Shown: piece by piece, positions 1 through 64,000 of the stretch
Layout: the number at the start of each line of letters is the position of its first letter
Numbering within the stretch: the first letter of the stretch is position 1
Source: Anthostomella pinea
Taxonomy: Eukaryota > Ascomycota > Sordariomycetes > Xylariales > Xylariaceae
Reading direction: 5' to 3'
Length of the DNA: 64,000 nucleotides
Assembly (NCBI GenBank): GCA_963556695.1
Contig: CAUWAG010000018.1
Location: 2,666,001 to 2,730,000, forward strand
Translations under genes and position numbers: made by a program
The notes under the pieces: generated by a model
The model's input: the letters and a program-made list of their open reading frames with translations, nothing else
What the model was told of the DNA's origin: nothing
The model's database searches: none

Positions 1-932
1 TGCAGTGAGGGGGGTATGGCGTCTGGTGGGGATGGGAAGTCGGCGATGTTGAAGGCACCGCCGCACTCAAGAGGCAAGCGCTCAAGCATTGATAATAGAG
101 CCATGTTCGTCAACGAGGCTCGCAGTACATTGTACTGAATCATGACTATCAGTTGATGATCTGGGGACAGGGGGAAGGCGAATTTCGGAATGGCATCGTC
201 TTCATATTGGCTACCGCCAGTGAGGTAGGGTATCACTATAGCAGAAAGAGTTAGTGACTGCCCTATTTGACGGGACTGCGACCCTAAGCTTATAACGCAA
301 GTAGTCGCGCCTGTCACAGGGGAGAAGGTAACTCACTAGGCGGAATCACCCGGCGGCAGATCTCGTGCTCGTGATCTAGAATAGAACGATGTTTCATCAC
401 CAGGGGCGCGATCCGCCGCGTAGAGTCTAGCCGCGCCTTGAGGTCAGTCCAATACGAGAATGGCTTCAACTGCAAACGTGACATAACCGCCGTCCGAGGA
501 TGGGCTGTCAAGTAGTTCACGAGAGGTAGCTGAGGTGTGTCATCTGCTCTCCTGGAACGGACACTTGGGTCCATATCCCGAGTGGTTCCGCCAGGACGTG
601 CGTTCTCTGTCTCATGCTGGGCATTGGATCCTTGATGTGTTCCTTTGCGGCGCCCTGGAGTCACATGGGAGTAAGTATATCTCGGTATCCTCGTTCTGGA
701 CATGGATAGACTGCATACGCCAGGCCCTCTGATGCAGGCGGTTCTGTCGTCGCCTCCGCTCGGCGGCATCTGCTAGTCCCGTCCAATCATCTTGCCTGGT
801 ACGAGCCTACGGATTGATGAGTCCCTCGAGCAGTAGGTAGCGATGAAGCCCCTGAGCTGGCCACTTTGACCTTCGGCGTGAAAAGGGACTCACGTCGCGC
901 AGCTGTTGCTTCGCTGATAACTGAAGACTCAT
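1..932 (-). CDS. bZIP transcription factor with DUF3425-type C-terminus (3' end beyond window)
   Basis: Four exons can be read on the minus strand: 932-894, 806-719, 654-337 and 235 to the window edge. The introns (807-893, 655-718, 236-336) have GTGAGT, GTATGC and GTGAGT donors, AG acceptors and a CACTAAC branch site in the last one. Exon 1 starts MSLQLSAKQQLRD; exon 2 gives DDWTGLADAAERRRRQNRLH, the fungal bZIP basic-region signature, and the splice restores QRAWRRRKG. The last exon contains FPLSPDHQLIVMIQYNVLRA, a typical DUF3425 block. Known for the family: nuclear DNA-binding regulators, usually of unknown target. All junctions keep frame, so the visible part looks intact. The function is inferred; no regulon can be named. 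Residues past the left edge are unseen. Confidence 0.85.
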
Positions 933-2509
933 TCTTCGCGAGACCCAATTAGGGGTGAACGTGTTGTGATATGATAGCCGACCTGCTAGTCTCGGTTTCT
1001 CGCGGGACAGTTGGTGTGGTCGAGACGGCTCCTCGTTGATGTCGACGTGACAAACAGGACCGAAACCCCAGCTGAGTATCAAATCGTCTGCTGACTGTGC
1101 TTCCAATGGCTACCGCGGCACCATGAGCTGTCCCCTTCTCTGCTTCGCAGCCCAAGGAAAGCTTCAGCTGGGAGATGGAGGGTGGTTCGGACACTTTCAG
1201 CTGAGGATTTTCGGGCTCGGCGGTGATGTCCATCCGCCTGCCTAGCAGGATGCTTATTATTAGACCGCCCGGGCCTTATCTAATGAGGCGCTGCATGAAT
1301 AACGCAAGGATCACAGTCTTCCTGATACGTCCCTGTGCTAACTTGGATTGGCCTTACTTACCTCAATTCATTAGATCTCAATCATGGGCACGAAGTGCTG
1401 GGAATGGAATTGAAAGCCAGATTGACCAAGGTGTGATGCGGTGACGTACTGAAGTTGGGTGGTCCATGTCATGTGGTTGTGGTGTGGCGTGTCCACCTGC
1501 AACATGAATAGTGCGTCTGGTCGTCTGTACAAGAATTCTCGTCGAGATGTCTGCATCTTCCTTCACCAACTGGCGACGACGCCTAGGTTGCCAAGGTGCA
1601 AGGCTAAGCACTTTGGGATGATGATTATGAATCAACGACAACAAGTCGTGGTTCACCAAAGGACCATGTTCGCAATGACATATACATCTACGAGCTGGCA
1701 TTCCGCCCGGACCGCGGGCCAGTAGGGCTGATGCCGCCTCGGCGCCGCTCGCCGCGTTTCGACACCCGATCTTGATATGGTAGCCGTGCTTCCTTGCTAG
1801 AACTGTGGCGATGGCAACGGCACTCTTGGGTGTGTTCTGCTTCTGCGAGTGATGCGACTTACGTGGCTCTACTCTTGTATCTGACTTGATCGGCGGGATC
1901 ATCTCGTCATTCTCGATGCCATCAAACTTCGTCTCGCTCTATTACCCTGGGGATGCAGTGTCCGGAGAGCTCATGGCAAATTGTCGTGTTCCGCGTTACG
2001 GAGCAGCTCCTTGCCTGCCATGGATAGATGAAGGATGTATTCCATCGTGTGCAAGACTTCATAGGGCTCATCTCCACTTGTCGTCGTGGCGAACTTCTCG
2101 ATTGCTGTATGGAAGCATCGCATTCCTTCGACCGCCGACGGCACCCAAGGAGTTTGTCTTTGTGTTTCTGCTAAACCGAAAGCTTGACCAAGTGTCAGGC
2201 AGATTCCGTGACACCAGCAGCGTCATATCCATCTACTTTCACATCCAGTCGGGCAGCCCACGAGATAAACCTTTCATAGCCCAATTGACCACCTTACAAC
2301 CAATCTTTACTCGTCCATTTCTTAGCAACAACATAGACAACGTCTATTTTCTTTCCATCAATCAATTCAGTATTGCAAGCTCTTCCTATTCGTACTTTTT
2401 TGTTAATCAAGTTTTGTCGCTATCATTGGTTCTAATAAGCCAGGCGAAGCTTACTACCCATGGCCCATGGCGGGCTATGGAAGGTTCATTCCGCGGACTG
2501 CCCACCGGT
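933..2509. other. Intergenic stretch without a secure gene
   Basis: This stretch separates the bZIP gene from the RRM pseudogene. It holds one possible short-chain dehydrogenase relic on the minus strand (listed separately) and a 210-codon plus-strand open frame at 1886-2518. That frame has no recognisable domain and a pyrimidine-rich, UTR-like composition at 2340-2420. I do not call the frame a gene. Confidence 0.5.
1378..1902 (-). pseudogene. Possible relic of a short-chain dehydrogenase (Rossmann N-terminal fragment)
   Basis: The frame contains VAIATVLARKHGYHIKIGCR followed by NAASGAEAASALLARG, which resembles the beta-alpha-beta segment just after the TGxxxGIG loop in NAD(P)-dependent short-chain dehydrogenases. 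The TGxxxGIG loop itself is not visible upstream. The residues after the fragment do not continue as the family would, and parallel frames are broken by TAA and TAG. If the assignment is right, this is a decayed fragment rather than a working gene. It could equally be a chance resemblance in an unrelated open frame of 174 codons. Confidence 0.25.
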
Positions 2510-3434
2510 TTAATTTGACTCCTCGCTCGCCTCTATGGGCTCTGTCCCTTTTGCGTACGACACATACAACCGTTTGCCCTCGAACACCTTGTGATTGACT
2601 TCATTCTTGGCCTTCTCAGCCTCCGCTTCAGTTGCAACATCCACGAAGCAAAAGCCTTGGCGCCCCCTCCTGCCCTTTCGGTTGCTGATAGCCACACTGG
2701 ACGAAAGTCAGGCTCCCGAGTCGTGTCGGAAATGTGCGAGCTGGTACTTACACCTCGAATCCCTTGAAGAGCTCACTAATCTCAGTAAAGTGCGTCGATC
2801 GGTCGTGAATCCTGGGCAGACCAACCACGAAGAGTCGCTTGCCCCTGGGATCGTATCGGTATCTGTCACCCTTCTCGCCCGACCATCGGACCCAGCGATT
2901 GATACCCTCAGAAGGGCCACCGGACTGACAAGGCCCACACTTGACCTCCCGCCCAAGTAGCATCTTGCCATCCAGCTCTTCCATTGCCTTATCGGCCGCC
3001 GCAGAGTCGGGAAACTCGACGTAGCAGAAGGTCTTGTTCTGGACGATGAACGGGTCGATGTCGACGTGAATATTCTTATAGTGGCCAAGATCCTACTCTT
3101 TCAGCAGCATGTCGATGTCCTCCGGCATCGCCTCATGCGGCAGATTGCCAACGTAGATACGTTTTCCATCCGGGATGGCTTTCGCGGCGTCATCATCATC
3201 CTCCTGCGCAGGGCCGAGGGTCTGCAGGCGATCGGAGGGCGGTCTCGTGGACGCGAAATCTGAACGCTCTTGCTGCCCCCCAGGGTCGCTAATACAGTCG
3301 CGTCGGTCTCCCTCATTATCCTATGAGGAGGGGTTTGACCCATCCTGCAAGAACTCGGATGCCTTGCTCTCTGGTGGTGCTGAATCCGACCTCCGCAAGT
3401 CGAAGGACTCTCTCCAATTGTCGGAGCCAGACAT
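2510..3434 (-). pseudogene. Tandem RNA-recognition-motif protein interrupted by two amber codons
   Basis: Starting at the ATG at 3434-3432, one frame runs for 289 codons across a 55-nt intron (2697-2751, GTAAGT donor, CTGAC branch, CAG acceptor). RRM1 shows RNP2 KRIYVGNLPH near codon 91 and RNP1-like TFCYVEF; RRM2 shows RNP2 KRLFVVGLPR and RNP1 GRQGFCFVDV, ending KRLYVSYAKGTEP. The frame is broken only by TAG at 3321-3323 (codon 38) and TAG at 3093-3095 (codon 114); there is no frameshift. Both would be CAG (Gln) after a single C-to-T change in a CA context, as RIP produces. As written it cannot make the full RNA-binding protein unless the stops are read through or are sequence errors. Confidence 0.75.
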
Positions 3435-5286
3435 ATCTTGATCAGCGATATGCTGATTAGCGATGGACTGGATAGGTAGAATATCGGTATGAACTGCTCG
3501 GCGATCTGAATCAGTTGGTTGTTGCAAGGATGCTGGAGATAGAGAGAGAGAGAGGGAGGAATCTCCAGGTCTCCAGGTCTGCAGCGGAGTTGACACGTTA
3601 GATTCCCACTCTGCCACTGTGCGTTGCGCCTTCCCACATATTCAGGCTGCTCCTTCGCAGCGTACTCGGTTTCCAGTGTCCGAGAGGCACTTCCTTCTCT
3701 GCTGGCACAGATTTTCATCCCGCCGAAGCCTGAGTCTAGCACCTGTCTCGCACTTTCCGAGATCCTGTGCGGTAGTGTCCCTCTGGCTCAGGCCAGCGCA
3801 GAAGCCAACCTGCCAGCTCACCCCCAGTCACCACCACATCACAATCCTCGGCTGGGTCCGTCGCGACGTAGTGAGCCAATGTTGAACAACCTGGAAAGAG
3901 CCGTTTCCCCGACTTCACATCCTCGGGCTGCACAGCTGATCGCGTGGCAGGAGCCAAGCCGTATGCTTCTCCGACATTGTGGCGCTGGGATCTCATGTTC
4001 TTGGACGCATTCACATGTCGTTCATTGTGACCTGGCCGAGGAAACAGCTGGCGCACGCTCGATGCTTGCAGCATGTCAGCCCACAGAAACCACGCAACTC
4101 AACACGTGAAGGGCGCACAAGAGTGCACATATATGCTCATCAATTGAACCCCAGCTACGGCAGAGCCCGGGGCAGGTATGAGATGAATCCACGGTAGCTT
4201 CATCCTTTCGCTTCCACGTTAATCATAATAAGGTTGATGATGGATACTCTCCTGGAGGGACACCTCGGTTAGGGCGCACGAGTGCTAGGTAGAGCAAGTT
4301 GATCAATCCGGAACAGCTTATCTCGATGGCCTTGGAACAGGCGCCCAAGATGATATAAGGAGAACATAACGAATATCTGTCTGGTCTGCTACATCACAAG
4401 CATCGTTGATGGACGTGAGATGCCAGAGAGAGTGTACAAGGGACACGCAGGCTGAGCAAAGGTAGTAGTTGAGCTTTGAGGCTTGCTATCCATTCAGCTG
4501 CCACGATGTGCCAAGTTTAGTAAGGGTCGTTCACTCTATACCACCATGGATTATTCAGCAAAGGGGCACCGGTTATCAAGATCCTCCAGAACGGTCTAGA
4601 TGACATTCGGTGGGGGACCCCTTGTGTGAGCAAGCATATAAGGTTGTTTAATATGTAAAATACCCTGGTAAGGATCATGGGGGGATCTACCTTCCTACCT
4701 GGTCCGATTAGAGCGACGGATCTAACGTCAGTTGCATGAAGCTTCATTCCTCTTGATCTCCTTGCGAGTATCCATAGTTGAAGGATTCACTTGGATTCGC
4801 TCCACATTCATGCAGGCGTCTATACTCTTGAGTTTGAGTTTCAGCTATATACACCTACCTAACCAGGTAGTTCTGTTTTCGTATCAAGGTGGTGTTCCGG
4901 AGAAATTGCGCAAACACTCGTCTACCCTGTTACATTTCGCCCGTAGGAGCGCCGCGAACTATGCATCACCGCGGACCATAATCTACCTGCCGTTCTGAGT
5001 CGTCATATCGAGCCATTGTTGTTAAAGACCGCAATCCTCTACAAGCCTCGGTCCCGAGGTAGCAAGCTGGAGGTCGGTGTCTCGAGTACAAGTACCACGC
5101 AAGATGGTGTCTCAGTACTCGTATTCTGGACCGCCACGACCACCAATAGAACCCTGCTTCACATCCTACTCGTCGCATTCCCTTTTTCACAAGTAAGCAT
5201 TACCCGTTGCGTGTGTGAACACCATCACTCGTTACTAATTGCAGCACCAGCTCCAGTCACAGTCAAAGTACCAACTCGTTCCCAAC
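3435..5286. other. Intergenic region, no gene recognised
   Basis: About 1.85 kb between the RRM pseudogene start and a small secreted-protein gene. The open frames here are short, overlap one another on both strands and show no motif. A purine-rich GA tract lies at 3538-3560, upstream of the RRM start. The last ~300 bases before 5287 probably contain the promoter and leader of the downstream gene. Confidence 0.5.
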
Positions 5287-5688
5287 ATGAGGACTTCTCT
5301 CCAAACACTCGCCACCGCCTTCGCGGCCGGCACACTGGCCGCGGCGCAGACGACCACGACCACGGCGCAGACGACGACCTCGCTGGTCCCTGACCCGCCC
5401 GCGGGTTTTTGGGCCAACCTCTACAACACCTCGGACTGCAGCGGCACCACCCCCACCCACTATTACCTGCAGTTCGAGGGCGCGTGCCGCAACCAGCCCA
5501 TCTCGGCGAGCGGCTCGGCCGAGATCAAGATCGCGAACACTGATACGCAGGCGCTGACGGCGTGGACGGGCCCCGACTGCACTGGCACGGTCGTCTTGCT
5601 CACGCAGGCGGTGGGGGAGTGCGAGGACCTGCCGGGAACAGCGGCTATTCAGAGCTGGAGTCTCGATCTCAGAGCCCTAAGCTCTTGA
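5287..5688 (+). CDS. Small secreted cysteine-containing protein
   Basis: An intronless frame of 133 residues starts at ATG 5287 (context CCAACATGA) with an N-terminal signal peptide (MRTSLQTLATAFAAGTLAAA). A Thr-rich linker follows, then a compact domain with four cysteines in the contexts TSDCSG, GACRN, GPDCTG and GECED, which could form two disulfides. I chose this ATG over the in-frame start 16 codons upstream because the signal peptide begins here. The size, signal peptide and even cysteine number fit fungal apoplastic or cell-surface small secreted proteins. No named family is recognised and no role is assigned. Confidence 0.7.
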   Translation: MRTSLQTLATAFAAGTLAAAQTTTTTAQTTTSLVPDPPAGFWANLYNTSDCSGTTPTHYYLQFEGACRNQPISASGSAEIKIANTDTQALTAWTGPDCTGTVVLLTQAVGECEDLPGTAAIQSWSLDLRALSS

Positions 5689-6288
5689 TGGGAGCAACTG
5701 ATCGTTGACGGGTATTGCTGGAAGTTGGAGCGCCGTGTGGCTAGGGACTTTGGGGAGATAGCAACTGCCAGTGAGCATCTTGCGTGGTGGATATCTTTCT
5801 CTATCTTGATCATTGAATAGTACAACTCTCGGAGTGTTTTGCCCTCGTGTACTAAGCAACCCCGACTGTTTAAGGTTCAGTGAACCCCCATATGTTTTCA
5901 TCCGTGGTTACTTGTTGAACGAGGCTGGTCTCGTTGCTGCTGTGAGACGCGCTTTTTGCGCGTGCCTTCCCTCGAGAGACTTGGAGTTGTTTTAATCGAC
6001 ATTGACTTTGAGTGGCTTGCCCTGCTGACATCTTCAGGGCAACTACTTGAACCTGGAAGCACGCGTTTTGTTTTTACTTCGAGCACAAGTCCTTCCCTCA
6101 AACGCCTCGCGCCCTCCATATACTTACATCATACCCGTCTCGTTACTCAAGGTCTTATTCTTTCTTTCTCTCCAACCAATTCGTATCACGTTATCAACAA
6201 CAACCAGTTGGTCCCATCTCAGTCTTCACTGTTCTGATTGTATTCCATCCCACACCCGGGCCACTCTTGTCAGCGAGACGAGCGAGAC
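5689..6288. other. Intergenic region and leader of the BTB gene
   Basis: 600 bases with no supported gene. The pyrimidine-rich stretch at about 6145-6245 just before ATG 6289 looks like a fungal 5' leader. Confidence 0.5.
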
Positions 6289-7145
6289 ATGGCCGACCAA
6301 GCATCTGCCGCCACCAGCAGCAAAGCATCTGCGGGCAAACGAGCGGCCGAAGAACAAGCCCCAGATGTACCCCCTGCCAAGCGAGCATCTTGTAGCGCCA
6401 TGAATTGGCTCGACAGCATGTTCGTACATCCTCAAAACACGCCCGATGAGGCGATCCGCTGACACGCACTAGTTTCTCGAAGCCAGAAACGTTTGGCTTC
6501 GTCGTTGGCCCCGACGCCGTGGAGCACACTGTCCACCAAGAACCCTTCAGACAACTTGCGCCCTACTCCAGGACTCTTATGGACGGCAGCATGGAGGAGG
6601 CAGGAACGGGTCGCGTCATCTGGGATGACATTGAAGTCCCTACCTTTCGCCGTCTATGCCAGTTTGCCTACGCGAGAAATTACGTGATCCTTGATATGCA
6701 CAACCCGCCTCCACCCGAAGGACTGAGTCAGCTAATCAGTCATCGACATACTCGTGGTGATGGCTTGAAGCTACATGAGAACAACCTATGGAATTTTCTC
6801 AACGCGTCTTGCTGCCCCTCCCACAACTACGCCCACAACTATGTTCATGCAGTGTATCAGCCTGTAGGGTGTCAGCCTGTAGGCTGTAGCGAACAATACC
6901 CCAAGGATCAGCCCTGCTACCATGCGACAAGAAACCTTTTGGAAGAAATCTATGAGCATAGGCCACGAACTCGCACTGTCAATTACAACCCATATGCCGG
7001 GTATACCGACCCTGCCAAGACTGATAGGCAACCCGGTCCCGATTCTGTCGAGGTAGCCAAGATCTATGAGAACCTCATGTGCAACGCCAAAGTTTACGTC
7101 CTGGGCGATCGATACGGCATTTCGGAGCTCCATTCGCTTGCAATA
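6289..7145 (+). pseudogene. BTB/POZ-domain protein, 5' part, cut by a LINE insertion
   Basis: Exon 1 (6289-6419) encodes MADQASAATSS and an Ala/Lys-rich leader. A 53-nt intron (6420-6472, donor GTTCGT, branch CTGAC, acceptor CTAG) joins it in frame to a second exon with BTB core features: TFGFVVGPDAVEHTVHQ, FRQLAPYSRTLMDGSMEE, then VPTFRRLCQFAYARNY, and VYVLGDRYGISELHSLA. Fungal BTB proteins often act as Cul3 adaptors or self-associate; the role here is unknown. The frame runs to the target-site duplication at 7131-7145 and then into LINE sequence, stopping at 7172. The rest of the gene lies at 12785-13056. The gene is therefore disrupted. Confidence 0.8.
7131..7145. repeat. Target-site duplication, left copy
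   Basis: CATTCGCTTGCAATA occurs here at the end of the BTB coding sequence and again, identically, at 12785-12799 right after the LINE tail. It is the 15-bp duplication made by target-primed insertion. Confidence 0.9.
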
Positions 7146-7326
7146 AAAGACGACCAGGTCAGCTCATCATAATTACATGGACAACCCGCACACTCTTACC
7201 AAAAACAACTATTTTTCTTGGCGCCCCGCTGTTAGGGCGCAACCTCTATATCTGCACTAAAACAGGCATTTATTTCAGTACCTGACTATCCTTGCCAAGG
7301 CGCAGAAAATTTTTCTCACAAGCTGG

Positions 7327-8904
7327 ATGGCACCCCTTCACGATAGGCCCCCAAATACGCCAGTGGCCGTCCCAAAGACGACTACTGGCGGCGTGCTCAA
7401 ATCCCCGGTCCCTAAAAGAACATATGGCCCGGCAACCCCAAGCAAGCTCCGCCAGGCACTGCTCGACGACATCAACAGCAGCCCGTCACAGGTCTCTGAG
7501 GCTGACTTCACCATTGTTTCCCCTCTGAAAGGAAAATCCCGAAATATTAATACTAGCAGCATCATTGATATGGAAGTACCTCAATCAAACGAAATCTCTA
7601 CAGACCAAGCCATTGGAGGCGATACAGGGAACAAGGTCTCTTCCTCAAAGTGCCAGGACCAAGTAGCCAAAATACTGGCTAAAGACAAGCATCTCTATGA
7701 AGCCAGGATGACAATGTTTCAAGAGTGTGCTGCAGCAGTCGATAAGACACTGGAAAAAGCTGGAACCGAACTATACTCTCATGCCAAGGAGTTCAGCGCT
7801 TTCTTCTCCAAATGCCTGAACGAGTGGCTGGAAACCCGAGATCTGCCCAAAAGAAAGACCACTCCTGGCGGGATAGGGATAGGGAAGCCCACCATGACCT
7901 TCGCCCAAGCTGTCTCCTCTGGCCAACGACAGCATCCATGGACAGTCAACACTACCATGAAGAAAACACAGCCTGGCGCCCTTATCACTACCAACCAACT
8001 GAAGAAGAAGCAGGATGATCTCCGGGTCTTTGTCCGCATGGATAATAGCCACTTAGAGCCTTATGGAATCAAGTCTACACTGAACAGAAGACTTAAGCTC
8101 CACCCTCAGGAGCTTAGAGAAGTGACACGGTGTCCTTCTGGTTTTACCTTACACCCAAGGGACAAGCCAACTCAGGCTAAGCTTCTGGCTTTCCAAGAAG
8201 AAATTGCCGACATTCTTAAGGCACAAAAGATTGAGACCCACACAGTCTGGTATCATTACAAGGTCAATGGATGCCCAAGAAAGGTCATCAGTGCAGAAGG
8301 GTTCACAATTGATATTACTGACACTGTTATTGCCAATGAAGTTGAAGCCCAAACAGGCGACAGACCTCTGAGGTGCATACTCTCAAAGAACACGATTGAT
8401 TCTGATCCAGAAACTACATGGATAATCTCTCTGCCCAGTGCAGCAAGGAAACCATTCACGCTTTTTGCCCACTCAATGACCTCAAGGCATATTCAACACA
8501 CCCCCAAGGTTCACCAGTGTGCAAGCTGCTTCAGATACCATGGTAGGAATTACCGATGCGAAAAGCAAGTATGTGCACACTGCGCCAACACAGTACACCA
8601 GGGAGAGTGCGAAAAACTAATCCCAAAGTGTGTCAACTGCAAAGGACCTCATGCTGCCAACTTCGACAAATGCCCTGCCCGCCCCAAGGTTGTGAAAGGT
8701 ACCATCCATAAGCACACATGGGAGCAAATCCAGGAAATAAGGCTAGCCGGAGAAAGAGCCAGATCCAAGGCCTTCAACGAAGCAGGCAGAAACCAAGCTG
8801 GGTCAACACCTAGCAACAATAACAAAGACACCACAATGCAAATCGACACAACAGATACAACTCATCCCAGAGATGCCGATACCATTGTTGTCAGTCAATG
8901 TTAG
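7327..8904 (+). CDS. LINE ORF1 (Gag-like nucleic-acid-binding protein)
   Basis: A 525-residue protein starts at ATG 7327. Its C-terminal third carries a zinc-knuckle region around residues 396-455: CASCFRYHGRNYRC, CAHCANTVHQGEC and CVNCKGPHAANFDKC. These are the cysteine/histidine clusters expected of LINE ORF1 proteins that coat element RNA. The N-terminal half is Lys/Ser/Pro-rich with no enzymatic motif. The stop codon overlaps the ORF2 start in ATGTTAG. The homologous decayed reading frame is at 46721 onward. Confidence 0.88.
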   Translation: MAPLHDRPPNTPVAVPKTTTGGVLKSPVPKRTYGPATPSKLRQALLDDINSSPSQVSEADFTIVSPLKGKSRNINTSSIIDMEVPQSNEISTDQAIGGDTGNKVSSSKCQDQVAKILAKDKHLYEARMTMFQECAAAVDKTLEKAGTELYSHAKEFSAFFSKCLNEWLETRDLPKRKTTPGGIGIGKPTMTFAQAVSSGQRQHPWTVNTTMKKTQPGALITTNQLKKKQDDLRVFVRMDNSHLEPYGIKSTLNRRLKLHPQELREVTRCPSGFTLHPRDKPTQAKLLAFQEEIADILKAQKIETHTVWYHYKVNGCPRKVISAEGFTIDITDTVIANEVEAQTGDRPLRCILSKNTIDSDPETTWIISLPSAARKPFTLFAHSMTSRHIQHTPKVHQCASCFRYHGRNYRCEKQVCAHCANTVHQGECEKLIPKCVNCKGPHAANFDKCPARPKVVKGTIHKHTWEQIQEIRLAGERARSKAFNEAGRNQAGSTPSNNNKDTTMQIDTTDTTHPRDADTIVVSQC

Positions 8905-11900
8905 GTACATCAAACGAAACATATCGACACAGGCATCTAGTCATCCATTCTGTGAATACAGCAGGGGGACAAAAGAGTGCAGGCCCTACAGAGTTAGCCA
9001 TCAACCTGGCTGACTATAAAGGAGAACAAGCAGACATCATTCTGATGCAAGAGCCCTGGGTTGGCATACCACCAGGCAGGAGAATGGGAGTAAAGACACA
9101 CCCCAATTACGATATATTCTCCCCAGTGGATTCCTGGGACAGCGACAGTACACGGCCCAGATCTCTCATCTATGTGAGAAAATACCTTCAAGCGGATCAA
9201 CTTCGGCCCTATGCTACACGAGACATCACCTGGGTCAAGGTACAAGGCATTACATTTGCCAGTGTCTACCGGCCATGTGACAACCCACAGGAAGTGGATG
9301 ACATTCTGGAAGTATGGACTCCACCTTTTGGCTGCGTTATAGCTGGAGATTTCAATGCTGGCGACACATCCTGGGACTCAAGCAATCCAGGATATCATGG
9401 TGGTGCTATACTTGCACAAACTATGGCAGACCACGGACTGGATCTGATTTCTGAACCAGATGTCCCGACACATGATGACGGAAATGTACTAGATCTGGTG
9501 TTCTCAGATGTCCCCATGGCTGAAGCCTCAGTCAATGATGCACTTCAGTGCACCTCAGATCATGAGACATTACGAATAGTCATTCCAATCCAGGGAGATC
9601 TGGACCGAGTACCCAAGGCCAATCATTGGATAGTACCGGACGATAAACTACAGGAGCTGGCAGATAATGTCCAAACCAGGATTCATGAACTCCCCCGGCT
9701 GGGTGTATCCCCTGGCCAGGTGGACACCTTTACACAAAGCCTGATCAACATGATCCAAGGCTGTATCAGGACAGTGGGCAAGAGGCCCCGTCAATCTAGG
9801 CCCACTGCTTGGTGGAATGATGACTGCAAAGCAGCTGTTCAGACATACAGGGCCCTTTCCAAACAGACTACAAGCCAAGAAGGACGGAATTCAGCCCGAC
9901 GGGAATTTCGCGGCGTGGTTCGGAAAGCTAGGAGAGAGTATTGGCAGACTCTAATCAATTCAGCAACTGAGCCAAAGGACCTATACAGAATCGTCTCTTG
10001 GCACAAGTTATCAGCAGGATTGCGTTCCCCTCCAATCATCATAGGAGACCAAATATTCGAGTCACAAGAGAGCAAGGCAAATGCATTACGCTCAGCCACG
10101 CTTGAACGAAGTACCTCAGACAACGATATCATCGACCCCTGGTCCGCTCAGATCATACAACCCAAGCCACACATCCCCCTTGAATACCACGTCGGACTAG
10201 AAGAGGCTGAAGGGTGCACTTTAGGAACCAAGAGCAACTCCCCGGGAGTAGATACCCTCACAGTACGGATTCTGAAAGCTTGCTGGCCAGTCATTGGTGA
10301 ATATATCAGAGCCCTTTTCCAGACCTGCCTACTAATTGGACACCACCCTAAACCATTCAAAGTAGCTGAGGTGGTGATGATCCCAAAACCAGGAAAGAAA
10401 GACTACTCCAATCCCAGGGCCTACAGACCAATATCGCTACTGTCATGTCTTGGCAAGGGCCTAGAACGACTCATTGCGAAAAGAATTACCTGGTTTGTTG
10501 TCAAACTTGGAATTCTAGCCCCACAACATTTTGGAGCTCTACCAAAGCGCTCTGCCACTGACCTGGTAGCTGCACTCATACACGATATTGAGCAGGCCCT
10601 TGACCAAGGCCTCGTTGCAACGGTAGTCACATCAGATGTGAAAGGGGCCTTTGATGCTGCCCTAATGGGACGGCTGGTGGTTCGCATGAGAGAACAGGGC
10701 TGGCCAGGCTTTCTCATAAGATGGGTCCAGTCGTTCATGTCCGAGCGGTCCGCAAGAGTTCGGTTTGAAGGTACTGTGACCGATATAAAAGCTCTCACTT
10801 GTGGGCTCCCACAAGGCTCACCAGTCTCTCCAATCCTCTACATGCTGTATACAGAGCCAATCTGTGCCCGACTTGGCATGAAAAGAAGACGCTTTGGATA
10901 TGCAGATGACCTAGCAACACTCTGCATTGGAAAGAACCTTAAAGAAATAGCTACAGAGGCTTCTGAAAACCTTCATTTGCTCAACCAATGGGGACATAAC
11001 AATGCTATTGAATTTGATCCCGACAAAACCGAGATCATGCACTTCTCACGGAAAAAGAACTCAGACAATCCCCCAGTTTGCCACGGAACAATGAACAAAA
11101 CAGCTAAGCATTCCATGCGATGGCTAGGTGTCCTTCTGGATAAGAAACTAAACTTTAAAGACCATGTTTCTCACTGGGCCAAGAAAGCTAGTAGGGTAGC
11201 AAATCACCTTCGAGGACTATGCAACACAGTCAAAGGACTTCCAGTAAAGTCAACCAAGAGGGCTGTGAAAGCTTGTGTTATTCCTATTCTCACACATGGC
11301 CTGGAGGCCTGGTACCCAGGAATCGAGAAAGCTGGGAGCTTAGGTGAGACATCAGCATGTCGCATTAAGGGGCTTCTTGGAACAATAGATGCCGTACTAC
11401 GAACGGCGATCAGGGCTATCTTGCCAGTCTGGAAAACACACCCTGGACATATCTTACACTTTGAATCGCAGATTCCCCCAGCAGGAGTTCTTGCAGAGTC
11501 AATAAGACGACGTCACGGCCTCCGACTAGGACGAATAGATCAGAGACACCCTCTGGTTGGCAGGCTCCAAATACAAGCTCGCAAGGATCCAACAAGGCTA
11601 CAAAGGAGCTTCCAGCTAGTCCCTGACTTCCAGAGACCAATACTTACCAGGCCATCATGGAAGAAGCGCCCAATCCGTAAAGACAAAGATAAAGAAACAG
11701 AGCTCTTTAAGCAATGGTTACAAGAGAGAAACGTGAACACTAACCTTGTCATCTACTCAGATGGATCACAGTTGGATGACCAAGGCACAATCCGCACTGG
11801 ATGGGGTTATACCATCAGGAAAGGCGGCACTACACAAGAAGTATACCGGGGAAGGGGCAGACTTCTACAAGCAGAAGTAGTAGATGCTGAAGTCCATGGT

Positions 11901-12590
11901 GCTCTCCAAGGTCTTGTAGCAGCCAGAGCAATTGGACACGGAAAACAGCTATATGTCTGCCTGGACAACACATCAGTGGTAGATGGGCTCAATGGGACTC
12001 CACCCGAGACATCACAAAACATTTTTTTACGATTTCAAGAACTTGCCACAGCACACACTCCTGGAGTGACCGTCAAATGGATTCCTGGACACAGAGATAT
12101 TGATGGCAACGAAGCTGCCGACACACTAGCAAAAGAGGGTGCCATGCTAGAAACAGACACAACAAATCTTCCTACAATCTCTTGGGTCAAGAGAGATCTC
12201 AAAAAACAGGGCAAGAAAGAGTTCAACCAATGGTGGAAAGACCAATCAGAATCTAGGTATCAAGAAGTATACTCACATGCAGTAACTGAAAGAGACCTTA
12301 TATCTTTTAAGAGGAGTACTTTACACAGACTTCTAGCGGCCAGATCTGGACATGGCGACTTTGCCAGATACCATGAACGCTTTGGGCACACAGATTCAAA
12401 TGATCACTGCAGCTGTGGTGAGAAGAAAACACCACAACACATTTTCTTTTGTAAGAGGCTGGGGAAAAATCGGCTACTGCCTAGGCATTCGCCTAGGGCA
12501 GCTTGTTTACAATACTTAGGGGAGAGGAGCACAGAATGGGCAAAATTCGTGGAGAAGAGCAAGTTCTTTTCAACAATCTGCCCCCGATAG
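8898..12590 (+). CDS. LINE ORF2 (AP endonuclease, reverse transcriptase, RNase H)
   Basis: A 1,230-residue polyprotein. The endonuclease lies at about residues 10-230, with IILMQEPWVG, VIAGDFNAGDTSWD and TSDHETL. The reverse transcriptase lies at about 480-740, with TSDVKGAFDAA, GLPQGSPVSPILY and the catalytic FGYADD near residue 667. RNase H lies at about 950-1080, with IYSDGSQLDDQG, LYVCLDNTSVVDGL and IPGHRDIDGNEAAD. A terminal CSCG...HIFFC zinc-like cluster follows. The enzyme nicks the target and copies element RNA at the nick. All catalytic residues checked are present and the frame is uninterrupted. Translation probably depends on termination-reinitiation at the ATGTTAG overlap with ORF1. 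Confidence 0.93.
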   Translation: MLGTSNETYRHRHLVIHSVNTAGGQKSAGPTELAINLADYKGEQADIILMQEPWVGIPPGRRMGVKTHPNYDIFSPVDSWDSDSTRPRSLIYVRKYLQADQLRPYATRDITWVKVQGITFASVYRPCDNPQEVDDILEVWTPPFGCVIAGDFNAGDTSWDSSNPGYHGGAILAQTMADHGLDLISEPDVPTHDDGNVLDLVFSDVPMAEASVNDALQCTSDHETLRIVIPIQGDLDRVPKANHWIVPDDKLQELADNVQTRIHELPRLGVSPGQVDTFTQSLINMIQGCIRTVGKRPRQSRPTAWWNDDCKAAVQTYRALSKQTTSQEGRNSARREFRGVVRKARREYWQTLINSATEPKDLYRIVSWHKLSAGLRSPPIIIGDQIFESQESKANALRSATLERSTSDNDIIDPWSAQIIQPKPHIPLEYHVGLEEAEGCTLGTKSNSPGVDTLTVRILKACWPVIGEYIRALFQTCLLIGHHPKPFKVAEVVMIPKPGKKDYSNPRAYRPISLLSCLGKGLERLIAKRITWFVVKLGILAPQHFGALPKRSATDLVAALIHDIEQALDQGLVATVVTSDVKGAFDAALMGRLVVRMREQGWPGFLIRWVQSFMSERSARVRFEGTVTDIKALTCGLPQGSPVSPILYMLYTEPICARLGMKRRRFGYADDLATLCIGKNLKEIATEASENLHLLNQWGHNNAIEFDPDKTEIMHFSRKKNSDNPPVCHGTMNKTAKHSMRWLGVLLDKKLNFKDHVSHWAKKASRVANHLRGLCNTVKGLPVKSTKRAVKACVIPILTHGLEAWYPGIEKAGSLGETSACRIKGLLGTIDAVLRTAIRAILPVWKTHPGHILHFESQIPPAGVLAESIRRRHGLRLGRIDQRHPLVGRLQIQARKDPTRLQRSFQLVPDFQRPILTRPSWKKRPIRKDKDKETELFKQWLQERNVNTNLVIYSDGSQLDDQGTIRTGWGYTIRKGGTTQEVYRGRGRLLQAEVVDAEVHGALQGLVAARAIGHGKQLYVCLDNTSVVDGLNGTPPETSQNIFLRFQELATAHTPGVTVKWIPGHRDIDGNEAADTLAKEGAMLETDTTNLPTISWVKRDLKKQGKKEFNQWWKDQSESRYQEVYSHAVTERDLISFKRSTLHRLLAARSGHGDFARYHERFGHTDSNDHCSCGEKKTPQHIFFCKRLGKNRLLPRHSPRAACLQYLGERSTEWAKFVEKSKFFSTICPR

Positions 12591-12784
12591 ATAGCCTTCC
12601 TTGAAGGACCAGATGGATGACCCCAAGGTCATACCGCCGCAACAACGGGGATGGGCCCGTGAGCGGGACTGACTGTACTTATTATCTTGAGACCTCCACA
12701 ACCCTGCGATGCAGAGGCTCTGGGAGGCGTGGTTTGCACTACTGAGGAGCTACCCCCACGTTAAATACAAAACAAACAAACAAA

Positions 12785-12799
12785 CATTCGCTTGCAATA
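12785..12799. repeat. Target-site duplication, right copy
   Basis: Identical to 7131-7145. It follows the A-rich tail of the LINE directly and resumes the BTB coding sequence. Confidence 0.9.
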
Positions 12800-13056
12800 T
12801 ACAAACTCGGCGAGACGCTGTTCTACATGCGAAGTCGACTCGCCGATGATATCGTTCCTATCATGCGATACGTCATCGCGAATACGAGACCGAAAAGGAT
12901 GATCTCCGACGAATTTTGGCCCAGTACGTGGTATGCTTGACTCGAGAAGTCCGACAGGGACAGGATAATGCAAGACTCGATGACTTCGTGGAGGAGTGCC
13001 CTGAATTCGCAGTCGAGATCTATCGCGTGGTCAAGGACTTTGCCAAACCGGCGTAA
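12785..13056 (+). pseudogene. BTB/POZ-domain protein, 3' part, after the LINE
   Basis: If one duplication copy is removed, the frame from 6289 continues here as ELHSLAIYKLGETLFYMRSR and then LADDIVPIMRYVIANT. It then loses frame by one base near 12890: the neighbouring frame continues KDDLRRILAQYVVCLTREV and ends FVEECPEFAVEIYRVVKDF before the TAA at 13054-13056. The acidic FxEExPEFAxxIYR ending is usual for fungal BTB proteins. The simplest reading is a missing base in the CCGAAAAGG run. The gene thus has two lesions, the insertion and a frameshift. Confidence 0.8.
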
Positions 13057-14572
13057 GCTACAACATCTTCGCCACGGCTTGTGCGACTGTATCTGCTTTA
13101 TTACACGAAGCTAGTTAGAGTAGGTCTACTAGACGAACACTGAGATGTCAGGCATTCCTGCCATGCATAACATCCGTGCCATGTGCGCTACCAATGAAGA
13201 CTTTACTCTCACTAAGTGCCTGCGAAGCTACACTGAACCTTTAAAAGCCTCCGTATACCCCTTATTATGCAAGCACGAGTATGTTTCTCATAAGTGGAAC
13301 GATCGCTGTACAGTAAGGATCAAGAATAACTTATTTTAAGATATTCGTTCTATTAATATAAATACAGCATAGAGATATAAAACCCAATAGAGGCATACTG
13401 GACGGAGACTTATGAAGACCGAGTGTACCTATTCACGGACCGTGGACCGTATCGTTCACGCCCGTTCCACGCCCCCGCCCTCTGCCCGCACCTTGTATGT
13501 TGGTATGATACCTCCGTACTCGGGATCAGCCTGGTTCTCTCCCTCCATATCACCCATTCTGGGCTTCCAGTATAGTACGACCATTCTGAAGCCGAATGGG
13601 GCAAAGTTAGAACAGGACGGAGAAGGGAATGGTGCCGACGTCGACGACTATCCCTTTAATCAATACATTTAGAGCATGTCCCTGGATCTCTTGTGTGTTC
13701 ACCCTACTTTTTGCAGAATCGTCATAATATTATTCTCTGCGCGCCCGCGTTCACTGGCGAAGCCGGGATAATTGGCCTCTAGTCTGCCACCGACGCCTCG
13801 TAAGTACCTGTTCATTACCAACTTCGACATGTTCACAAACGTCATTTGCACAGCTTTAGGTGGACATCGGTCAAGGTTTGAGATAATCTACATTCAGCGG
13901 CATGCTATATTTGTAGAGGCAAAACACACTGCAAGAATAGTGAATAAAGGATGAATGTAGCATGCAACTATATTTAAAAGAGAGACCCACGCTCTTTACA
14001 TGGGGCCCACCTCTGGACATCATTAACTGACGAAGGATCCGTGCTCATCATGACCCAAAACGCCTCAGGGTTATGATCCTTGTACCCACCTTACGTGTAA
14101 AGTGATCCTTCCCCTTGCTGTGGCGATCAGTCGTAAACGGAACCCTTGAGCCTCGTCATTAGCGTGATGCTATATCGAGGGAAACTAGATCCTTCAGGTT
14201 CCTGTATTTAGAAAAGAACACATAGGGAAGCAAAAAAGGCAAGCTATCTATGTAGGAACAGGGGAGGCTGACTAGGTAGTTATGTTTTCCCCATTATTTA
14301 GTAAGGGTAGACCGACGTGACCCAGGGTGGCACTGGGCCAAGCCCGGCTGCCCCGACAAAATAAGGGCAACAGTCAGAGGTACGGGAAGAATAAGTTTAT
14401 ATAGATGCGATTTGGACTCCCTAAATACGTGACCAAAAAAAACCATCACATCACGCCTTTTCCTCTTACATCCGTACCCGCTGCAAAACACCCGATCGAT
14501 TTGCCTGACGATATACCTCATCCATTTCCACCGACCACTTTCTGCTCAACTATAGCTATCCACTGCATCATC
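13057..14572. other. Intergenic, AT-rich, no secure gene
   Basis: 1.5 kb with short AT-rich patches (about 13330-13390, 13960-14000). A short minus-strand frame near 13460-13640 encodes GFRMVVLYWKPRMGDMEGEN, which looks protein-like, but I found no start, splice partner or family. The last part is the leader of the secreted protein at 14573. Confidence 0.45.
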
Positions 14573-15106
14573 ATGCGTGCCTCTGCGACTCTTGTGGGCC
14601 TCATGGCCTTGGCTACGACTGGCATCGCCGATGGGCTTACGACCATGCCAGTCAAGAGAAACACCGCAACTACAGCCACGAATAGCGGGACCAATGACCA
14701 GGACGGTTCTATAACCAAGCGAACTGGACTTTATGCAACGCCGGAGCAATGGGATGAGGCTTTTGGTAAAATCACCGATCTACCCTTCTTCATTGTCTGC
14801 CTCAATACATTCAAAACATCTGAAAAGAAGACCCATAGGGACAAGGAGGCGGTCCAACAGGCATTTAGTCAATGCCAAGTGAGTATCGGGGGACCTTCGA
14901 CGGATATTCTCATTAAGGAGTACAAGAAACGAGTTAACTCAACCATTGAGTTCCCGATGAAGTGGTTGGTGGAGAAGGCCGTGGCTTGGATATCTGCTCA
15001 TCCCAATGCTGTGCCTACCACCGAGCTGGGTGGTGGGCAGGTTGATGACGGTTTTGAATCGAGCTTGAGAGCGGCGTTATTGAAGTGGTTTAAGGAAAAC
15101 CCATAA
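14573..15106 (+). CDS. Secreted protein with pro-region and dibasic processing sites
   Basis: A single exon of 177 residues starts at ATG 14573 with a signal peptide (MRASATLVGLMALATTGIA). The upstream in-frame start at 14405 is rejected because the signal peptide would then be internal. Two dibasic sites follow, VKR-N near residue 28 and TKR-T near residue 50, matching Kex2 cleavage sites. The mature part would be about 127 residues, with only two cysteines (IVCLN, FSQCQ) and a single N-glycosylation site (NST). No family is recognised. The layout suggests a processed secreted protein or effector-type product; the function is not inferred further. Confidence 0.65.
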   Translation: MRASATLVGLMALATTGIADGLTTMPVKRNTATTATNSGTNDQDGSITKRTGLYATPEQWDEAFGKITDLPFFIVCLNTFKTSEKKTHRDKEAVQQAFSQCQVSIGGPSTDILIKEYKKRVNSTIEFPMKWLVEKAVAWISAHPNAVPTTELGGGQVDDGFESSLRAALLKWFKENP

Positions 15107-16329
15107 GGGGGAAACGGTGACTTGTTCCGCAGGGAGCTGCAGTACCAAATGGGGGTGGAATCTTTGTATACATATATGGCGTAAGGAATGGTGGCTTTGG
15201 TGGCCACGTCGGGTCAAAGGATGCAGTGTTCCTTCCATGCTTCCTGACAGTATTAGAATCTGGCAGCCAGCCAGGAGAACAGCCACTCTCTAGTATTGTT
15301 ACCAATACCAACCGATTCAGAGCTGAAAGCCACCAGAGCATGCATGCCAAGCCGTTCCGAAACAGCAATTCTCAGTGACAGCAAACATTCGCGCGAGGGC
15401 CAAAGGGCATACCTTATGTGTTCTCGCTCTTCTGCTACTCGTTGTGTAAACCAATATGACAGCCAATGTTCTCTACATTTTCACTCCGGTTTTGGATACG
15501 GTTTTGGATACAAGAAACCAGAGCAGTTGCAGATTGGCAACACTCCTGACCCGACAGCTCGTCGTAGGTGTAGGTCCTTGGAGATGCTTGAAATCATAAT
15601 GCCTGTGGAATTGGTCCACGCTTCCTGGCGAATATCTCTCCGTGTTCGAGACTCCAGCAGAGTGAGTGAGGTTTTGGTATTGTTGAAAGCTACTAGGTAG
15701 GTACGTAGGAAGTGACTGTGGTTGTTTAGTTTCGAGGCTCCTCGGACGGCTCCCCTAGGCATCGACACGTACCGAGGTACCCATGGAGTAGAGAATGACT
15801 AAAAGCAATAGAGCCTATGATAGCAATTGCTATGATACTCATTATCATCTCCTTGTCTGTTCAGGTTGAATGTTTACTGTAGATTGCATCTGGATCTCAA
15901 GGAGCATGTTCTGGCCGAGGGTGCTGACCACTGACATCCTCCCTTTTCATCCCGTAGCACCTACCAGTTGGCCCTTTCAGCTTCACCGCCTTGAGACAAG
16001 GGCACTCTGGAGAGACTATGAATGATTGTTACTCTGCCCACCATGCTGCACGACACGGAGTCCCGCCGCAACCACCAGTCATTTAGGGGGGAGAACGCAC
16101 CTGGTGTTAGTGGGGACACGGGCTGTAGTCTTGGCGGGGTGACAGCTGGATTTGGAGCGTTGCCTGACCTCGAGTCACCGGACCTCACAGCAAGCAAACA
16201 TATGCCAGCTGCCCATATAAATTATCATTTCAACCGCTTGCAGGCAAACACCACCACCGCCACCATTACCACCAACGCCTCGAGGACCTCGACGCATCTT
16301 ACAAGCACAAAGACAAAGACACACCAACA
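15107..16329. other. Intergenic, no gene recognised
   Basis: 1.2 kb without a supported gene. It contains a short imperfect direct repeat, GGTTTTGGATAC, near 15488-15510. The A/C-rich run before 16330 is the probable leader of the DUF647 gene. Confidence 0.5.
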
Positions 16330-17589
16330 ATGGCGACTCCAAAGCTCATTAGCGCTGCGGACGAGTCCGGCATCATCTGCGTGTACAAGGACGGCAATCC
16401 CAAGATCAAGAGCCGCAGCTACTTCCGCACCGTGCTCGACGTGTTCCTCCCAGCTGGCTACCCGCACACGGTTACACGTGATTACAAGACCTACCAAATC
16501 TACGTTTGTCTCTCCCTTGCACATTACTCCAGAAAGACACGTGGGTACCTAGACATTCAAAGATTCCTTTGGATTGGTAGTATGGGTTACCCTGACTAAC
16601 GGGCGGTTTCACTACCACAGGACTCGCTCCAGGCCTTTTCTAGCACCATAGCCGGACTGCTGTCGTCGCGGGCCGTCCTCCAGGGCTTCGGTGTAGGCGA
16701 CGCGGCGTCGTCGGCCACGGCGGCGGTGCTGCTGACGGTGCTGCAGGAGTCGACGGGCCGGCTGGCTACGATCCTGTTCGCCCACCGGCTGGGGCAGGCC
16801 ATCGAGCCCGAGTGCAAGTTCTACCGCTTCCTGGCCGACATCTTCAACGACGCCGGGCTGTTCCTCGAGGTGCTGTCACCGGCCCTGCCGCACTACGCCA
16901 AGGTGCTCGCCCTGTGCGCGTCGGGCGTCCTACGCGCCCTATGCGGCGTCTCGGGCATGAGCGCCAAGGCCTCGCTCAGCGCCCACTTCGCCCGCAACGG
17001 CAACCTGGCCGAGCTCAACGCCAAGGACGGCAGCCAGGAGACCGTCGTCAGCCTGCTGGGCATGCTGGTCGGCAGCCTCTTCGTCCGCTACGTCGAGAGC
17101 CCGCTGGCCGTCTGGGCCTGGATGCTGGCGCTCGTCGGCGCCCATCTGTGGACCAACTACCTGGCCGTGCGCGGCGTGCAGATGCGCTCCCTCAACAAGC
17201 AGCGCGCCACCGTGGTCGTCACCGAGTTCCTGCGCACCGGACGCGTGCTGCGCCCCGACCAGGTCGCGGCCAAGGAGAAGATTCTCAGCTGGAAGGCGCC
17301 GCGCGTCGACTTTGCCTGCACGTACCCCCGGCTCGGCGAGATCAGTCCCAGTGACCTGCAGGCGTTCGACAAGATGGAGTATGTCATCGTCAGCGGCACC
17401 GGCGGTCAACGAATCTACCTCAAGAACGGCGCCTCCACCATCGACGCCCTGGAGGCGTGGATCACGGCTCTCAAGGGCCCGAGATCGGTCGTGGATGAGG
17501 ATTTCTGGAAGGCCATTGCGAGTGCGGGATGGGATCTGGAGACGAATGCCATGGAGACGGGTCCCGCGGTTCGGATCGTGGTGGCATAG
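16330..17589 (+). CDS. RUS1/DUF647 family membrane protein
   Basis: Two exons, 16330-16503 and 16621-17589, join at phase 0 across a 117-nt intron (GTTTGT...CACAG) to give 380 residues. The region around the junction reads VFLPAGYPHTVTRDY, KTYQIY then DSLQAFSSTIAGLLSSRAVL, followed by FADI/FNDAGLFLE-like and SAHFARNGNLAELNAKDGSQ; this is the DUF647 signature of the RUS (root UVB-sensitive) family. The hydrophobic stretch VSLLGMLVGSLFV is a probable membrane segment. Plant members affect vitamin B6 homeostasis and auxin transport; fungal members are essentially uncharacterised. The gene is convergent with cyc3 (287 bp between stops). Exon 2 is markedly GC-rich, with a high GC3 content. Confidence 0.88.
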
Positions 17590-17875
17590 GATGGCGAGAT
17601 CTGCTGCCGAAGAAAAGATTTGCTGAATGAGGAGTGGATTTGCTTCTGTGTACGCGTAGCTAAAATAGCGATGTCTTCATCATAGAGCAACCAAGACGCC
17701 TTGAGTCATGACACACACACAGAGAAACCCCTGAAATGCCTTACAATTCATGATACAGAAATATACAATAGGTATACACGTACATCACTCACCAGCCCGT
17801 CCCCAGCCACCACCCCTGCATGGTGAACACATTACCTACGCTGATACCGTACGCAGATAGCCTACAGCGAGGAGA

Positions 17876-19075
17876 CTACGCCAGACCGGCCGCGCGGAAA
17901 GCGCGCATCTTGACGCCCTCCCACGAGTTCAGCTTGGGCCGCACGTCGAGGTAGAAGGACAGCTTGCCGGCGGCGTCGCGGGCGCCGCTGCTGTTGCGCC
18001 CGGCGTAGAAGTCGATGACGTACTCGATCTCCTTGCCGCAGCGGTCGACGACCCAGTCGTGCCGGTCGAAGGGCGCCTGGTAGCCCAGCAGCATGTTGAA
18101 GCGCGCGCGGGGGGACAGCGACGTGCTGAGACCGGAGAAGGAGTGCAAGCGGGGGCCGCCGCAGCTGTAGCGTCAAGGTGTGTCAGTCAGCATGCATGCC
18201 ATTGCGCTTGAATGTTGTAGATTCGCCCCTTTCCCGTTCTGTTCTCATCTTGTTTTTGCCGAAATAGACACAGACACATGATGGCGGAAACTCGAAACAA
18301 ACGGAGGGAATGGATAGGACAGGACCTACCTCGATCCCTCGACCCACGGCCCCTCCCACGCCTTGATCTCGGCCCACGCGCGCTCGTTGACGGCGTTGTG
18401 GATCGGCACCACGGTGCGCATGTCGGCCGTCCGCGGGTCGTGGCCCTTGCGCTTCATGGCCTCGAAGAACATCTTCTCGGACGGGTAGATCCAGTTGCCT
18501 GACGCCGCGTCCGCGCCCGTCTCCTGCTCCATGTTTGCGGGACGGGGCCAGGGCCGCGTCGGCACGTCGCCCGGTGTGGTTGCTGCTGCTGCTCCTGTCG
18601 TGGAGGGTTCTGTCGGGAGCGAGGACCGCGGGATCGTGGAGATTTCGCGGTCGGTGCCTAGTGATTGGGCGGTGCGTGGCGGCTGTTGGGCGTTTGGTGT
18701 GGATGTGGAAGTCGGAGAGGTAGAGGAGGAGGAGGAGCTGGAGAAGAACGGTATTCGTGGGATATAGGATGTCCACGACGCACTCGAGATTTGCGCTTGC
18801 GATGACGAAGCTGATGGGCCCGGCTGTTGTGAGGGCGCTGGTGCGCTGCCGGCTGCTGCCGCGCGAGCTTGCTGCATCCACACCTCCCGCGCTCCGTGGT
18901 CGACGGGACAACTTTCCGCGTCGCCTTGCGTTGTCGTCCTTGTCGTCGTCGCTACTGGCGGATGCGACGGTGGTAATGAGGAGCTTGAGTTCGCTTCCCG
19001 CCCTTGCTGTAGCCAGGCCTCCCTGCTCTTGTGGTCCACGGGACAGGCGTCCTGCCCCTGCTTCGGGTCCGACAT
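17876..19075 (-). CDS. cyc3: Cytochrome c heme lyase (holocytochrome c synthase)
   Basis: Exon 1 (19075-18330) and exon 2 (18164-17876) are separated by a 165-nt intron (GTAGGT...CTACAG) and give 344 residues. Two Cys-Pro-Val heme-regulatory motifs lie near the N-terminus ([15 protein letters not shown]). A Ser/Thr/Pro-rich linker is followed by the catalytic domain: [39 protein letters not shown] with the conserved heme-ligand His, and [20 protein letters not shown]. The enzyme attaches heme covalently to apocytochrome c in the mitochondrial intermembrane space. The two CPV motifs and the VPIHNxVNE His match the family. The variable linker is long but this is usual in fungi. Confidence 0.93.
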
Positions 19076-19746
19076 CGTGATTGTGTGTTGTTGGCCAGTA
19101 ACCGCCGGTAGCTATTTCTTTGCGATGGTTGGGGATATTGTGATGAATGAAGCTCGAGACAAAGGTAGGTGTGTCTTCGTTGCAGGTGGTGGCAGTCTGG
19201 GCCGAGCGGCGCGGTCGGTCGCGTGGGCACTTTTCCGAGCAACTTTTTAATGGGGCCGGAATGAGCCGCTCAGGCGTCTGCTCCCGGGTAAATAATAATA
19301 AACCGAGCTGTATCTATATTCTTCAACCTCCTCGCAGCTACACCACAACGACCCGTAGGAATCTTTGACTGCGCTCTGCACATAGGTTTAGACATAGGCG
19401 AGATAATTTCGGTAGAAAGCTTTGACTAACAAATGAACACACTGTCCCTTGGCACTCACATGTTTTACTGCCTCACCGTCCATGCCATGTGTTGAATTTT
19501 AACATTATGGCCGATGTACAGGAGTCACCAGTGGTCTAGTTCAACGGGAGGCTTTATCAAGGTTCGACCACGTCTTGTTCCGGCACTCCGTGGCGGGTAT
19601 GACTGCCTAATAATCGCCTGTAGAGTCATCCCTCGTGAGTGGAACTCTTGCTTCTCACCTTCATCATCCCCATCGCAAACACGGCAACTTCTCTTCTCAT
19701 GTAAGCGCCCGAAAAAGACCCACCGGCTAGGTATCGACGAAACAGG
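19076..19746. other. Intergenic, divergent promoter region
   Basis: 670 bases between the cyc3 start and the NADAR relic. No gene is recognised. It probably contains the cyc3 promoter. Confidence 0.5.
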
Positions 19747-20486
19747 ATGGAGTACTCCCGGGAACAGCGTGCCGAGCAGCGCGCGCGGCAGCAACAAGCG
19801 AGCGACCCAGATACGACGACCATCGCACAGGACTGTCAGGACCATAACACGAGTACGAAGAACCCTACGGCTTCCTCAGTCAGTGGTATCTTTCCGACTT
19901 CGCGGACCCGGAAGTACATCCAACGCACATCTTTAATTGCGCCGAGCAGTATATGATGTACCGGAAAGCTCTCGTCATTGCCACGCCAGACCCGGAGCCT
20001 GATCCAGCAGCACCCACGCAGATAGGTAATTATAAGAGCAAGAAAAAGGCCGGCGGAAAGGAAAAGGCAGCTTCCAGTCGACCTCGACCTCGACCAAGTA
20101 ACGACGCAGCCCTTTTGCCAGACAAGATCCTCGCAGAGGCCAAGCCAGGCGATCAAAAGGGGTTCGCGCGCAGCATCGGCATGACACCGACTCAATTGAA
20201 GGTGTGTGAGCGCATCAAGTTCGACGTCGTGGTGCAGGGGAGCTGGTGCAAATACAGCCAGAACGCCGGCCTCAAGGCCAAGTTGGTGGCGACGCGGAGT
20301 CGGGAGCTGGTGGAGGCAAGTCCGCGGGACAGGGTGTGGGGGGTTGGCATCGCGGCCGAGTTCGCGGAGGGCAGAAGGGCGGAGTGGGGGAGCAACCTGC
20401 TTGGGAAGGCGCTGATGAGTGTCAGGGAGAGGTTGAGAACGGAAACGGAAGATGAGGATCTGGGAGGGGAGATCAGATTACGTTGA
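19747..20486 (+). pseudogene. NADAR-domain (YbiA/DUF1768) gene with a damaged N-terminus
   Basis: From 19848 one frame reads HEYEEPYGFLSQWYLSDF, FNCAEQYMMYRKAL, KGFARSIGMTPTQLKVCER, FDVVVQGSWCKYSQN and ELVEASPRDRVWGVGIAAEF, then WGSNLLGKALMSVRERL. This is a NADAR domain, related to N-glycosidases acting on riboflavin intermediates or ADP-ribose-containing substrates. A 50-residue Lys/Arg/Pro-rich insert sits after the FNCAEQ helix. The frame is closed upstream by TAA at 19845-19847. The only good ATG upstream (19747, MEYSREQRAEQRARQQQ) is in another frame, with no convincing intron between. Either a frameshift plus a CAA-to-TAA change has disabled it, or a short unseen first exon exists. Confidence 0.6.
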
Positions 20487-20817
20487 CTACGTTGACTACA
20501 TTTCTTTCCCGGACACCTTCTGTAAAGATGTCCTCCCCGAGCTTGCCTTCTTTGTGGCGCGGACATTCAACGATCGCTGCCGTACCTCTGGCAAAGACGA
20601 AGGTTACGATGGTCCGAGGATGCTGGATGGGATGATCGAGGACAAGCTGGCCGAGGTCACGAAGTTCGGGAATTTGTTGGAGAGGGAGATGGCGAGGTTA
20701 ACTGAGACTGTGCAGTCAGCCGCTACGGGCGAAGACGAAGACGCAGAAGAGGAGAGTGTGAGTAGGGTGTTTGTGGTGGAGCAGATGTTGCATATGCCAC
20801 CTCAGGGGATGATTTAG
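20452..20817 (+). CDS. Hypothetical protein overlapping the NADAR 3' end
   Basis: A frame of 121 residues starts at ATG 20452 and overlaps the last 35 bases of the NADAR frame. It includes FPDTFCKDVLPELAFFVART, an acidic/Lys-rich helix-like middle and an acidic GEDEDAEEES stretch. No family is recognised. It may be a separate small protein, a downstream exon of the NADAR locus or a relic; codon use is similar to neighbouring genes, which is the only positive sign. Confidence 0.3.
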   Translation: MRIWEGRSDYVDYVDYISFPDTFCKDVLPELAFFVARTFNDRCRTSGKDEGYDGPRMLDGMIEDKLAEVTKFGNLLEREMARLTETVQSAATGEDEDAEEESVSRVFVVEQMLHMPPQGMI

Positions 20818-21065
20818 GCTATCTTCCTCAATATTGACACCTTCATACCTTAAGCCTGTGTCAGTAAAGGCACCAGAAGGAGACGTGTTAGTGTAGAGGA
20901 AGCACAGCGTGGTCCTGGGCCACAGAAAGTTTCAAGCGCATCGACTTTCTGTAAACCACACTCAAGGGCATATTGAATATGTCATGCGTATTCTTGATGT
21001 GCACATCGTCTAGAAGTCTTGCAACAAGAAGGTATTTCGAACATGCCAAAAAGGGAAATCTGGTA

Positions 21066-21097
21066 AACTGGGTGGACAAAAGTCTCCGCCCGACCCA
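21066..21097 (+). repeat. Left terminal inverted repeat of the Tc1/mariner element
   Basis: It shares a continuous core, TGGACAAAAGTCTCCGCCCGA, of which the first 20 bases are shown here as TGGACAAAAGTCTCCGCCCG, with the right end. The outermost 7 bases match only partly. Confidence 0.8.
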
Positions 21098-21173
21098 CCA
21101 CAATCTCCTTCAGATCAAAACAACGCATCAATCACCCTTCGACTTCACCACTCTCTCAACACCGCAATTGATA

Positions 21174-22280
21174 ATGGATTTATGATCTTTTGGGGACGAA
21201 TTAAGCGGTAATCGCGTCGCTAACGGCGAATTCACTTCAGAAGCTCGCTCGGCAATCGTGGCGGCGCGAATCGACGGCAGAACGCGTAGGGATGTTGCAA
21301 CCGCGTTTAAAACGAAGCGCTTGAAAACCATCTCCGATATTACCACCAACTTTGAGGCCACTTCTACACCGAAATCTGCCCCAAGGAGCGGTCGCCCACC
21401 CGTTTTGAATACTCGCGAACGCGCTCATGTGATCGAAAAGGCGAGAGAGCTCACCAGGGCGACGTGGCAGAAGATTCGAAACGAAGCCTGCGTTTCGTGC
21501 TCTCCCAAGACTATCAAGAGGATATGTCACGCACACGGCCTCCAGAAGTGGCGCGCAGCGAAACGAATCAAGCTCACAGATGAGGACGCTCAGAAGAGGC
21601 TCGCTTTTGCCAATTATTATAGCACACCAGAGCGCCTGGAGGAGTTGTTGCAAGCTATGTTCTCAGACGAATGTACGGTCCAAAACTCATCCGATAATCC
21701 AGGCGATTGGGCCATCCGATTCTCTTCAGAGCGGTACCGTTATGATCTCGTGAACGAGACGGATCACGGCAAATCTCGTATTTTAATAATGGTGTGGTCT
21801 ATGATCTGGCTACGCGGCAGAGAAGGAGGACTAGGCAAGTTGGTCTTCTGCCCACTCGATCCGGATGCTCCGCGCGGAGGAGTATCCGCAGAGTCATACA
21901 AATGGGTTCTTGAGGAAGACCTGCTTCCGTTCTACGAGGCTGGAGATCCTTTTGTTCAAAATAACGCGAAAATTCACCTCACTGGCGGTGTTCCGGAGTG
22001 GATGGAGGAGCACGGCATCCACTGTATCGACTGGCCTCCTCACAGCCCCGATATGAACCCAATCGAGCATGTTTGGCGACTTCTGAAGAAGAACATACGT
22101 GAAATCGAGCCTGAATTTTCTGAATTGAAGGATAATATCCCCTATTATCGCTACGCACACGAGTTAATTGAGCAGGCGTGGTCAGAGATCGATCCGGAGC
22201 AGGTTCGGGCCTTGATGGAGTCACTGGAGGACCGAATAGCTGCAGTGAGGCGTGCCGGTGGTTGGTATACACACTATTGA
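21174..22280 (+). pseudogene. Tc1/mariner transposase, inactivated
   Basis: The likely start ATG is at 21174, but codon 4 is TGA (21183-21185). The rest is open for 365 codons. Visible features are an N-terminal helix-turn-helix (SEARSAIVAARIDGRTRRDV), SGRPPVL, MFSDECTVQNSS with the first catalytic Asp, and DWPPHSPDMNPIEHVWRLLK with the catalytic Glu. The second catalytic Asp, normally in QDNA, is replaced by Asn (VQNNAKIHL, about 21955-21980). An early stop plus loss of a metal ligand makes the enzyme inactive. Single-base transitions explain both changes. Confidence 0.85.
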
Positions 22281-22383
22281 CTTAGTTATTAAATACAATT
22301 TATTTGAGAATTCTATCACCAGAATTGGATGCGTTATGGTTCAATTGAGTTGGAGGGTATAGTAGATGGAAGGGGTAAAATTG

Positions 22384-22415
22384 GGGATCGGGCGGAGACT
22401 TTTGTCCACGCATTG
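22384..22415 (-). repeat. Right terminal inverted repeat of the Tc1/mariner element
   Basis: It is the complement of the left repeat core and is followed by the TA target dinucleotide at 22416-22417. Confidence 0.8.
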
Positions 22416-22429
22416 TATCAATATCTCAC

Positions 22430-23581
22430 TCATGCCAAATGCTGCTCCGTCTTCGTCGGTCCCTCTCCCACGCCCGTCATTATGATCCGGCTGACGCCCC
22501 CCTTAACGATGCTCGAGACCGCCTCATCCAGCTGTATGCTCGAAGAGCTATAGCTCTTCGCCTCGTCCTTCCAGCCCTCAGTCCCTCGCAGCAAACCGTA
22601 AAACGTGCCAACCACCGGTCCGCTGTTTTCCTCCAAGTAGTAGATCACAGCATTGGGGCCCGCGTCAAAGGTGTACGCCGCAATCGTCTTGCCCGCGGCC
22701 TCATTGATGGCCTCGACGGCGCGCACGGCGGCCCGCGACACGTCGTTCATGTAGTAGATGGGCGGGTAGGTGTCGGCGCAGCAGGCGTGGAACGAGTTGG
22801 AGTCCTTCATCGAGACCTCGGCGAAGCTGGCGAAGTCGCGCGCCGCGACGGCCGCCTCCATGGCGTCCATGTGCTTGGGGACGACGCGGGCGACGCGCTC
22901 GCCGAACAGGTCCGAGGTGCCGACCGTCTGCTGCATGCCGCTCGTGGAGCTGACGCCCTTCTTGGCCGCCGACACGACCAGCACCAGCGCCCGCATCTGC
23001 GGCCAGTGCGACGCGGGCGCCACCTGCTCCGCCCGGCTGTCGAGCCCGTCGGCCTGCGTCCCGTGCCGCCACGCCACGTAGCCACCGAACAGGCTACGGC
23101 ACGCCGACCCGGAGCCCTGCCGCGCGATGAGCGAGAGGTCCGTCGGCAAGGAGCGCAGCTCGTACAGGTCGGCGACAGCGCGCACGAGGGCCGCGAAGCC
23201 CGCCGCCGACGACGCCAGCCCCGCGGCCGTGGGGAAGTTGTTCTCGGAGACGAGGCGCAGCGGCATGGCCGAGAGCTTGGGCAGCGCGGCGTCGGCGTCC
23301 TCCAGGGCTTGGCGCAGCGAGCGCAGCTCCCGCAGGCACGCCTGGGTGCGGGCGCCGGTGATGTCCGAGGGCGCGCCGTTGAGGGTCAGGCTGTCGTCGC
23401 CCGTGTAGCTGCTCGAGCAGGTGGCGGTCGTCAGCGTGCGCAGGTCGTCCTGCGAGAGCGTCACCGAGAGCGACGAGTTGGTGGCCAGGTTCAGCTTTGC
23501 GTCCCGCTTGCCCCAGTACTTGACGACGGCGATGTTGACGGGCGCCGTCGTGCTGGCGCGGTAGATCTTCTCGGCGGCCAT
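22430..23581 (-). CDS. mvd1: Mevalonate diphosphate decarboxylase
   Basis: An intronless gene of 383 residues starts at the ATG at 23581 (MAAEKIYRASTTAPVNIAVV). It converts mevalonate 5-diphosphate to isopentenyl diphosphate with ATP, feeding ergosterol and isoprenoid synthesis. Visible motifs are KYWGKRDAKLNLATNSSLS at the N-terminus, the GHMP-kinase-type loop NFPTAAGLASSAAGFAAL near residue 125, RQGSGSACRSLFGGY with the substrate-binding Arg/Ser, and AYTFDAGPNAV with the catalytic Asp near residue 310. Length and motifs match the family. A Tc1/mariner element ends 14 bp beyond the stop codon, so the 3' UTR and polyadenylation signals must lie within the transposon. Confidence 0.95.
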   Translation of the reverse strand: MAAEKIYRASTTAPVNIAVVKYWGKRDAKLNLATNSSLSVTLSQDDLRTLTTATCSSSYTGDDSLTLNGAPSDITGARTQACLRELRSLRQALEDADAALPKLSAMPLRLVSENNFPTAAGLASSAAGFAALVRAVADLYELRSLPTDLSLIARQGSGSACRSLFGGYVAWRHGTQADGLDSRAEQVAPASHWPQMRALVLVVSAAKKGVSSTSGMQQTVGTSDLFGERVARVVPKHMDAMEAAVAARDFASFAEVSMKDSNSFHACCADTYPPIYYMNDVSRAAVRAVEAINEAAGKTIAAYTFDAGPNAVIYYLEENSGPVVGTFYGLLRGTEGWKDEAKSYSSSSIQLDEAVSSIVKGGVSRIIMTGVGEGPTKTEQHLA

Positions 23582-24577
23582 CGCGACGGTTTTCCGGTTT
23601 GGGTCGGGTCGAGGAGACGGGCGAGCAGGCGTGCTTGTACTGGGCTGCAGTGGCTGGCAATGAGGTTGACTGGGCCGTGTATAGAGGAGTAATTCGAGGG
23701 CGGCGGTCAGGAAGCAATTCGGAGGCAACAATACGATGGCGGGGTCTTCTGTGGTGGGGTTGACAATTCAGGGGTTGGCGGGGGGCGCCGATCAGGGACT
23801 TTTCCGTGTGCGCTAGTGAATGCGCGTTGATGAGGATGGAGGCAGCCTCATTGGATGCAGATTCTCCTATTCGGGACACTTCCCTTTTAGGACATGTTCC
23901 AACTGCACGAGCTCTTCGGGCATACTGTCCAGCAAGTTGATGGTCAATCTGTCTCAAGGCTGCACCGCGTCACAGTACCTCGATGATAGGCGGCACGATC
24001 ACGCGATTACAAGTTCACCCAAGGCCGAAATGCAGACACGCCTGCTGGCTCCTATACAGGGCAACGGATCACGAAATCACAGGCACGGTTACTACGATAG
24101 AGTGGTGGTGATGGAGGGAAGGACTTCAATAAAGGTAAGAATACGGTACCCAATGCTCCCCGAAACCCGGCGAGGAGCAGATCCGACTCCGAGAGACCAA
24201 ACTGGGACGAATCACGGGCTCTGTGAAGCATCCCGTCGCCTGTCCAGGAGTCGCCAGCATCCAACCCTGTGATTTTTCCTTTTCTCCTCCTTTCGATTCA
24301 TGTGAGTCCCTTCCCTTCCTCGGACCGTGAGTCCCTCGCTCATTTCTATCAATTCGTCAAATATGTCGCTGTGCAGTGCTTTCAAAGCGCTTGCTAAAAT
24401 CCAGTGTTGTTCCTCGCGAAATATCTCCGTATCGCTCATGCCGTGTCAAATGGTATCTGTACAGTACGCTGTTCGATTCTGAGCCACATATGCTCTTTTC
24501 AGCGTTTCAAATCTCTTAATTCTCTTCAATTCCCCTTTTCCTCCCTTTCCCCCATGTGTTATGTGAGATCAAGTCGC
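23582..24577. other. Intergenic, promoter of mvd1
   Basis: About 1 kb upstream of mvd1 and downstream of the hypothetical gene at 24578. No gene recognised; a T/C-rich stretch lies at 24480-24560. Confidence 0.5.
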
Positions 24578-25776
24578 TCATCTGGAGAAATGCTGATGCG
24601 GTCCATGGATGCTGAGCACCCGCTCGAGCCGTCGGGCATATTCGTCCCCCTCGAGCGACGGCGTCGGCGTTGTAAACGGCTCGTCCAGGATCTCGTCGAC
24701 AAGAGCCGTCTCCATGATGTTGCAATAGGGCCCGCGGCGCCGTTGATCTCGTCTGCGTTTTTGCCACTCCAGTGGCATACAGTATTCCCACATCTCCTGG
24801 AGCGGCACCGGAGCCCTAGTTTCCGTGTGCGTCGCACCCTCCGTGAAGTGCAGCTGGAGGTGTGCCAGAATGTGGTTGGTGACCGCCTCCTCGTCGCCGT
24901 CTGCTGTGGTGGTCCGGCCGTCGTCCGCGTCCGCCCCCACCCGGTTGCGCAGCTCCTCCCACCAGTATTCGAACCCGGAGCGCGCTGTTTCGAGAAAGGA
25001 GGCCATGTCGTGTTCGTTGGCCCGGCTGTTCGCCACCTTGATGCGCATCCAGCCGACGGCGACGTTGATTTCGCGGATGGTGTGGCATAGTGGGCAGCTT
25101 CCTGGTGGTTGAATGAGAGGTTCATAGTCGTCGATGTCGTCGGGCGATTCATAGCCGCTGTCGTCGGACGATTCATCGTCGCTGTCGTGTGACATTCTTT
25201 GCAACATATCTATGTCGCTGGACATTTTCTGCAACGTGTCTATGTCGCTAGGACCTGGGTAGTGCTCGGTGATCCTCACCAGGAAGTTTCGTGCCGCTGT
25301 GTACCGAGATGTCATCGGTGTGCGGGACGGTGATCTCTGCTGCTGTCGGCTGGGGATATGTTTTTCGAACCAACCGGGGAGCCCATAGCTCGCCTGGGTG
25401 CTATATGGCAGGTCGTCTTGGACATGGCGGCTCATGATCCTCTCGACTCCGTCATCCAGCTGGAGGTGCTGGTGGGCGGTGATGTGGCTCCATCGAAAGG
25501 GGGTCTGGGGTCGCAAGGTGTCCGTGAGCCGGCTGGTGATCCTCTCCAAGCCCGGCGCTTGATTTGCAGGTGATTAGGGTTGTCTGAGAGTAGGAGTAGG
25601 ATATCGGCGAATGAATCAACGCGGCGGTGGAGCTGACGGAGGAGTTGTCTCCAGCTTCCTGAAAGCACACGCCTCCGTTGGATGCGGCCTTCTGGGTAGT
25701 AGATGCGTCGTAGGAATACGTGGTTCTGATTGAGGAGGTCCAGGGCCTGTGCGAGTCTTTCGCCGCTCAGATACAT
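24578..25776 (-). pseudogene. Unknown protein gene with an apparent one-base frameshift
   Basis: A good start (TCAAGATG, 25776) opens MYLSGERLAQALDLLNQNHV and FLRRIYYPEGRIQRRR. Around 25555 the sense continues in the neighbouring frame (LERITSRLTDTLRPQTPFRW), which stays open to 24578. That part contains an acidic SDDESSDDSGYESPDD tract, a CPLC motif and WEYCMPLEWQKRRRDQRRR. There is no GT-AG pair that would join the two frames, so a one-base indel near CGCCGGGCTTGG is the simplest explanation. No domain is recognised; the product may be lineage-specific. If the frameshift is a sequencing error, the intact protein would be about 398 residues. Confidence 0.45.
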
Positions 25777-26199
25777 CTTGACTGGTTTGTTGGTGTGGAT
25801 GGGTGGTGACGAAGGCAGTTCTCTTTGTGCTAGTCGTCAGATATCTGGTATGATCCTTTCCCGAAGCCGAGACAGGCGGGTTTGGACGTTGTTGGAACCC
25901 GCTGAGGAGCGCAGACAGTATCGAGTATTACAGTATGCTCTTCGTATGACCAATGGTGATTAAAATGATGGTGTGGGTTTTTATGAAAGATAGAGGGTGG
26001 TTGCTTGAGCGAGTGTCTATGACTGAAGACACGGTGAAGTAGTCTGCAGTGTGGTTTTGTGTAGGCAGAGGAGATGGTGTGTGAATGGGAAAGGACAGGA
26101 ACACGGGTCGGAAGGGGACTATTTAAAAATTATCTTGCTTCTTTCTCCGGTGTGTAGGTTGAGGGGGAAGAAGAACAGAGTTCAGCCATGTGCCAAAGT

Positions 26200-26299
26200 A
26201 AAAATTTCGTTGATTTGCTCAAGGTTACGGCTGAGCCTGGATTGATTCCACCACATCGATACCCATCTCTTAATCTGCTGGGTTGGGAATCCGAAGTCT
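26200..26299 (+). repeat. Left arm of a ~520-bp inverted repeat
   Basis: This arm reads inward as TGATTTGCTCAAGGTT, CTGAGCC, ATTGATTCCAC and AATCTGCTGGGTTGGGAA, ending CGAAGTCT. The complement of 26622-26718 shows the same blocks in the same order at roughly 80 percent identity by eye. The 322-bp centre is unrelated between the arms. Such long, diverged arms suggest a relic of a non-autonomous DNA element, though TA or other target duplications were not found. Confidence 0.65.
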
Positions 26300-26621
26300 C
26301 CGGCGCGCAATCATACCTAGTTATGCCCCAAAATACAGAGTTGTCAGCACGGAGTTACCTTGATATTATGCAGTTGAGCTGATTACTTCCAGTTCATGGG
26401 TAAGTGGTCCAAAAAATTATGTATGCTTTCTGTGGCTGAGAGCCAACCACACAGCTGTACTCGGATCTAGTTGGCAGCTGAAGAGGCTATAGGGCTGGAA
26501 CCAGCTATGTAAATGAGAGTCTATATCGATTTTGAGTTTGATCCGTAGCAAGCAGTATGCGTGCTGAGACATAGGCCTGTATAGGCTGCGCTCACCCCAC
26601 AGACGGTCTATAGAGTTCGTC

Positions 26622-26718
26622 AGACTTCGTGTTCCCAACCCAGCAGATTGAGATGATACCGATGTTGTGGAATCAATTTAGGCTCTGCTACAACCTTGAG
26701 CAAATAAACAATGTTTTT
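26622..26718 (-). repeat. Right arm of a ~520-bp inverted repeat
   Basis: Inverted partner of 26200-26299. Its outer end is bounded by a T8 run at 26713-26720. Confidence 0.65.
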
Positions 26719-27764
26719 TTTGGTGGCGGCTGAAATATGTTCGTCTTTTCCTTCAACCTCAACGCCACTAGCGAAACCTTCGTCTTCATCCGGTGAGTCA
26801 CGAGAGCCCTATATGAGGACGGATCCTCGCACGGGAATCTCGCAAAGATCTTCTCCACGCACCACACACAATCACATCAATCAGATGGCTCCCACCATAC
26901 GCAGCGAAGTCATCCGGCAACTGCCGGTCCACCGGAAGTGGACAAAGACCCCAACGGCGGCATCGATCACAGCGTTAGAGTTCGTCAGAACAGGGGTCAA
27001 CGTGAACCTGCGTATGCCACGTTGAAACTTTAATATCGTTCAAGTGAAGAGGGTCCTGCTGCCATGATGTATTCCTCACACTACGCTATGCTGGCCGCTC
27101 AAAGGCGTCTCATCAATCAAATGGAATCTTCTCCGATCTAGCACTAATAATCTACACGATACCTTCAAAGTCGGGTAGGAGGTGAGTAGTGAGTAAGGGC
27201 AGGAACATATGCCCATACGACCCATACAAAGACAATTCTCTAAGACCGCCGGGACACAACCGTGGGCGGTTGACAGTCGGCCGTCAGAGGATAGTGTGCA
27301 TTGCCACGAGACGCCTTTACTGAAGGACACTTCATAGCGAAGCTCTTGATCGCTTTCCCAGCGCTCCGCCTCTTCGGCCACAGCGCCGGCATGTGGCCCG
27401 GAACCAACCGTATGTTACTATCGTCCTACCTACCACCCTTTGTGGATTACCGTGGCCTTGCCCCGGGGCCTCGCCAGTGCATTTCGCATTGGTACAGGAT
27501 CGATTTGTTTGTCTGTCTGAGCCAACCAATTGTGTGAATGAAGCTCGGGGCAGTCGACGGAGCTCGTATCGTACGGTGTTACGGGTGTAACAAGATGCCG
27601 AGAGTTACCCGGGCGGGATCCACTTGGCGCGTGGTGGGGTTGTAGGGCTGAAGGAGACAGACAGCTTCAAAGTTGGAGCTTTTGTAATTGTTGACGACAG
27701 CTGCTACCCAAATTGCACATTTCCCACGACAAGGGATGGCAATGTGCAACACCCACATGCCAAC

Positions 27765-29215
27765 ATGACCGACAACACAAAGGCCAAGAAGGCCCAGAGC
27801 AAGACCATCGTCTTTCTGCACCCGGACCTTGGCATTGGCGGAGCTGAGAGGCTGGTCGTCGATGCCGCAGTCGGCTTGCAAAACAGAGGACACAAGGTTG
27901 TCGTCTTCACAAGCCACTGCGATCCGGCACACTGCTTCGACGAAGCTCGAGATGGTATGTACAAAGTTAGGGTACCAGACTATAGCTCAACTGACACTGC
28001 CTACAACTAGGCACTCTCGATGTCCGCGTTCGCGGCAACACCATCGTCCCTCCCTCCATCCTGTCCCGCTTCAGCATCCTCTGCGCCATCCTACGCCAAC
28101 TCCACCTGATCATCCAGATATACCTCACCTCGGAGCTGAAGCAACTAAATCCCGACATCTACTTCGTCGACCAGCTCAGCGCCGGCCTCCCCCTCCTCCA
28201 GCTGCTACACCCGAATGGCCGCATATTCTTCTACTGCCACTTCCCCGACCTCCTGCTAGCACAGGGCCGACAGAAATGGTGGAAGCGAGCCTACCGAATC
28301 CCCTTTGACATGTGGGAGCATTGGAGCATGATGTTCGCCGACACCATCGCCGTAAACTCGAACTTCACAAAGGGCGTGGTCCGACGGACGTGGCCGGCAC
28401 TGGCCCGACGCAAAGACCTGCAGACCGTCTACCCCTGCGTCGACACCAACCCCAAGGACAGAGAATCGGACGGCGTGCCGCTGTGGCGGGGCATGAGGTT
28501 TCTGCTGAGCATCAACCGCTTCGAGCGCAAGAAGGACATCGCCCTGGCCATCAAGGCCTTCGCCGGCCTGAGTAAGGAGGGGCGCAAGGGCGTCCGGCTC
28601 GCTGTGGCCGGAGGCTACGATCCGCGCGTCGCCGAGAACGTCAGCTACCACAGGGAGCTCGTGGAGCTGGCTGAGTCGCTGGGTCTAAGCAACATGACCG
28701 TCAAGACGCCGTCCACGGCACAAGCTGTCCCCGCTGACGTCGAGGTGGTGTTTCTCCAGAATGTGGCGAACGTGTTGAAGGAGATGCTGCTATCTTCGGC
28801 GCGGCTGCTCGTCTACACGCCCTCCAACGAGCACTTTGGCATCGTGCCCCTCGAGGCCATGCTGGCGGGTGTCCCCGTTCTTGCCGCGAACACGGGCGGG
28901 CCCACCGAGACGGTCGTCGAGGGAGAGACGGGCTGGCTGCGCAGCCCGGATGCGGTGCAGGAGTGGACCGACGTCATGGACAGGGTTCTCAACCAGATTA
29001 GCCCTGCGGATCTAGCCAAGATGTCCCACGAGGGCGTCGCGAGGGTCAAGAACGGCTTTGGCGGGGTGCAAATGGCGGAGCGACTGGATTCGATCCTAGA
29101 CGACATGCTACGGGCGCATAAGTCGCGGTCGAAGAGGGCGGTCCTGCTCCCCTTCATGGGGTTCTTGGGTGTGATTGCTGCGGCGTTGGCTGTTGTGCTC
29201 CAGGTCCTGCGATGA
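27765..29215 (+). CDS. alg2: Alpha-1,3/1,6-mannosyltransferase ALG2
   Basis: Exon 1 (27765-27954) and exon 2 (28011-29215) flank a 56-nt intron (GTATGT...CAACTAG) and give 464 residues. The enzyme adds the second and third mannoses to the dolichol-linked N-glycan precursor on the cytosolic face of the ER. Seen: FLHPDLGIGGAERLVVD at the start, FYCHFPDLLLAQGR, NSNFTKGVVRRTW, SINRFERKKDIALAIKAF, and the GT-B donor-site EHFGIVPLEAMLAGVPVLA with the EX7E motif. A C-terminal hydrophobic segment (FMGFLGVIAAALAVVLQVL) is the membrane anchor. Length and motif order match fungal ALG2. Confidence 0.95.
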
Positions 29216-29502
29216 TAGACGAGCGGGTGTGAATGGTGAATGCTGATAGGGGATGATGATGAGGCTACTTCGTCCATGCGATACCCATTTGATGTACGTC
29301 TGACTTTGCTTTCTCTGTTAATAGCAGACCACTTACTCACCTAAATTGCTTCCGTGATCACAGTCTGCACCTCTACCCTCTATTAATGGGCCAAGTTGCC
29401 CGACCCTTTCCACTCCAAACACTTCCACACCACACATTCCAGGAAACCTCCCAACCCAACAACATCCACAACAGCATCTCATATACCACAGAATCCAGCA
29501 AC

Positions 29503-29737
29503 ATGTCAGGCGACAGGAACCAATATGGCGGCAGTCACTATCCCATGAACCCCCCCCCCCCCCTCTCGTAATTACGCGCAAGAGGTACAGACCGCCAGGG
29601 CGCCTCCCGGAGGCGAGGCTATAAAGAAGGCCAATGATACCGCGAGAAAGATAGAAGCAGCCAGGTCCGAACAACAAGCAGCGCGAGGCTTTGATAAGTC
29701 TGACGATGATACATTCATTCCTAACATTAAGTATTGA
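29503..29737 (+). CDS. Small Lys/Ala-rich protein with a poly-C tract that breaks frame
   Basis: ATG 29503 opens MSGDRNQYGGSHYPMN and then runs into 13 consecutive C after the AAC codon, ending PPPPLS and a stop at 29572. In the next frame the sense resumes as SRNYAQEVQTARAPP, GGEAIKKANDTARKIEAA and FDKSDDDTFIPNIKY with stop at 29735-29737. Losing one C (or gaining two) would give a 77-residue protein. The 235-nt span is one base more than a multiple of three. Homopolymer miscalling is the simplest explanation; true slippage variation is the alternative. No family is recognised; the product is predicted soluble and helical. Confidence 0.5.
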
Positions 29738-31308
29738 GGAGGTAGTAAATACGTTTACGGTGTTGGGATTAGGAGGACTAAGGGGGGTGGGAGGAGATGT
29801 TGGTAGGTAAATTTCGGCCCCTTGCGGGAAGGAGGGAACCTTCTCCCCTAATTGATTGATCTATTTTATTATGTGATCAATTTATTGCAAAGATCTTCCT
29901 GAATGACAACAAAGATCGTGAGTATTGGTCATCGCATCAAGCGCCCTCATATTACCCACCATGTTGTATTTCTTTCAAAATGAAGATCAAGCCGTTGGTT
30001 GCGTTCATCACCTCAAAGCCGCAGGGACTGGATGCGACATCTTGTGGCCACGGGGCAAAGAGCAAATCAATGTCAAGGCAGTACGAGTAGAATCCTACCC
30101 TCAAAGCATACAGTTGTAAGCGTATAACTACCTAACTACCTTGATTGATTTAGAAGCTACGGGGATCTGGCCCGAGGCCCGGACCTGGGGTGGTTTCTTG
30201 TGAGGATGAACGTCGTTGCAATACACGAGCACGAGGAGAACGGGACGAGATCATCATCAGGCCGTGTATAGGTAGTTAAAATCATACTTCCATGGTACAC
30301 TTCGTAGGGTGCTCTGGAGGTCGGCATGCGGTTCTACTCATTAACGTCTGTGGCCGGGTTCGGGGCGTAGCTCTGTGACAATCAAGTAATTGGAACAGCA
30401 GTTTGCATAATCAGTGATCAGTTGGCATGAGGACATTACCGGCTCAATTGATTGGGAAGGCTGACTAGCAGCTCACTGCTTATTCACCGCGAAATACTAT
30501 TCGACCGCTTGGGGTAACGGCGTCAGCGCGAGTAAGCTTCACCGTAGGGCGTGCGTCCGGTCCGTAACATTCATTTTCATACCTTATTTATCACGTCTTG
30601 GGAACTCCAGAAAACGTCAAGCATACCTACCTACGTAGGCAGCCTTAGAATTAGATAAGACAGTCTTGAAATGTTATCAATATTGAACGTGTGTCGGTGT
30701 CGAATCTAAGGTTGTTGATGATGCAGGTGGTGACAGCTCAATAAGGCTCGACTCCTGACTCCTGAGAAGGATTTGAGTTCTCCCCGCTTTCGGACCCTGC
30801 TGCAGCTACGAACCCCCACTATGAAAACTTTTGCTGACTCTTGGGCCTGGCCTGGCCTGAGCTGACTTGGGGCCCCAGCCAGCAAACAAGCGTGGGCGAC
30901 CCCTCTCCTGATCTTCACCCCCCACCATGGCACGCTATTGGATCATCCAGCCAGGGTTGATGTGTTGCTGGAAGACCCCTCCACCCCTCCTCACCGCTAA
31001 CAATAAGTCTGCACCCAACGGAGCACTTCCTCATCCTCCTCGACTTCTGCCCTTCATTTTTCTTCTTCTCCCTCTCCCCTCACAAAACTCCCCAACCTGT
31101 CCTCTCCTTCCCTCGACAGTTGTTGTTGACACTTTCTTCCAATTCACGGTACTGCAGAGGTTTGGAAGCGGCAATCTGTTTCTCTCGTAAGCCCCTCCAT
31201 TTGACCCCCTCTCCCCTCTCCCCTCCTTCAGGACCCTCGAATAAAAGAACTAATCGCTGCTACCATAGAAAACCCCTCTTCTCCCACATACCACAAACCG
31301 CCCTCAGG
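29738..31308. other. Intergenic and met6 promoter/leader
   Basis: 1.57 kb without a supported gene. The segment 31020-31300 is strongly C/T-rich (CCCCTCTCCCCTCTCC and similar), typical of leaders of highly expressed fungal genes, and ends at the met6 ATG. No specific operator was identified. Confidence 0.55.
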
Positions 31309-33729
31309 ATGGTTCAGTCAGCCGTTTTGGGTTTCCCCCGCATGGGTGTAAACCGTGACCTGAAGAAGGCCACCGAAGCCTGTGAGTACCTACTCTACAA
31401 CGACTATAGTGCACATCGCTGACCCGAGACTCGAAGACTGGGCTGGCAAGCTGTCCCAGGATGACCTCCTCGCCGAGGCCAAGCGCCTCCGTCTCGCACA
31501 CTGGAAGATCCAGAAGGATGCTGGTGTCGACATCATCCCGAGCAACGACTTTGCTCTGTACGACCACGTCCTTTCCCACATTCAGGACTTCGGTGTAAGT
31601 CAACTCAACCTCTAGCCCCCTTGCAATTCGACCTCGTGCTGACATTAGCTTCTGCACAGGCTGCTCCCGAGCGTTACACAAGCTCCAACCTGAACCCTGT
31701 CGATGAATACTTCGCCATGGGCCGTGGCCACCAGAAGGGTGGCGTCGATGTCCCCAGTTTGGAGATGGTGAAGTGGTTTGACTCAAACTACCACTACGTC
31801 AAGCCCACTCTGCAAGACAGCCAGACCTTCAAGCTCAGCTCCAGCCCCAAGGCTGTTGCCGACTTTGTCGAGGCCAAGGAGGCTGGCATCAGCACCCGAC
31901 CCGTCCTGGTTGGCCCCGTGTCATTCCTCACCCTGGGCAAAGCCGACCGTGGCCAGAGCGTCGACCCCATTGACCTCCTCGAGAAGCTGCTGCCTGTCTA
32001 CGAGGAGCTCCTCGTCAAGCTGAAAGAGGCTGGTGCCGAGACCGTCCAGATTGACGAGCCTATTCTCGTCTTCGATCTTCCCTCCAAGAGCAAGGATGCT
32101 TTCAAGCCTACCTACCAGAAGTTTGCCAGCCTCGGTGACAAGATCCCGAAGCTCGTCTTCACCACTTACTTTGGTGATATCGTTCACAACCTCGACCTTG
32201 TGCCCAAGGATATCTACGCCGTCCACGTTGACCTGGTCCGCAACCCAGAGCAGCTGGACACCGTGCTGGGCTCTCTTGGCCCCAATACCATCCTCTCTGC
32301 TGGTGTTGTTGATGGCCGCAACATCTGGAAGACCAACATGAAGCGTGCTATCGAGACCGTCGAGGCCGCCGTCCAGAAGCTGGGCAAGGAGCGCGTTGTC
32401 GTCGCCACCTCCAGCTCTCTCCTCCACACTCCCCACACGCTTGCCAGCGAGAAGAAGCTGGATGCCGAGATCGCCGACTGGTTCTCGTTTGCCTCTGAGA
32501 AGGCTGTCGAGATTGCTATCATTGCCAAGGCCGTGACTGAGGGTCCTGCGGCTGTCCGGGAAGCTCTCGAGGCTAACGCCAAGTCCATGAACGCTCGTGC
32601 AACCTCGAAGCGCACCAACAACCCTCAGGTCAAGGACAGACAGTCCAAGATCCAAGCCTCAGATTACAACCGCAAATCCGAGTTCCCCACGAGAATCTCC
32701 CAGCAAGAGCAGAAGCTCAAGCTTCCCCTCTTCCCTACCACCACCATCGGTTCTTTCCCCCAGACCAAGGAGATCCGGATACAGCGGAGCAAGTTCACCA
32801 AAGGTGAGATCACCGAGGCCCAGTACGACAAGTTCATTGAGCAGGAGATCGACATGAACGTCAAGATCCAAGACGAGCTTGACCTCGATGTCTACGTCCA
32901 CGGTGAGCCTGAGCGTAACGACATGGTGCAGTACTTCGGTGAGCGCCTGGACGGCTATGCATTCACCACTCATGCCTGGGTTCAGAGTTACGGCTCTCGC
33001 TGTGTCCGACCCCCCATCGTCGTCGGTGACATCTCTCGCCCGGCCCCCATGACTGTCAAGGAGTCCAAGTACGCCGTGTCCGTGTCCAAGAAGCCCATGA
33101 AGGGTATGTTGACTGGCCCGGTCACCTGCCTCCGATGGTCGTTCCCTCGTGACGATGTCCACCAGTCCGTCCAGGCTGAGCAGCTTGCTCTCGCTCTGCG
33201 TGACGAGGTCGTCGACCTTGAGAAGGCCGGTGTCGACGTTATCCAGGTCGATGAGCCCGCGCTCCGTGAGGGTCTGCCCCTACGAGCGGGCAAGGATCGA
33301 GACGCGTATCTTGACTGGGCCGTTAAGGCCTTCAAGCTCTCGACCGTCGGTGTTGAGGACTCGACTCAGATCCACTCGCATTTCTGCTACTCGGAATTCC
33401 AGGACTTCTTCCACGCCATTGCCGCTCTTGACGCCGACGTGCTGTCCATTGAGAACAGCAAGTCTGACGCCAAGCTGTTGAGCGTCTTCGTGGACTCTGC
33501 CTACCCGCGCCACATCGGCCCTGGTGTCTACGACATCCACTCCCCGCGTGTTCCCAGCGAGCAGGAGATTAAGGACCGCATCGAGGAGATGCTGCAGTAC
33601 CTCAAGCCCGAGCAGCTCTGGATTGACCCCGACTGCGGTCTCAAGACACGACAGTGGAAGGAGACCAAGGAGGCTTTGGTCAACATGGTCAACGCCGCCA
33701 AGTTCTTCCGCGCCAAGTACGCCAAATAA
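31309..33729 (+). CDS. met6: Cobalamin-independent methionine synthase
   Basis: Three exons (31309-31381, 31437-31594, 31660-33729) with introns of 55 and 65 nt (GTGAGT...GAAG with a CTGAC branch; GTAAGT...CACAG) give 766 residues, the usual length. It transfers the methyl group of methyltetrahydrofolate polyglutamate to homocysteine in the cytosol. The N-terminal LGFPRMGVNRDLKKATEA and the folate-site blocks are present. The C-terminal catalytic half shows TTIGSFPQT, QVDEPALREGLPLR and the zinc ligands in HSHFCYSEF and DPDCGLKTR. All splice junctions preserve the reading frame. Codon use is biased to C-ending codons, as in highly expressed genes. Confidence 0.97.
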
Positions 33730-36700
33730 AAGGCGTTAGTGATACCATGACTTCGACGATGGTGGGGTGTGTGCGGGTGAAGTAGGGGACGTATTTCCTT
33801 ACAGTCTGCTTTTCTTCATATAATCTGTTGCATGATGGCCCCGGGCATGGCATCTGGCATCGATTTCAACATCGGCGTTTCTCGCAGGCGTGGGTTTCAT
33901 GAAAAAGGGGATCTATACCAAAATGTGCTACAAGCAGGCGGGAAACAGGAGCATTCAACACAGCATACAAAGGGGCAGGGAAAGACACTTGATACCACGG
34001 TCCATCAACCGGACCTGGGGAGCGAACAGGCGTTTACTGGAATTTGATTCGCATCTTCCGTATGGCAGCCGACTGGTCGCCATCCATGTAGAAGTAGTAG
34101 TAGCAGCAGCAGCAGCAGAGCCCTTCAACCGGGCGTTGATCATGAAGGAGAATGAATCTTTTTGGAAATGGTTACCTTCGAGGTGGCCAATCCATACGAG
34201 AACCTGCGTTCCGAGCATTATGATTGTGAGATTTGCATGCGTACGAGGGTGACTTGAGTCTAATGAAGCGTCCGCCGAGGTTTTGTGCAATTCCATCTCC
34301 GTGGTTCGTGTAGAATGGGACGATTCCACGGGCCCGACAACGGGTAGACCCATTCTCTCGGGACCATAGGTATTGCATCGGGGCGCACACGAGATCCTAA
34401 TGGAAGGCCTCAATTAAAGTAATCAGGGTATGTCATGCTTCCTTCGAATTCACACAATTGTTCGGCTATTCGGCTGCAGGAGGGAGGCTCTGGAAAATAG
34501 CAAGCCGAGCTACCTAATCTTGGTCGGACATTCTATGCGCCGGCCGTAAATTGGAAGATGAACTCAATTATATAAATACTCCCCAGGATCTATTATGGAC
34601 CATGGTGAGACGAGATGGATGAACGATGCGAGGTCTGGACCATTGCAATCATTGTGAAACGAACGAGCAAGGCTCTGGCGGCGTTATATTTGCGTTTGCA
34701 AGGAGGGGGGGTGGCTGTTCCTTTTGATGAAACAGGGTTTGGCCAGGTTTGTGTTCTCAGTTCTGGATGGTGGCTCGGTGGACTGTCAGACTGTAATCTT
34801 CTGCAAATTGATGGGACTACTTGCTTTCCTTTGGCTTTACTTGGATTACGAGCTTGGCTCATAAAGTAATAATAAGGTATTTGCTTTCCGAGGACTTGCC
34901 TTGCTTTCCGAGGGTCGCCCAGTCGGCCAGCGGCTGCGGTCCCTGATTTCTTCTACGAGGTAGGATTCCTGACGAATGAGAAGCGGGCGCTACGGGATAG
35001 TGAAACCCCGACGTCCGCGCGGGAGCCCCCTTCTGTCAGTTCTGCCCATTGCCTGATTTCCCGCTCTAGCGCCGTCTTGTCTCTACTTTAATTTTCGGTG
35101 CCAGGAATTGCAGGCGGGGAAAAGCCAGGCTCGGTCGGTCGCCAGGGCCGCCAACTAACCTCGACAGCTCGACTCCTTGCTCTTGGCCCTTGGGGTGATA
35201 TTATCGCTGCATTAATTTCCATGACCGCTCTTCGACGAGACATCCTGGTTTCATTCACCCCCGTCTCCCTGCTGGCTGGGACAGATCGGACGACCATTCA
35301 TGCCTTTTGGCAAGTGTCAGATTGCGAGAACTGATGGGTCGAGCAATCGCCTACCTACCTAGAGCTACTTGCCTATCCACACTTCATGGTGTCAGGATCA
35401 AGTGAATGAATGATACTACCGTCACGGTCTATCGACTCTCGTTGGGCTCAACCTCACCGCCAGGAAACGAGGCGAGGCAAGGGCGAGACACGACGGGAGG
35501 CGGACATGTGGCAGGCGGTGCCACACGAATGTCCGTTGGCACGAGAACGTGGGCGCCGAGTGATTTTGTATGACAGGGCGAGACAGAGTTCAATTCGCTC
35601 AACTGGAACAGACGTCCAGTGCGACGCGACAGGACAGCTTCTGACGCCTGAGCTGAAAAAAAACAAAAAAACACCTCATTCATGGTGAATTTCCGACGAA
35701 CCAGACTTCATGACGCTTCCAACAAGACGGACCCGACTTGCGACGATGCCCTCAGACGGGTCTACATGCTTCCGAGGACGGCCTTTTTATTATTCGCGCA
35801 TCTGGGACGCAAGCGCGACCGAGATGCCGACGGCGGTCTTCCTTTCTTTTCAGCTGGCGGAGTCGCGCATTCCAACCGATCGATTCCACCACAGCTGCAC
35901 AGCTGCAGTCAGCCCCGAGAACAGGGCTACGAAAATTGAAAATTGAAAATCTGTGCGTCCTGAGTCCTGAGTCCTGAGCCCTGACCGCTGATGGGATAAG
36001 TACGGTACCTACGTTACGAGAAGCCTACTACTGGCACGGCTCTGTGCATTTATCTCCTGCAATCTGCATTCCCACTCCTCCAGGAGCCTACTTGCCTGGC
36101 TAGCCTGGGCCAGAGGAGCATTTGACATTGGACGATCCATCGTCGTGTGGACAAGGCGAGCCGCTTCCCCAGTTGACAGTTCTACTTTCACAGTATGGCT
36201 CATCCTGATCTGTAATAAACTTTCGTCCCTAGCTTTCGGGCCTTGCCGTTTGGGTACGACAGGACAGACGCTTATGTACGGCGGCAAGCGGTACGAAGCC
36301 AGCGCAAACGACGGCGGGCGACCATGTCCTCGTCGGCGTGCTAATGGCGTGGTGTGCAATCTCACTGGCCGGGAGAACTGTTGTGACAGTCTGGCAGATC
36401 CTGTTTAGCCACCGCCAATTCCCCATTGGCCGGCGTTGTCGTTTCACGGCGCTGTACCTGCATCGACCCGACAGGGGCCCGCGCTCGCGTTGAATTGAGG
36501 CGTGGGGCTCAGGGGCTGCCGTCTGGCCCGTCTCTCGCCTGGTCCTCGTCGTCTTCTTCCCAGTTCGGCCTGGTCCCCCGGCAGGGTGCCAGCTCTCACA
36601 CCCACATCCCCGGTGAGAACCCATCAGGAAGTCGACGGTGGAGTCACAGCACTCCTGCGATTAGATTATTGCCATGGTTCTCTCTGCTGGTGGAGGCTGT

Positions 36701-37127
36701 GCCCAACAAGCAGACCCCCGCCTCCCCCGACCTGTAAAAGGGCTCGTCCTCCAAGCTGCGAAGCCTCTCTTTTCCCCTTTCCCTCTCACCTCTTGCGTGT
36801 CACCCTCTTTTCGAGTCTATCTCACAGTCCCTCTTTTTCTTCGACCTCGTCGTCCTCCACATTCCTGCATTGCTAGCAGTGTTCAATTCTACACACATCC
36901 TTCTTTACCAACGGCAACTGTGTCTGCTCAGCCTTCGCGGAATCGACTTTCGCTCACTCACCAACACTGTATTGCATCTTGCAACCGTCCACTCTTTCGA
37001 CGACAAACGAAGTACCTTCTCCATCCGAGATCAGACCATCAGGAAAAGAAACCGCAGACTTGATCACGAGTCTAACGTTCAGCAACTTGCCAATTATACC
37101 GAGACCTTGTCCAAATAAACCATCAAA
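33730..37127. other. Long intergenic region (3.4 kb), no gene recognised
   Basis: No ORF here has motif support. The stretch includes a GTA/GCA microsatellite near 34092-34120, poly-purine runs, and a (TCCTGAG)n short tandem near 35958-35985. The 37128 gene has a long T/C-rich upstream region from about 36760, suggesting a long 5' leader. It may be a regulatory region for the secreted protein gene or a decayed transposon area. Confidence 0.45.
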
Positions 37128-38201
37128 ATGAAGTCCGCTACCGTTGCCTTCGGCCTTTTCGCCGGCCTAGCTTCCGCGAACTCCTTCCACCCCCGCCACT
37201 TCCACGGACCCTACGTGCGACGCAATGAGACCGCTACCGCTTCTGCCGCTGCTCAGACCACCCTGACCGTCGACATCACCCAAGTCGTGACCATCACCTC
37301 GTGCGCCCCTACCGTCACCAACTGCCCGGCGCGCGCCACCGGTGTCAACGGCACTGCCGCTGCTACCGCCCCGGCCGTTGTCACTGAGGTTGTTCATCTG
37401 ACCACCACCGTCTGCCCCGTCAGCGAGGTTGCTGCCATCTCCAGCTCCATGGTGGCTGCCCACAGCAGCGGCCTGCTCCCCGGCTCAACCGAAACTGCCC
37501 CCGCTACCTCCGACAGCCCTGTCCAGACTGGCGTCTCCGTCGTCCCCTCGTACAGCACCGGTGAATCTACCCTCACCATGACCGTTGGCCCTGAGAGCTC
37601 CCGCACCGTGATCACCACCACCATGCAATCCACCTACACTGAGATGATCACCGTCACCGCTGTTCCTGTCTCTGCGGGCAGCGACGTCACCACTGGGTCG
37701 GGCACCACTACCACCACCATGACCTCCACTGGCACCCGTACTATCACCATTGCTGGGTCCGGATCTACCACCTCGGTCAGCCCCGCTGGTACCGAATCCG
37801 GTTCCCCCGCTGGCTCATCTGACTCTCCCTCTGTGTCTGACGCAGCTGTATCTGATGCCGCTGTCTCAGGCTCCTCTGGCGCGGACTCCGGCGACTGTGT
37901 CGCTACCACCGTCACTGTCACGGAGACTGCTCCTGCCAGCACTGTCTACATCACTGCCGCTGCACCCACTGCCACTGGCATCAACGAAGTTGCGTCTTCC
38001 ACCGCTGTCGCCGCTGAGCCCACTGCCACCGGCGAGGGCGATGAGAGTGATGATGAGGATGACTGCCCCCCTGAGGAGACTGGCGACGTCACCGTCACCG
38101 CCACTGCCTCCGTTGTCCCCTACCCCAGCGGCAACGGCACCGTCTCTGCCCTCCCTGCAGGCACTGGCGCTCCCCTGCGCAAGTACAGCCTCAACTACTA
38201 A
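37128..38201 (+). CDS. Secreted Ser/Thr-rich mucin-like cell-surface protein
   Basis: One exon of 357 residues with a signal peptide (MKSATVAFGLFAGLASA) and a probable Kex-like RR near residue 31. The body is a low-complexity Ser/Thr/Ala/Val sequence, with VVHLTTTVCPVSE, a motif common in fungal cell-wall adhesin-like proteins, repeated TTTMT tracts suited to O-mannosylation, and an acidic DESDDEDDCPPEE stretch. The few cysteines could stabilise the N-terminal part. The C-terminus (LRKYSLNY) lacks a clear GPI signal, so it is probably released or wall-bound by other means. No enzyme domain is visible. Confidence 0.75.
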   Translation: MKSATVAFGLFAGLASANSFHPRHFHGPYVRRNETATASAAAQTTLTVDITQVVTITSCAPTVTNCPARATGVNGTAAATAPAVVTEVVHLTTTVCPVSEVAAISSSMVAAHSSGLLPGSTETAPATSDSPVQTGVSVVPSYSTGESTLTMTVGPESSRTVITTTMQSTYTEMITVTAVPVSAGSDVTTGSGTTTTTMTSTGTRTITIAGSGSTTSVSPAGTESGSPAGSSDSPSVSDAAVSDAAVSGSSGADSGDCVATTVTVTETAPASTVYITAAAPTATGINEVASSTAVAAEPTATGEGDESDDEDDCPPEETGDVTVTATASVVPYPSGNGTVSALPAGTGAPLRKYSLNY

Positions 38202-39292
38202 GGCATATCTATCCACTCGGAACACTGAAACTTCTCTTCTGTACTATACCCCGACTGCCACGTAGCATAAAGACCACGACTGCCATGATTCTCTCTACGA
38301 CAAGCACAAACACACCGCGAGCCAGCAAGCAAGCATGAACATACTTATACCCCCAAAAGCAAGCGAGCGAAGCACACATCATCATCGATCATTTGCACTT
38401 TTCGGTGGGCGGCCAGGGGCCTGGGCCGGAGTTGTTGGATAGACCAATCGAAGATTCAATCTGATAGGGGAGGGAGGGGACAGTCAGCCTAGCCGTGCAG
38501 CACCAGCTTAGAACAAAACATATTTTTTGGCTTTTTTTTATTCTTCTACTTCAAGCGTCTTTGCATTTGCCCAACCTCTTCTTTCCCTCTACTCTGCCAC
38601 ATCCCTTGGCTGGTGCTGGACCCTTCCCTTTCTGGCTCCCATTTGGGTAGCAACTCACTGCTTCGCCTGCTGAGTGAGATGTGGCCTGGGAAGGAGTTCG
38701 ATAGCTGGATATGATGGGGCTAATGAGATGGGAAATGCTGTGGGTGGGCTGGTTCGTGTGATTGTCGTATACCTTCGATTCTTAGTGTATGTAGGCAGGG
38801 GTTTTGGTGAATGGATATTTTGACTGGTGCTACTGTAATTGCTTGATGCTATGTGTGTGTGACTGTCTCAACCCGCCTATTTCTCATGCCCTCATGAAGC
38901 CTTTTTGCTATCTAATACCCTGTAACCATTACCAACCCAAGCTACCTGAGGCGAAGACCCTGAACGGGAAGTAACTTGCTTCTATGTCGCCACCGCATGA
39001 TACTGCGCTTCGGGTACGGCCCTGTGCCCGACCTCTACTCGGTACGTGAGCGCTGAGACTTGAACCATTGAGGTTATTGCCTCGAAGGAGTCTGCCTGTC
39101 TTGATGTATGTGAAAGATACCAAAGTACCATCGTCTTTGACCGAAATCCCGGGGAAGCGGGTAGCTTAGTGCCACTTTTGATCTGAGGGTTGATACATAT
39201 ACCCGGCATACACACGGCAACAGGTTTGGGTTTCTGTCAGCGGTTGCTTTTGCCCAAACTACCGTACCTTGGTCCTACAAGAGGAACGGGAG
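38202..39292. other. Intergenic, no gene recognised
   Basis: 1.1 kb downstream of the mucin-like gene with T-rich runs at 38520-38540; nothing supported. Confidence 0.5.
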
Positions 39293-39621
39293 ATGCGTGA
39301 CCAAGTCACGTCAAAGACATGGCGAAACCCGCCACTTTGCTGTGTCGTCGCCCCCACGGAGCAGGACTTCAAGAATGGAGGTTCTGGCTGGAAGGTGAAT
39401 ACTCCTCTTTTCGTTCGCGTTCAATCAAAAAACACAGCCGATGAAGATGGTTGTAGGCGTTGACTGCCGGCAACCCCGTGCTTGGAGGCATCATCAAATC
39501 ACTCCAGGAGAGATCTGATGTCTGGGGAGGTGCGAAGATTGACAAGGTCAAAGCCATTGTCTCGAAGTACGCGTTCAGTAAACAGGCGGATATTAAATAC
39601 GTGACGTACCTCAAGCGATGA
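39293..39621 (+). CDS. Small two-exon protein of unknown function
   Basis: Exon 1 (39293-39394, from MRDQVTSKTWRN) and exon 2 (39457-39621) join at phase 0 across a 62-nt intron with GTGAAT donor and TTGTAG acceptor. The result is 88 residues and includes VVAPTEQDFKNGGSGWK then ALTAGNPVLGGIIKSLQER and KIDKVKAIVSKYAFSKQADI. The sense across the junction is smooth, which supports the splice. An alternative start at ATG 39320 (MAKPATLLC) lies in another frame and would need a one-base change. No domain is recognised; the sequence resembles compact fungal secreted or stress proteins, but nothing more can be said. Confidence 0.5.
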
Positions 39622-40033
39622 GCGTAAATTTGTTCGATGTGTTGGTTAGCTGGAAGGGTCCAAAGACCGTTGAGAGTGTCGTGTTGAATAGCCAGCCGTC
39701 GAGATAGATGTTGGACGTGAATTTAATGACTAGAGGATCTCCAAGACCCGGGTATGCAATATACCATCGTCTATCCCCGTTACTGTAAAAATAATACAAC
39801 TAACTCCAAGGCCCTTGAACACTACGAGACCTCAAGAGGAGATACCGGAATGAACGGCTGTGTTAGATGACACTCCCATAGAGATACGTTTGACTCTCCG
39901 GCAGCACCTTACGTTGCAATGACTCCAGTCAGGACTATATACAATGTTTAGATTTCTTCTTACCACCTATCTGCTGGGGCGGTCGAGAATTAAGGCGCAA
40001 CATTTTTTCGTCTCAGTACCCTCAGATACGTTG
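39622..40033. other. Intergenic, no gene recognised
   Basis: About 400 bases with no supported gene. Confidence 0.5.
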
Positions 40034-41257
40034 TCAAGGCTCCTCCTCTCTAGCCGAAGGCTGCTCGAGTGCAAGCATGCGGTCTGCGGATTTGATAGCA
40101 AGTTCTCTCACATCCCAAGGAAGCTGGTCATTATGAGCTTCCTGGTCGAATCGTCGGCGCCAGAAGTTCCATTGGACCAGGGCAATGGGATCGCCCTGGC
40201 GGAACCAAGGCAGTTGTTCCCCTCTGGAGCTCACGTCGACCGCTTTCACGTGGTGACCCCCATCAGAGTCGCCATTGTCCTTACACTCCTTGTACATGCA
40301 CTCCCCCGCCAGGAGCATCCATACTGCAGCAACAGTCACATAAAGTTCCAGTTTCAGCGGGTAGGGAGCGTTGTGGTGTAGATTGTGGTCTTCATTCTCG
40401 CCATACTCGAGCGCCTGGCACGCGGCGCGAACCCCGTATGATCGAAAATCAGCAAGTCCATTCGCAGTCACGCGGGCGATGAAGGCATTGACGTTGGTCC
40501 AAGCGTGCTGCTCCGGGACTGTCCAGCCGGCGGCAACGCCGCAGCAGTCGTTCCACGCCTCACAGGCACTCGGGCCCAGCATCAGGAGGTCAGACCACAC
40601 CTTGCCCGTTTCCCAAATCCAGTCCCTCCGCAATGCGACTGTCACGCGAGGCGGCTGAGGTGGATCCGGCCGGGCCTTGAGGGCTTTGACGAGGTCGAGC
40701 AGCTTTCCCTCCCGAGCGGTGTCGGTCCATGGGATGCGCTTTGCCGCGTGCAAGACGCCGTACCAGAGCTCCCACAGCTGCCCTTCCGTGCTCGGCAAGT
40801 TGCGGATCTCTTCACTGGGCTCGGGGAAGTCTTCTTCTGGTCCCCACATCTGGAGGGCCTTCTCTGGGTCGTGGTATTTGCGTTGATTACGGGCGCTGCG
40901 CTCGGCGGCGTGCAGTTGACGTCCGTGGTTCGCGGTGGAGTAGGCCTCGTCGATAGGATCGGCCAACTTGGCCACAGTTGCTTCAACGCTCGCATGGCCG
41001 GCCAGATATGCGTCGATAGCTGTCGTGTCAGCCTTGAAGTTGTGCCGCACATCGGCGATGGCATCGATCTTGGCTAGCTCGTCCAACTGGTCGTCTTTGA
41101 CGATCAGGTCCACCTTCTCTTCCTCTTCCTTGGCCAGCCGTTGCCTTCTGGTCAGGCCATCGGATCCGACTTCTTCAACGAATGAAGACTCCGAGTCTGA
41201 GTCCGAGTCTGAGTCGATGCTCGACGCCGGGTTGCTGGCGTGCGCTTCGTCCGTCAT
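40034..41257 (-). CDS. DUF3632-family protein
   Basis: An intronless frame of 407 residues starts at ATG 41257. An N-terminal acidic Ser/Asp tract (SSIDSDSDSDSESSF) is followed by a coiled-coil-like region and then the family block: LWELWYGVLHAAKRIPWTD, KLLDLVKALKARPDPPQPP, WSDLLMLGPSACEAWNDC and WTNVNAFIARVTANGLADF. This order matches the fungal DUF3632 family, known only from ascomycetes and uncharacterised. Probably soluble. The pyrimidine-rich DNA upstream of 41257 is its promoter. Confidence 0.8.
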   Translation of the reverse strand: MTDEAHASNPASSIDSDSDSDSESSFVEEVGSDGLTRRQRLAKEEEEKVDLIVKDDQLDELAKIDAIADVRHNFKADTTAIDAYLAGHASVEATVAKLADPIDEAYSTANHGRQLHAAERSARNQRKYHDPEKALQMWGPEEDFPEPSEEIRNLPSTEGQLWELWYGVLHAAKRIPWTDTAREGKLLDLVKALKARPDPPQPPRVTVALRRDWIWETGKVWSDLLMLGPSACEAWNDCCGVAAGWTVPEQHAWTNVNAFIARVTANGLADFRSYGVRAACQALEYGENEDHNLHHNAPYPLKLELYVTVAAVWMLLAGECMYKECKDNGDSDGGHHVKAVDVSSRGEQLPWFRQGDPIALVQWNFWRRRFDQEAHNDQLPWDVRELAIKSADRMLALEQPSAREEEP

Positions 41258-41690
41258 TCTCGCTCCACTGCAGCGTGACTACACACGGTGGAGGCGTGTT
41301 TTCAGACCTAAGACGACAAGGGAGGTGACGCGAAGAGGCCTAGCGACCGGAAAGAACGTGGTATGAATTAACCAGAGAAAATGTAGATATTCCACTTTGA
41401 CGACGCATCCCAAGCGCGAGTAAAATATAAAGTCCGTCAGGCCAAGGCTAATAGGGACACCGGATGACTCAAGTCGAGCAATATTGTGTGAGTCTCGAGG
41501 CGCAGTCGTCGATCCCGCCGACCCACCGGCAGGGACCAGGTACCTTTTCAGCGGCGACTTTACGACGCCGTTTGAGGGCTTGGGGGGTTGTTAATCAGCA
41601 CGCTGTTGCCCAAAGAATCTCACAATCTCCATCAAGGGTATGCATTCAGAGTCCTGGTCAAGCACGCAAGACATGTAGGCACAGAGCCAT
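41258..41690. other. Intergenic, no gene recognised
   Basis: 433 bases between the DUF3632 start and the dehydrogenase stop; nothing recognised beyond promoter sequence. Confidence 0.5.
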
Positions 41691-42671
41691 CTACTGAAGC
41701 TTATAGAACCCCTCTTTCTTCTGGGTGATTTGCTCGGTCACGGCCGCCTGTACAGCGCTTTCGGGGACCCAGGGCATGATGGCGAACAAGAGCTCGTGCT
41801 TCCAGTATGGATTCAGCTGCACCATCCCCCGACGGACGGCCGAGTCGACGCGCTCAAGCGCCATGCGCGCGTAGTCTTTCGCCAGTATGGAACCCTCAGG
41901 CGCCAGTCCTAGCCGATTGCCTTGCGAGACCACGTCCCCGTCGACGGCGAGGAGCAGACAATCCACGTCCGTCCGTCCAGCGGCGCGCAGCTCCCGACAC
42001 ACACTCGTGCTGAAGCCGGCGTTGTAGGCCTTGGTTGCGCTGTACAGCGACAGCCACGGCATGCCGACGCGGGCGGCCGACGTAACATTCAGGGTCAGCG
42101 AGCGCGAGCTCCGTGACAGCGTGGGCAGCATCAGGCGCGTCATGTGCGTCATGTGCGTCATGAAGCTTGCATTGAGCGCGATGCACCGGTCGATGTCCTC
42201 GCCGTCGTAGGCCGAGAACTCCTTGAACGGGTCGCCGCTGATCGGGATGCTGCCCACGTTGTTGATGAGGATGGCGACGGGCAGCCCGGCCGTGACGGCC
42301 TCGACGCGCTCTGCGAGCTCCGCTGCCGTGAACGTAACGGCGTCGTAGTGCAGCGTGCGGACCTGGGCGCCCGGACGCAGACGCCGCAGCTCGGCGGCGG
42401 ATGCCTCGAGCTCCGGCGCGACGTGCGAGTGGATGATCACGTCGAAGCCGAGGTGCATGAGCTCGGCCGCGTAGGCGTAGCCGATACCGGCCGAGGAGCC
42501 CGTGACGAAGGCCCAATTCGGGGCCGATGGGGATTTGCTCTTGTAGGCGTCCAGCGGATGCGCCGGCAGCCAGAAGTGGAAGGTCAGGAAGCGCGTTATG
42601 TGCCATGTCGCCCACGTGATGGTTGCGGCCCCGACCAGTGAAGGGATCACGAGGTGAAGAGGTGGCGCCAT
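41691..42671 (-). CDS. Short-chain dehydrogenase/reductase, membrane-associated (HSD17B12-like)
   Basis: A single exon of 326 residues. A hydrophobic N-terminal segment (LVIPSLVGAATITWATW) precedes the Rossmann fold: TGSSAGIGYAYAAEL cofactor loop near residue 57, LINNVGS, and catalytic TSAARVGMPWLSLYSATKA with the YSATK Tyr/Lys pair. The layout resembles very-long-chain 3-oxoacyl-CoA reductase/17-beta-HSD type enzymes of the ER. The substrate cannot be stated from sequence. A nine-base tandem triplication encodes MTHMTHMTR near residue 171 (42140-42165), a local oddity that keeps frame. Confidence 0.85.
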   Translation of the reverse strand: MAPPLHLVIPSLVGAATITWATWHITRFLTFHFWLPAHPLDAYKSKSPSAPNWAFVTGSSAGIGYAYAAELMHLGFDVIIHSHVAPELEASAAELRRLRPGAQVRTLHYDAVTFTAAELAERVEAVTAGLPVAILINNVGSIPISGDPFKEFSAYDGEDIDRCIALNASFMTHMTHMTRLMLPTLSRSSRSLTLNVTSAARVGMPWLSLYSATKAYNAGFSTSVCRELRAAGRTDVDCLLLAVDGDVVSQGNRLGLAPEGSILAKDYARMALERVDSAVRRGMVQLNPYWKHELLFAIMPWVPESAVQAAVTEQITQKKEGFYKLQ

Positions 42672-43581
42672 TGCGACGCTGGTTGTACTTTGCTGAAGGT
42701 GCTGCGATGCGCCTGTAGGTTTACTGAGCCTGGTATGGCTTGCGAATGTTGATCAATTCGTTCGACAGCGGCTGATGGCACATGATTTGTAGGTTTCCGT
42801 CTGCTGACTATGCGTTAATATGCAATAAGCAGGATGTCCGCTAAAGGAATAATAGGGTCAGCGCCTTGGTTTCAAGTAACATGTGTTAGTTGCTTTTACG
42901 ACACGCAAATTCATCAGAGGTCACAACATATTAGTATGAAGCCCGATAATACACTGAAATTTCCCATCCATAACAGTCAATCAACTATCAAGTAGTGGCG
43001 CGGGGGAGAAGTAGAAAGAAAGAGAACGATATGAGCTTAAGGACTGCGGCGGCAGGAGCAGCAATAAATAGGAAGAGATATATGAACGGCAAGGCCCTAT
43101 GCATGTTGCAGAAATCTGTCACCTCTGCTCCATGTATCATCCTCCCCAGCACGGCCAGTCGTCAGGTTACTGTTGAATACTGTCGTGTACCTGTGCCGGG
43201 TTAGTCTTGATCGTCTTAATTATAGTGTTGGACCTAGAAAACCCACCAGTTTGCCAGATCCCAAGGCCACAACCCTAGTTTCTATGTGACTGAGGGACCT
43301 GCCATTGGCTCGTCGAGCCAAGCGATCCATTGAGCGTACGCGGGTAGTGCACTTCAATCTCGCCATATGTGTGGTTCTGTGCCTTCTGGCAGGGGTCCAG
43401 AATCGGGGGTGATGATCTGTATTCTGGATGTTCTGCTTGCTGTCTAGAAGGATGGGAGCTCGGCCCATCCAGTAGGTCACTTAAGTACTAAAATACACCA
43501 CAAAGGTACCTTGCCCCTTGGGCAACAATCCCAGGCAACCGACATCATACCAGACAGCTGGAATCAGCTGGATCCACAGTT
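42672..43581. other. Intergenic, no gene recognised
   Basis: 0.9 kb with no supported gene. Confidence 0.5.
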
Positions 43582-43993
43582 CTAAGTCCATCGAGTGGCA
43601 CTCAGCCCCTTGAGGTTGTATCTCTTCATGCCCCGGATGAATTCCTCCTTATCGACGATCAATCGGGGTCCCTCAAATTTCTCGTAGAAGGTTCGCTGGG
43701 CAGATCGGAACTCTTTGGCTTCAGGGCGAAGCTTGAATTTGGATGCGACATTCGCATTCTTGGTCTGGCTGGCAAAGCGATCAAACGGAGCCTTCGCCTT
43801 GTGCGCGAGACTATTGTCGGTGGTGGGGTTTCCGGGGTCCGCGGGGACTTGCTCGCTGGTTGACACGGTGAGCTTTCTTTGAAGCATTGCAGAATCTGTT
43901 TAGGAATCTGTTTAAGAGATAAGTAAGTCAAAATTTCAGAACGAGTCGTCTGGTAAGCACCGACCCACTGAACTTACCTTTCTTGGCAGCCAT
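43582..43993 (-). CDS. Small PAM2-like motif protein, copy A
   Basis: Exon 1 (43993-43978, MAAKK) and exon 2 (43895-43582) flank an 82-nt intron (GTAAGT...ACAG) and give 109 residues. The middle contains SKFKLRPEAKEFRS, which fits the PAM2 peptide consensus (L-[NR]-P-x-A-x-E-F) that binds the MLLE domain of poly(A)-binding protein, although the Pro after Phe is Ser here. The C-terminus carries EKFEGPRLIVDKEEFIRGM and GLSATRWT, shared with copy D. The role is inferred from the motif only; the C-terminal block is unknown to me. Copies or fragments at 44211, 44472 and 44801 are related. Confidence 0.7.
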
Positions 43994-44210
43994 GATGCCA
44001 CGTCGTGGATGAAGCAAGGCGTTAGACGCGGTTGATAGCAGACGATGCGTCGTCGGGGTACAGACTCTTCAGCACAACTATGTACCATATTCCGGGGTTT
44101 CAAAGATGATATTCTGCTGACAAACTTCAAAGAACGGTCCAAATGGTTAGTATGGAAGTGTGAATTAGCAACATGCTATTGCAATGTACAAATTAACGTT
44201 TTCTTGACTA

Positions 44211-44448
44211 TTATCTTTGGTATATAACAGTAGCCACCTTCTTGTCACTAATGACGGAGCTGCCAGCGCTACTCTTGGTGGTGGTGGTCATCTCGACATT
44301 GACATGGGCGGTCCCCTTCGTGACTTGATACTGATCCTTCTGGAGGATGATAGAAGTTGAACATGGGCCTGGCCAGTGAATTTCCAGATCAAGTGAGTGG
44401 GCAATTAACCCTAAAGGGCGAGGTGGGCGTACCGTTGGTGGCACCCAT
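44211..44448 (-). pseudogene. Fragment B of the PAM2-like family (5' part only)
   Basis: Starts MGATN at 44448 with the same GTACGCCCACCT donor context as copy D, then TTTTKSSAGSSVISDKKVAT, parallel to the start of copy D exon 2 (TTTKNSPDSAVIGGKKAAT). It then stops at 44211 without the PAM2-like or C-terminal blocks. The intron region is longer than in copy D (about 150 nt). This is a truncated duplicate. Confidence 0.6.
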
Positions 44449-44471
44449 TTTGTCGAGCTGTCGATCATGTA

Positions 44472-44672
44472 CTATGTGGTGGGATTGAAGGGGTACTGGT
44501 GGCCATTACAGACTTCAGCGAGCAGGTGCGCAGAGGAGGGAGGTATAAATTCTTTAGCTTCAGGGCGAAGCTCGAACTTAGGTGCAACAGCCACATTCTT
44601 GGTCTGGTTGAGACATGACGTAAAAGTGAACGGTGATGGTACGATACGAGTATTGGGGAATTTATAGTGCAT
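44472..44672 (-). pseudogene. Fragment C of the PAM2-like family (motif region only)
   Basis: Contains NQTKNVAVAPKFELRPEAKE and FIPPSS, closely similar to copy A (SQTKNANVASKFKLRPEAKE) with an intact PAM2-like consensus including the Pro after Phe, then diverges and stops. No start or C-terminal block is present. It lies between copies D and B in the array. Confidence 0.6.
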
Positions 44673-44800
44673 ACACGAGGGCAGCTAGTGCTCTCTCTTC
44701 GTTACGCAAGTCCATTGATGTAGCCTGAGAATCGAGCTGCACTATAACGAGGGAGGCAGCCCAACCAATATGTCATTCCATTTTTACCCCCGTTCTCTCC

Positions 44801-45202
44801 TTACGCCCAACGCGATGCGCTTAGGCCTTTCATGCCGAATCGTTCCATATCCCTGGCGAACTCCTCTCGATCTACAATCAGGTGCGGTCCTTCGAATCTT
44901 TCGACTATCTGTGGTTTGGAGACATGGGGGCGCGCCGGGCCCGGAGTGAATGTTTCCCGAGTGTCGCCAGTGGAAGTGTAAGACTTGCTGTTGTAATTTC
45001 CGGCATAATCACCAGCAGAAGACATCGGGAAGAACTCATTCGCCTGGGGGCGGAGCGTGCAATTGGGCATGGTAGCAGCCTTCTTTCCACCGATGACAGC
45101 GCTGTCAGGGGAATTCTTGGTGGTGGTGGCTGAATAAGGGCCTGGTCAGTGAATGTTCCTGAACCCAAAGGGATAGGTGGGCGTACCGTTGGCGACATCC
45201 AT
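44801..45202 (-). CDS. Small PAM2-like motif protein, copy D
   Basis: Exon 1 (45202-45187, MDVAN) and exon 2 (45129-44801) flank a 57-nt intron (GTACGC...TTCAG) and give 114 residues. PAM2-like NCTLRPQANEFFPMSS fits the consensus including the terminal Pro. The C-terminus EKFEGP is here ERFEGPHLIVDREEFARDME then RFGMKGLSASRWA, clearly homologous to copy A. Two conserved blocks separated by a variable linker suggest a peptide that docks on poly(A)-binding protein plus a second functional tail. That is an inference from motif shape only. Confidence 0.75.
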
Positions 45203-46588
45203 TTTGTCGTGCTGTCGAGAATATTGGTGACGGGGTGATGTGTGTGAAGGGATGGATGGAAGAATGGATTCCCGCTTGAGGGCGAACGCGTCTCAAATAA
45301 TACCTACAGTGGTAATTACCACCAGCAAACAATGGTTACCACTGTGCTCATTGTGCGGTTGCTGGGTGACGCCCGCGTGGAAGAACAATGAGGCACTGTG
45401 GGTGGGACCGTGACAACATGCTTCATGGAGCACACGCTCCTGCATTCATGAAAAGCGGCCTTACCATCCCGTATCACGGGTTTGCGGTTGACAAGCTATA
45501 TATGAATATATTTATGCACGCTTGGAGGATGTTTCGACGCTCATACATCGTGACCTGGATCTGCTGTTTCATGGGAGACCATCAGGCATCAGATTAGATC
45601 TTCGCGTACTTGGATACGAAAGATCAACGATGAATTGCAGCCTAGCAACACATCATGGCAGTATTACTATCAACCGCTTCACGTTTGCTTGCTCCTCATA
45701 GTGCACTACAAGCCTATAAACCATGAAGTTGGTTATACGACACCCACCACATGACCATGTTTGATTGCTACAAGTCCACCCTTCCTGTTTATCCTGTGTT
45801 CATTTGTCATCCACGGCCAAATTTGTGTCTCCAGTCACCTGTGAAAATCTCCTCCTACTGGTTTGATAGAGCTATGGATCGGATATTATCAGAGAGGAAG
45901 AGTCGTGGAAGGTATCAGCAATAGATCAGGACGACATGATGCTTTAAGAACAAGTGTGGACGACTTGGAAGAGCATGTAGGGGCATCATAACTACGCTGG
46001 GAGCATGCTTCGTAGACAAACAACTGGTTGAGGGCTATACGTGGGGCAGTGTGTAGCTGTCTATTATGACGCGTGGTCAGTCTCCACGCTGATCTAGAGA
46101 ACGGCATTGGAAATCTTGCCAAAGTCAGGATGCCTGGAATTATACATTGGATTTAGAGACGCGCACTCAGAATTAGAAGGATTGCCTTGTACACACGTCT
46201 ATTGCTTCTTCTGCCCTCTTGTTTCATGCAAGCTAGTCCGTGGGCCTTTGGACAATAACCAAGTCGAACCTGTTGGAGAGGAGCGGGCTACCGAGAAGAA
46301 GTTCATTGACAGCAACGAGATCAACGAGGTCAACGGTGGCACGAAGTCTGACAGGAGATCAGTCCGGACCACAAGCAAGAGGGTGTCGAGCAAGTCGGGG
46401 CCATCACCACAGTATGGACATTGCACCCTGTTGAATGGCGCGCAAGCCACCGTGGCGTTCAGGGAGGTGACAGTGCACCAACAAGGCCAATAGGGCATTT
46501 TTGGGCCACTTAGCCCACAGAAGGATTTTCACAGAGGTACAAGAAGAACACGGATTACACCAGAATATACGTTTTCACCCCACACAAC
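45203..46588. other. Intergenic, no gene recognised
   Basis: 1.4 kb. A short minus-strand frame near 46200-46498 has an FNRVQCPYCGDGP stretch that may be the end of a decayed retroelement, but it is too weak to call. Confidence 0.45.
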
Positions 46589-47450
46589 CAAACAAAAACA
46601 ACTATTTTTCTTGGCGCCCCGCTGTTAGGGCGCAACCTCGATATCTGCACTAAAGTAGGCACTTCTCTCAGTAACTGACTATCTTTGCCAAGATACAAGA
46701 GAATTTTTCTCACAAGTCGGATGGCACCCTTCCACGACGGGCCCCCAAACACGCCCGTGGCCGTCCCAAAAACGACCACCGGCGGCGTGCTCAAATTCCC
46801 GGCCCCCAGAAAGACATACGGCCCGGCAACTCCGAGCAGGCTCCGCCAGGCGCTGCTTGACGAAATCAGCAGCAGCCCGTCACAGGTCTTTGAGGCTGAC
46901 TTTATCATTATTTCCCCTCTAAAAGGGAAATCCTGAAATATCAATGACAACAGCACCACTGGAATGAAACGACCTTAATTGAACGAAATCTCTACAGACC
47001 AAGCCATTGCACGCGATATAGGGAATAAAGCCTCTTCCTCAGAGTGCCAGGACCAAATTACAAAAATACTGAATAAAGGCAGGCACCTTTACGAAACCAA
47101 GATAATAATGTTTTAAGAGTGTGCTGCAGCAGTTGACAAGACACTTGAAAAAGCCAGAACCAAATTACACTCACATGCTAAGGAGTTTAGCGCCTTCTTC
47201 TCTAAATGCCTGAGCGAGTGGCTGGAAACCCGAGATTCAACCATAAGGAGGGCCACTTCCAGGGGGATGGTGATGGGGAAGCCTACCATGACTTTCGCCC
47301 AAGCTGTCTCTTTTAACCACCGACAGCATCCACTGACAGTCAATACCACCATAAAGAAAACATAGCCTGGCACCCTTACTGCTACCAATCAATTAAAAAA
47401 GAAACAGGATGATCTCCGGGTCTTTGTCCGTATGGACAATAGCCACTTAG
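46589..47450 (+). mobile_element. RIP-like 5' fragment of the same Tad-like LINE
   Basis: It aligns with the full LINE from 7199 (CAAAAACAACTATTTTTCTT) and keeps its ATG at 46721, but ORF1 stops early. Comparing with the intact copy, TTTCAAGAG has become TTTTAAGAG, ACACAGCC has become ACATAGCC, and TCCCGAAAT has become TCCTGAAAT; all are C-to-T, and the first two are CA to TA. G-to-A changes on the other strand are also frequent. The fragment ends exactly at GCCACTTAG, where a gypsy LTR begins. It lacks everything from about ORF1 codon 245 on. Confidence 0.85.
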
Positions 47451-47662
47451 TGTGACGGCCTGCACAGACCTTCCCACATGACAAGTGGATACTTCCTAAT
47501 AGGGGAAGGATCTGACCAAAGGATCCCCTTAAAGGGGCAACCTCCCACTGTACCTATCTCTCTCTCTCTTCCTTTCCTCTCTAGTCTTGATATTTTCGTC
47601 AATAGAGTAATAGCTACTTGCTGCCGGCCATGTCCCAGCTCCTCAGTACGCTCGCCGTGACA
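47451..47662 (-). repeat. LTR of the gypsy element
   Basis: 212 bp bounded by TGTGACGG on the plus strand and CCGTGACA at the other end, an imperfect inverted TG...CA pair as in LTRs. It joins the LINE fragment on the left and the pol remnant on the right. Target-site duplication could not be tested because the far LTR is missing. Confidence 0.65.
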
Positions 47663-49310
47663 GGAGCGGATAGCGATCCTTCTGAATGATAGCATTCAGC
47701 TTGCGGTAATCAATGCAGAGTCGGAGGCCTCCATTAGCCTTCCGCGCAAAGAGGATATGGGCAGCCCATGGAGCAGACGATGGCTCGATGAAGCCTTTCT
47801 TCAGGTTGTCAATGATCCACTTCTGGCACGCTTCCATCTCTTCAAGAGATATCTTATACAGTGACGAATAACCCAAACTCTTAGGGTCAGCAGTAAGGTC
47901 AATCTTGTGATCTATTCCAGGCCGATGAGGAGAGAGCTTGTCGGATTGGATCTTACTAAAGACATCAAGGTGTTCATAGTGCTGCTTCGGTACCAGCTCG
48001 TGTGCCTGGCGTCTGAGATCATTATTATCTTCTGTTAGCATCGTTTGCTTATGATTAATAATGCGATTGATCTCGAATAAGGTAGTGACACCATCCTCAG
48101 TACCCTCTTCAGCCTTAACTCGGTCGAAGAGCACGGAACCGACCATGGCCACCTTGAGGGGGCGATGACGGTACCAGCTGATTCCGTTTCTTCTCATTAT
48201 ATATGGACCCTGAGCGTCATATTGAACTTGTTCCGATATAGATGGCTCATGACGATCTCGGACAGGTATGTACGGTGTTGTTGGTGAGGGCTGTCGCGAC
48301 TCGTCGTTATGGAAATCGAAGTCAAGCAATTCGTTCATCCGATCTGTAGCTGTAAGGACTCTGCGATGGTCGTTACGCCGGGGCTGAAGGATAACCAGAG
48401 TAACAACCTTTCCAGAAGGGGAATCATCAGTCACCTGATCTCTCAAAGTTCCGCGATCCGTCATGGCTGGATGATTGTGAATTAGGTGCTCGATTCAAGC
48501 GCGTATAAGGCTCAGATCAACTCTTTCCAAGAGGGTTTCTATTCCTTTATAATTAGAATGGTCAGGGCATTTGGGGATCTTTTCCACTGTTGGAGCGCGG
48601 TAGTCAGACGGGATCACTGTGACTGGACCGAAGCGCACGCGTCGGGAATCGCGGCGGCATTTATCGTCGGTTTCCATCAGTTCGTCACGTCTGGCGGCAT
48701 CCTGATCGTATGCGGGATCTTTGAGCAGGGATCCTGCCGAGTTCATAGGAATCTCAGGCAACGCGTAATAGTCAGGTGCCCATTCGCCTGGAAATAACAA
48801 GCGTTTCCAGAGAGAGTCGACCAGAACGTCGTGTCTGTCAAAGAACTTCTTGCCGACTATTACGTTGTGTTTCATATTAATTACCAGCAAGGGTACATTG
48901 TATACCATCCGGCCTTGTATACGGACATGGGCTCAGAGGGCCACATTGATGGTCTATGTGGACCTGCCATCGTATCCAGTTACTGGAGCGGGTTTGAATC
49001 CCTGGATCTTCTCCGCACAGAGGTGCTTAGAGACTTTAGAAACGAATGGCAAGTTTATCAGTATATATGCACCCACACTTGTGTCAGCAAGACATTGTGT
49101 TGTTAGGGAAACTCCATTATTAACTATGATGCAATCCAGTAATAAAGGGTCTCCCCCCAGAATCTGGGAAAAGAAATCAGTGGGTATCTTCCTGCAAGTA
49201 TCAATGTCCAGCGCTGAAATCAGATGTGGTCCCCTGGGACGGGTGTCAGGTTGATCCAGGGTTAGACTTTTCCCTCCGTGGCAGGCAGGGCGGCAGCGGT
49301 AGTGTGACAA
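47663..49310 (-). pseudogene. gypsy protease and reverse-transcriptase remnant
   Basis: Successive broken frames encode a retropepsin-like stretch (CLADTSVGAYILI, with DTS where DTG or DSG is usual), a connecting region (NVIVGKKFFDRHDVLVDSLW), and the beginning of RT: MEACQKWIIDNLKKGFIEPS, SSAPWAAHILFARKANGGL and RLCIDYRKLNAIIQKDRYPL. The YxDD catalytic region is absent. Two or more stops split the frames. It is non-functional. Confidence 0.75.
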
Positions 49311-49444
49311 TCAGGCCTGCAGCTGCGCTGGTCAGGGCTGATAGGATGAAATATCTAGATTCAACGATATCTAAGGAAGAAGAGACAAGGTAAGAAAAAG
49401 AAAGAGAAAGATAGGGTATATATATACAAAGATATGTGGAGGTA

Positions 49445-50560
49445 TTACGTAATACCGTAACAGGTGGAACCTCCAGTCGTAGGATCGAACAACTTTGCGG
49501 AGATAGCGTTAATACGAGCCTCGTTTTGCTTCTCGAAGTCGTCTTTGACGGGACACTCGGACCTCCGGTGGCCGTATTCATGACAAATAAAGCACTGTCC
49601 CTTCGCGATCAGAGCCTTGATTTGCTCGAGCTGAGGCTTGTATATCTTGCGGCCATCAAAAGCAGTACCAAGGACTGAGAGTTTATAATGCTCGACCGTT
49701 CTAGAGGCAGGGCGACGATTAGGGAAACCTCCAGAGGCAGGGTTCGGAGTCTGGTTGCGAGGGGGGTACGAATTGCCTCCTCTGCCACTATTGTTCTTCG
49801 GGGGATTGGTGTTCTGCGGTTGACCTTGAGAGGTGTCGTTCTTTCGCATTTGGACAATCAGGAAATTCTTGCGTTATTAATAATTATGTCGCTGGACATA
49901 TGAATAGAGGTCATTGTAGCTGACCGTCTCGTCGTGATACTTGTCTAGGCAAGCGGTGTTGAGACGACCCGGGAGTCGCTTGAACAACTTCTCTTTCCAA
50001 GTCGACTTCTCCTTCTTGGCCATCCTAGCCAGTCTCACGAACTCAAGTTGGAAATCTTTGAAGTCCATGCTGGTAGTCATTTCAAGCTTGTTGAACTTCT
50101 TCTTAGCTTTGTCTTGTTCGTTAAGATCTTTGTACTGCTCGTGTAGGTAATCCAGAACCTCCTTACTGGTCTTAAAGACGGATTCTCCAGTGACGTTGTC
50201 CGGGTTGACAAAGGGCATCAAGCGGGACGACGCAGTGCCACCCAGATGAGTGAGGATATACATGATCTTGTCATTATCAGCAGGGAAGTGATCAGCGTTA
50301 CTCACGAGCTTCTTTCTGAGGATCAAGAACCACTGATCAAACTTGACAACAGGCTTGTCCTTCTTGATAAGGGGGTCACCAGTGAAAATAGGAGGATCTT
50401 TCTGCTTAGGCGAAAGGCGAGGACCTCCTCCTGGTCGAGTCGAGTCAGGGGTTCCTTCTCAACCGGCCATGTTAATGACTTTGCTTTGGAGAACTTGTAT
50501 CATTTTGTCCTTCTCCTGGATCACGCTGCTCCATTGGTCATTGATTGAGTTGGTCAGCCG
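49445..50560 (-). pseudogene. gypsy gag remnant with CCHC zinc knuckle
   Basis: One frame reads through the coding sense: DPPIFTGDPLIKKDKP, IMYILTHLGGTASSRLMPFV, KSTWKEKLFKRLPGRLNTAC and the knuckle CFICHEYGHRRSEC (CX2CX4HX4C). It is interrupted only by TGA at 50459-50461 and adjacent TAA TAA at 49874-49879, all explicable by C-to-T changes, with no frameshift. Pro/Asn-rich PPRNQTPNPASGG precedes the knuckle. Confidence 0.75.
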
Positions 50561-50725
50561 CGCTAGGAGTGGGCGAACCAGGCCTAGGACATAATATAAC
50601 AAGACCCAAAAGTACAAGGACGGTATCTATGTAACAGGTTTGTAGCGGACTCCTCGAGACTCCTAAAGGCTCTGATTGGTATTTCTACACAGAGAAGCTA
50701 TAACACTCTGGGCGTCCCAACGGAT

Positions 50726-52793
50726 TTAACCAAGTATAACACCCTCCATTTGCCCCTGATCCAGATGCGGCTGAAGCGTTGCCCTGAGCAAGGCCTGGCT
50801 ATTAGCAATGGCTGGTACCACACCCTCGATTTGCTGCAGGTTCCCACGCATGCTCTCCATATGATTTCCAATCTGGCCCGCGAGTCCCAGCAGATCCCCG
50901 TCCTCCAGGTCCGCAAAGACCTTCCCGGGGCCCCTATCTGCCGGTAGGGTATCGAGGACGCCGCGCGCCGTAATCGACGACGAGTCGTGCAGCTTCTTCG
51001 GAATCAAGACGTGCATCTTGCGCATCTGGTCGCGCTTCTCACGTGCTTCAGCGCGCGCATTGGCACTCAACTGGTTCAGCATTCGGTACTCCTGCTCAAG
51101 CTCTCCCTCCACGCGCTCCTTCTCGCGTTTGAGAAGCTCGACGCTATGCTCGAGGGGTTCGAGCTGGGCTTGAAGCGCTTGCACCCCGGAAACGGTGCGC
51201 TCATATTCCAGCTCATCGTCACGTCGAGAAGAATTCCCGGCAGGTGGGAATGGGATGCGGCTGACTTTTCTGCGCGTACGGTTCGCCACGGCATTCAGGG
51301 CGGCTGTTGCGTACCCGTTTTTCTGCACGTTGTTGAGACGCAGCAGAACAGGCCGTGAGGCAGAGTGCAGTAGGTCCGTCACGATGGAGATTGAGAATGG
51401 ATCCAAGGGTGAAAATGTTTCCTCGATGACGTGGCGCGGCACATAGCGCTTGCGTGCTGTGAGACGCCGGTATGGCGCTGGGGATCCCGCGGAGTCAGGG
51501 GACTGAGAACGGGCTGGGGATGCTTCGACATCTTGAGAAGATGGTTTAGGTTTCTTGGATTGTGGAGGACCATCAGATCGACGCTTCTGACCCTTTCGCG
51601 AGGCTTCTTCTTGAATATCATCTTGGGCTGATGTCTCATTTTCTGAAGATGGCTGTCTTCGTCGTCTCGCCTTCTGCTCAGCGGGTGCTCCAGCTTCACC
51701 GGGGTTGCCAGTCAATGATGGACGACCTCGCTTCTTTGGCTGTTTTAGCTGAGGGTCATGTTCGCCTTCCGCATCTGATAGAGGGCGGTCTTCCAGAGAA
51801 GGACGACCTCGCTTCTTCTTCTTCTTCTTTCCTTGAGGTTGTGAAGCTTGTGTGCCCTCTGCATTATCATCAGGAGATCTGTGGGGCGACGGCCGACGCG
51901 CCACATTCTTCCCCTTCGTGGCCCTTTTCTTAATATTCTCCTCCTCTTGTTGATGGGTTTCTTCTGGGCTGTCTTGCGTTCCCTTGTACCACGGACCAAC
52001 AGATCGGCGATCTCGACAGCTACGGCGAAGAAAGCTAGAGTCGCCTTCATTTTCGTCATCTGCCTCCTCTGCCTCGACTTCCATTCCCTTGGGAGTTGCT
52101 GGCTGCTTCCGCGGTCGACCCTTTCTTTGGGGTTGTCTGTTCTCTGATGAGAGAGCTTCTTCTGGTATCTGTTCTGTGTGATCGTTTGCTTGTACCGGCG
52201 GGCGTCCCCTCTTTTTAGATAGTATGATCTCTGGTGCTCCAGCCTCTCCTTGTTCTATTTCTGCATCGTTGCTCACTCGGGTCGGTAGGCGTCCCCGTCT
52301 CTTTGGTAGTATTGTTTCGGATACACCTGCATCTTCCTTCGTTTGGGCCGGCAGCTGTCCTCTCCTCCCAGACGATACTTTCTCGGGAGCGACAGCCTCT
52401 TCGTTCGGCTGATTTGCATCGTCATTGGCTCGCGACAATGATGGCAGGCCGCGTTTCCTCTTGGTGCCCTGCGTCTCTGTCGCCTCGCGGCCGGCTTCGG
52501 GTTCGGGTTCGGGTTCGGGCTCTGGCTCAGGGAGAAGCTCGACTCTGGCAGGTCGACCACGCTTCTTGGGACGCGCACTCTCATCCATATCAGTGATATT
52601 GTCGTTCTCCGGAGCTTTGACGATTTTGCCTTGTTTCGTGAGGGTGAGCTGGTTACTCGACGCGTCCTGATGGCCGTCGTCGCGTGACGCGTTTGCTGGA
52701 CGACCGCGTTTACGCTTCTGGTTGGCAGCTTCGGGAGCCTGCGAAACGTCGTTAGCTATTGTATGACGGTGCATTCGACAGTCGACCTACCAT
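50726..52793 (-). CDS. okp1: CENP-Q-like kinetochore protein (Okp1/Fta7) with AT-hooks
   Basis: The start is taken as ATG 52793-52791, a one-codon exon followed by a 52-nt intron (GTAGGT, CTAAC branch, GCAG at 52741-52739). The main exon 52738-50726 then begins APEAANQKRKRGRPAN; the in-frame ATG at 52774 lies inside this intron. About 670 residues. The N-terminal 400 residues are disordered with six good AT-hooks (KRGRP or KGRP cores) plus degenerate ones (KRGLP, RRGRLP) and a Pro-Glu repeat. The C-terminal third has LDPFSISIVTDLL and a coiled coil (QAQLEPLEHSVELLKREKER), as in CENP-Q, a subunit of the constitutive centromere-associated network. The assignment rests on this architecture and on C-terminal resemblance, not on a search. 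Confidence 0.75.
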
Positions 52794-53572
52794 CTTGACG
52801 AGAGCTCACTGAGTAAGGTATAACGCGCAGGTCTCACCAGCTGCTTCAGAAAGTCTACCAGTTCAGCAGTCGCGGTGATGGACGTGTCGTCAAATGTGGC
52901 TGGTGCAATCAATCAATCTGTCAAGTCAATGTTCTGCCTGTGCCACAAGCAGTGGGGAATCTCCACTCCAGCACCGACGAATCACGGGGCTTGGATGAAA
53001 CCCTGATAACGATAGCGTGGTCCATCGTTCGGTGACTTGCAGGGCTAGCAGGGCTAGCAGGGATGTGGCAAAGCTTCCCGGCCAAGGAAATGGCGCTGAT
53101 TACAGGTGGGGACTCGCGGGGCTTGGCAATGGAACTGCAACTTCCCAGCGAGCGCAGGCTGGCAGGGCCGAGCATTCAGCTGTGCAGTGTGAGAGAGCCC
53201 TGTGGACAGATGGGCGGACGAGGGATCCTCCTCTTCGTCCAGGTCCCCTAATTTCATTCTCTTCTCCTCGTCACCAACTTTGTTGCTTCATCACTCTTCA
53301 AGAAGTTCGTAGGAGTAGTCATCCTGAGGTTTGCTGTCAGTCGTCACTCCCTTATATACGTTCTGTTCCCCATCTTGGTGCAGTCCTTCATCTATTCCTG
53401 ATTGAGTTCGGCTTGTCTCACTTTAGCGACCCGACACTTACATCATCCTGCCCCAGATCTGAGACCCTAGATTTGCGCCTGGCCTGAACTTGTCTGAGCT
53501 CCTCTTCAAACCGAACTTGAGCTCTCTGCGAGCTCTCTTCACCATCTATACGCACCTCACGTCGCCGCAACA
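52794..53572. other. Divergent intergenic region
   Basis: 780 bp between the CENP-Q start and a plus-strand membrane-protein gene. A minus-strand open stretch at about 52835-52905 (TFDDTSITATAELVDFLKQL) looks coding-like and is followed by a GTGAGA donor-like site, so an extra 5' exon of the CENP-Q gene cannot be excluded. The GCTAGCAGG motif is repeated three times near 53040-53060. Confidence 0.45.
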
Positions 53573-54493
53573 ATGCGCTTCTCCGCAGCCTCAGCTCTCC
53601 TCAGCTTGCCGCTACTGGCTGCTGCAGATGGACCTGAATATCAGGCCCAGTTCCAGCAGTACTTGGGCCAGGCGCAAGGCTACTTCGACAAGGTCGCTTC
53701 CAAGATCCCTCACCCCAACAAGTTCGATCCCGTTGCTGCTGCCGAGGCCAAGGCAGGCTCTATGAACATCGACGTCCTCGGCCTGAACAACTGGAAGGAC
53801 ACGCTCTACGGGCCCGTCAAGCCCGACACCACCACGCCGGAGGAGTGGTGGGTCCTGCTCACGGGTGGAAACAAGACCTGCTTTGGTAAGCTTTGGCTTG
53901 ATTGCTTTGCACTTGCGCTGCTATGACTTAGCTAACTGGTCGTTACCCAAAGGTCACTGCGGCAAGGTTGAAACCGCCTTCAACGAGACGGCTGGCAAGT
54001 TCGCACTTACCCCCGGGTCTCCCCATACCGCTATCCTGAACTGCGATGACCAGCCCGTGCTGTGTAACTCGTGGTCCGCCCCGGTCGGCACTCTATGGAT
54101 CTTCGAGATGCTCCCAGAGCCAGCCTCTATCAACATCTGGGCTAAGCGATTGAACCTTACCACCACCTCCTCCGATGATCTCATCCAGTTTCAGAAGAAT
54201 GGTTACAAGTCCGAGGCCACGCTGCACGATGGCACCTTCCACCCCTTCAATGGCCCACTTGCGCAGAACCACGTTGCGGTTCCCATCGGCTGGGCCCTTT
54301 GGTTCTTCAACCTCCTTCCTAGCTGGGCCTTCATGATCTTGATCTCGATGGCGAGCCGGACTATGATGTGAGACACGTTTGCAAACTAATCAACGAGAAT
54401 CTCACTAACCGGTTCTCCAGGTCCAACCGAATGAACAACCAAGCGAATGCCGCCCCTCGTCCGGCTGCCACTGGCCAAGCTGCCGCACGATAG
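53573..54493 (+). CDS. Conserved fungal signal-peptide membrane protein
   Basis: Three exons (53573-53885, 53953-54367, 54421-54493; introns of 67 and 53 nt with GTAAGC...AAAG and GTGAGA...CTCCAG) give 266 residues. A signal peptide (MRFSAASALLSLPLLAAA) leads a luminal domain with WWVLLTGGNKTCFG, the splice-created CFGHCGKVETAF, LNCDDQPVLCNSWSAPVGTL and a C-terminal membrane helix (IGWALWFFNLLPSWAFMIL), then a short Arg/Asn-rich tail. The cysteine pairs suggest a thioredoxin-like secretory-pathway fold, but no CXXC active site is certain. The family is conserved in filamentous fungi by my recollection; its function is unknown. Confidence 0.7.
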
Positions 54494-54659
54494 ATATTGG
54501 TTCAAGTCGGTGGAGTGATTACCGATAATACCGGTAGCTCGTGCATACGTGTGTGATATGCCATTTGCCGTGCCATTTGGGTTGCCATTTAGGAACCGAG
54601 GAATCGGCGGCATTTGGTCGCGCTCCGCACAGGCACACTAGTAGTTGTAATGAACCAGG

Positions 54660-55315
54660 TCACTCGGGCTTTTCTGGCGTCTTTTGCTTGCACACTTCTT
54701 GTATACCTTGTAGACCATCCAGGACTTCAGCTCTGAGCTTGGAATTGGCGAGTCGCCCATAGCGGAGGTCGCTCATGTTCCCAGCAGTTTGCTTCACAGT
54801 ATCCAGAAGGGCAGCTTCCTCCTCTTCCAATTGCTGTACTTCGCGCTCCATGTCGGTGGCTGCCTCGTCCATGTCGGGTGTGATGCTTAACAAAGAGTGT
54901 TTCTTCGGCTGGTTCGTACTCGAGGTAGATCCGAACAACTAGAAGACACATGATTAGACGACAAGGCGCAAGCAATTTCATTCGCTGCACATGCACTCGA
55001 GCGCCAATTGTGACGTACCGCTCTTTCAATCTCGACTTCGTCATCCAGCTCCTCCACGTCCGCCTCTCTCTTCGCCTTGATTACTGCCCGCCGCAGCGCC
55101 TTCCCGGATTTGACCTCCCTGTCGATGTTCGCGGCCACACCGTCGACGAGTGCATTGCGCTGTTGCTGGAGGTCGCGGTACAGTGCACGTATCTGGGGGG
55201 ACGCCTGTTGCGACTTCGGAAAGAACGAGGTGAACTCTTGCAGCGATATGATTGTCGGCAGGCGGGAGGGGAGGAGGAGGTAGTTGCGCAGGATGGTAGC
55301 TTCGCTTGGTGCCAT
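54660..55315 (-). CDS. nkp2: Cnl2/Nkp2-family kinetochore protein
   Basis: Exon 1 (55315-55019) and exon 2 (54938-54660) join at phase 0 across an 80-nt intron (GTACGT...TCTAG) and give 191 residues. The N-terminus shows the family block ILRNYLLLPSRLPTIISLQE, FTSFFPKSQQASPQIRALYR, and the rest is a coiled coil ending in a Lys/Glu-rich tail. Family members (fission yeast Cnl2, budding yeast Nkp2) belong to the inner kinetochore CCAN and bind the COMA complex containing Okp1. The open frame upstream to 55402 is rejected as start because ATG 55313-55315 is in the family position. It is divergent from the Eaf3 gene. Confidence 0.88.
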
Positions 55316-55970
55316 GGTGAAAGTGCAGACCGGGAGAGCGGCATGTGCAATTGAGGGAAGCAGCAGTAGGTATAAGACACGAATCGAATGAGCAGCTTTC
55401 AAGAGACCGTGAAGTGCACCTTATGTGGTTTGCAGGAAGTTGTATACCTACATGTAGGTACGTACCTAACATTGGATGGAGGGAGATGTTCATTCATATA
55501 CGCACCCCAGGCGTCTACCGGGGAAATGCACTTAGAGAAAGCGCGTTGGCACGTTGAGGAATCGCGTCCGAGCGCCTTCCTTGCCAACCACAACTGCCAC
55601 AGTGAACGGACTGTGGCTCGTGGGTTGGTTGGACTTCGTATCTCAACGACGAACAAATCCGGGCAACCGCCAACTTCGCCAACCCGCCATCTGCAACATC
55701 TCTCGTCGTAACTCCGATACTCTGTCAACTGCAGTCACCGATCGGCGAACCTGAATGATCAACAGGGCTCGGCTAGTATATCATCGGCCATATCTTACTC
55801 TGAATACACTCATCGTGCATCTTTGAACCAAGTGCTGCACCACCAGCCCTGAGCTTTGAACCCAGGCATATCAAGCCTCATCCCACCTATCCCGCCACCA
55901 AGCACACCACCGCCCACGCAAACAAGCAGCAGCAAAGGCCCCTGTGGGTACCTTCGCACTAGCACTAGCC
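55316..55970. promoter_or_regulatory. Divergent intergenic region shared by nkp2 and eaf3
   Basis: 655 bp between the nkp2 start (minus) and the eaf3 ATG (plus). Both promoters must lie here. A C/A-rich stretch at 55850-55965 (CACCACCGCCCACGCAAACA-like) is probably the eaf3 leader. No specific sites could be identified. Confidence 0.55.
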
Positions 55971-58900
55971 ATGGCACCTTCCAAGCAGGAGAAGGCGCCC
56001 CCCTACAGCAAGGATGAGAAGGTGCTCTGCTTCCATGGGGACCTGATGTACGAGGCCAAGGTCACCGAGGTCAAGGTCGAGGCCGGAAAGAAGGCCGAGG
56101 ACGCCCAGTACCGCATCCACTACAAGGGTTGGAAGGCAAGCTGGGACGACTGGGTTTCGCACGATCGAATTCGCAAGTTCACCGACGACAACAAGCAGCT
56201 GGCCACCCAGCTGCAGGCCCAAGCCCGCATGCGAACCCAAGGCCCCAAGGGCGGCAAGAAGAGTGGTGTCAAGCCGAACGGCTCCGAGATGAGTTCCGCT
56301 CGCGGCAGTGAGGAGCGCGCCGCCGGATCATTGAGTTTTGCCGGAAGAGGTCCACGACGGGGACGGGACTACGAGTTAGAGAATGTGAGTGCTCCCCCAT
56401 TTCTCTCTTTTCCCTCTCTTTCTTTCCCGAAGCTGCATTGCTCTGCTTCGTATGTGTTCCGTATGGCTTTGAAGACCGTGTGCGCCGCCGCGTGAAGTGA
56501 ATGAGGGGAGCGTCTGCCCCGATCTACGAGATATATCGTCAATAAATTCGAAGCACCTCCTCCGAGGAGCATGGATGAAGAAGAAGAATCAGTGGTACCT
56601 ACCTGCATGACCAATAGCGGCTGTCGATTCTTGCCAGTGAATTCTGACCGTTGCTGCGGTCACTCAATCTGCATGGTCAGCCACTTGGCTGCGAGCTTCC
56701 CTCGACCAACACTGCATCATCCGGATAGTCGTGGCTAGGAGCGTGCAGTCAGATACCATCTGACCGTGGTTATCATTTGAGGTTGTGTGTTTGCACTAGG
56801 TCTGAACCAGGAAGCACAACTTTCGAGGGGAGAGGAGTGTGACAACCCGATCCGCAATTTTCCAGCTGCGCAGGAGGAGGACAACACCAGCCTGCCCTCA
56901 CAAAACACAACAGCGGCAACCTTCCCATTTCTCCAGAACCAACAACCAGGGATCGGCCAACACTAGCACCCTCAAAGATGCTTCCAGTGTGAGCTCTGCC
57001 CTACAACTGCCCACCAACACGAGGGGTCGTCGACTATCTCTTCCTCGCGCCAACACCTGCACACACACACACACAAACCTCGATTGGTACTCTCACGTTT
57101 GGCCAATATCCTCCCCTCGTGGTCAACGAATCTTCTCGTGTACCAATTCTTGGACCAATTCCTCTAAGGATTTGCCATCATTTCCTCCACCTCTACACAG
57201 CTGCAATTATTCGCCTTCTCCTCCCCCGATCCAGTCTTCGACCTCCAACCTCCAAGCACTGATCCCTGATCTATCCGACTCGATGTCCGATAAACCAGCA
57301 TCTCCAGAGGCCATGTCGGCAATGGATTCTTCTCCAGAGACCACCTCGGTAATGGATTCTTCTCCGCCGGTGGAACTTAGGCGATCTCAGCGCGAGCGGA
57401 AGCGTGTGATCTCTTTGGCAGATTTCGAGATGCCTCAGAAGCGAACTCGCAGCAACACGACCAAGCACCTGGAAGCTTTCGCATTTTCGCACCTCTCTCC
57501 CCATCGCCCTGTCAAGAAGCCCGATGCGGTCAGCTTCCCTAACCTTGCTGCCGACGGCCCTGTCAAGAAGTTCGAGGGTGTCGCTTTTCCCAATCTTGCT
57601 CCCGGCGGCGCATCTCTGGCGCAGGCCGAGTCTTCGCGCTCGTCTCCTACTGCACCCACCTCCCATGGCACCAGCTTCCAAGCGTCACCGGCAGCGACGC
57701 ATGCACGCACGCTGCTACCGCCGCTGAGACCCGCACGCACGCCGCTACCGCCGCTGAGTTTCGCGCGTATGAAGCTACCGACACTGGATACCGCGTCCAG
57801 TAAGCCTGCACCAAAGGAGACTGCGTTGAAGAAGCCATCGCAAAAGAAGTCATCGCACAAGTCGTCGCACCAGACTTTGTTGCACCAGACCTCCTCGCAC
57901 AAGAAGTCTCACCACAAGAAGTCAGCGTCCACTCAGGCACCACTCAATGAACCAACTGGCCGCAAGAAGACTGCAAAGCACACCCGCTTTCAACAGGGGA
58001 CCGAACTGTTGTCTGCAGAAACTGTTGCTTTTCGCCAGAAGGAGGCCGAGTGCAATAGAGCGCAGACATGCAAAGACCACCTCATCGCACTGCCGCCTTC
58101 CGGCCTTGTCTATGTGGACAACAAGCAGCGACTCGTCTTCGATGAGAAGCGCTTCCAGCCTGAGAAGGTCATCTCCGTCCCAAAGCAGCACCCGAAAGCA
58201 AAGGCGGCGGCTCGACTTGGGCTTCTGCATGCGGCACTAGAGCGCTATTACGAAGGAATGCCGGCTAACGTGACTATTCCCATCGCGGGAATTCCGTCTT
58301 TAAAGCCATACGCCCCTCTCTATGCAGCTGCTATGCCTTTTATTTGGCGTGCCGTTCGAGCAGCCTTGACTGACGAGATCACTGACTTTTCACCGCCTGA
58401 CGAGATCATTCACTTTTCACTGCCTGACGAGATCACTGACTCTTCACTGCCTGATGAGATCACTGACTTTCCACTGCAGGAAGAGGCATTCCATGCCAGA
58501 CCCTCTGTCAAGCTTCTCATCCCGGATATGCTGAAGGCATTGATGGTGGATGATTGGGAGAACATCACCAAGAACATGCAACTTGTGCCGCTTCCGCGCC
58601 CCAAACCGGTCAACAAGATCCTTGAGGATTATCTTGCGTATGAGCGTCCGCGACGACAGGATGGCTCTTCACATGTGGCCATTCTCGACGAGACCTTGGC
58701 TGGCTTGAAGGAGTACTTTGACAAGGCTCTCGGTCGCATTCTCCTGTACCGGTAAGTGCTCTCCTCGCCTTCCATATCCCCGCCGTTCTCTTCTTGTTTG
58801 CCCACTCATTCGCTTTTCCATGCTGCCCTGCCATCCCTAGTATTATCATACTGACAGGCACAAGATTCGAGCGAGCCCAGTATGCTGAAATGCACAAGAA

Positions 58901-59210
58901 GTGGAACTCGGCTGATCCTGAGTTCTCTGGCAAGACCGCAAGCGACACTTATGGTGCAGAGCACTTGACTCGTCTTATGAGTAAGTCATACCTGAATACG
59001 TGTCATCTTATAGATTTGTACGGTTACTAACAATATCCAGCGTCCCTGCCGGAGCTTATTGCCCAGACAAACATGGATCAGCAATCTGTCAATCGTCTTC
59101 AAGAGGAACTGCTCAAGTTCTGTGGGTGGCTGTCCAGAAACCATACCGATTACTTTCTCAGCAATTATGAGTCTCCCAACTCTGACTACGCCGAGAAAAT
59201 CAAGAACTAG
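55971..59210 (+). CDS. eaf3: Eaf3/MRG15 chromatin protein (chromodomain plus MRG domain), with a 2.1 kb first intron
   Basis: The gene model uses exons 55971-56384, 58480-58751, 58865-58980 and 59041-59210, giving 323 residues. Exon 1 encodes the chromo barrel: DEKVLCFHGDLMYEAKVTEV and YRIHYKGWKASWDDWVSHDR. The later exons encode the MRG domain: HARPSVKLLIPDMLKALMVD, VPLPRPKPVNKILEDYLAYE, AGLKEYFDKALGRILLYR, YGAEHLTRLM and SLPELIAQTNMDQQSVNRLQ. Eaf3 is a shared subunit of NuA4 acetyltransferase and Rpd3S deacetylase that reads H3K36 methylation. The splice sites (GTGAGT at 56385; CTGAC and CTGCAG before 58480) fit phase 0 on both sides. The first intron is about 20 times longer than usual here and carries a long open frame (next entry). 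Confidence 0.85.
57283..58479 (+). CDS. Nested open frame inside eaf3 intron 1, in phase with the MRG domain
   Basis: From ATG 57283 (in-frame GTG at 56839 is less likely) a frame of 399 codons runs without a stop to the eaf3 acceptor and continues in the same phase through the MRG exons. It encodes MSDKPASPEAMSAMDSS, RRSQRERKRVISLADFEMPQ, two SFPNL/AFPNL-type repeats, a Lys/Ser/His-rich linker (KKSSHKSSHQTLLHQTSS), a more ordered block (LPPSGLVYVDNKQRLVFDEK, GIPSLKPYAPLYAAAMPFIW) and then four DEITDFSLP-type repeats. No family is recognised. Either it is an alternative first exon giving a 584-residue MRG fusion, or an inserted sequence that reads through by chance. Codon use looks coding. 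Confidence 0.55.
58371..58478 (+). repeat. Four 27-bp repeats containing the eaf3 splice acceptor
   Basis: Four units of TGACGAGATCACTGACTTTT-type sequence (27 bp each). Each contains a CTGAC-like branch site (mutated in unit 2) followed by CCGCC, CTGCC, CTGCC and finally CTGCAG, so only the last unit is a true acceptor. In the nested frame each unit encodes a nine-residue DEITDFSLP-type repeat. This is a local amplification of splice-site DNA. Confidence 0.85.
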
Positions 59211-59240
59211 TTTTCACACGGCTATCGGTGAGCCTTCAGA

Positions 59241-59357
59241 CAATTGGCGATGCTCCACACAATCGGCGATGCTTCACACAATCGGCGATGCTTCAACAAT
59301 CGGCGATGCTTCACACAACCGGCAACACACAACTGGCAAGGCTTCACAATTTGCGAG
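59241..59357 (+). repeat. Tandem repeat of ~19 bp just after eaf3
   Basis: Units of CAATCGGCGATGCTTCACA (variants CAATTGGCGATGCTCCACA, CAACCGGCAACACA, CAACTGGCAAGGCTTCA) occur about four to six times in a row, beginning 30 bp past the eaf3 stop codon. It is probably in the 3' UTR. Confidence 0.75.
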
Positions 59358-59380
59358 TGACTCCGAACGACGGCGAATGA

Positions 59381-59953
59381 TTGGTGGACTACACCTTCGA
59401 TAATGAACTTCACGACTTCCCGTGGGCTACCGTTCATGATCTCCTAGAGTCAAAAGCCTTTGATTTCCACGGACCTGAACACAAATACCATCATCACTTT
59501 ACACCCGTTTTCCACAATACAAAAACTCCTAGTTTCCTAATTGGCCCGAAAAGACGGCACTTCACTTCCACAGATACTGGAGGTGACTCGTCAGCAGTAA
59601 GACCGTACCTCAAAGAGAGTCAGTGTCTTCGCCTTGCAGTATGGACAACACCCCAGAACTACAGAATGAGAATGGACTGTGTGGCAGACAGTTTCTTTGA
59701 TACATTCGCGATCTGGCTTCTATTCGGCTGTAGGGACACAATACCTGTGCTCAGCTGTAGCATGGAACGAATAGTAACTGCAGAAAGAACACAGAACCTG
59801 CAACTAGATGGTCTGTTTGACAATTTCCCGTTGCGTTTCTACTGGTCTCTGCCTTGTCCTTGTCTAGGACAATTAGGCATAGCAGAAGGACTTCTTCATG
59901 GCACATTGCCACTTGTACGATTAGATCAGAAAACCAGGAACATAGAGAATTAA
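59381..59953 (+). other. Unassigned open frame, 190 codons
   Basis: An open frame beginning with TTG (no ATG until about codon 97) and ending at 59953, with GPKRRHFTSTDTGGDSSAVR and LPCPCLGQLGIAEGLLHGTL. No domain, no good start and no splice partner. It is probably a relic or chance; listed only so its position is known. Confidence 0.2.
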
Positions 59954-61732
59954 GTACATATGTCTCCTAACTTGACTCGCGTATATGGTGTGACATTTCT
60001 TCTTGTGCTGCTTACAGTCCCTGTCCTAAAGGCAAGACCTGGCTTTGACAACTTGGTTTGGATAGCACTTGCTTGTCACTTGTACCTCGCAGCTGATTGA
60101 GCTGATTTGCTTAGTCAAAGCCTTCCGATCCTGCTTTGTTGACTTGCGAGATAGTCCAACTGCTGCTATCTGCTAGCAGTCTTCCTAGGACGTCACTTGA
60201 GTCCATCGTCGTTCTCTATACACTATGCGATCTCTTTCTGTATTGATGTGCAATGTAGACACTTGCTGTACGATGAAAAGAGAGAGATAGAGGTAGCGGG
60301 TGTGTGAATTTTCTCGTTCATTGTCAGTAACTCCAAATCAGAGCTGTTTCTGTCTTTGTCTATAAGTAGGCTTCCGGTGATAGTGGGTTCTTCACCCCAA
60401 TATGAGGCATTGTGACTATGTTGGTTAAGCTCTGCGGTTGTCGCTAGTCTTTGTACAGAGCAGGAATAGATCTGGCTTTCCTGTTGTTGTAGTCATTGTA
60501 GTGGTGGGCCCAGGTCTGCTCTTGGGGAATATCTGCTGCTGATATTGCTTGACAGGAATACGATCAACCTGAACTAAAGGACTGTGCACCGCTATCGTGA
60601 TCTAGGGCACCTGCCCTTCTGTGTATGGTGAGGGTGGTCATGTAAATGGTTCGTGCTTTTATTGAAAAGGGGAGAGATGGGAATAGTACTGTCCTAGAGA
60701 GATGGCGATAGTACTATTTTGATGCAGATAGCGATGATGCTGTGTCAAGGCAGGGTATGGTATCTGAAGAGATAGCGTGACATGTTGAAAGTAGCTGGTG
60801 TGCTACTATTCTCCTGTTCTCGTGATTTATTCGGTGATCTGACAGTTGCTGCTGCCTGCATGGTGTTGTTTGGAGTTGGTCCTCACAAGGTCAACAGATC
60901 AGGTCCTGAAGGTAGCCAGCCGTGTATAGCAGATGAGCCTTTCTCATGATTTAGGGGAATGATGATGCTTTTAGAAGTGCCGTAATAGGCACTCTCTTTG
61001 TAGGAGTTACATGTACTGTTTCTAACAGCACTATGGCGATATACTGGCGCAACAAAGCAATTCTGGTGGGCTGTTTGTATTAGATATACCGCTGCTTGAC
61101 TACATCACTGAGACATGGCTTTCTGTTGCCTTGGGTATTGTTTGCCTGAGTGGAGTGGGAGAGTCCCGTGCTTACTGGTTGTTCCTGTGACTATTTGGTA
61201 ACTCCATCCTCAGAGCAGTATGCGTCTGTCCATGACGTTTCTTAGCTTCGACCTGGCCAGCAGATGCACGCCTTCTACTCACACATTGAAACAAGCCTGT
61301 GTATGGCCTGGCTTATGACATGGAGCTGGTGGCCAATACACACCAGGTACTTTCGTACAGTGGTTCCATGCTTACCAGCAGGCACATCTCAGTTCAGTAG
61401 AAGAAAACAATGAAGAAAGCAAGTGAGAAGTGTCCTTGTTTAACGTGATAGGAATGCCAAGCCTCATCAATGTACATGCCGCCAATGGTGACAGTGTACA
61501 GCGTTCATCTAGGTGTTACAAACATCGTACATCTTGTCTCTCTTCCATATGTCGGTCGGCCGCCAGAAGCCAGTATGTCCTGGTGCCTCTCCCCAGCCCA
61601 GCCCAGCCCAAGAACACGCTTAGTATTGCTCCAGGGGCGTCAAGCAAGCACCTCCTTGTTCACACAGAGCTGTCGCAAGTCCTCGTCAGGAACCCAAGTC
61701 ATCCCATCCGCCTCCTCCTCCACGCCCTACCC
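59954..61732. other. Gene-poor region, 1.8 kb
   Basis: Only short unsupported frames. The region is relatively rich in TG/CA and short AT-rich runs, with no transposon motif. The plus-strand frames at 61430-61990 are antisense shadows of uL30m. Confidence 0.5.
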
Positions 61733-61993
61733 CTACCTCGGCACAGCCTTCTCAATAAAAAACCCGGGCTCGGGGCTCCGCTCGGCGCGCAGCTCCTTGC
61801 TGTCGAGCGCGCGGTCGACCTCCTGCACGCTGACCAGCTCCTTGACCTTGAGGATCATACCCGCGAACTGGGCCTCGACCGGGTGGAAGACGGTCTGGGA
61901 CCGCTTGCGCAGGCCCAGCGCCATGAGCACGCCGCGCGTGCGCTTGGGCAGGCCGATGGCCGAGCGCTGAAGCTGTATGCGGAAGAATGACAT
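61733..61993 (-). CDS. mrpl33: Mitochondrial ribosomal protein uL30m
   Basis: One exon of 86 residues with the L30 signature: [40 protein letters not shown] and [20 protein letters not shown]. It is a component of the mitochondrial large ribosomal subunit. Size and motif order match fungal uL30m (yeast MRPL33). The promoter lies upstream of 61993. Confidence 0.92.
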
Positions 61994-62931
61994 TGCCGAT
62001 TCGGTTTCGTTTGGTTTGGTATTGTTTGTGTGGTATCTGGACTGTTGGAGAGAAGGGTGGGAGCTCGTTCGCTCGCGTCGCAGGCTAGGAGATCAAGTCG
62101 CACACGGCTCGATCGATCTGCCAGAGGAAAGAGCCACGGGAAAGAGCCACAATCCTCCAAACCGGCAGGTGCGTCTATCTTCCCAACCTCAAACTAACAG
62201 GGAAGGTGGCGATCTAGGTAGCCAGCCAATTCGTTATCGGGGAGGAATCGAAGCTGAGCGGATCCAGGGTTGATAGATCTAGGCAGGCAGAGTTAGTTTG
62301 AGCAGATCGCAAGTAGCTTAAGCGGAAGTCACAGAGGCAACAAGCAAAGCAGTGACATACCTCGTAAAACTAAATCGCTGTCAAGGCCAGTGGCACCGAA
62401 TGGCTATTTCCATGGACATGCGGTCGTGAAGCAGGGGTGGGCTTTGGTGTTGAGGTTGAACTTTAAAGTGGATACACCAGCCGAGGTTTTGCCTTCAATC
62501 TCCAACATGAGGCCGTGTCTCGTGTCTGCGCTCTCTCCGACCTAATGTACGTACGTAAGTTACCTGTTCTCACAGTACCTACTTCTATCAAATTTCATGT
62601 CACTCACACATTGTTGATATTTCCTGTAGGAACGAACTGGATACATGTACATACATTCTCTGGAGAGCGGGGCGTAAGTGAATATGTCAAGGCATAAGCA
62701 GAAGAGGAATTCGTATTAAGGCCTTCTTCTATTACTCTCGAAACATGACCCGACCAGGTCGTCTGCATTGGATATGCTGTATCTTCTCGTACAGACCGCC
62801 CACCATAGTTGAGTGCCAACTGCAATATCGCCTTTACACCGGTCCGAATATGAAAGTAGAGCTCTAAGCATCCATCAAAGTCGCAATCGCATACCTCGAA
62901 CCCATTCCCCGTTTCTCTATATCCTTTTCGT
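61994..62931. other. Intergenic, no gene recognised
   Basis: 0.9 kb between uL30m and acl1; no supported gene. Confidence 0.5.
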
Positions 62932-64000
62932 CTATTTTACGGAAACCTCCACTCTGCTCTCACCCACCGGTCCATTGTTGGCCAGAGTGGGGAGCAGGTA
63001 GGTGATGTCATCCCAAGGATGTCTGTACAAGCTGGTACGCAGACGCTTCTGGTCGAGGTAGTGGGCAATCAGACCGATGCTTCGTCCCAGGACGAAGAGA
63101 CCGTTCAAGACACCCATCTTCATGTAATCCTCAGCCTCCTCCGTGTTGAAAGCACCGCAGCTTCGCATCAGGTCAACGAAGCAGACGGCAACGCAACCAT
63201 CAACGTTGAGAATCAGGTTGTCCTTCTTCGACGTAGTCACTGACTCGACAGCCAGAGCGTAGTCTAGCAGCTTGTGGCTGGGGAACTTGGCCATGACGTA
63301 CTCCTTAACAAGCTCAACACGGAGATCGGGGTTGTTCCGCGACTTGATGCGGTGGCCGATACCGGGAATGAGCTTGTTCTGCTTCCGCATTGTGTCGACA
63401 AACTCACGGGGGCTGAGGCCGTTGTCGGCAGCCTTGGAGAACTCCTCAGCAGCGCCGTCGAGGGCACCACCGAATCGCGAACCAATTGTGAGGAGACCAG
63501 CAACCAGGGAGCTGATCAGATCCTTACCGGCACGGGTGGTGATGATGGTGTTCATGGCACCGGACACGGCAGGACCATGATCGGCAGTAAGCATAAGAAC
63601 CATCTCCAAGAATTTGGCAGCGTAGTCGGGCAGACGACGGCGGAACCACAGCAGGGACATGACACCACCAATACCAATGTCATCCCTGAAAACGTCAGAG
63701 ATGGGCATACCGGCATACAGGAGTTCTTGACCACGGTCATCTGAGATAGTGGAGATGAAGGCAGCAGGCTTTCGGATAAGGCCAAGCTCCTGAGCCCACG
63801 AGTAGTCCATAGGGATTTTGGGCACGACGGGCTCTTTGGCGGGGACAATGGTCTTGTCCGTAACCAGTTTCTCGTAAACGGCCTTGACGACCTTGGGGAG
63901 GTCCTCAAAAGTGTCTGGGACGTGGATGCCAGCCTCCTTCATCATCTTGTTCTTCATGGCAGCAGTCTCGAGCTGAGAGTTGGCGAAAGAACCAGCGTGC
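62932..64000 (-). CDS. acl1: ATP-citrate lyase subunit 1 (partial, C-terminal half)
   Basis: The minus-strand frame enters at the right edge with [13 protein letters not shown], the loop that carries the phosphorylated catalytic His (GHAG), and runs 356 residues to a stop at 62932-62934. Seen: KKAGIHVP-like [39 protein letters not shown], the citrate-synthase-like [20 protein letters not shown] and [13 protein letters not shown], and the terminal [17 protein letters not shown]. The enzyme makes cytosolic acetyl-CoA and oxaloacetate from citrate, CoA and ATP. Ascomycetes encode it as two subunits; this is the subunit with the CoA-ligase/citrate-synthase-like part. No introns are needed in this part. 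The 5' portion lies beyond the window. Confidence 0.95.

Follow-up and report, generated by a model that had tools for sequence, protein, structure and literature searches.

The eaf3 locus and the open frame in its first intron

The eaf3 gene of Anthostomella pinea (Xylariales) lies in a 64-kb window, which is the whole stretch of DNA analysed here. Splicing of its four exons (Table 1) gives an Eaf3 protein of 323 aa; in a protein search (best 120 of 1,657 matches listed), the three best matches have 81-84% identity to it along the full length. Exon 1 encodes the chromodomain in 138 codons and ends in phase 0 at a GTGAGT donor at 56385, and the MRG exon starts in phase 0 at 58480, as claimed in the preliminary description. 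Intron 1 has the acceptor CTGCAG and a branch point, CTGAC, at 58463-58467, and the CTRAC branch motif is found in all three eaf3 introns.

Table 1. Features of the eaf3 locus, with positions in the window
Feature	Position	Strand	Basis
eaf3 exon 1, chromodomain (PF22732 / PF11717)	55971..56384	+	hmmscan E 1.7e-21
eaf3 intron 1 of the chromodomain isoform	56385..58479	+	2,095 bases, GTGAGT...CTGACTTTCCACTGCAG; splicing gives full-length Eaf3
Putative promoter and 5' UTR of the nested transcript	56900..57282	+	non-coding codon score, base skew
Nested alternative first exon (predicted)	57283..58479	+	399 codons from ATG 57283; codon score; window-free profile matches
Conserved N-terminal motif KRVISLADFEMPQKRTR	57400..57450	+	same motif in models P0124, P0126, P0129, P0130, P0139, P0031
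Lys/Ser/His-rich low-complexity linker, predicted disordered	57800..57990	+	sequence; AlphaFold pLDDT under 50
Conserved core of the nested domain (residues 245-345)	58015..58317	+	42% identity over 103 aa to P0031, 86.7 bits
Four 27-base repeats in tandem, with the real branch point and acceptor at their end	58370..58477	+	TRF 4 copies, 88%; repeat listing
CTGAC branch point and CAG acceptor of intron 1, translated as T-D-F-P-L-Q in the nested isoform	58463..58479	+	splice sites; protein-level trace in relatives
Shared MRG exon 2	58480..58751	+	PF05712 E 4.9e-30 (58480-58752)
Shared MRG exon 3	58865..58980	+	PF05712 match; splice sites
Shared MRG exon 4 including stop	59041..59210	+	PF05712 match; splice sites

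The 399-codon in-phase frame that had been described inside this intron is also confirmed, and it is part of a longer stretch that is free of stop codons from 56806 up to the junction at 58479/58480 (558 codons), in phase with the MRG exon. Read without splicing, the frame ends at TAA 58753-58755; it has no stop codon of its own ahead of the host exon, and none before 58753, so it does not count as an independent nested gene. Instead, a unique first coding stretch reads through in phase 0 into the shared downstream exons, and the same order is found in relatives. A forward frame stays free of stops for 399 codons in 0 of 2,000 introns simulated with a first-order Markov model and in 4 of 2,000 simulated with a second-order model, one of these 4 being in phase at the junction, and a run of 558 codons occurs in none of the 4,000 simulated introns of both orders.

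Codon use was scored in bits per codon, with the codon use of nine ORFs in the window as the reference. The nested part scores +0.035, compared with -0.36 and -0.20 for the other two forward frames and -0.21 to -0.32 for the reverse frames. This coding signal is weak: in leave-one-out, where the nine reference ORFs range from -0.19 to +0.49, eight of them lie above it, and eaf3 exon 1 reaches +0.34. The open stretch ahead of the ATG (56806-57282) scores -0.29, which places the onset of the coding signal near the ATG, and this stretch was rejected as coding sequence on its codon score. Tandem arrays inside 57283-58479 have periods of 30, 51, 30, 15, 12, 15 and 27, which are divisible by 3 in 7/7 rows, and outside the nested frame the same holds for 1/7 rows; the rows overlap.

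Relatives of the nested segment in other fungi

A protein search with the nested residues was one of the checks proposed in the preliminary description. The nested part alone as a single sequence finds nothing at E 0.001, though relatives are present in the database; these were recovered later by a search with an alignment of inserts and the first MRG exon. The inserts come from several over-long models among the Eaf3 matches listed (best 120 of 1,657). Between chromodomain and MRG, P0031 (86.7 bits), P0030 (56.2 bits), P0026 (39.7 bits), P0120 (39.7 bits) and P0032 (35.0 bits) carry segments that resemble the nested part, with E-values of 3e-23 to 5e-6 computed on a ten-sequence set only, and all five were found via the Eaf3 search and not via the nested part. 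P0120 is from a Leotiomycete, and P0024 has no direct match to the A. pinea nested part and is linked via P0026. The Colletotrichum inserts P0082, P0084 and P0105 are 61-74% alike among themselves; their best E-values against the A. pinea nested part are 0.2-0.4 on the ten-sequence set, which is not significant, and they were excluded from the profiles.

A profile of seven inserts and the first MRG exon returned 91 proteins, many of them without the chromodomain family. We analysed 47 proteins, namely 44 of the 91 and P0026, P0032 and P0120, which came from the Eaf3 search and are absent from the 91. The proteins of the 91 that were left out, all but about a dozen of them read, are Eaf3 of ordinary length, short pieces of MRG, P0121 and some long models from other groups. 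Segment cutting gave 45 of the 47 rows, and P0146 and P0169 were cut by hand. The chromodomain end is present in 8 of the 45 cut rows and absent in 37, which comprise 22 named records and 15 unnamed database proteins. The unnamed ones look mostly like plain ORF translations, uninformative on the start of the isoform.

The profile tests show that the segment is recognizable across genera. With A. pinea excluded, a profile was built from 30 segments (21 named Xylariales-type and 9 unnamed) and tested against 19 segments left out of it, with 380 shuffles as the control. The profile lists 17 of these 19 segments, 16 of them at E < 1e-3, and none of the shuffles. The E-values are 2.7e-41 for the A. 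pinea nested part, where the match spans residues 24-367 with the N-terminal motif inside it, 1.3e-17 for Mycothermus (Sordariales), 1.5e-13 for Coleophoma, 7e-5 to 6e-4 for Metarhizium (Hypocreales), Fusarium nematophilum and Colletotrichum truncatum (Glomerellales), and 0.021 for Mariannaea; P0105 and P0175 give no match to this profile. Most rows came from a search whose query included the A. pinea nested part, so each named row was retested against a profile built without its own genus. In this leave-one-genus-out test, 30 of 32 named rows match at E < 1e-3 (A. pinea 5.5e-39, Fusarium 3.6e-11, Colletotrichum 8.6e-9, Mariannaea 2.7e-6), compared with 0 of 1,600 shuffles, and 20 of the 22 chromodomain-less named records pass the same threshold. 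The two remaining rows are P0150 (E 0.0013) and P0175 (no match). P0150 is marginal and is counted as a member on the alignment, in which its core motif is plain, and Trichoderma gamsii P0175 was rejected as a member, its N-terminus having no match in both profile tests.

The nested domain stands at the same junction in relatives' models of two kinds, one an MRG protein without a chromodomain (21 named records) and the other with the order chromodomain-nested-MRG. The preliminary description knew of no fungal protein made in this way; the arrangement is not private to the A. pinea genome and recurs in four orders of the Sordariomycetes (Xylariales, Sordariales, Hypocreales and Glomerellales) and in one Leotiomycete. 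Its proposal of a second protein, with an unrelated N-terminus fused to MRG, is supported by these homologues at the same junction and by the conservation at the protein level, and a lack of homologues or of constraint is what it had given as a refutation. Judged from sequence, the nested segment is coding and conserved as protein.

A genome search found one MRG locus in A. pinea. In an MRG tree of 53 rows, models of the nested type stand beside a chromodomain Eaf3 from their own genus or a related one wherever the set contains such a protein, with support of 99% in Daldinia, 96% in Nemania, 92% in Biscogniauxia, 86% for Seiridium with Pestalotiopsis, 95% in Colletotrichum and 94% in Metarhizium, and they form no common clade. 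For Monosporascus with Diatrype, and for Xylariomycetidae FL0641, a close partner is absent from the tree set. The A. pinea MRG exons lie on a long branch (0.19). The grouping of the MRG parts with the Eaf3 of the same genus argues against a separate paralogue, and a separate MRG paralogue gene was rejected on this tree and the single locus. The nested exon is seen within the eaf3 intron in the DNA of A. pinea, and in relatives the same placement is indicated by the MRG tree and by models holding both parts.

Junction, start codon and probable expression of a second product

The same bases at the end of intron 1 serve as branch point and acceptor for the chromodomain isoform and would be codons in the nested isoform. 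Either CTAAC or CTGAC can be translated as [ASPT]-[ND] without a stop. Among 46 rows (the 45 cut rows and A. pinea), 31 end in Gln, which corresponds to the CAG acceptor in phase 0, and the [ASPT]-[ND] pair lies 4-9 residues ahead of the junction in 28 of these 31, with P0152, P0162 and P0120 lacking it. As a control, the pair is found in 1,132 of 7,050 windows (16%) elsewhere in the same sequences; because the rows are related, a binomial value for the pair is no true probability. The codons before the junction thus fit a translated branch point, as read from protein in the relatives and from bases in A. pinea only. In A. pinea the stretch has grown into the four 27-base repeats of Table 1.

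The start of the nested frame probably differs from the one described at the outset. The frame is open from ATG 57283 as described, and this ATG has a poor context, with T at -3 and T at +4, whereas ATG 57322 and ATG 57352 each have G at -3 and G at +4; the one at 57322 is a second well-contexted ATG supplied by a 30-base tandem repeat. A scan of 179 fetched proteins found the conserved N-terminal motif, with the pattern KRxISLxDxExPxKRTR, in the A. pinea model and in six other database models. Five of these six have no chromodomain, and in them the motif follows the first Met by 6 to 17 residues. The distance from Met 57352 to the motif is 16 residues, equal to that from the start of the Camillea model, and the deposited model of Daldinia eschscholtzii also begins in the nested exon. 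ATG 57283 is probably an upstream extra, and ATG 57322 or 57352 is the likelier true start.

C is frequent and G scarce in the 300 bases ahead of 57283, with a skew of -0.44, compared with -0.03 over the first 510 bases of intron 1. The upstream regions of eaf3 (-0.35), MVD (-0.36) and p37 (-0.38) have a similar skew; in the other four genes (MetE, KR, p40 and p24) it is weaker (-0.06 to -0.25), so the skew is only supportive evidence for a promoter.

We consider it probable that two proteins are made from the one eaf3 locus, the nested form by way of an intronic promoter and an alternative first exon. The upstream promoter would give the chromodomain-MRG protein Eaf3, and a second promoter inside intron 1 would give an mRNA with the nested frame as its first exon, which would read straight through the branch point and the 3' splice site used by the longer transcript. 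The product would be a nested domain-MRG protein without a chromodomain. No CTRAC lies within 45 bases of any of the nine in-phase AGs from 56806 to 57352 (a YTRAY at -42 is present for one of them), and this lack of a candidate acceptor with CTRAC, together with the conserved start, favours the alternative first exon.

The nested part could instead be a cassette exon, with exon 1 spliced into the nested frame at 57235 or further inside to give a chromodomain-nested-MRG protein. The deposited A. pinea model P0121 (738 aa) has this form, joining exon 1 to the residues encoded from 57235, with its nested part and MRG exon 100% identical to ours, and the chromodomain end is attached to the insert in the 8 of 45 cut rows and in Mariannaea P0169. 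The annotation of this genome used Augustus, GeneMark and homology, and the main text of the genome paper does not contain the terms RNA-seq or RNA sequencing. Because gene callers join long in-phase ORFs, the models of the relatives prove conservation, not the start of transcription. The acceptor at 57235 has 13 pyrimidines in 15 bases, but neither a CTRAC nor a YTRAY motif lies within 45 bases of it, and the stretch 56806-57282 is not coding-like. Further inside, 3 of the 34 in-phase AGs in 57353-58014 share one CTRAC motif; these acceptors, at 57568-57577, have it 27-36 bases upstream, which makes a shortened cassette exon possible, but splicing there would lose the conserved N-terminal motif. 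In addition, the residues between exon 1 and this motif vary among the fused models, and the chromodomain-less models begin just ahead of it. We therefore regard the cassette exon as unlikely.

Much less weight falls on the two readings in which the frame makes nothing. The frame may formerly have been coding and now be noise inside a long intron of A. pinea, without a transcript; the long branch of the MRG exons and a codon bias under that of eight of the nine reference ORFs are consistent with this, but 558 codons have stayed free of stops, the tandem repeats keep the frame in 7/7 rows and the core matches the relatives, which makes such decay very improbable. A decayed or selfish insertion would mean that the intron received an unrelated gene which is in phase by accident and has nothing functional about it; in its favour, fragments of the nested frame with 81-86% DNA identity are found at C2, C4, C7 and C9 in mosaic regions. 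However, these copies are short fragments and the frame is whole at eaf3, and the same domain is present at the same junction across several orders. A recent insertion is disfavoured by the orthologous position, which is conserved, and was rejected on this conservation, and the insertion reading as a whole is hardly credible.

The nested domain and known MRG proteins

The RRSQRERKR basic motif and the Lys/Ser/His-rich linker listed in the preliminary description are both present in the nested part. In the AlphaFold model of the A. pinea product, the 10-residue pLDDT means are 60-92 over residues 241-330 and most other nested residues are under 50 (overall mean pLDDT 55.6, pTM 0.24, a low confidence). 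The core is predicted to consist of a helix, a beta pair and two helices (helices at 245-264, 304-311 and 317-323), followed by IPxAGIPSxKPYxP, and the Daldinia model, also of low overall confidence (mean pLDDT 63.3, pTM 0.41), has the same order of elements. At E 0.1, Pfam finds only the MRG and chromodomain families in 25 members and no relative of the nested domain; PF05712 is present in 25/25 aligned members and is over its cut-off for the shared exons. No chromodomain or Tudor-knot family is found in 56806-58752 at E up to 1, and without a chromodomain the nested isoform would be an MRG protein and not Eaf3 in the strict sense. In Foldseek searches against PDB, the Daldinia model gives 40 matches at E up to 0.001, all of them MRG-type entries, and the A. 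pinea model gives none at that threshold, its best 12 being MRG-type entries. A PDB sequence search with the nested part gives one match, at E 0.22.

Eaf3 is a reader of methylated H3K36, and Eaf3/MRG15 anchors histone deacetylase and acetyltransferase complexes on chromatin methylated at H3K36. In solved Rpd3S entries, two chains match the MRG part (7yi0 C and E, 8hxx M and O), indicating that two Eaf3-like seats exist, and Eaf7 is encoded in the A. pinea genome. Because its MRG module is unchanged, the nested form should enter the same partners, expected to be the Rpd3S/Sin3 deacetylase, Eaf7 of NuA4 and possibly Ash1. There, with another front end where Eaf3 has its methyl-lysine reader, it would serve as an alternative or a competing subunit and would re-target the complexes; this entry without a reader, with re-targeting or competition, is the least secure step of the proposal. 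In a Neurospora context, EAF-3 is named as the reader of RPD3S (PMC6251624).

In its widest form, our proposal is that the Eaf3/MRG15 locus has an ancient second identity across the Sordariomycetes and Leotiomycetes, combining an intronic promoter, a new domain exchanged for the reader, a branch point and acceptor used as protein code, and a product in one of the Eaf3 seats that redirects Rpd3S-type complexes. We put this forward tentatively, as a possible but somewhat doubtful whole. If true, deletion and tagging studies of fungal eaf3 have handled two proteins at once wherever the exon exists, there are more Rpd3S and NuA4 complexes than has been assumed, and a coding exon and a splice acceptor have shared the same bases over long evolutionary times.

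In the titles and abstract starts of the open PMC literature, outside which most subscription papers lie, we found no description of an Eaf3/MRG15 form of the nested type, and as far as this literature reaches, the nested domain and its arrangement in eaf3 appear new. Compared with Eaf3, MRG15 and Alp13, the nested product has the MRG exons in common base for base and has another N-terminal domain without a chromodomain. Animal MRGX/MORF4L2-type proteins are likewise MRG proteins without a chromodomain and are encoded by separate genes, whereas A. pinea has one locus and a new domain in front. The kind of arrangement is known, since intronic promoters give rise to the short forms of mammalian KDM2A/B as described in PMC7000146, where an intronic alternative first exon removes the N-terminal domain and the downstream exons are common. 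In eaf3, by contrast with what is described there, a large conserved domain would replace the chromodomain and its coding frame would overlap the branch point of the other isoform. In mouse, one gene gives two MRG15 proteins, MRG15L and MRG15S, with different histone binding (PMC12145428); the abstract describes these as splice variants and names no replacement N-terminal domain of the kind predicted here.

Nested-exon fragments and repeats

Short fragments of the nested exon, the in-phase coding frame inside eaf3 intron 1, also occur at other sites in the genome (loci L014, L015, L016, and L017), where they cover 89-163 bases and are 81-86% identical. These fragments lie in mosaic regions that have further repeated pieces in common, and one of these pieces was recognized by eye as resembling a C2H2 zinc-finger fragment. 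Candidate mobile-element ORFs in the window were picked out by eye from the ORF list, and a tandem array begins shortly 3' of the eaf3 stop codon (59208-59210).

Positions of nested-exon fragments, candidate mobile-element ORFs, and the tandem array
Feature	Position	Detail
Nested-exon fragments, L014-L017	C4:1719427, C2:5730765, C7:5862140, C9:3593369 + C9:3591655 (contigs of the same genome)	
LINE-like candidate	window 7261-12590	two ORFs
Tc1/mariner-type transposase-like ORF, candidate	window 21186-22280	
gypsy-type fragment-like ORF, candidate	window 47643-48494	
19-base tandem array	window 59234-59323	4.8 copies, 90% matches

Eaf3 proteins in databases

The Colletotrichum Eaf3 models P0082, P0084, and P0105 each carry an insert of 229-246 aa at the same junction as the nested part of the window. 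Sequence comparison in a ten-sequence set detected no similarity between these inserts and the conserved domain encoded by the nested exon, and the inserts resemble one another. A long stretch also precedes MRG in the Eaf3 models P0171, P0174, and P0176, whose sources are two unnamed ena proteins and Teloschistes exilis. Among the matches listed in the Eaf3 protein search is an Eaf3-like protein of Hypoxylon texense (P0029), which is 73% identical and belongs to the MRG and chromodomain families; its deposited name is ATP citrate lyase subunit 1.
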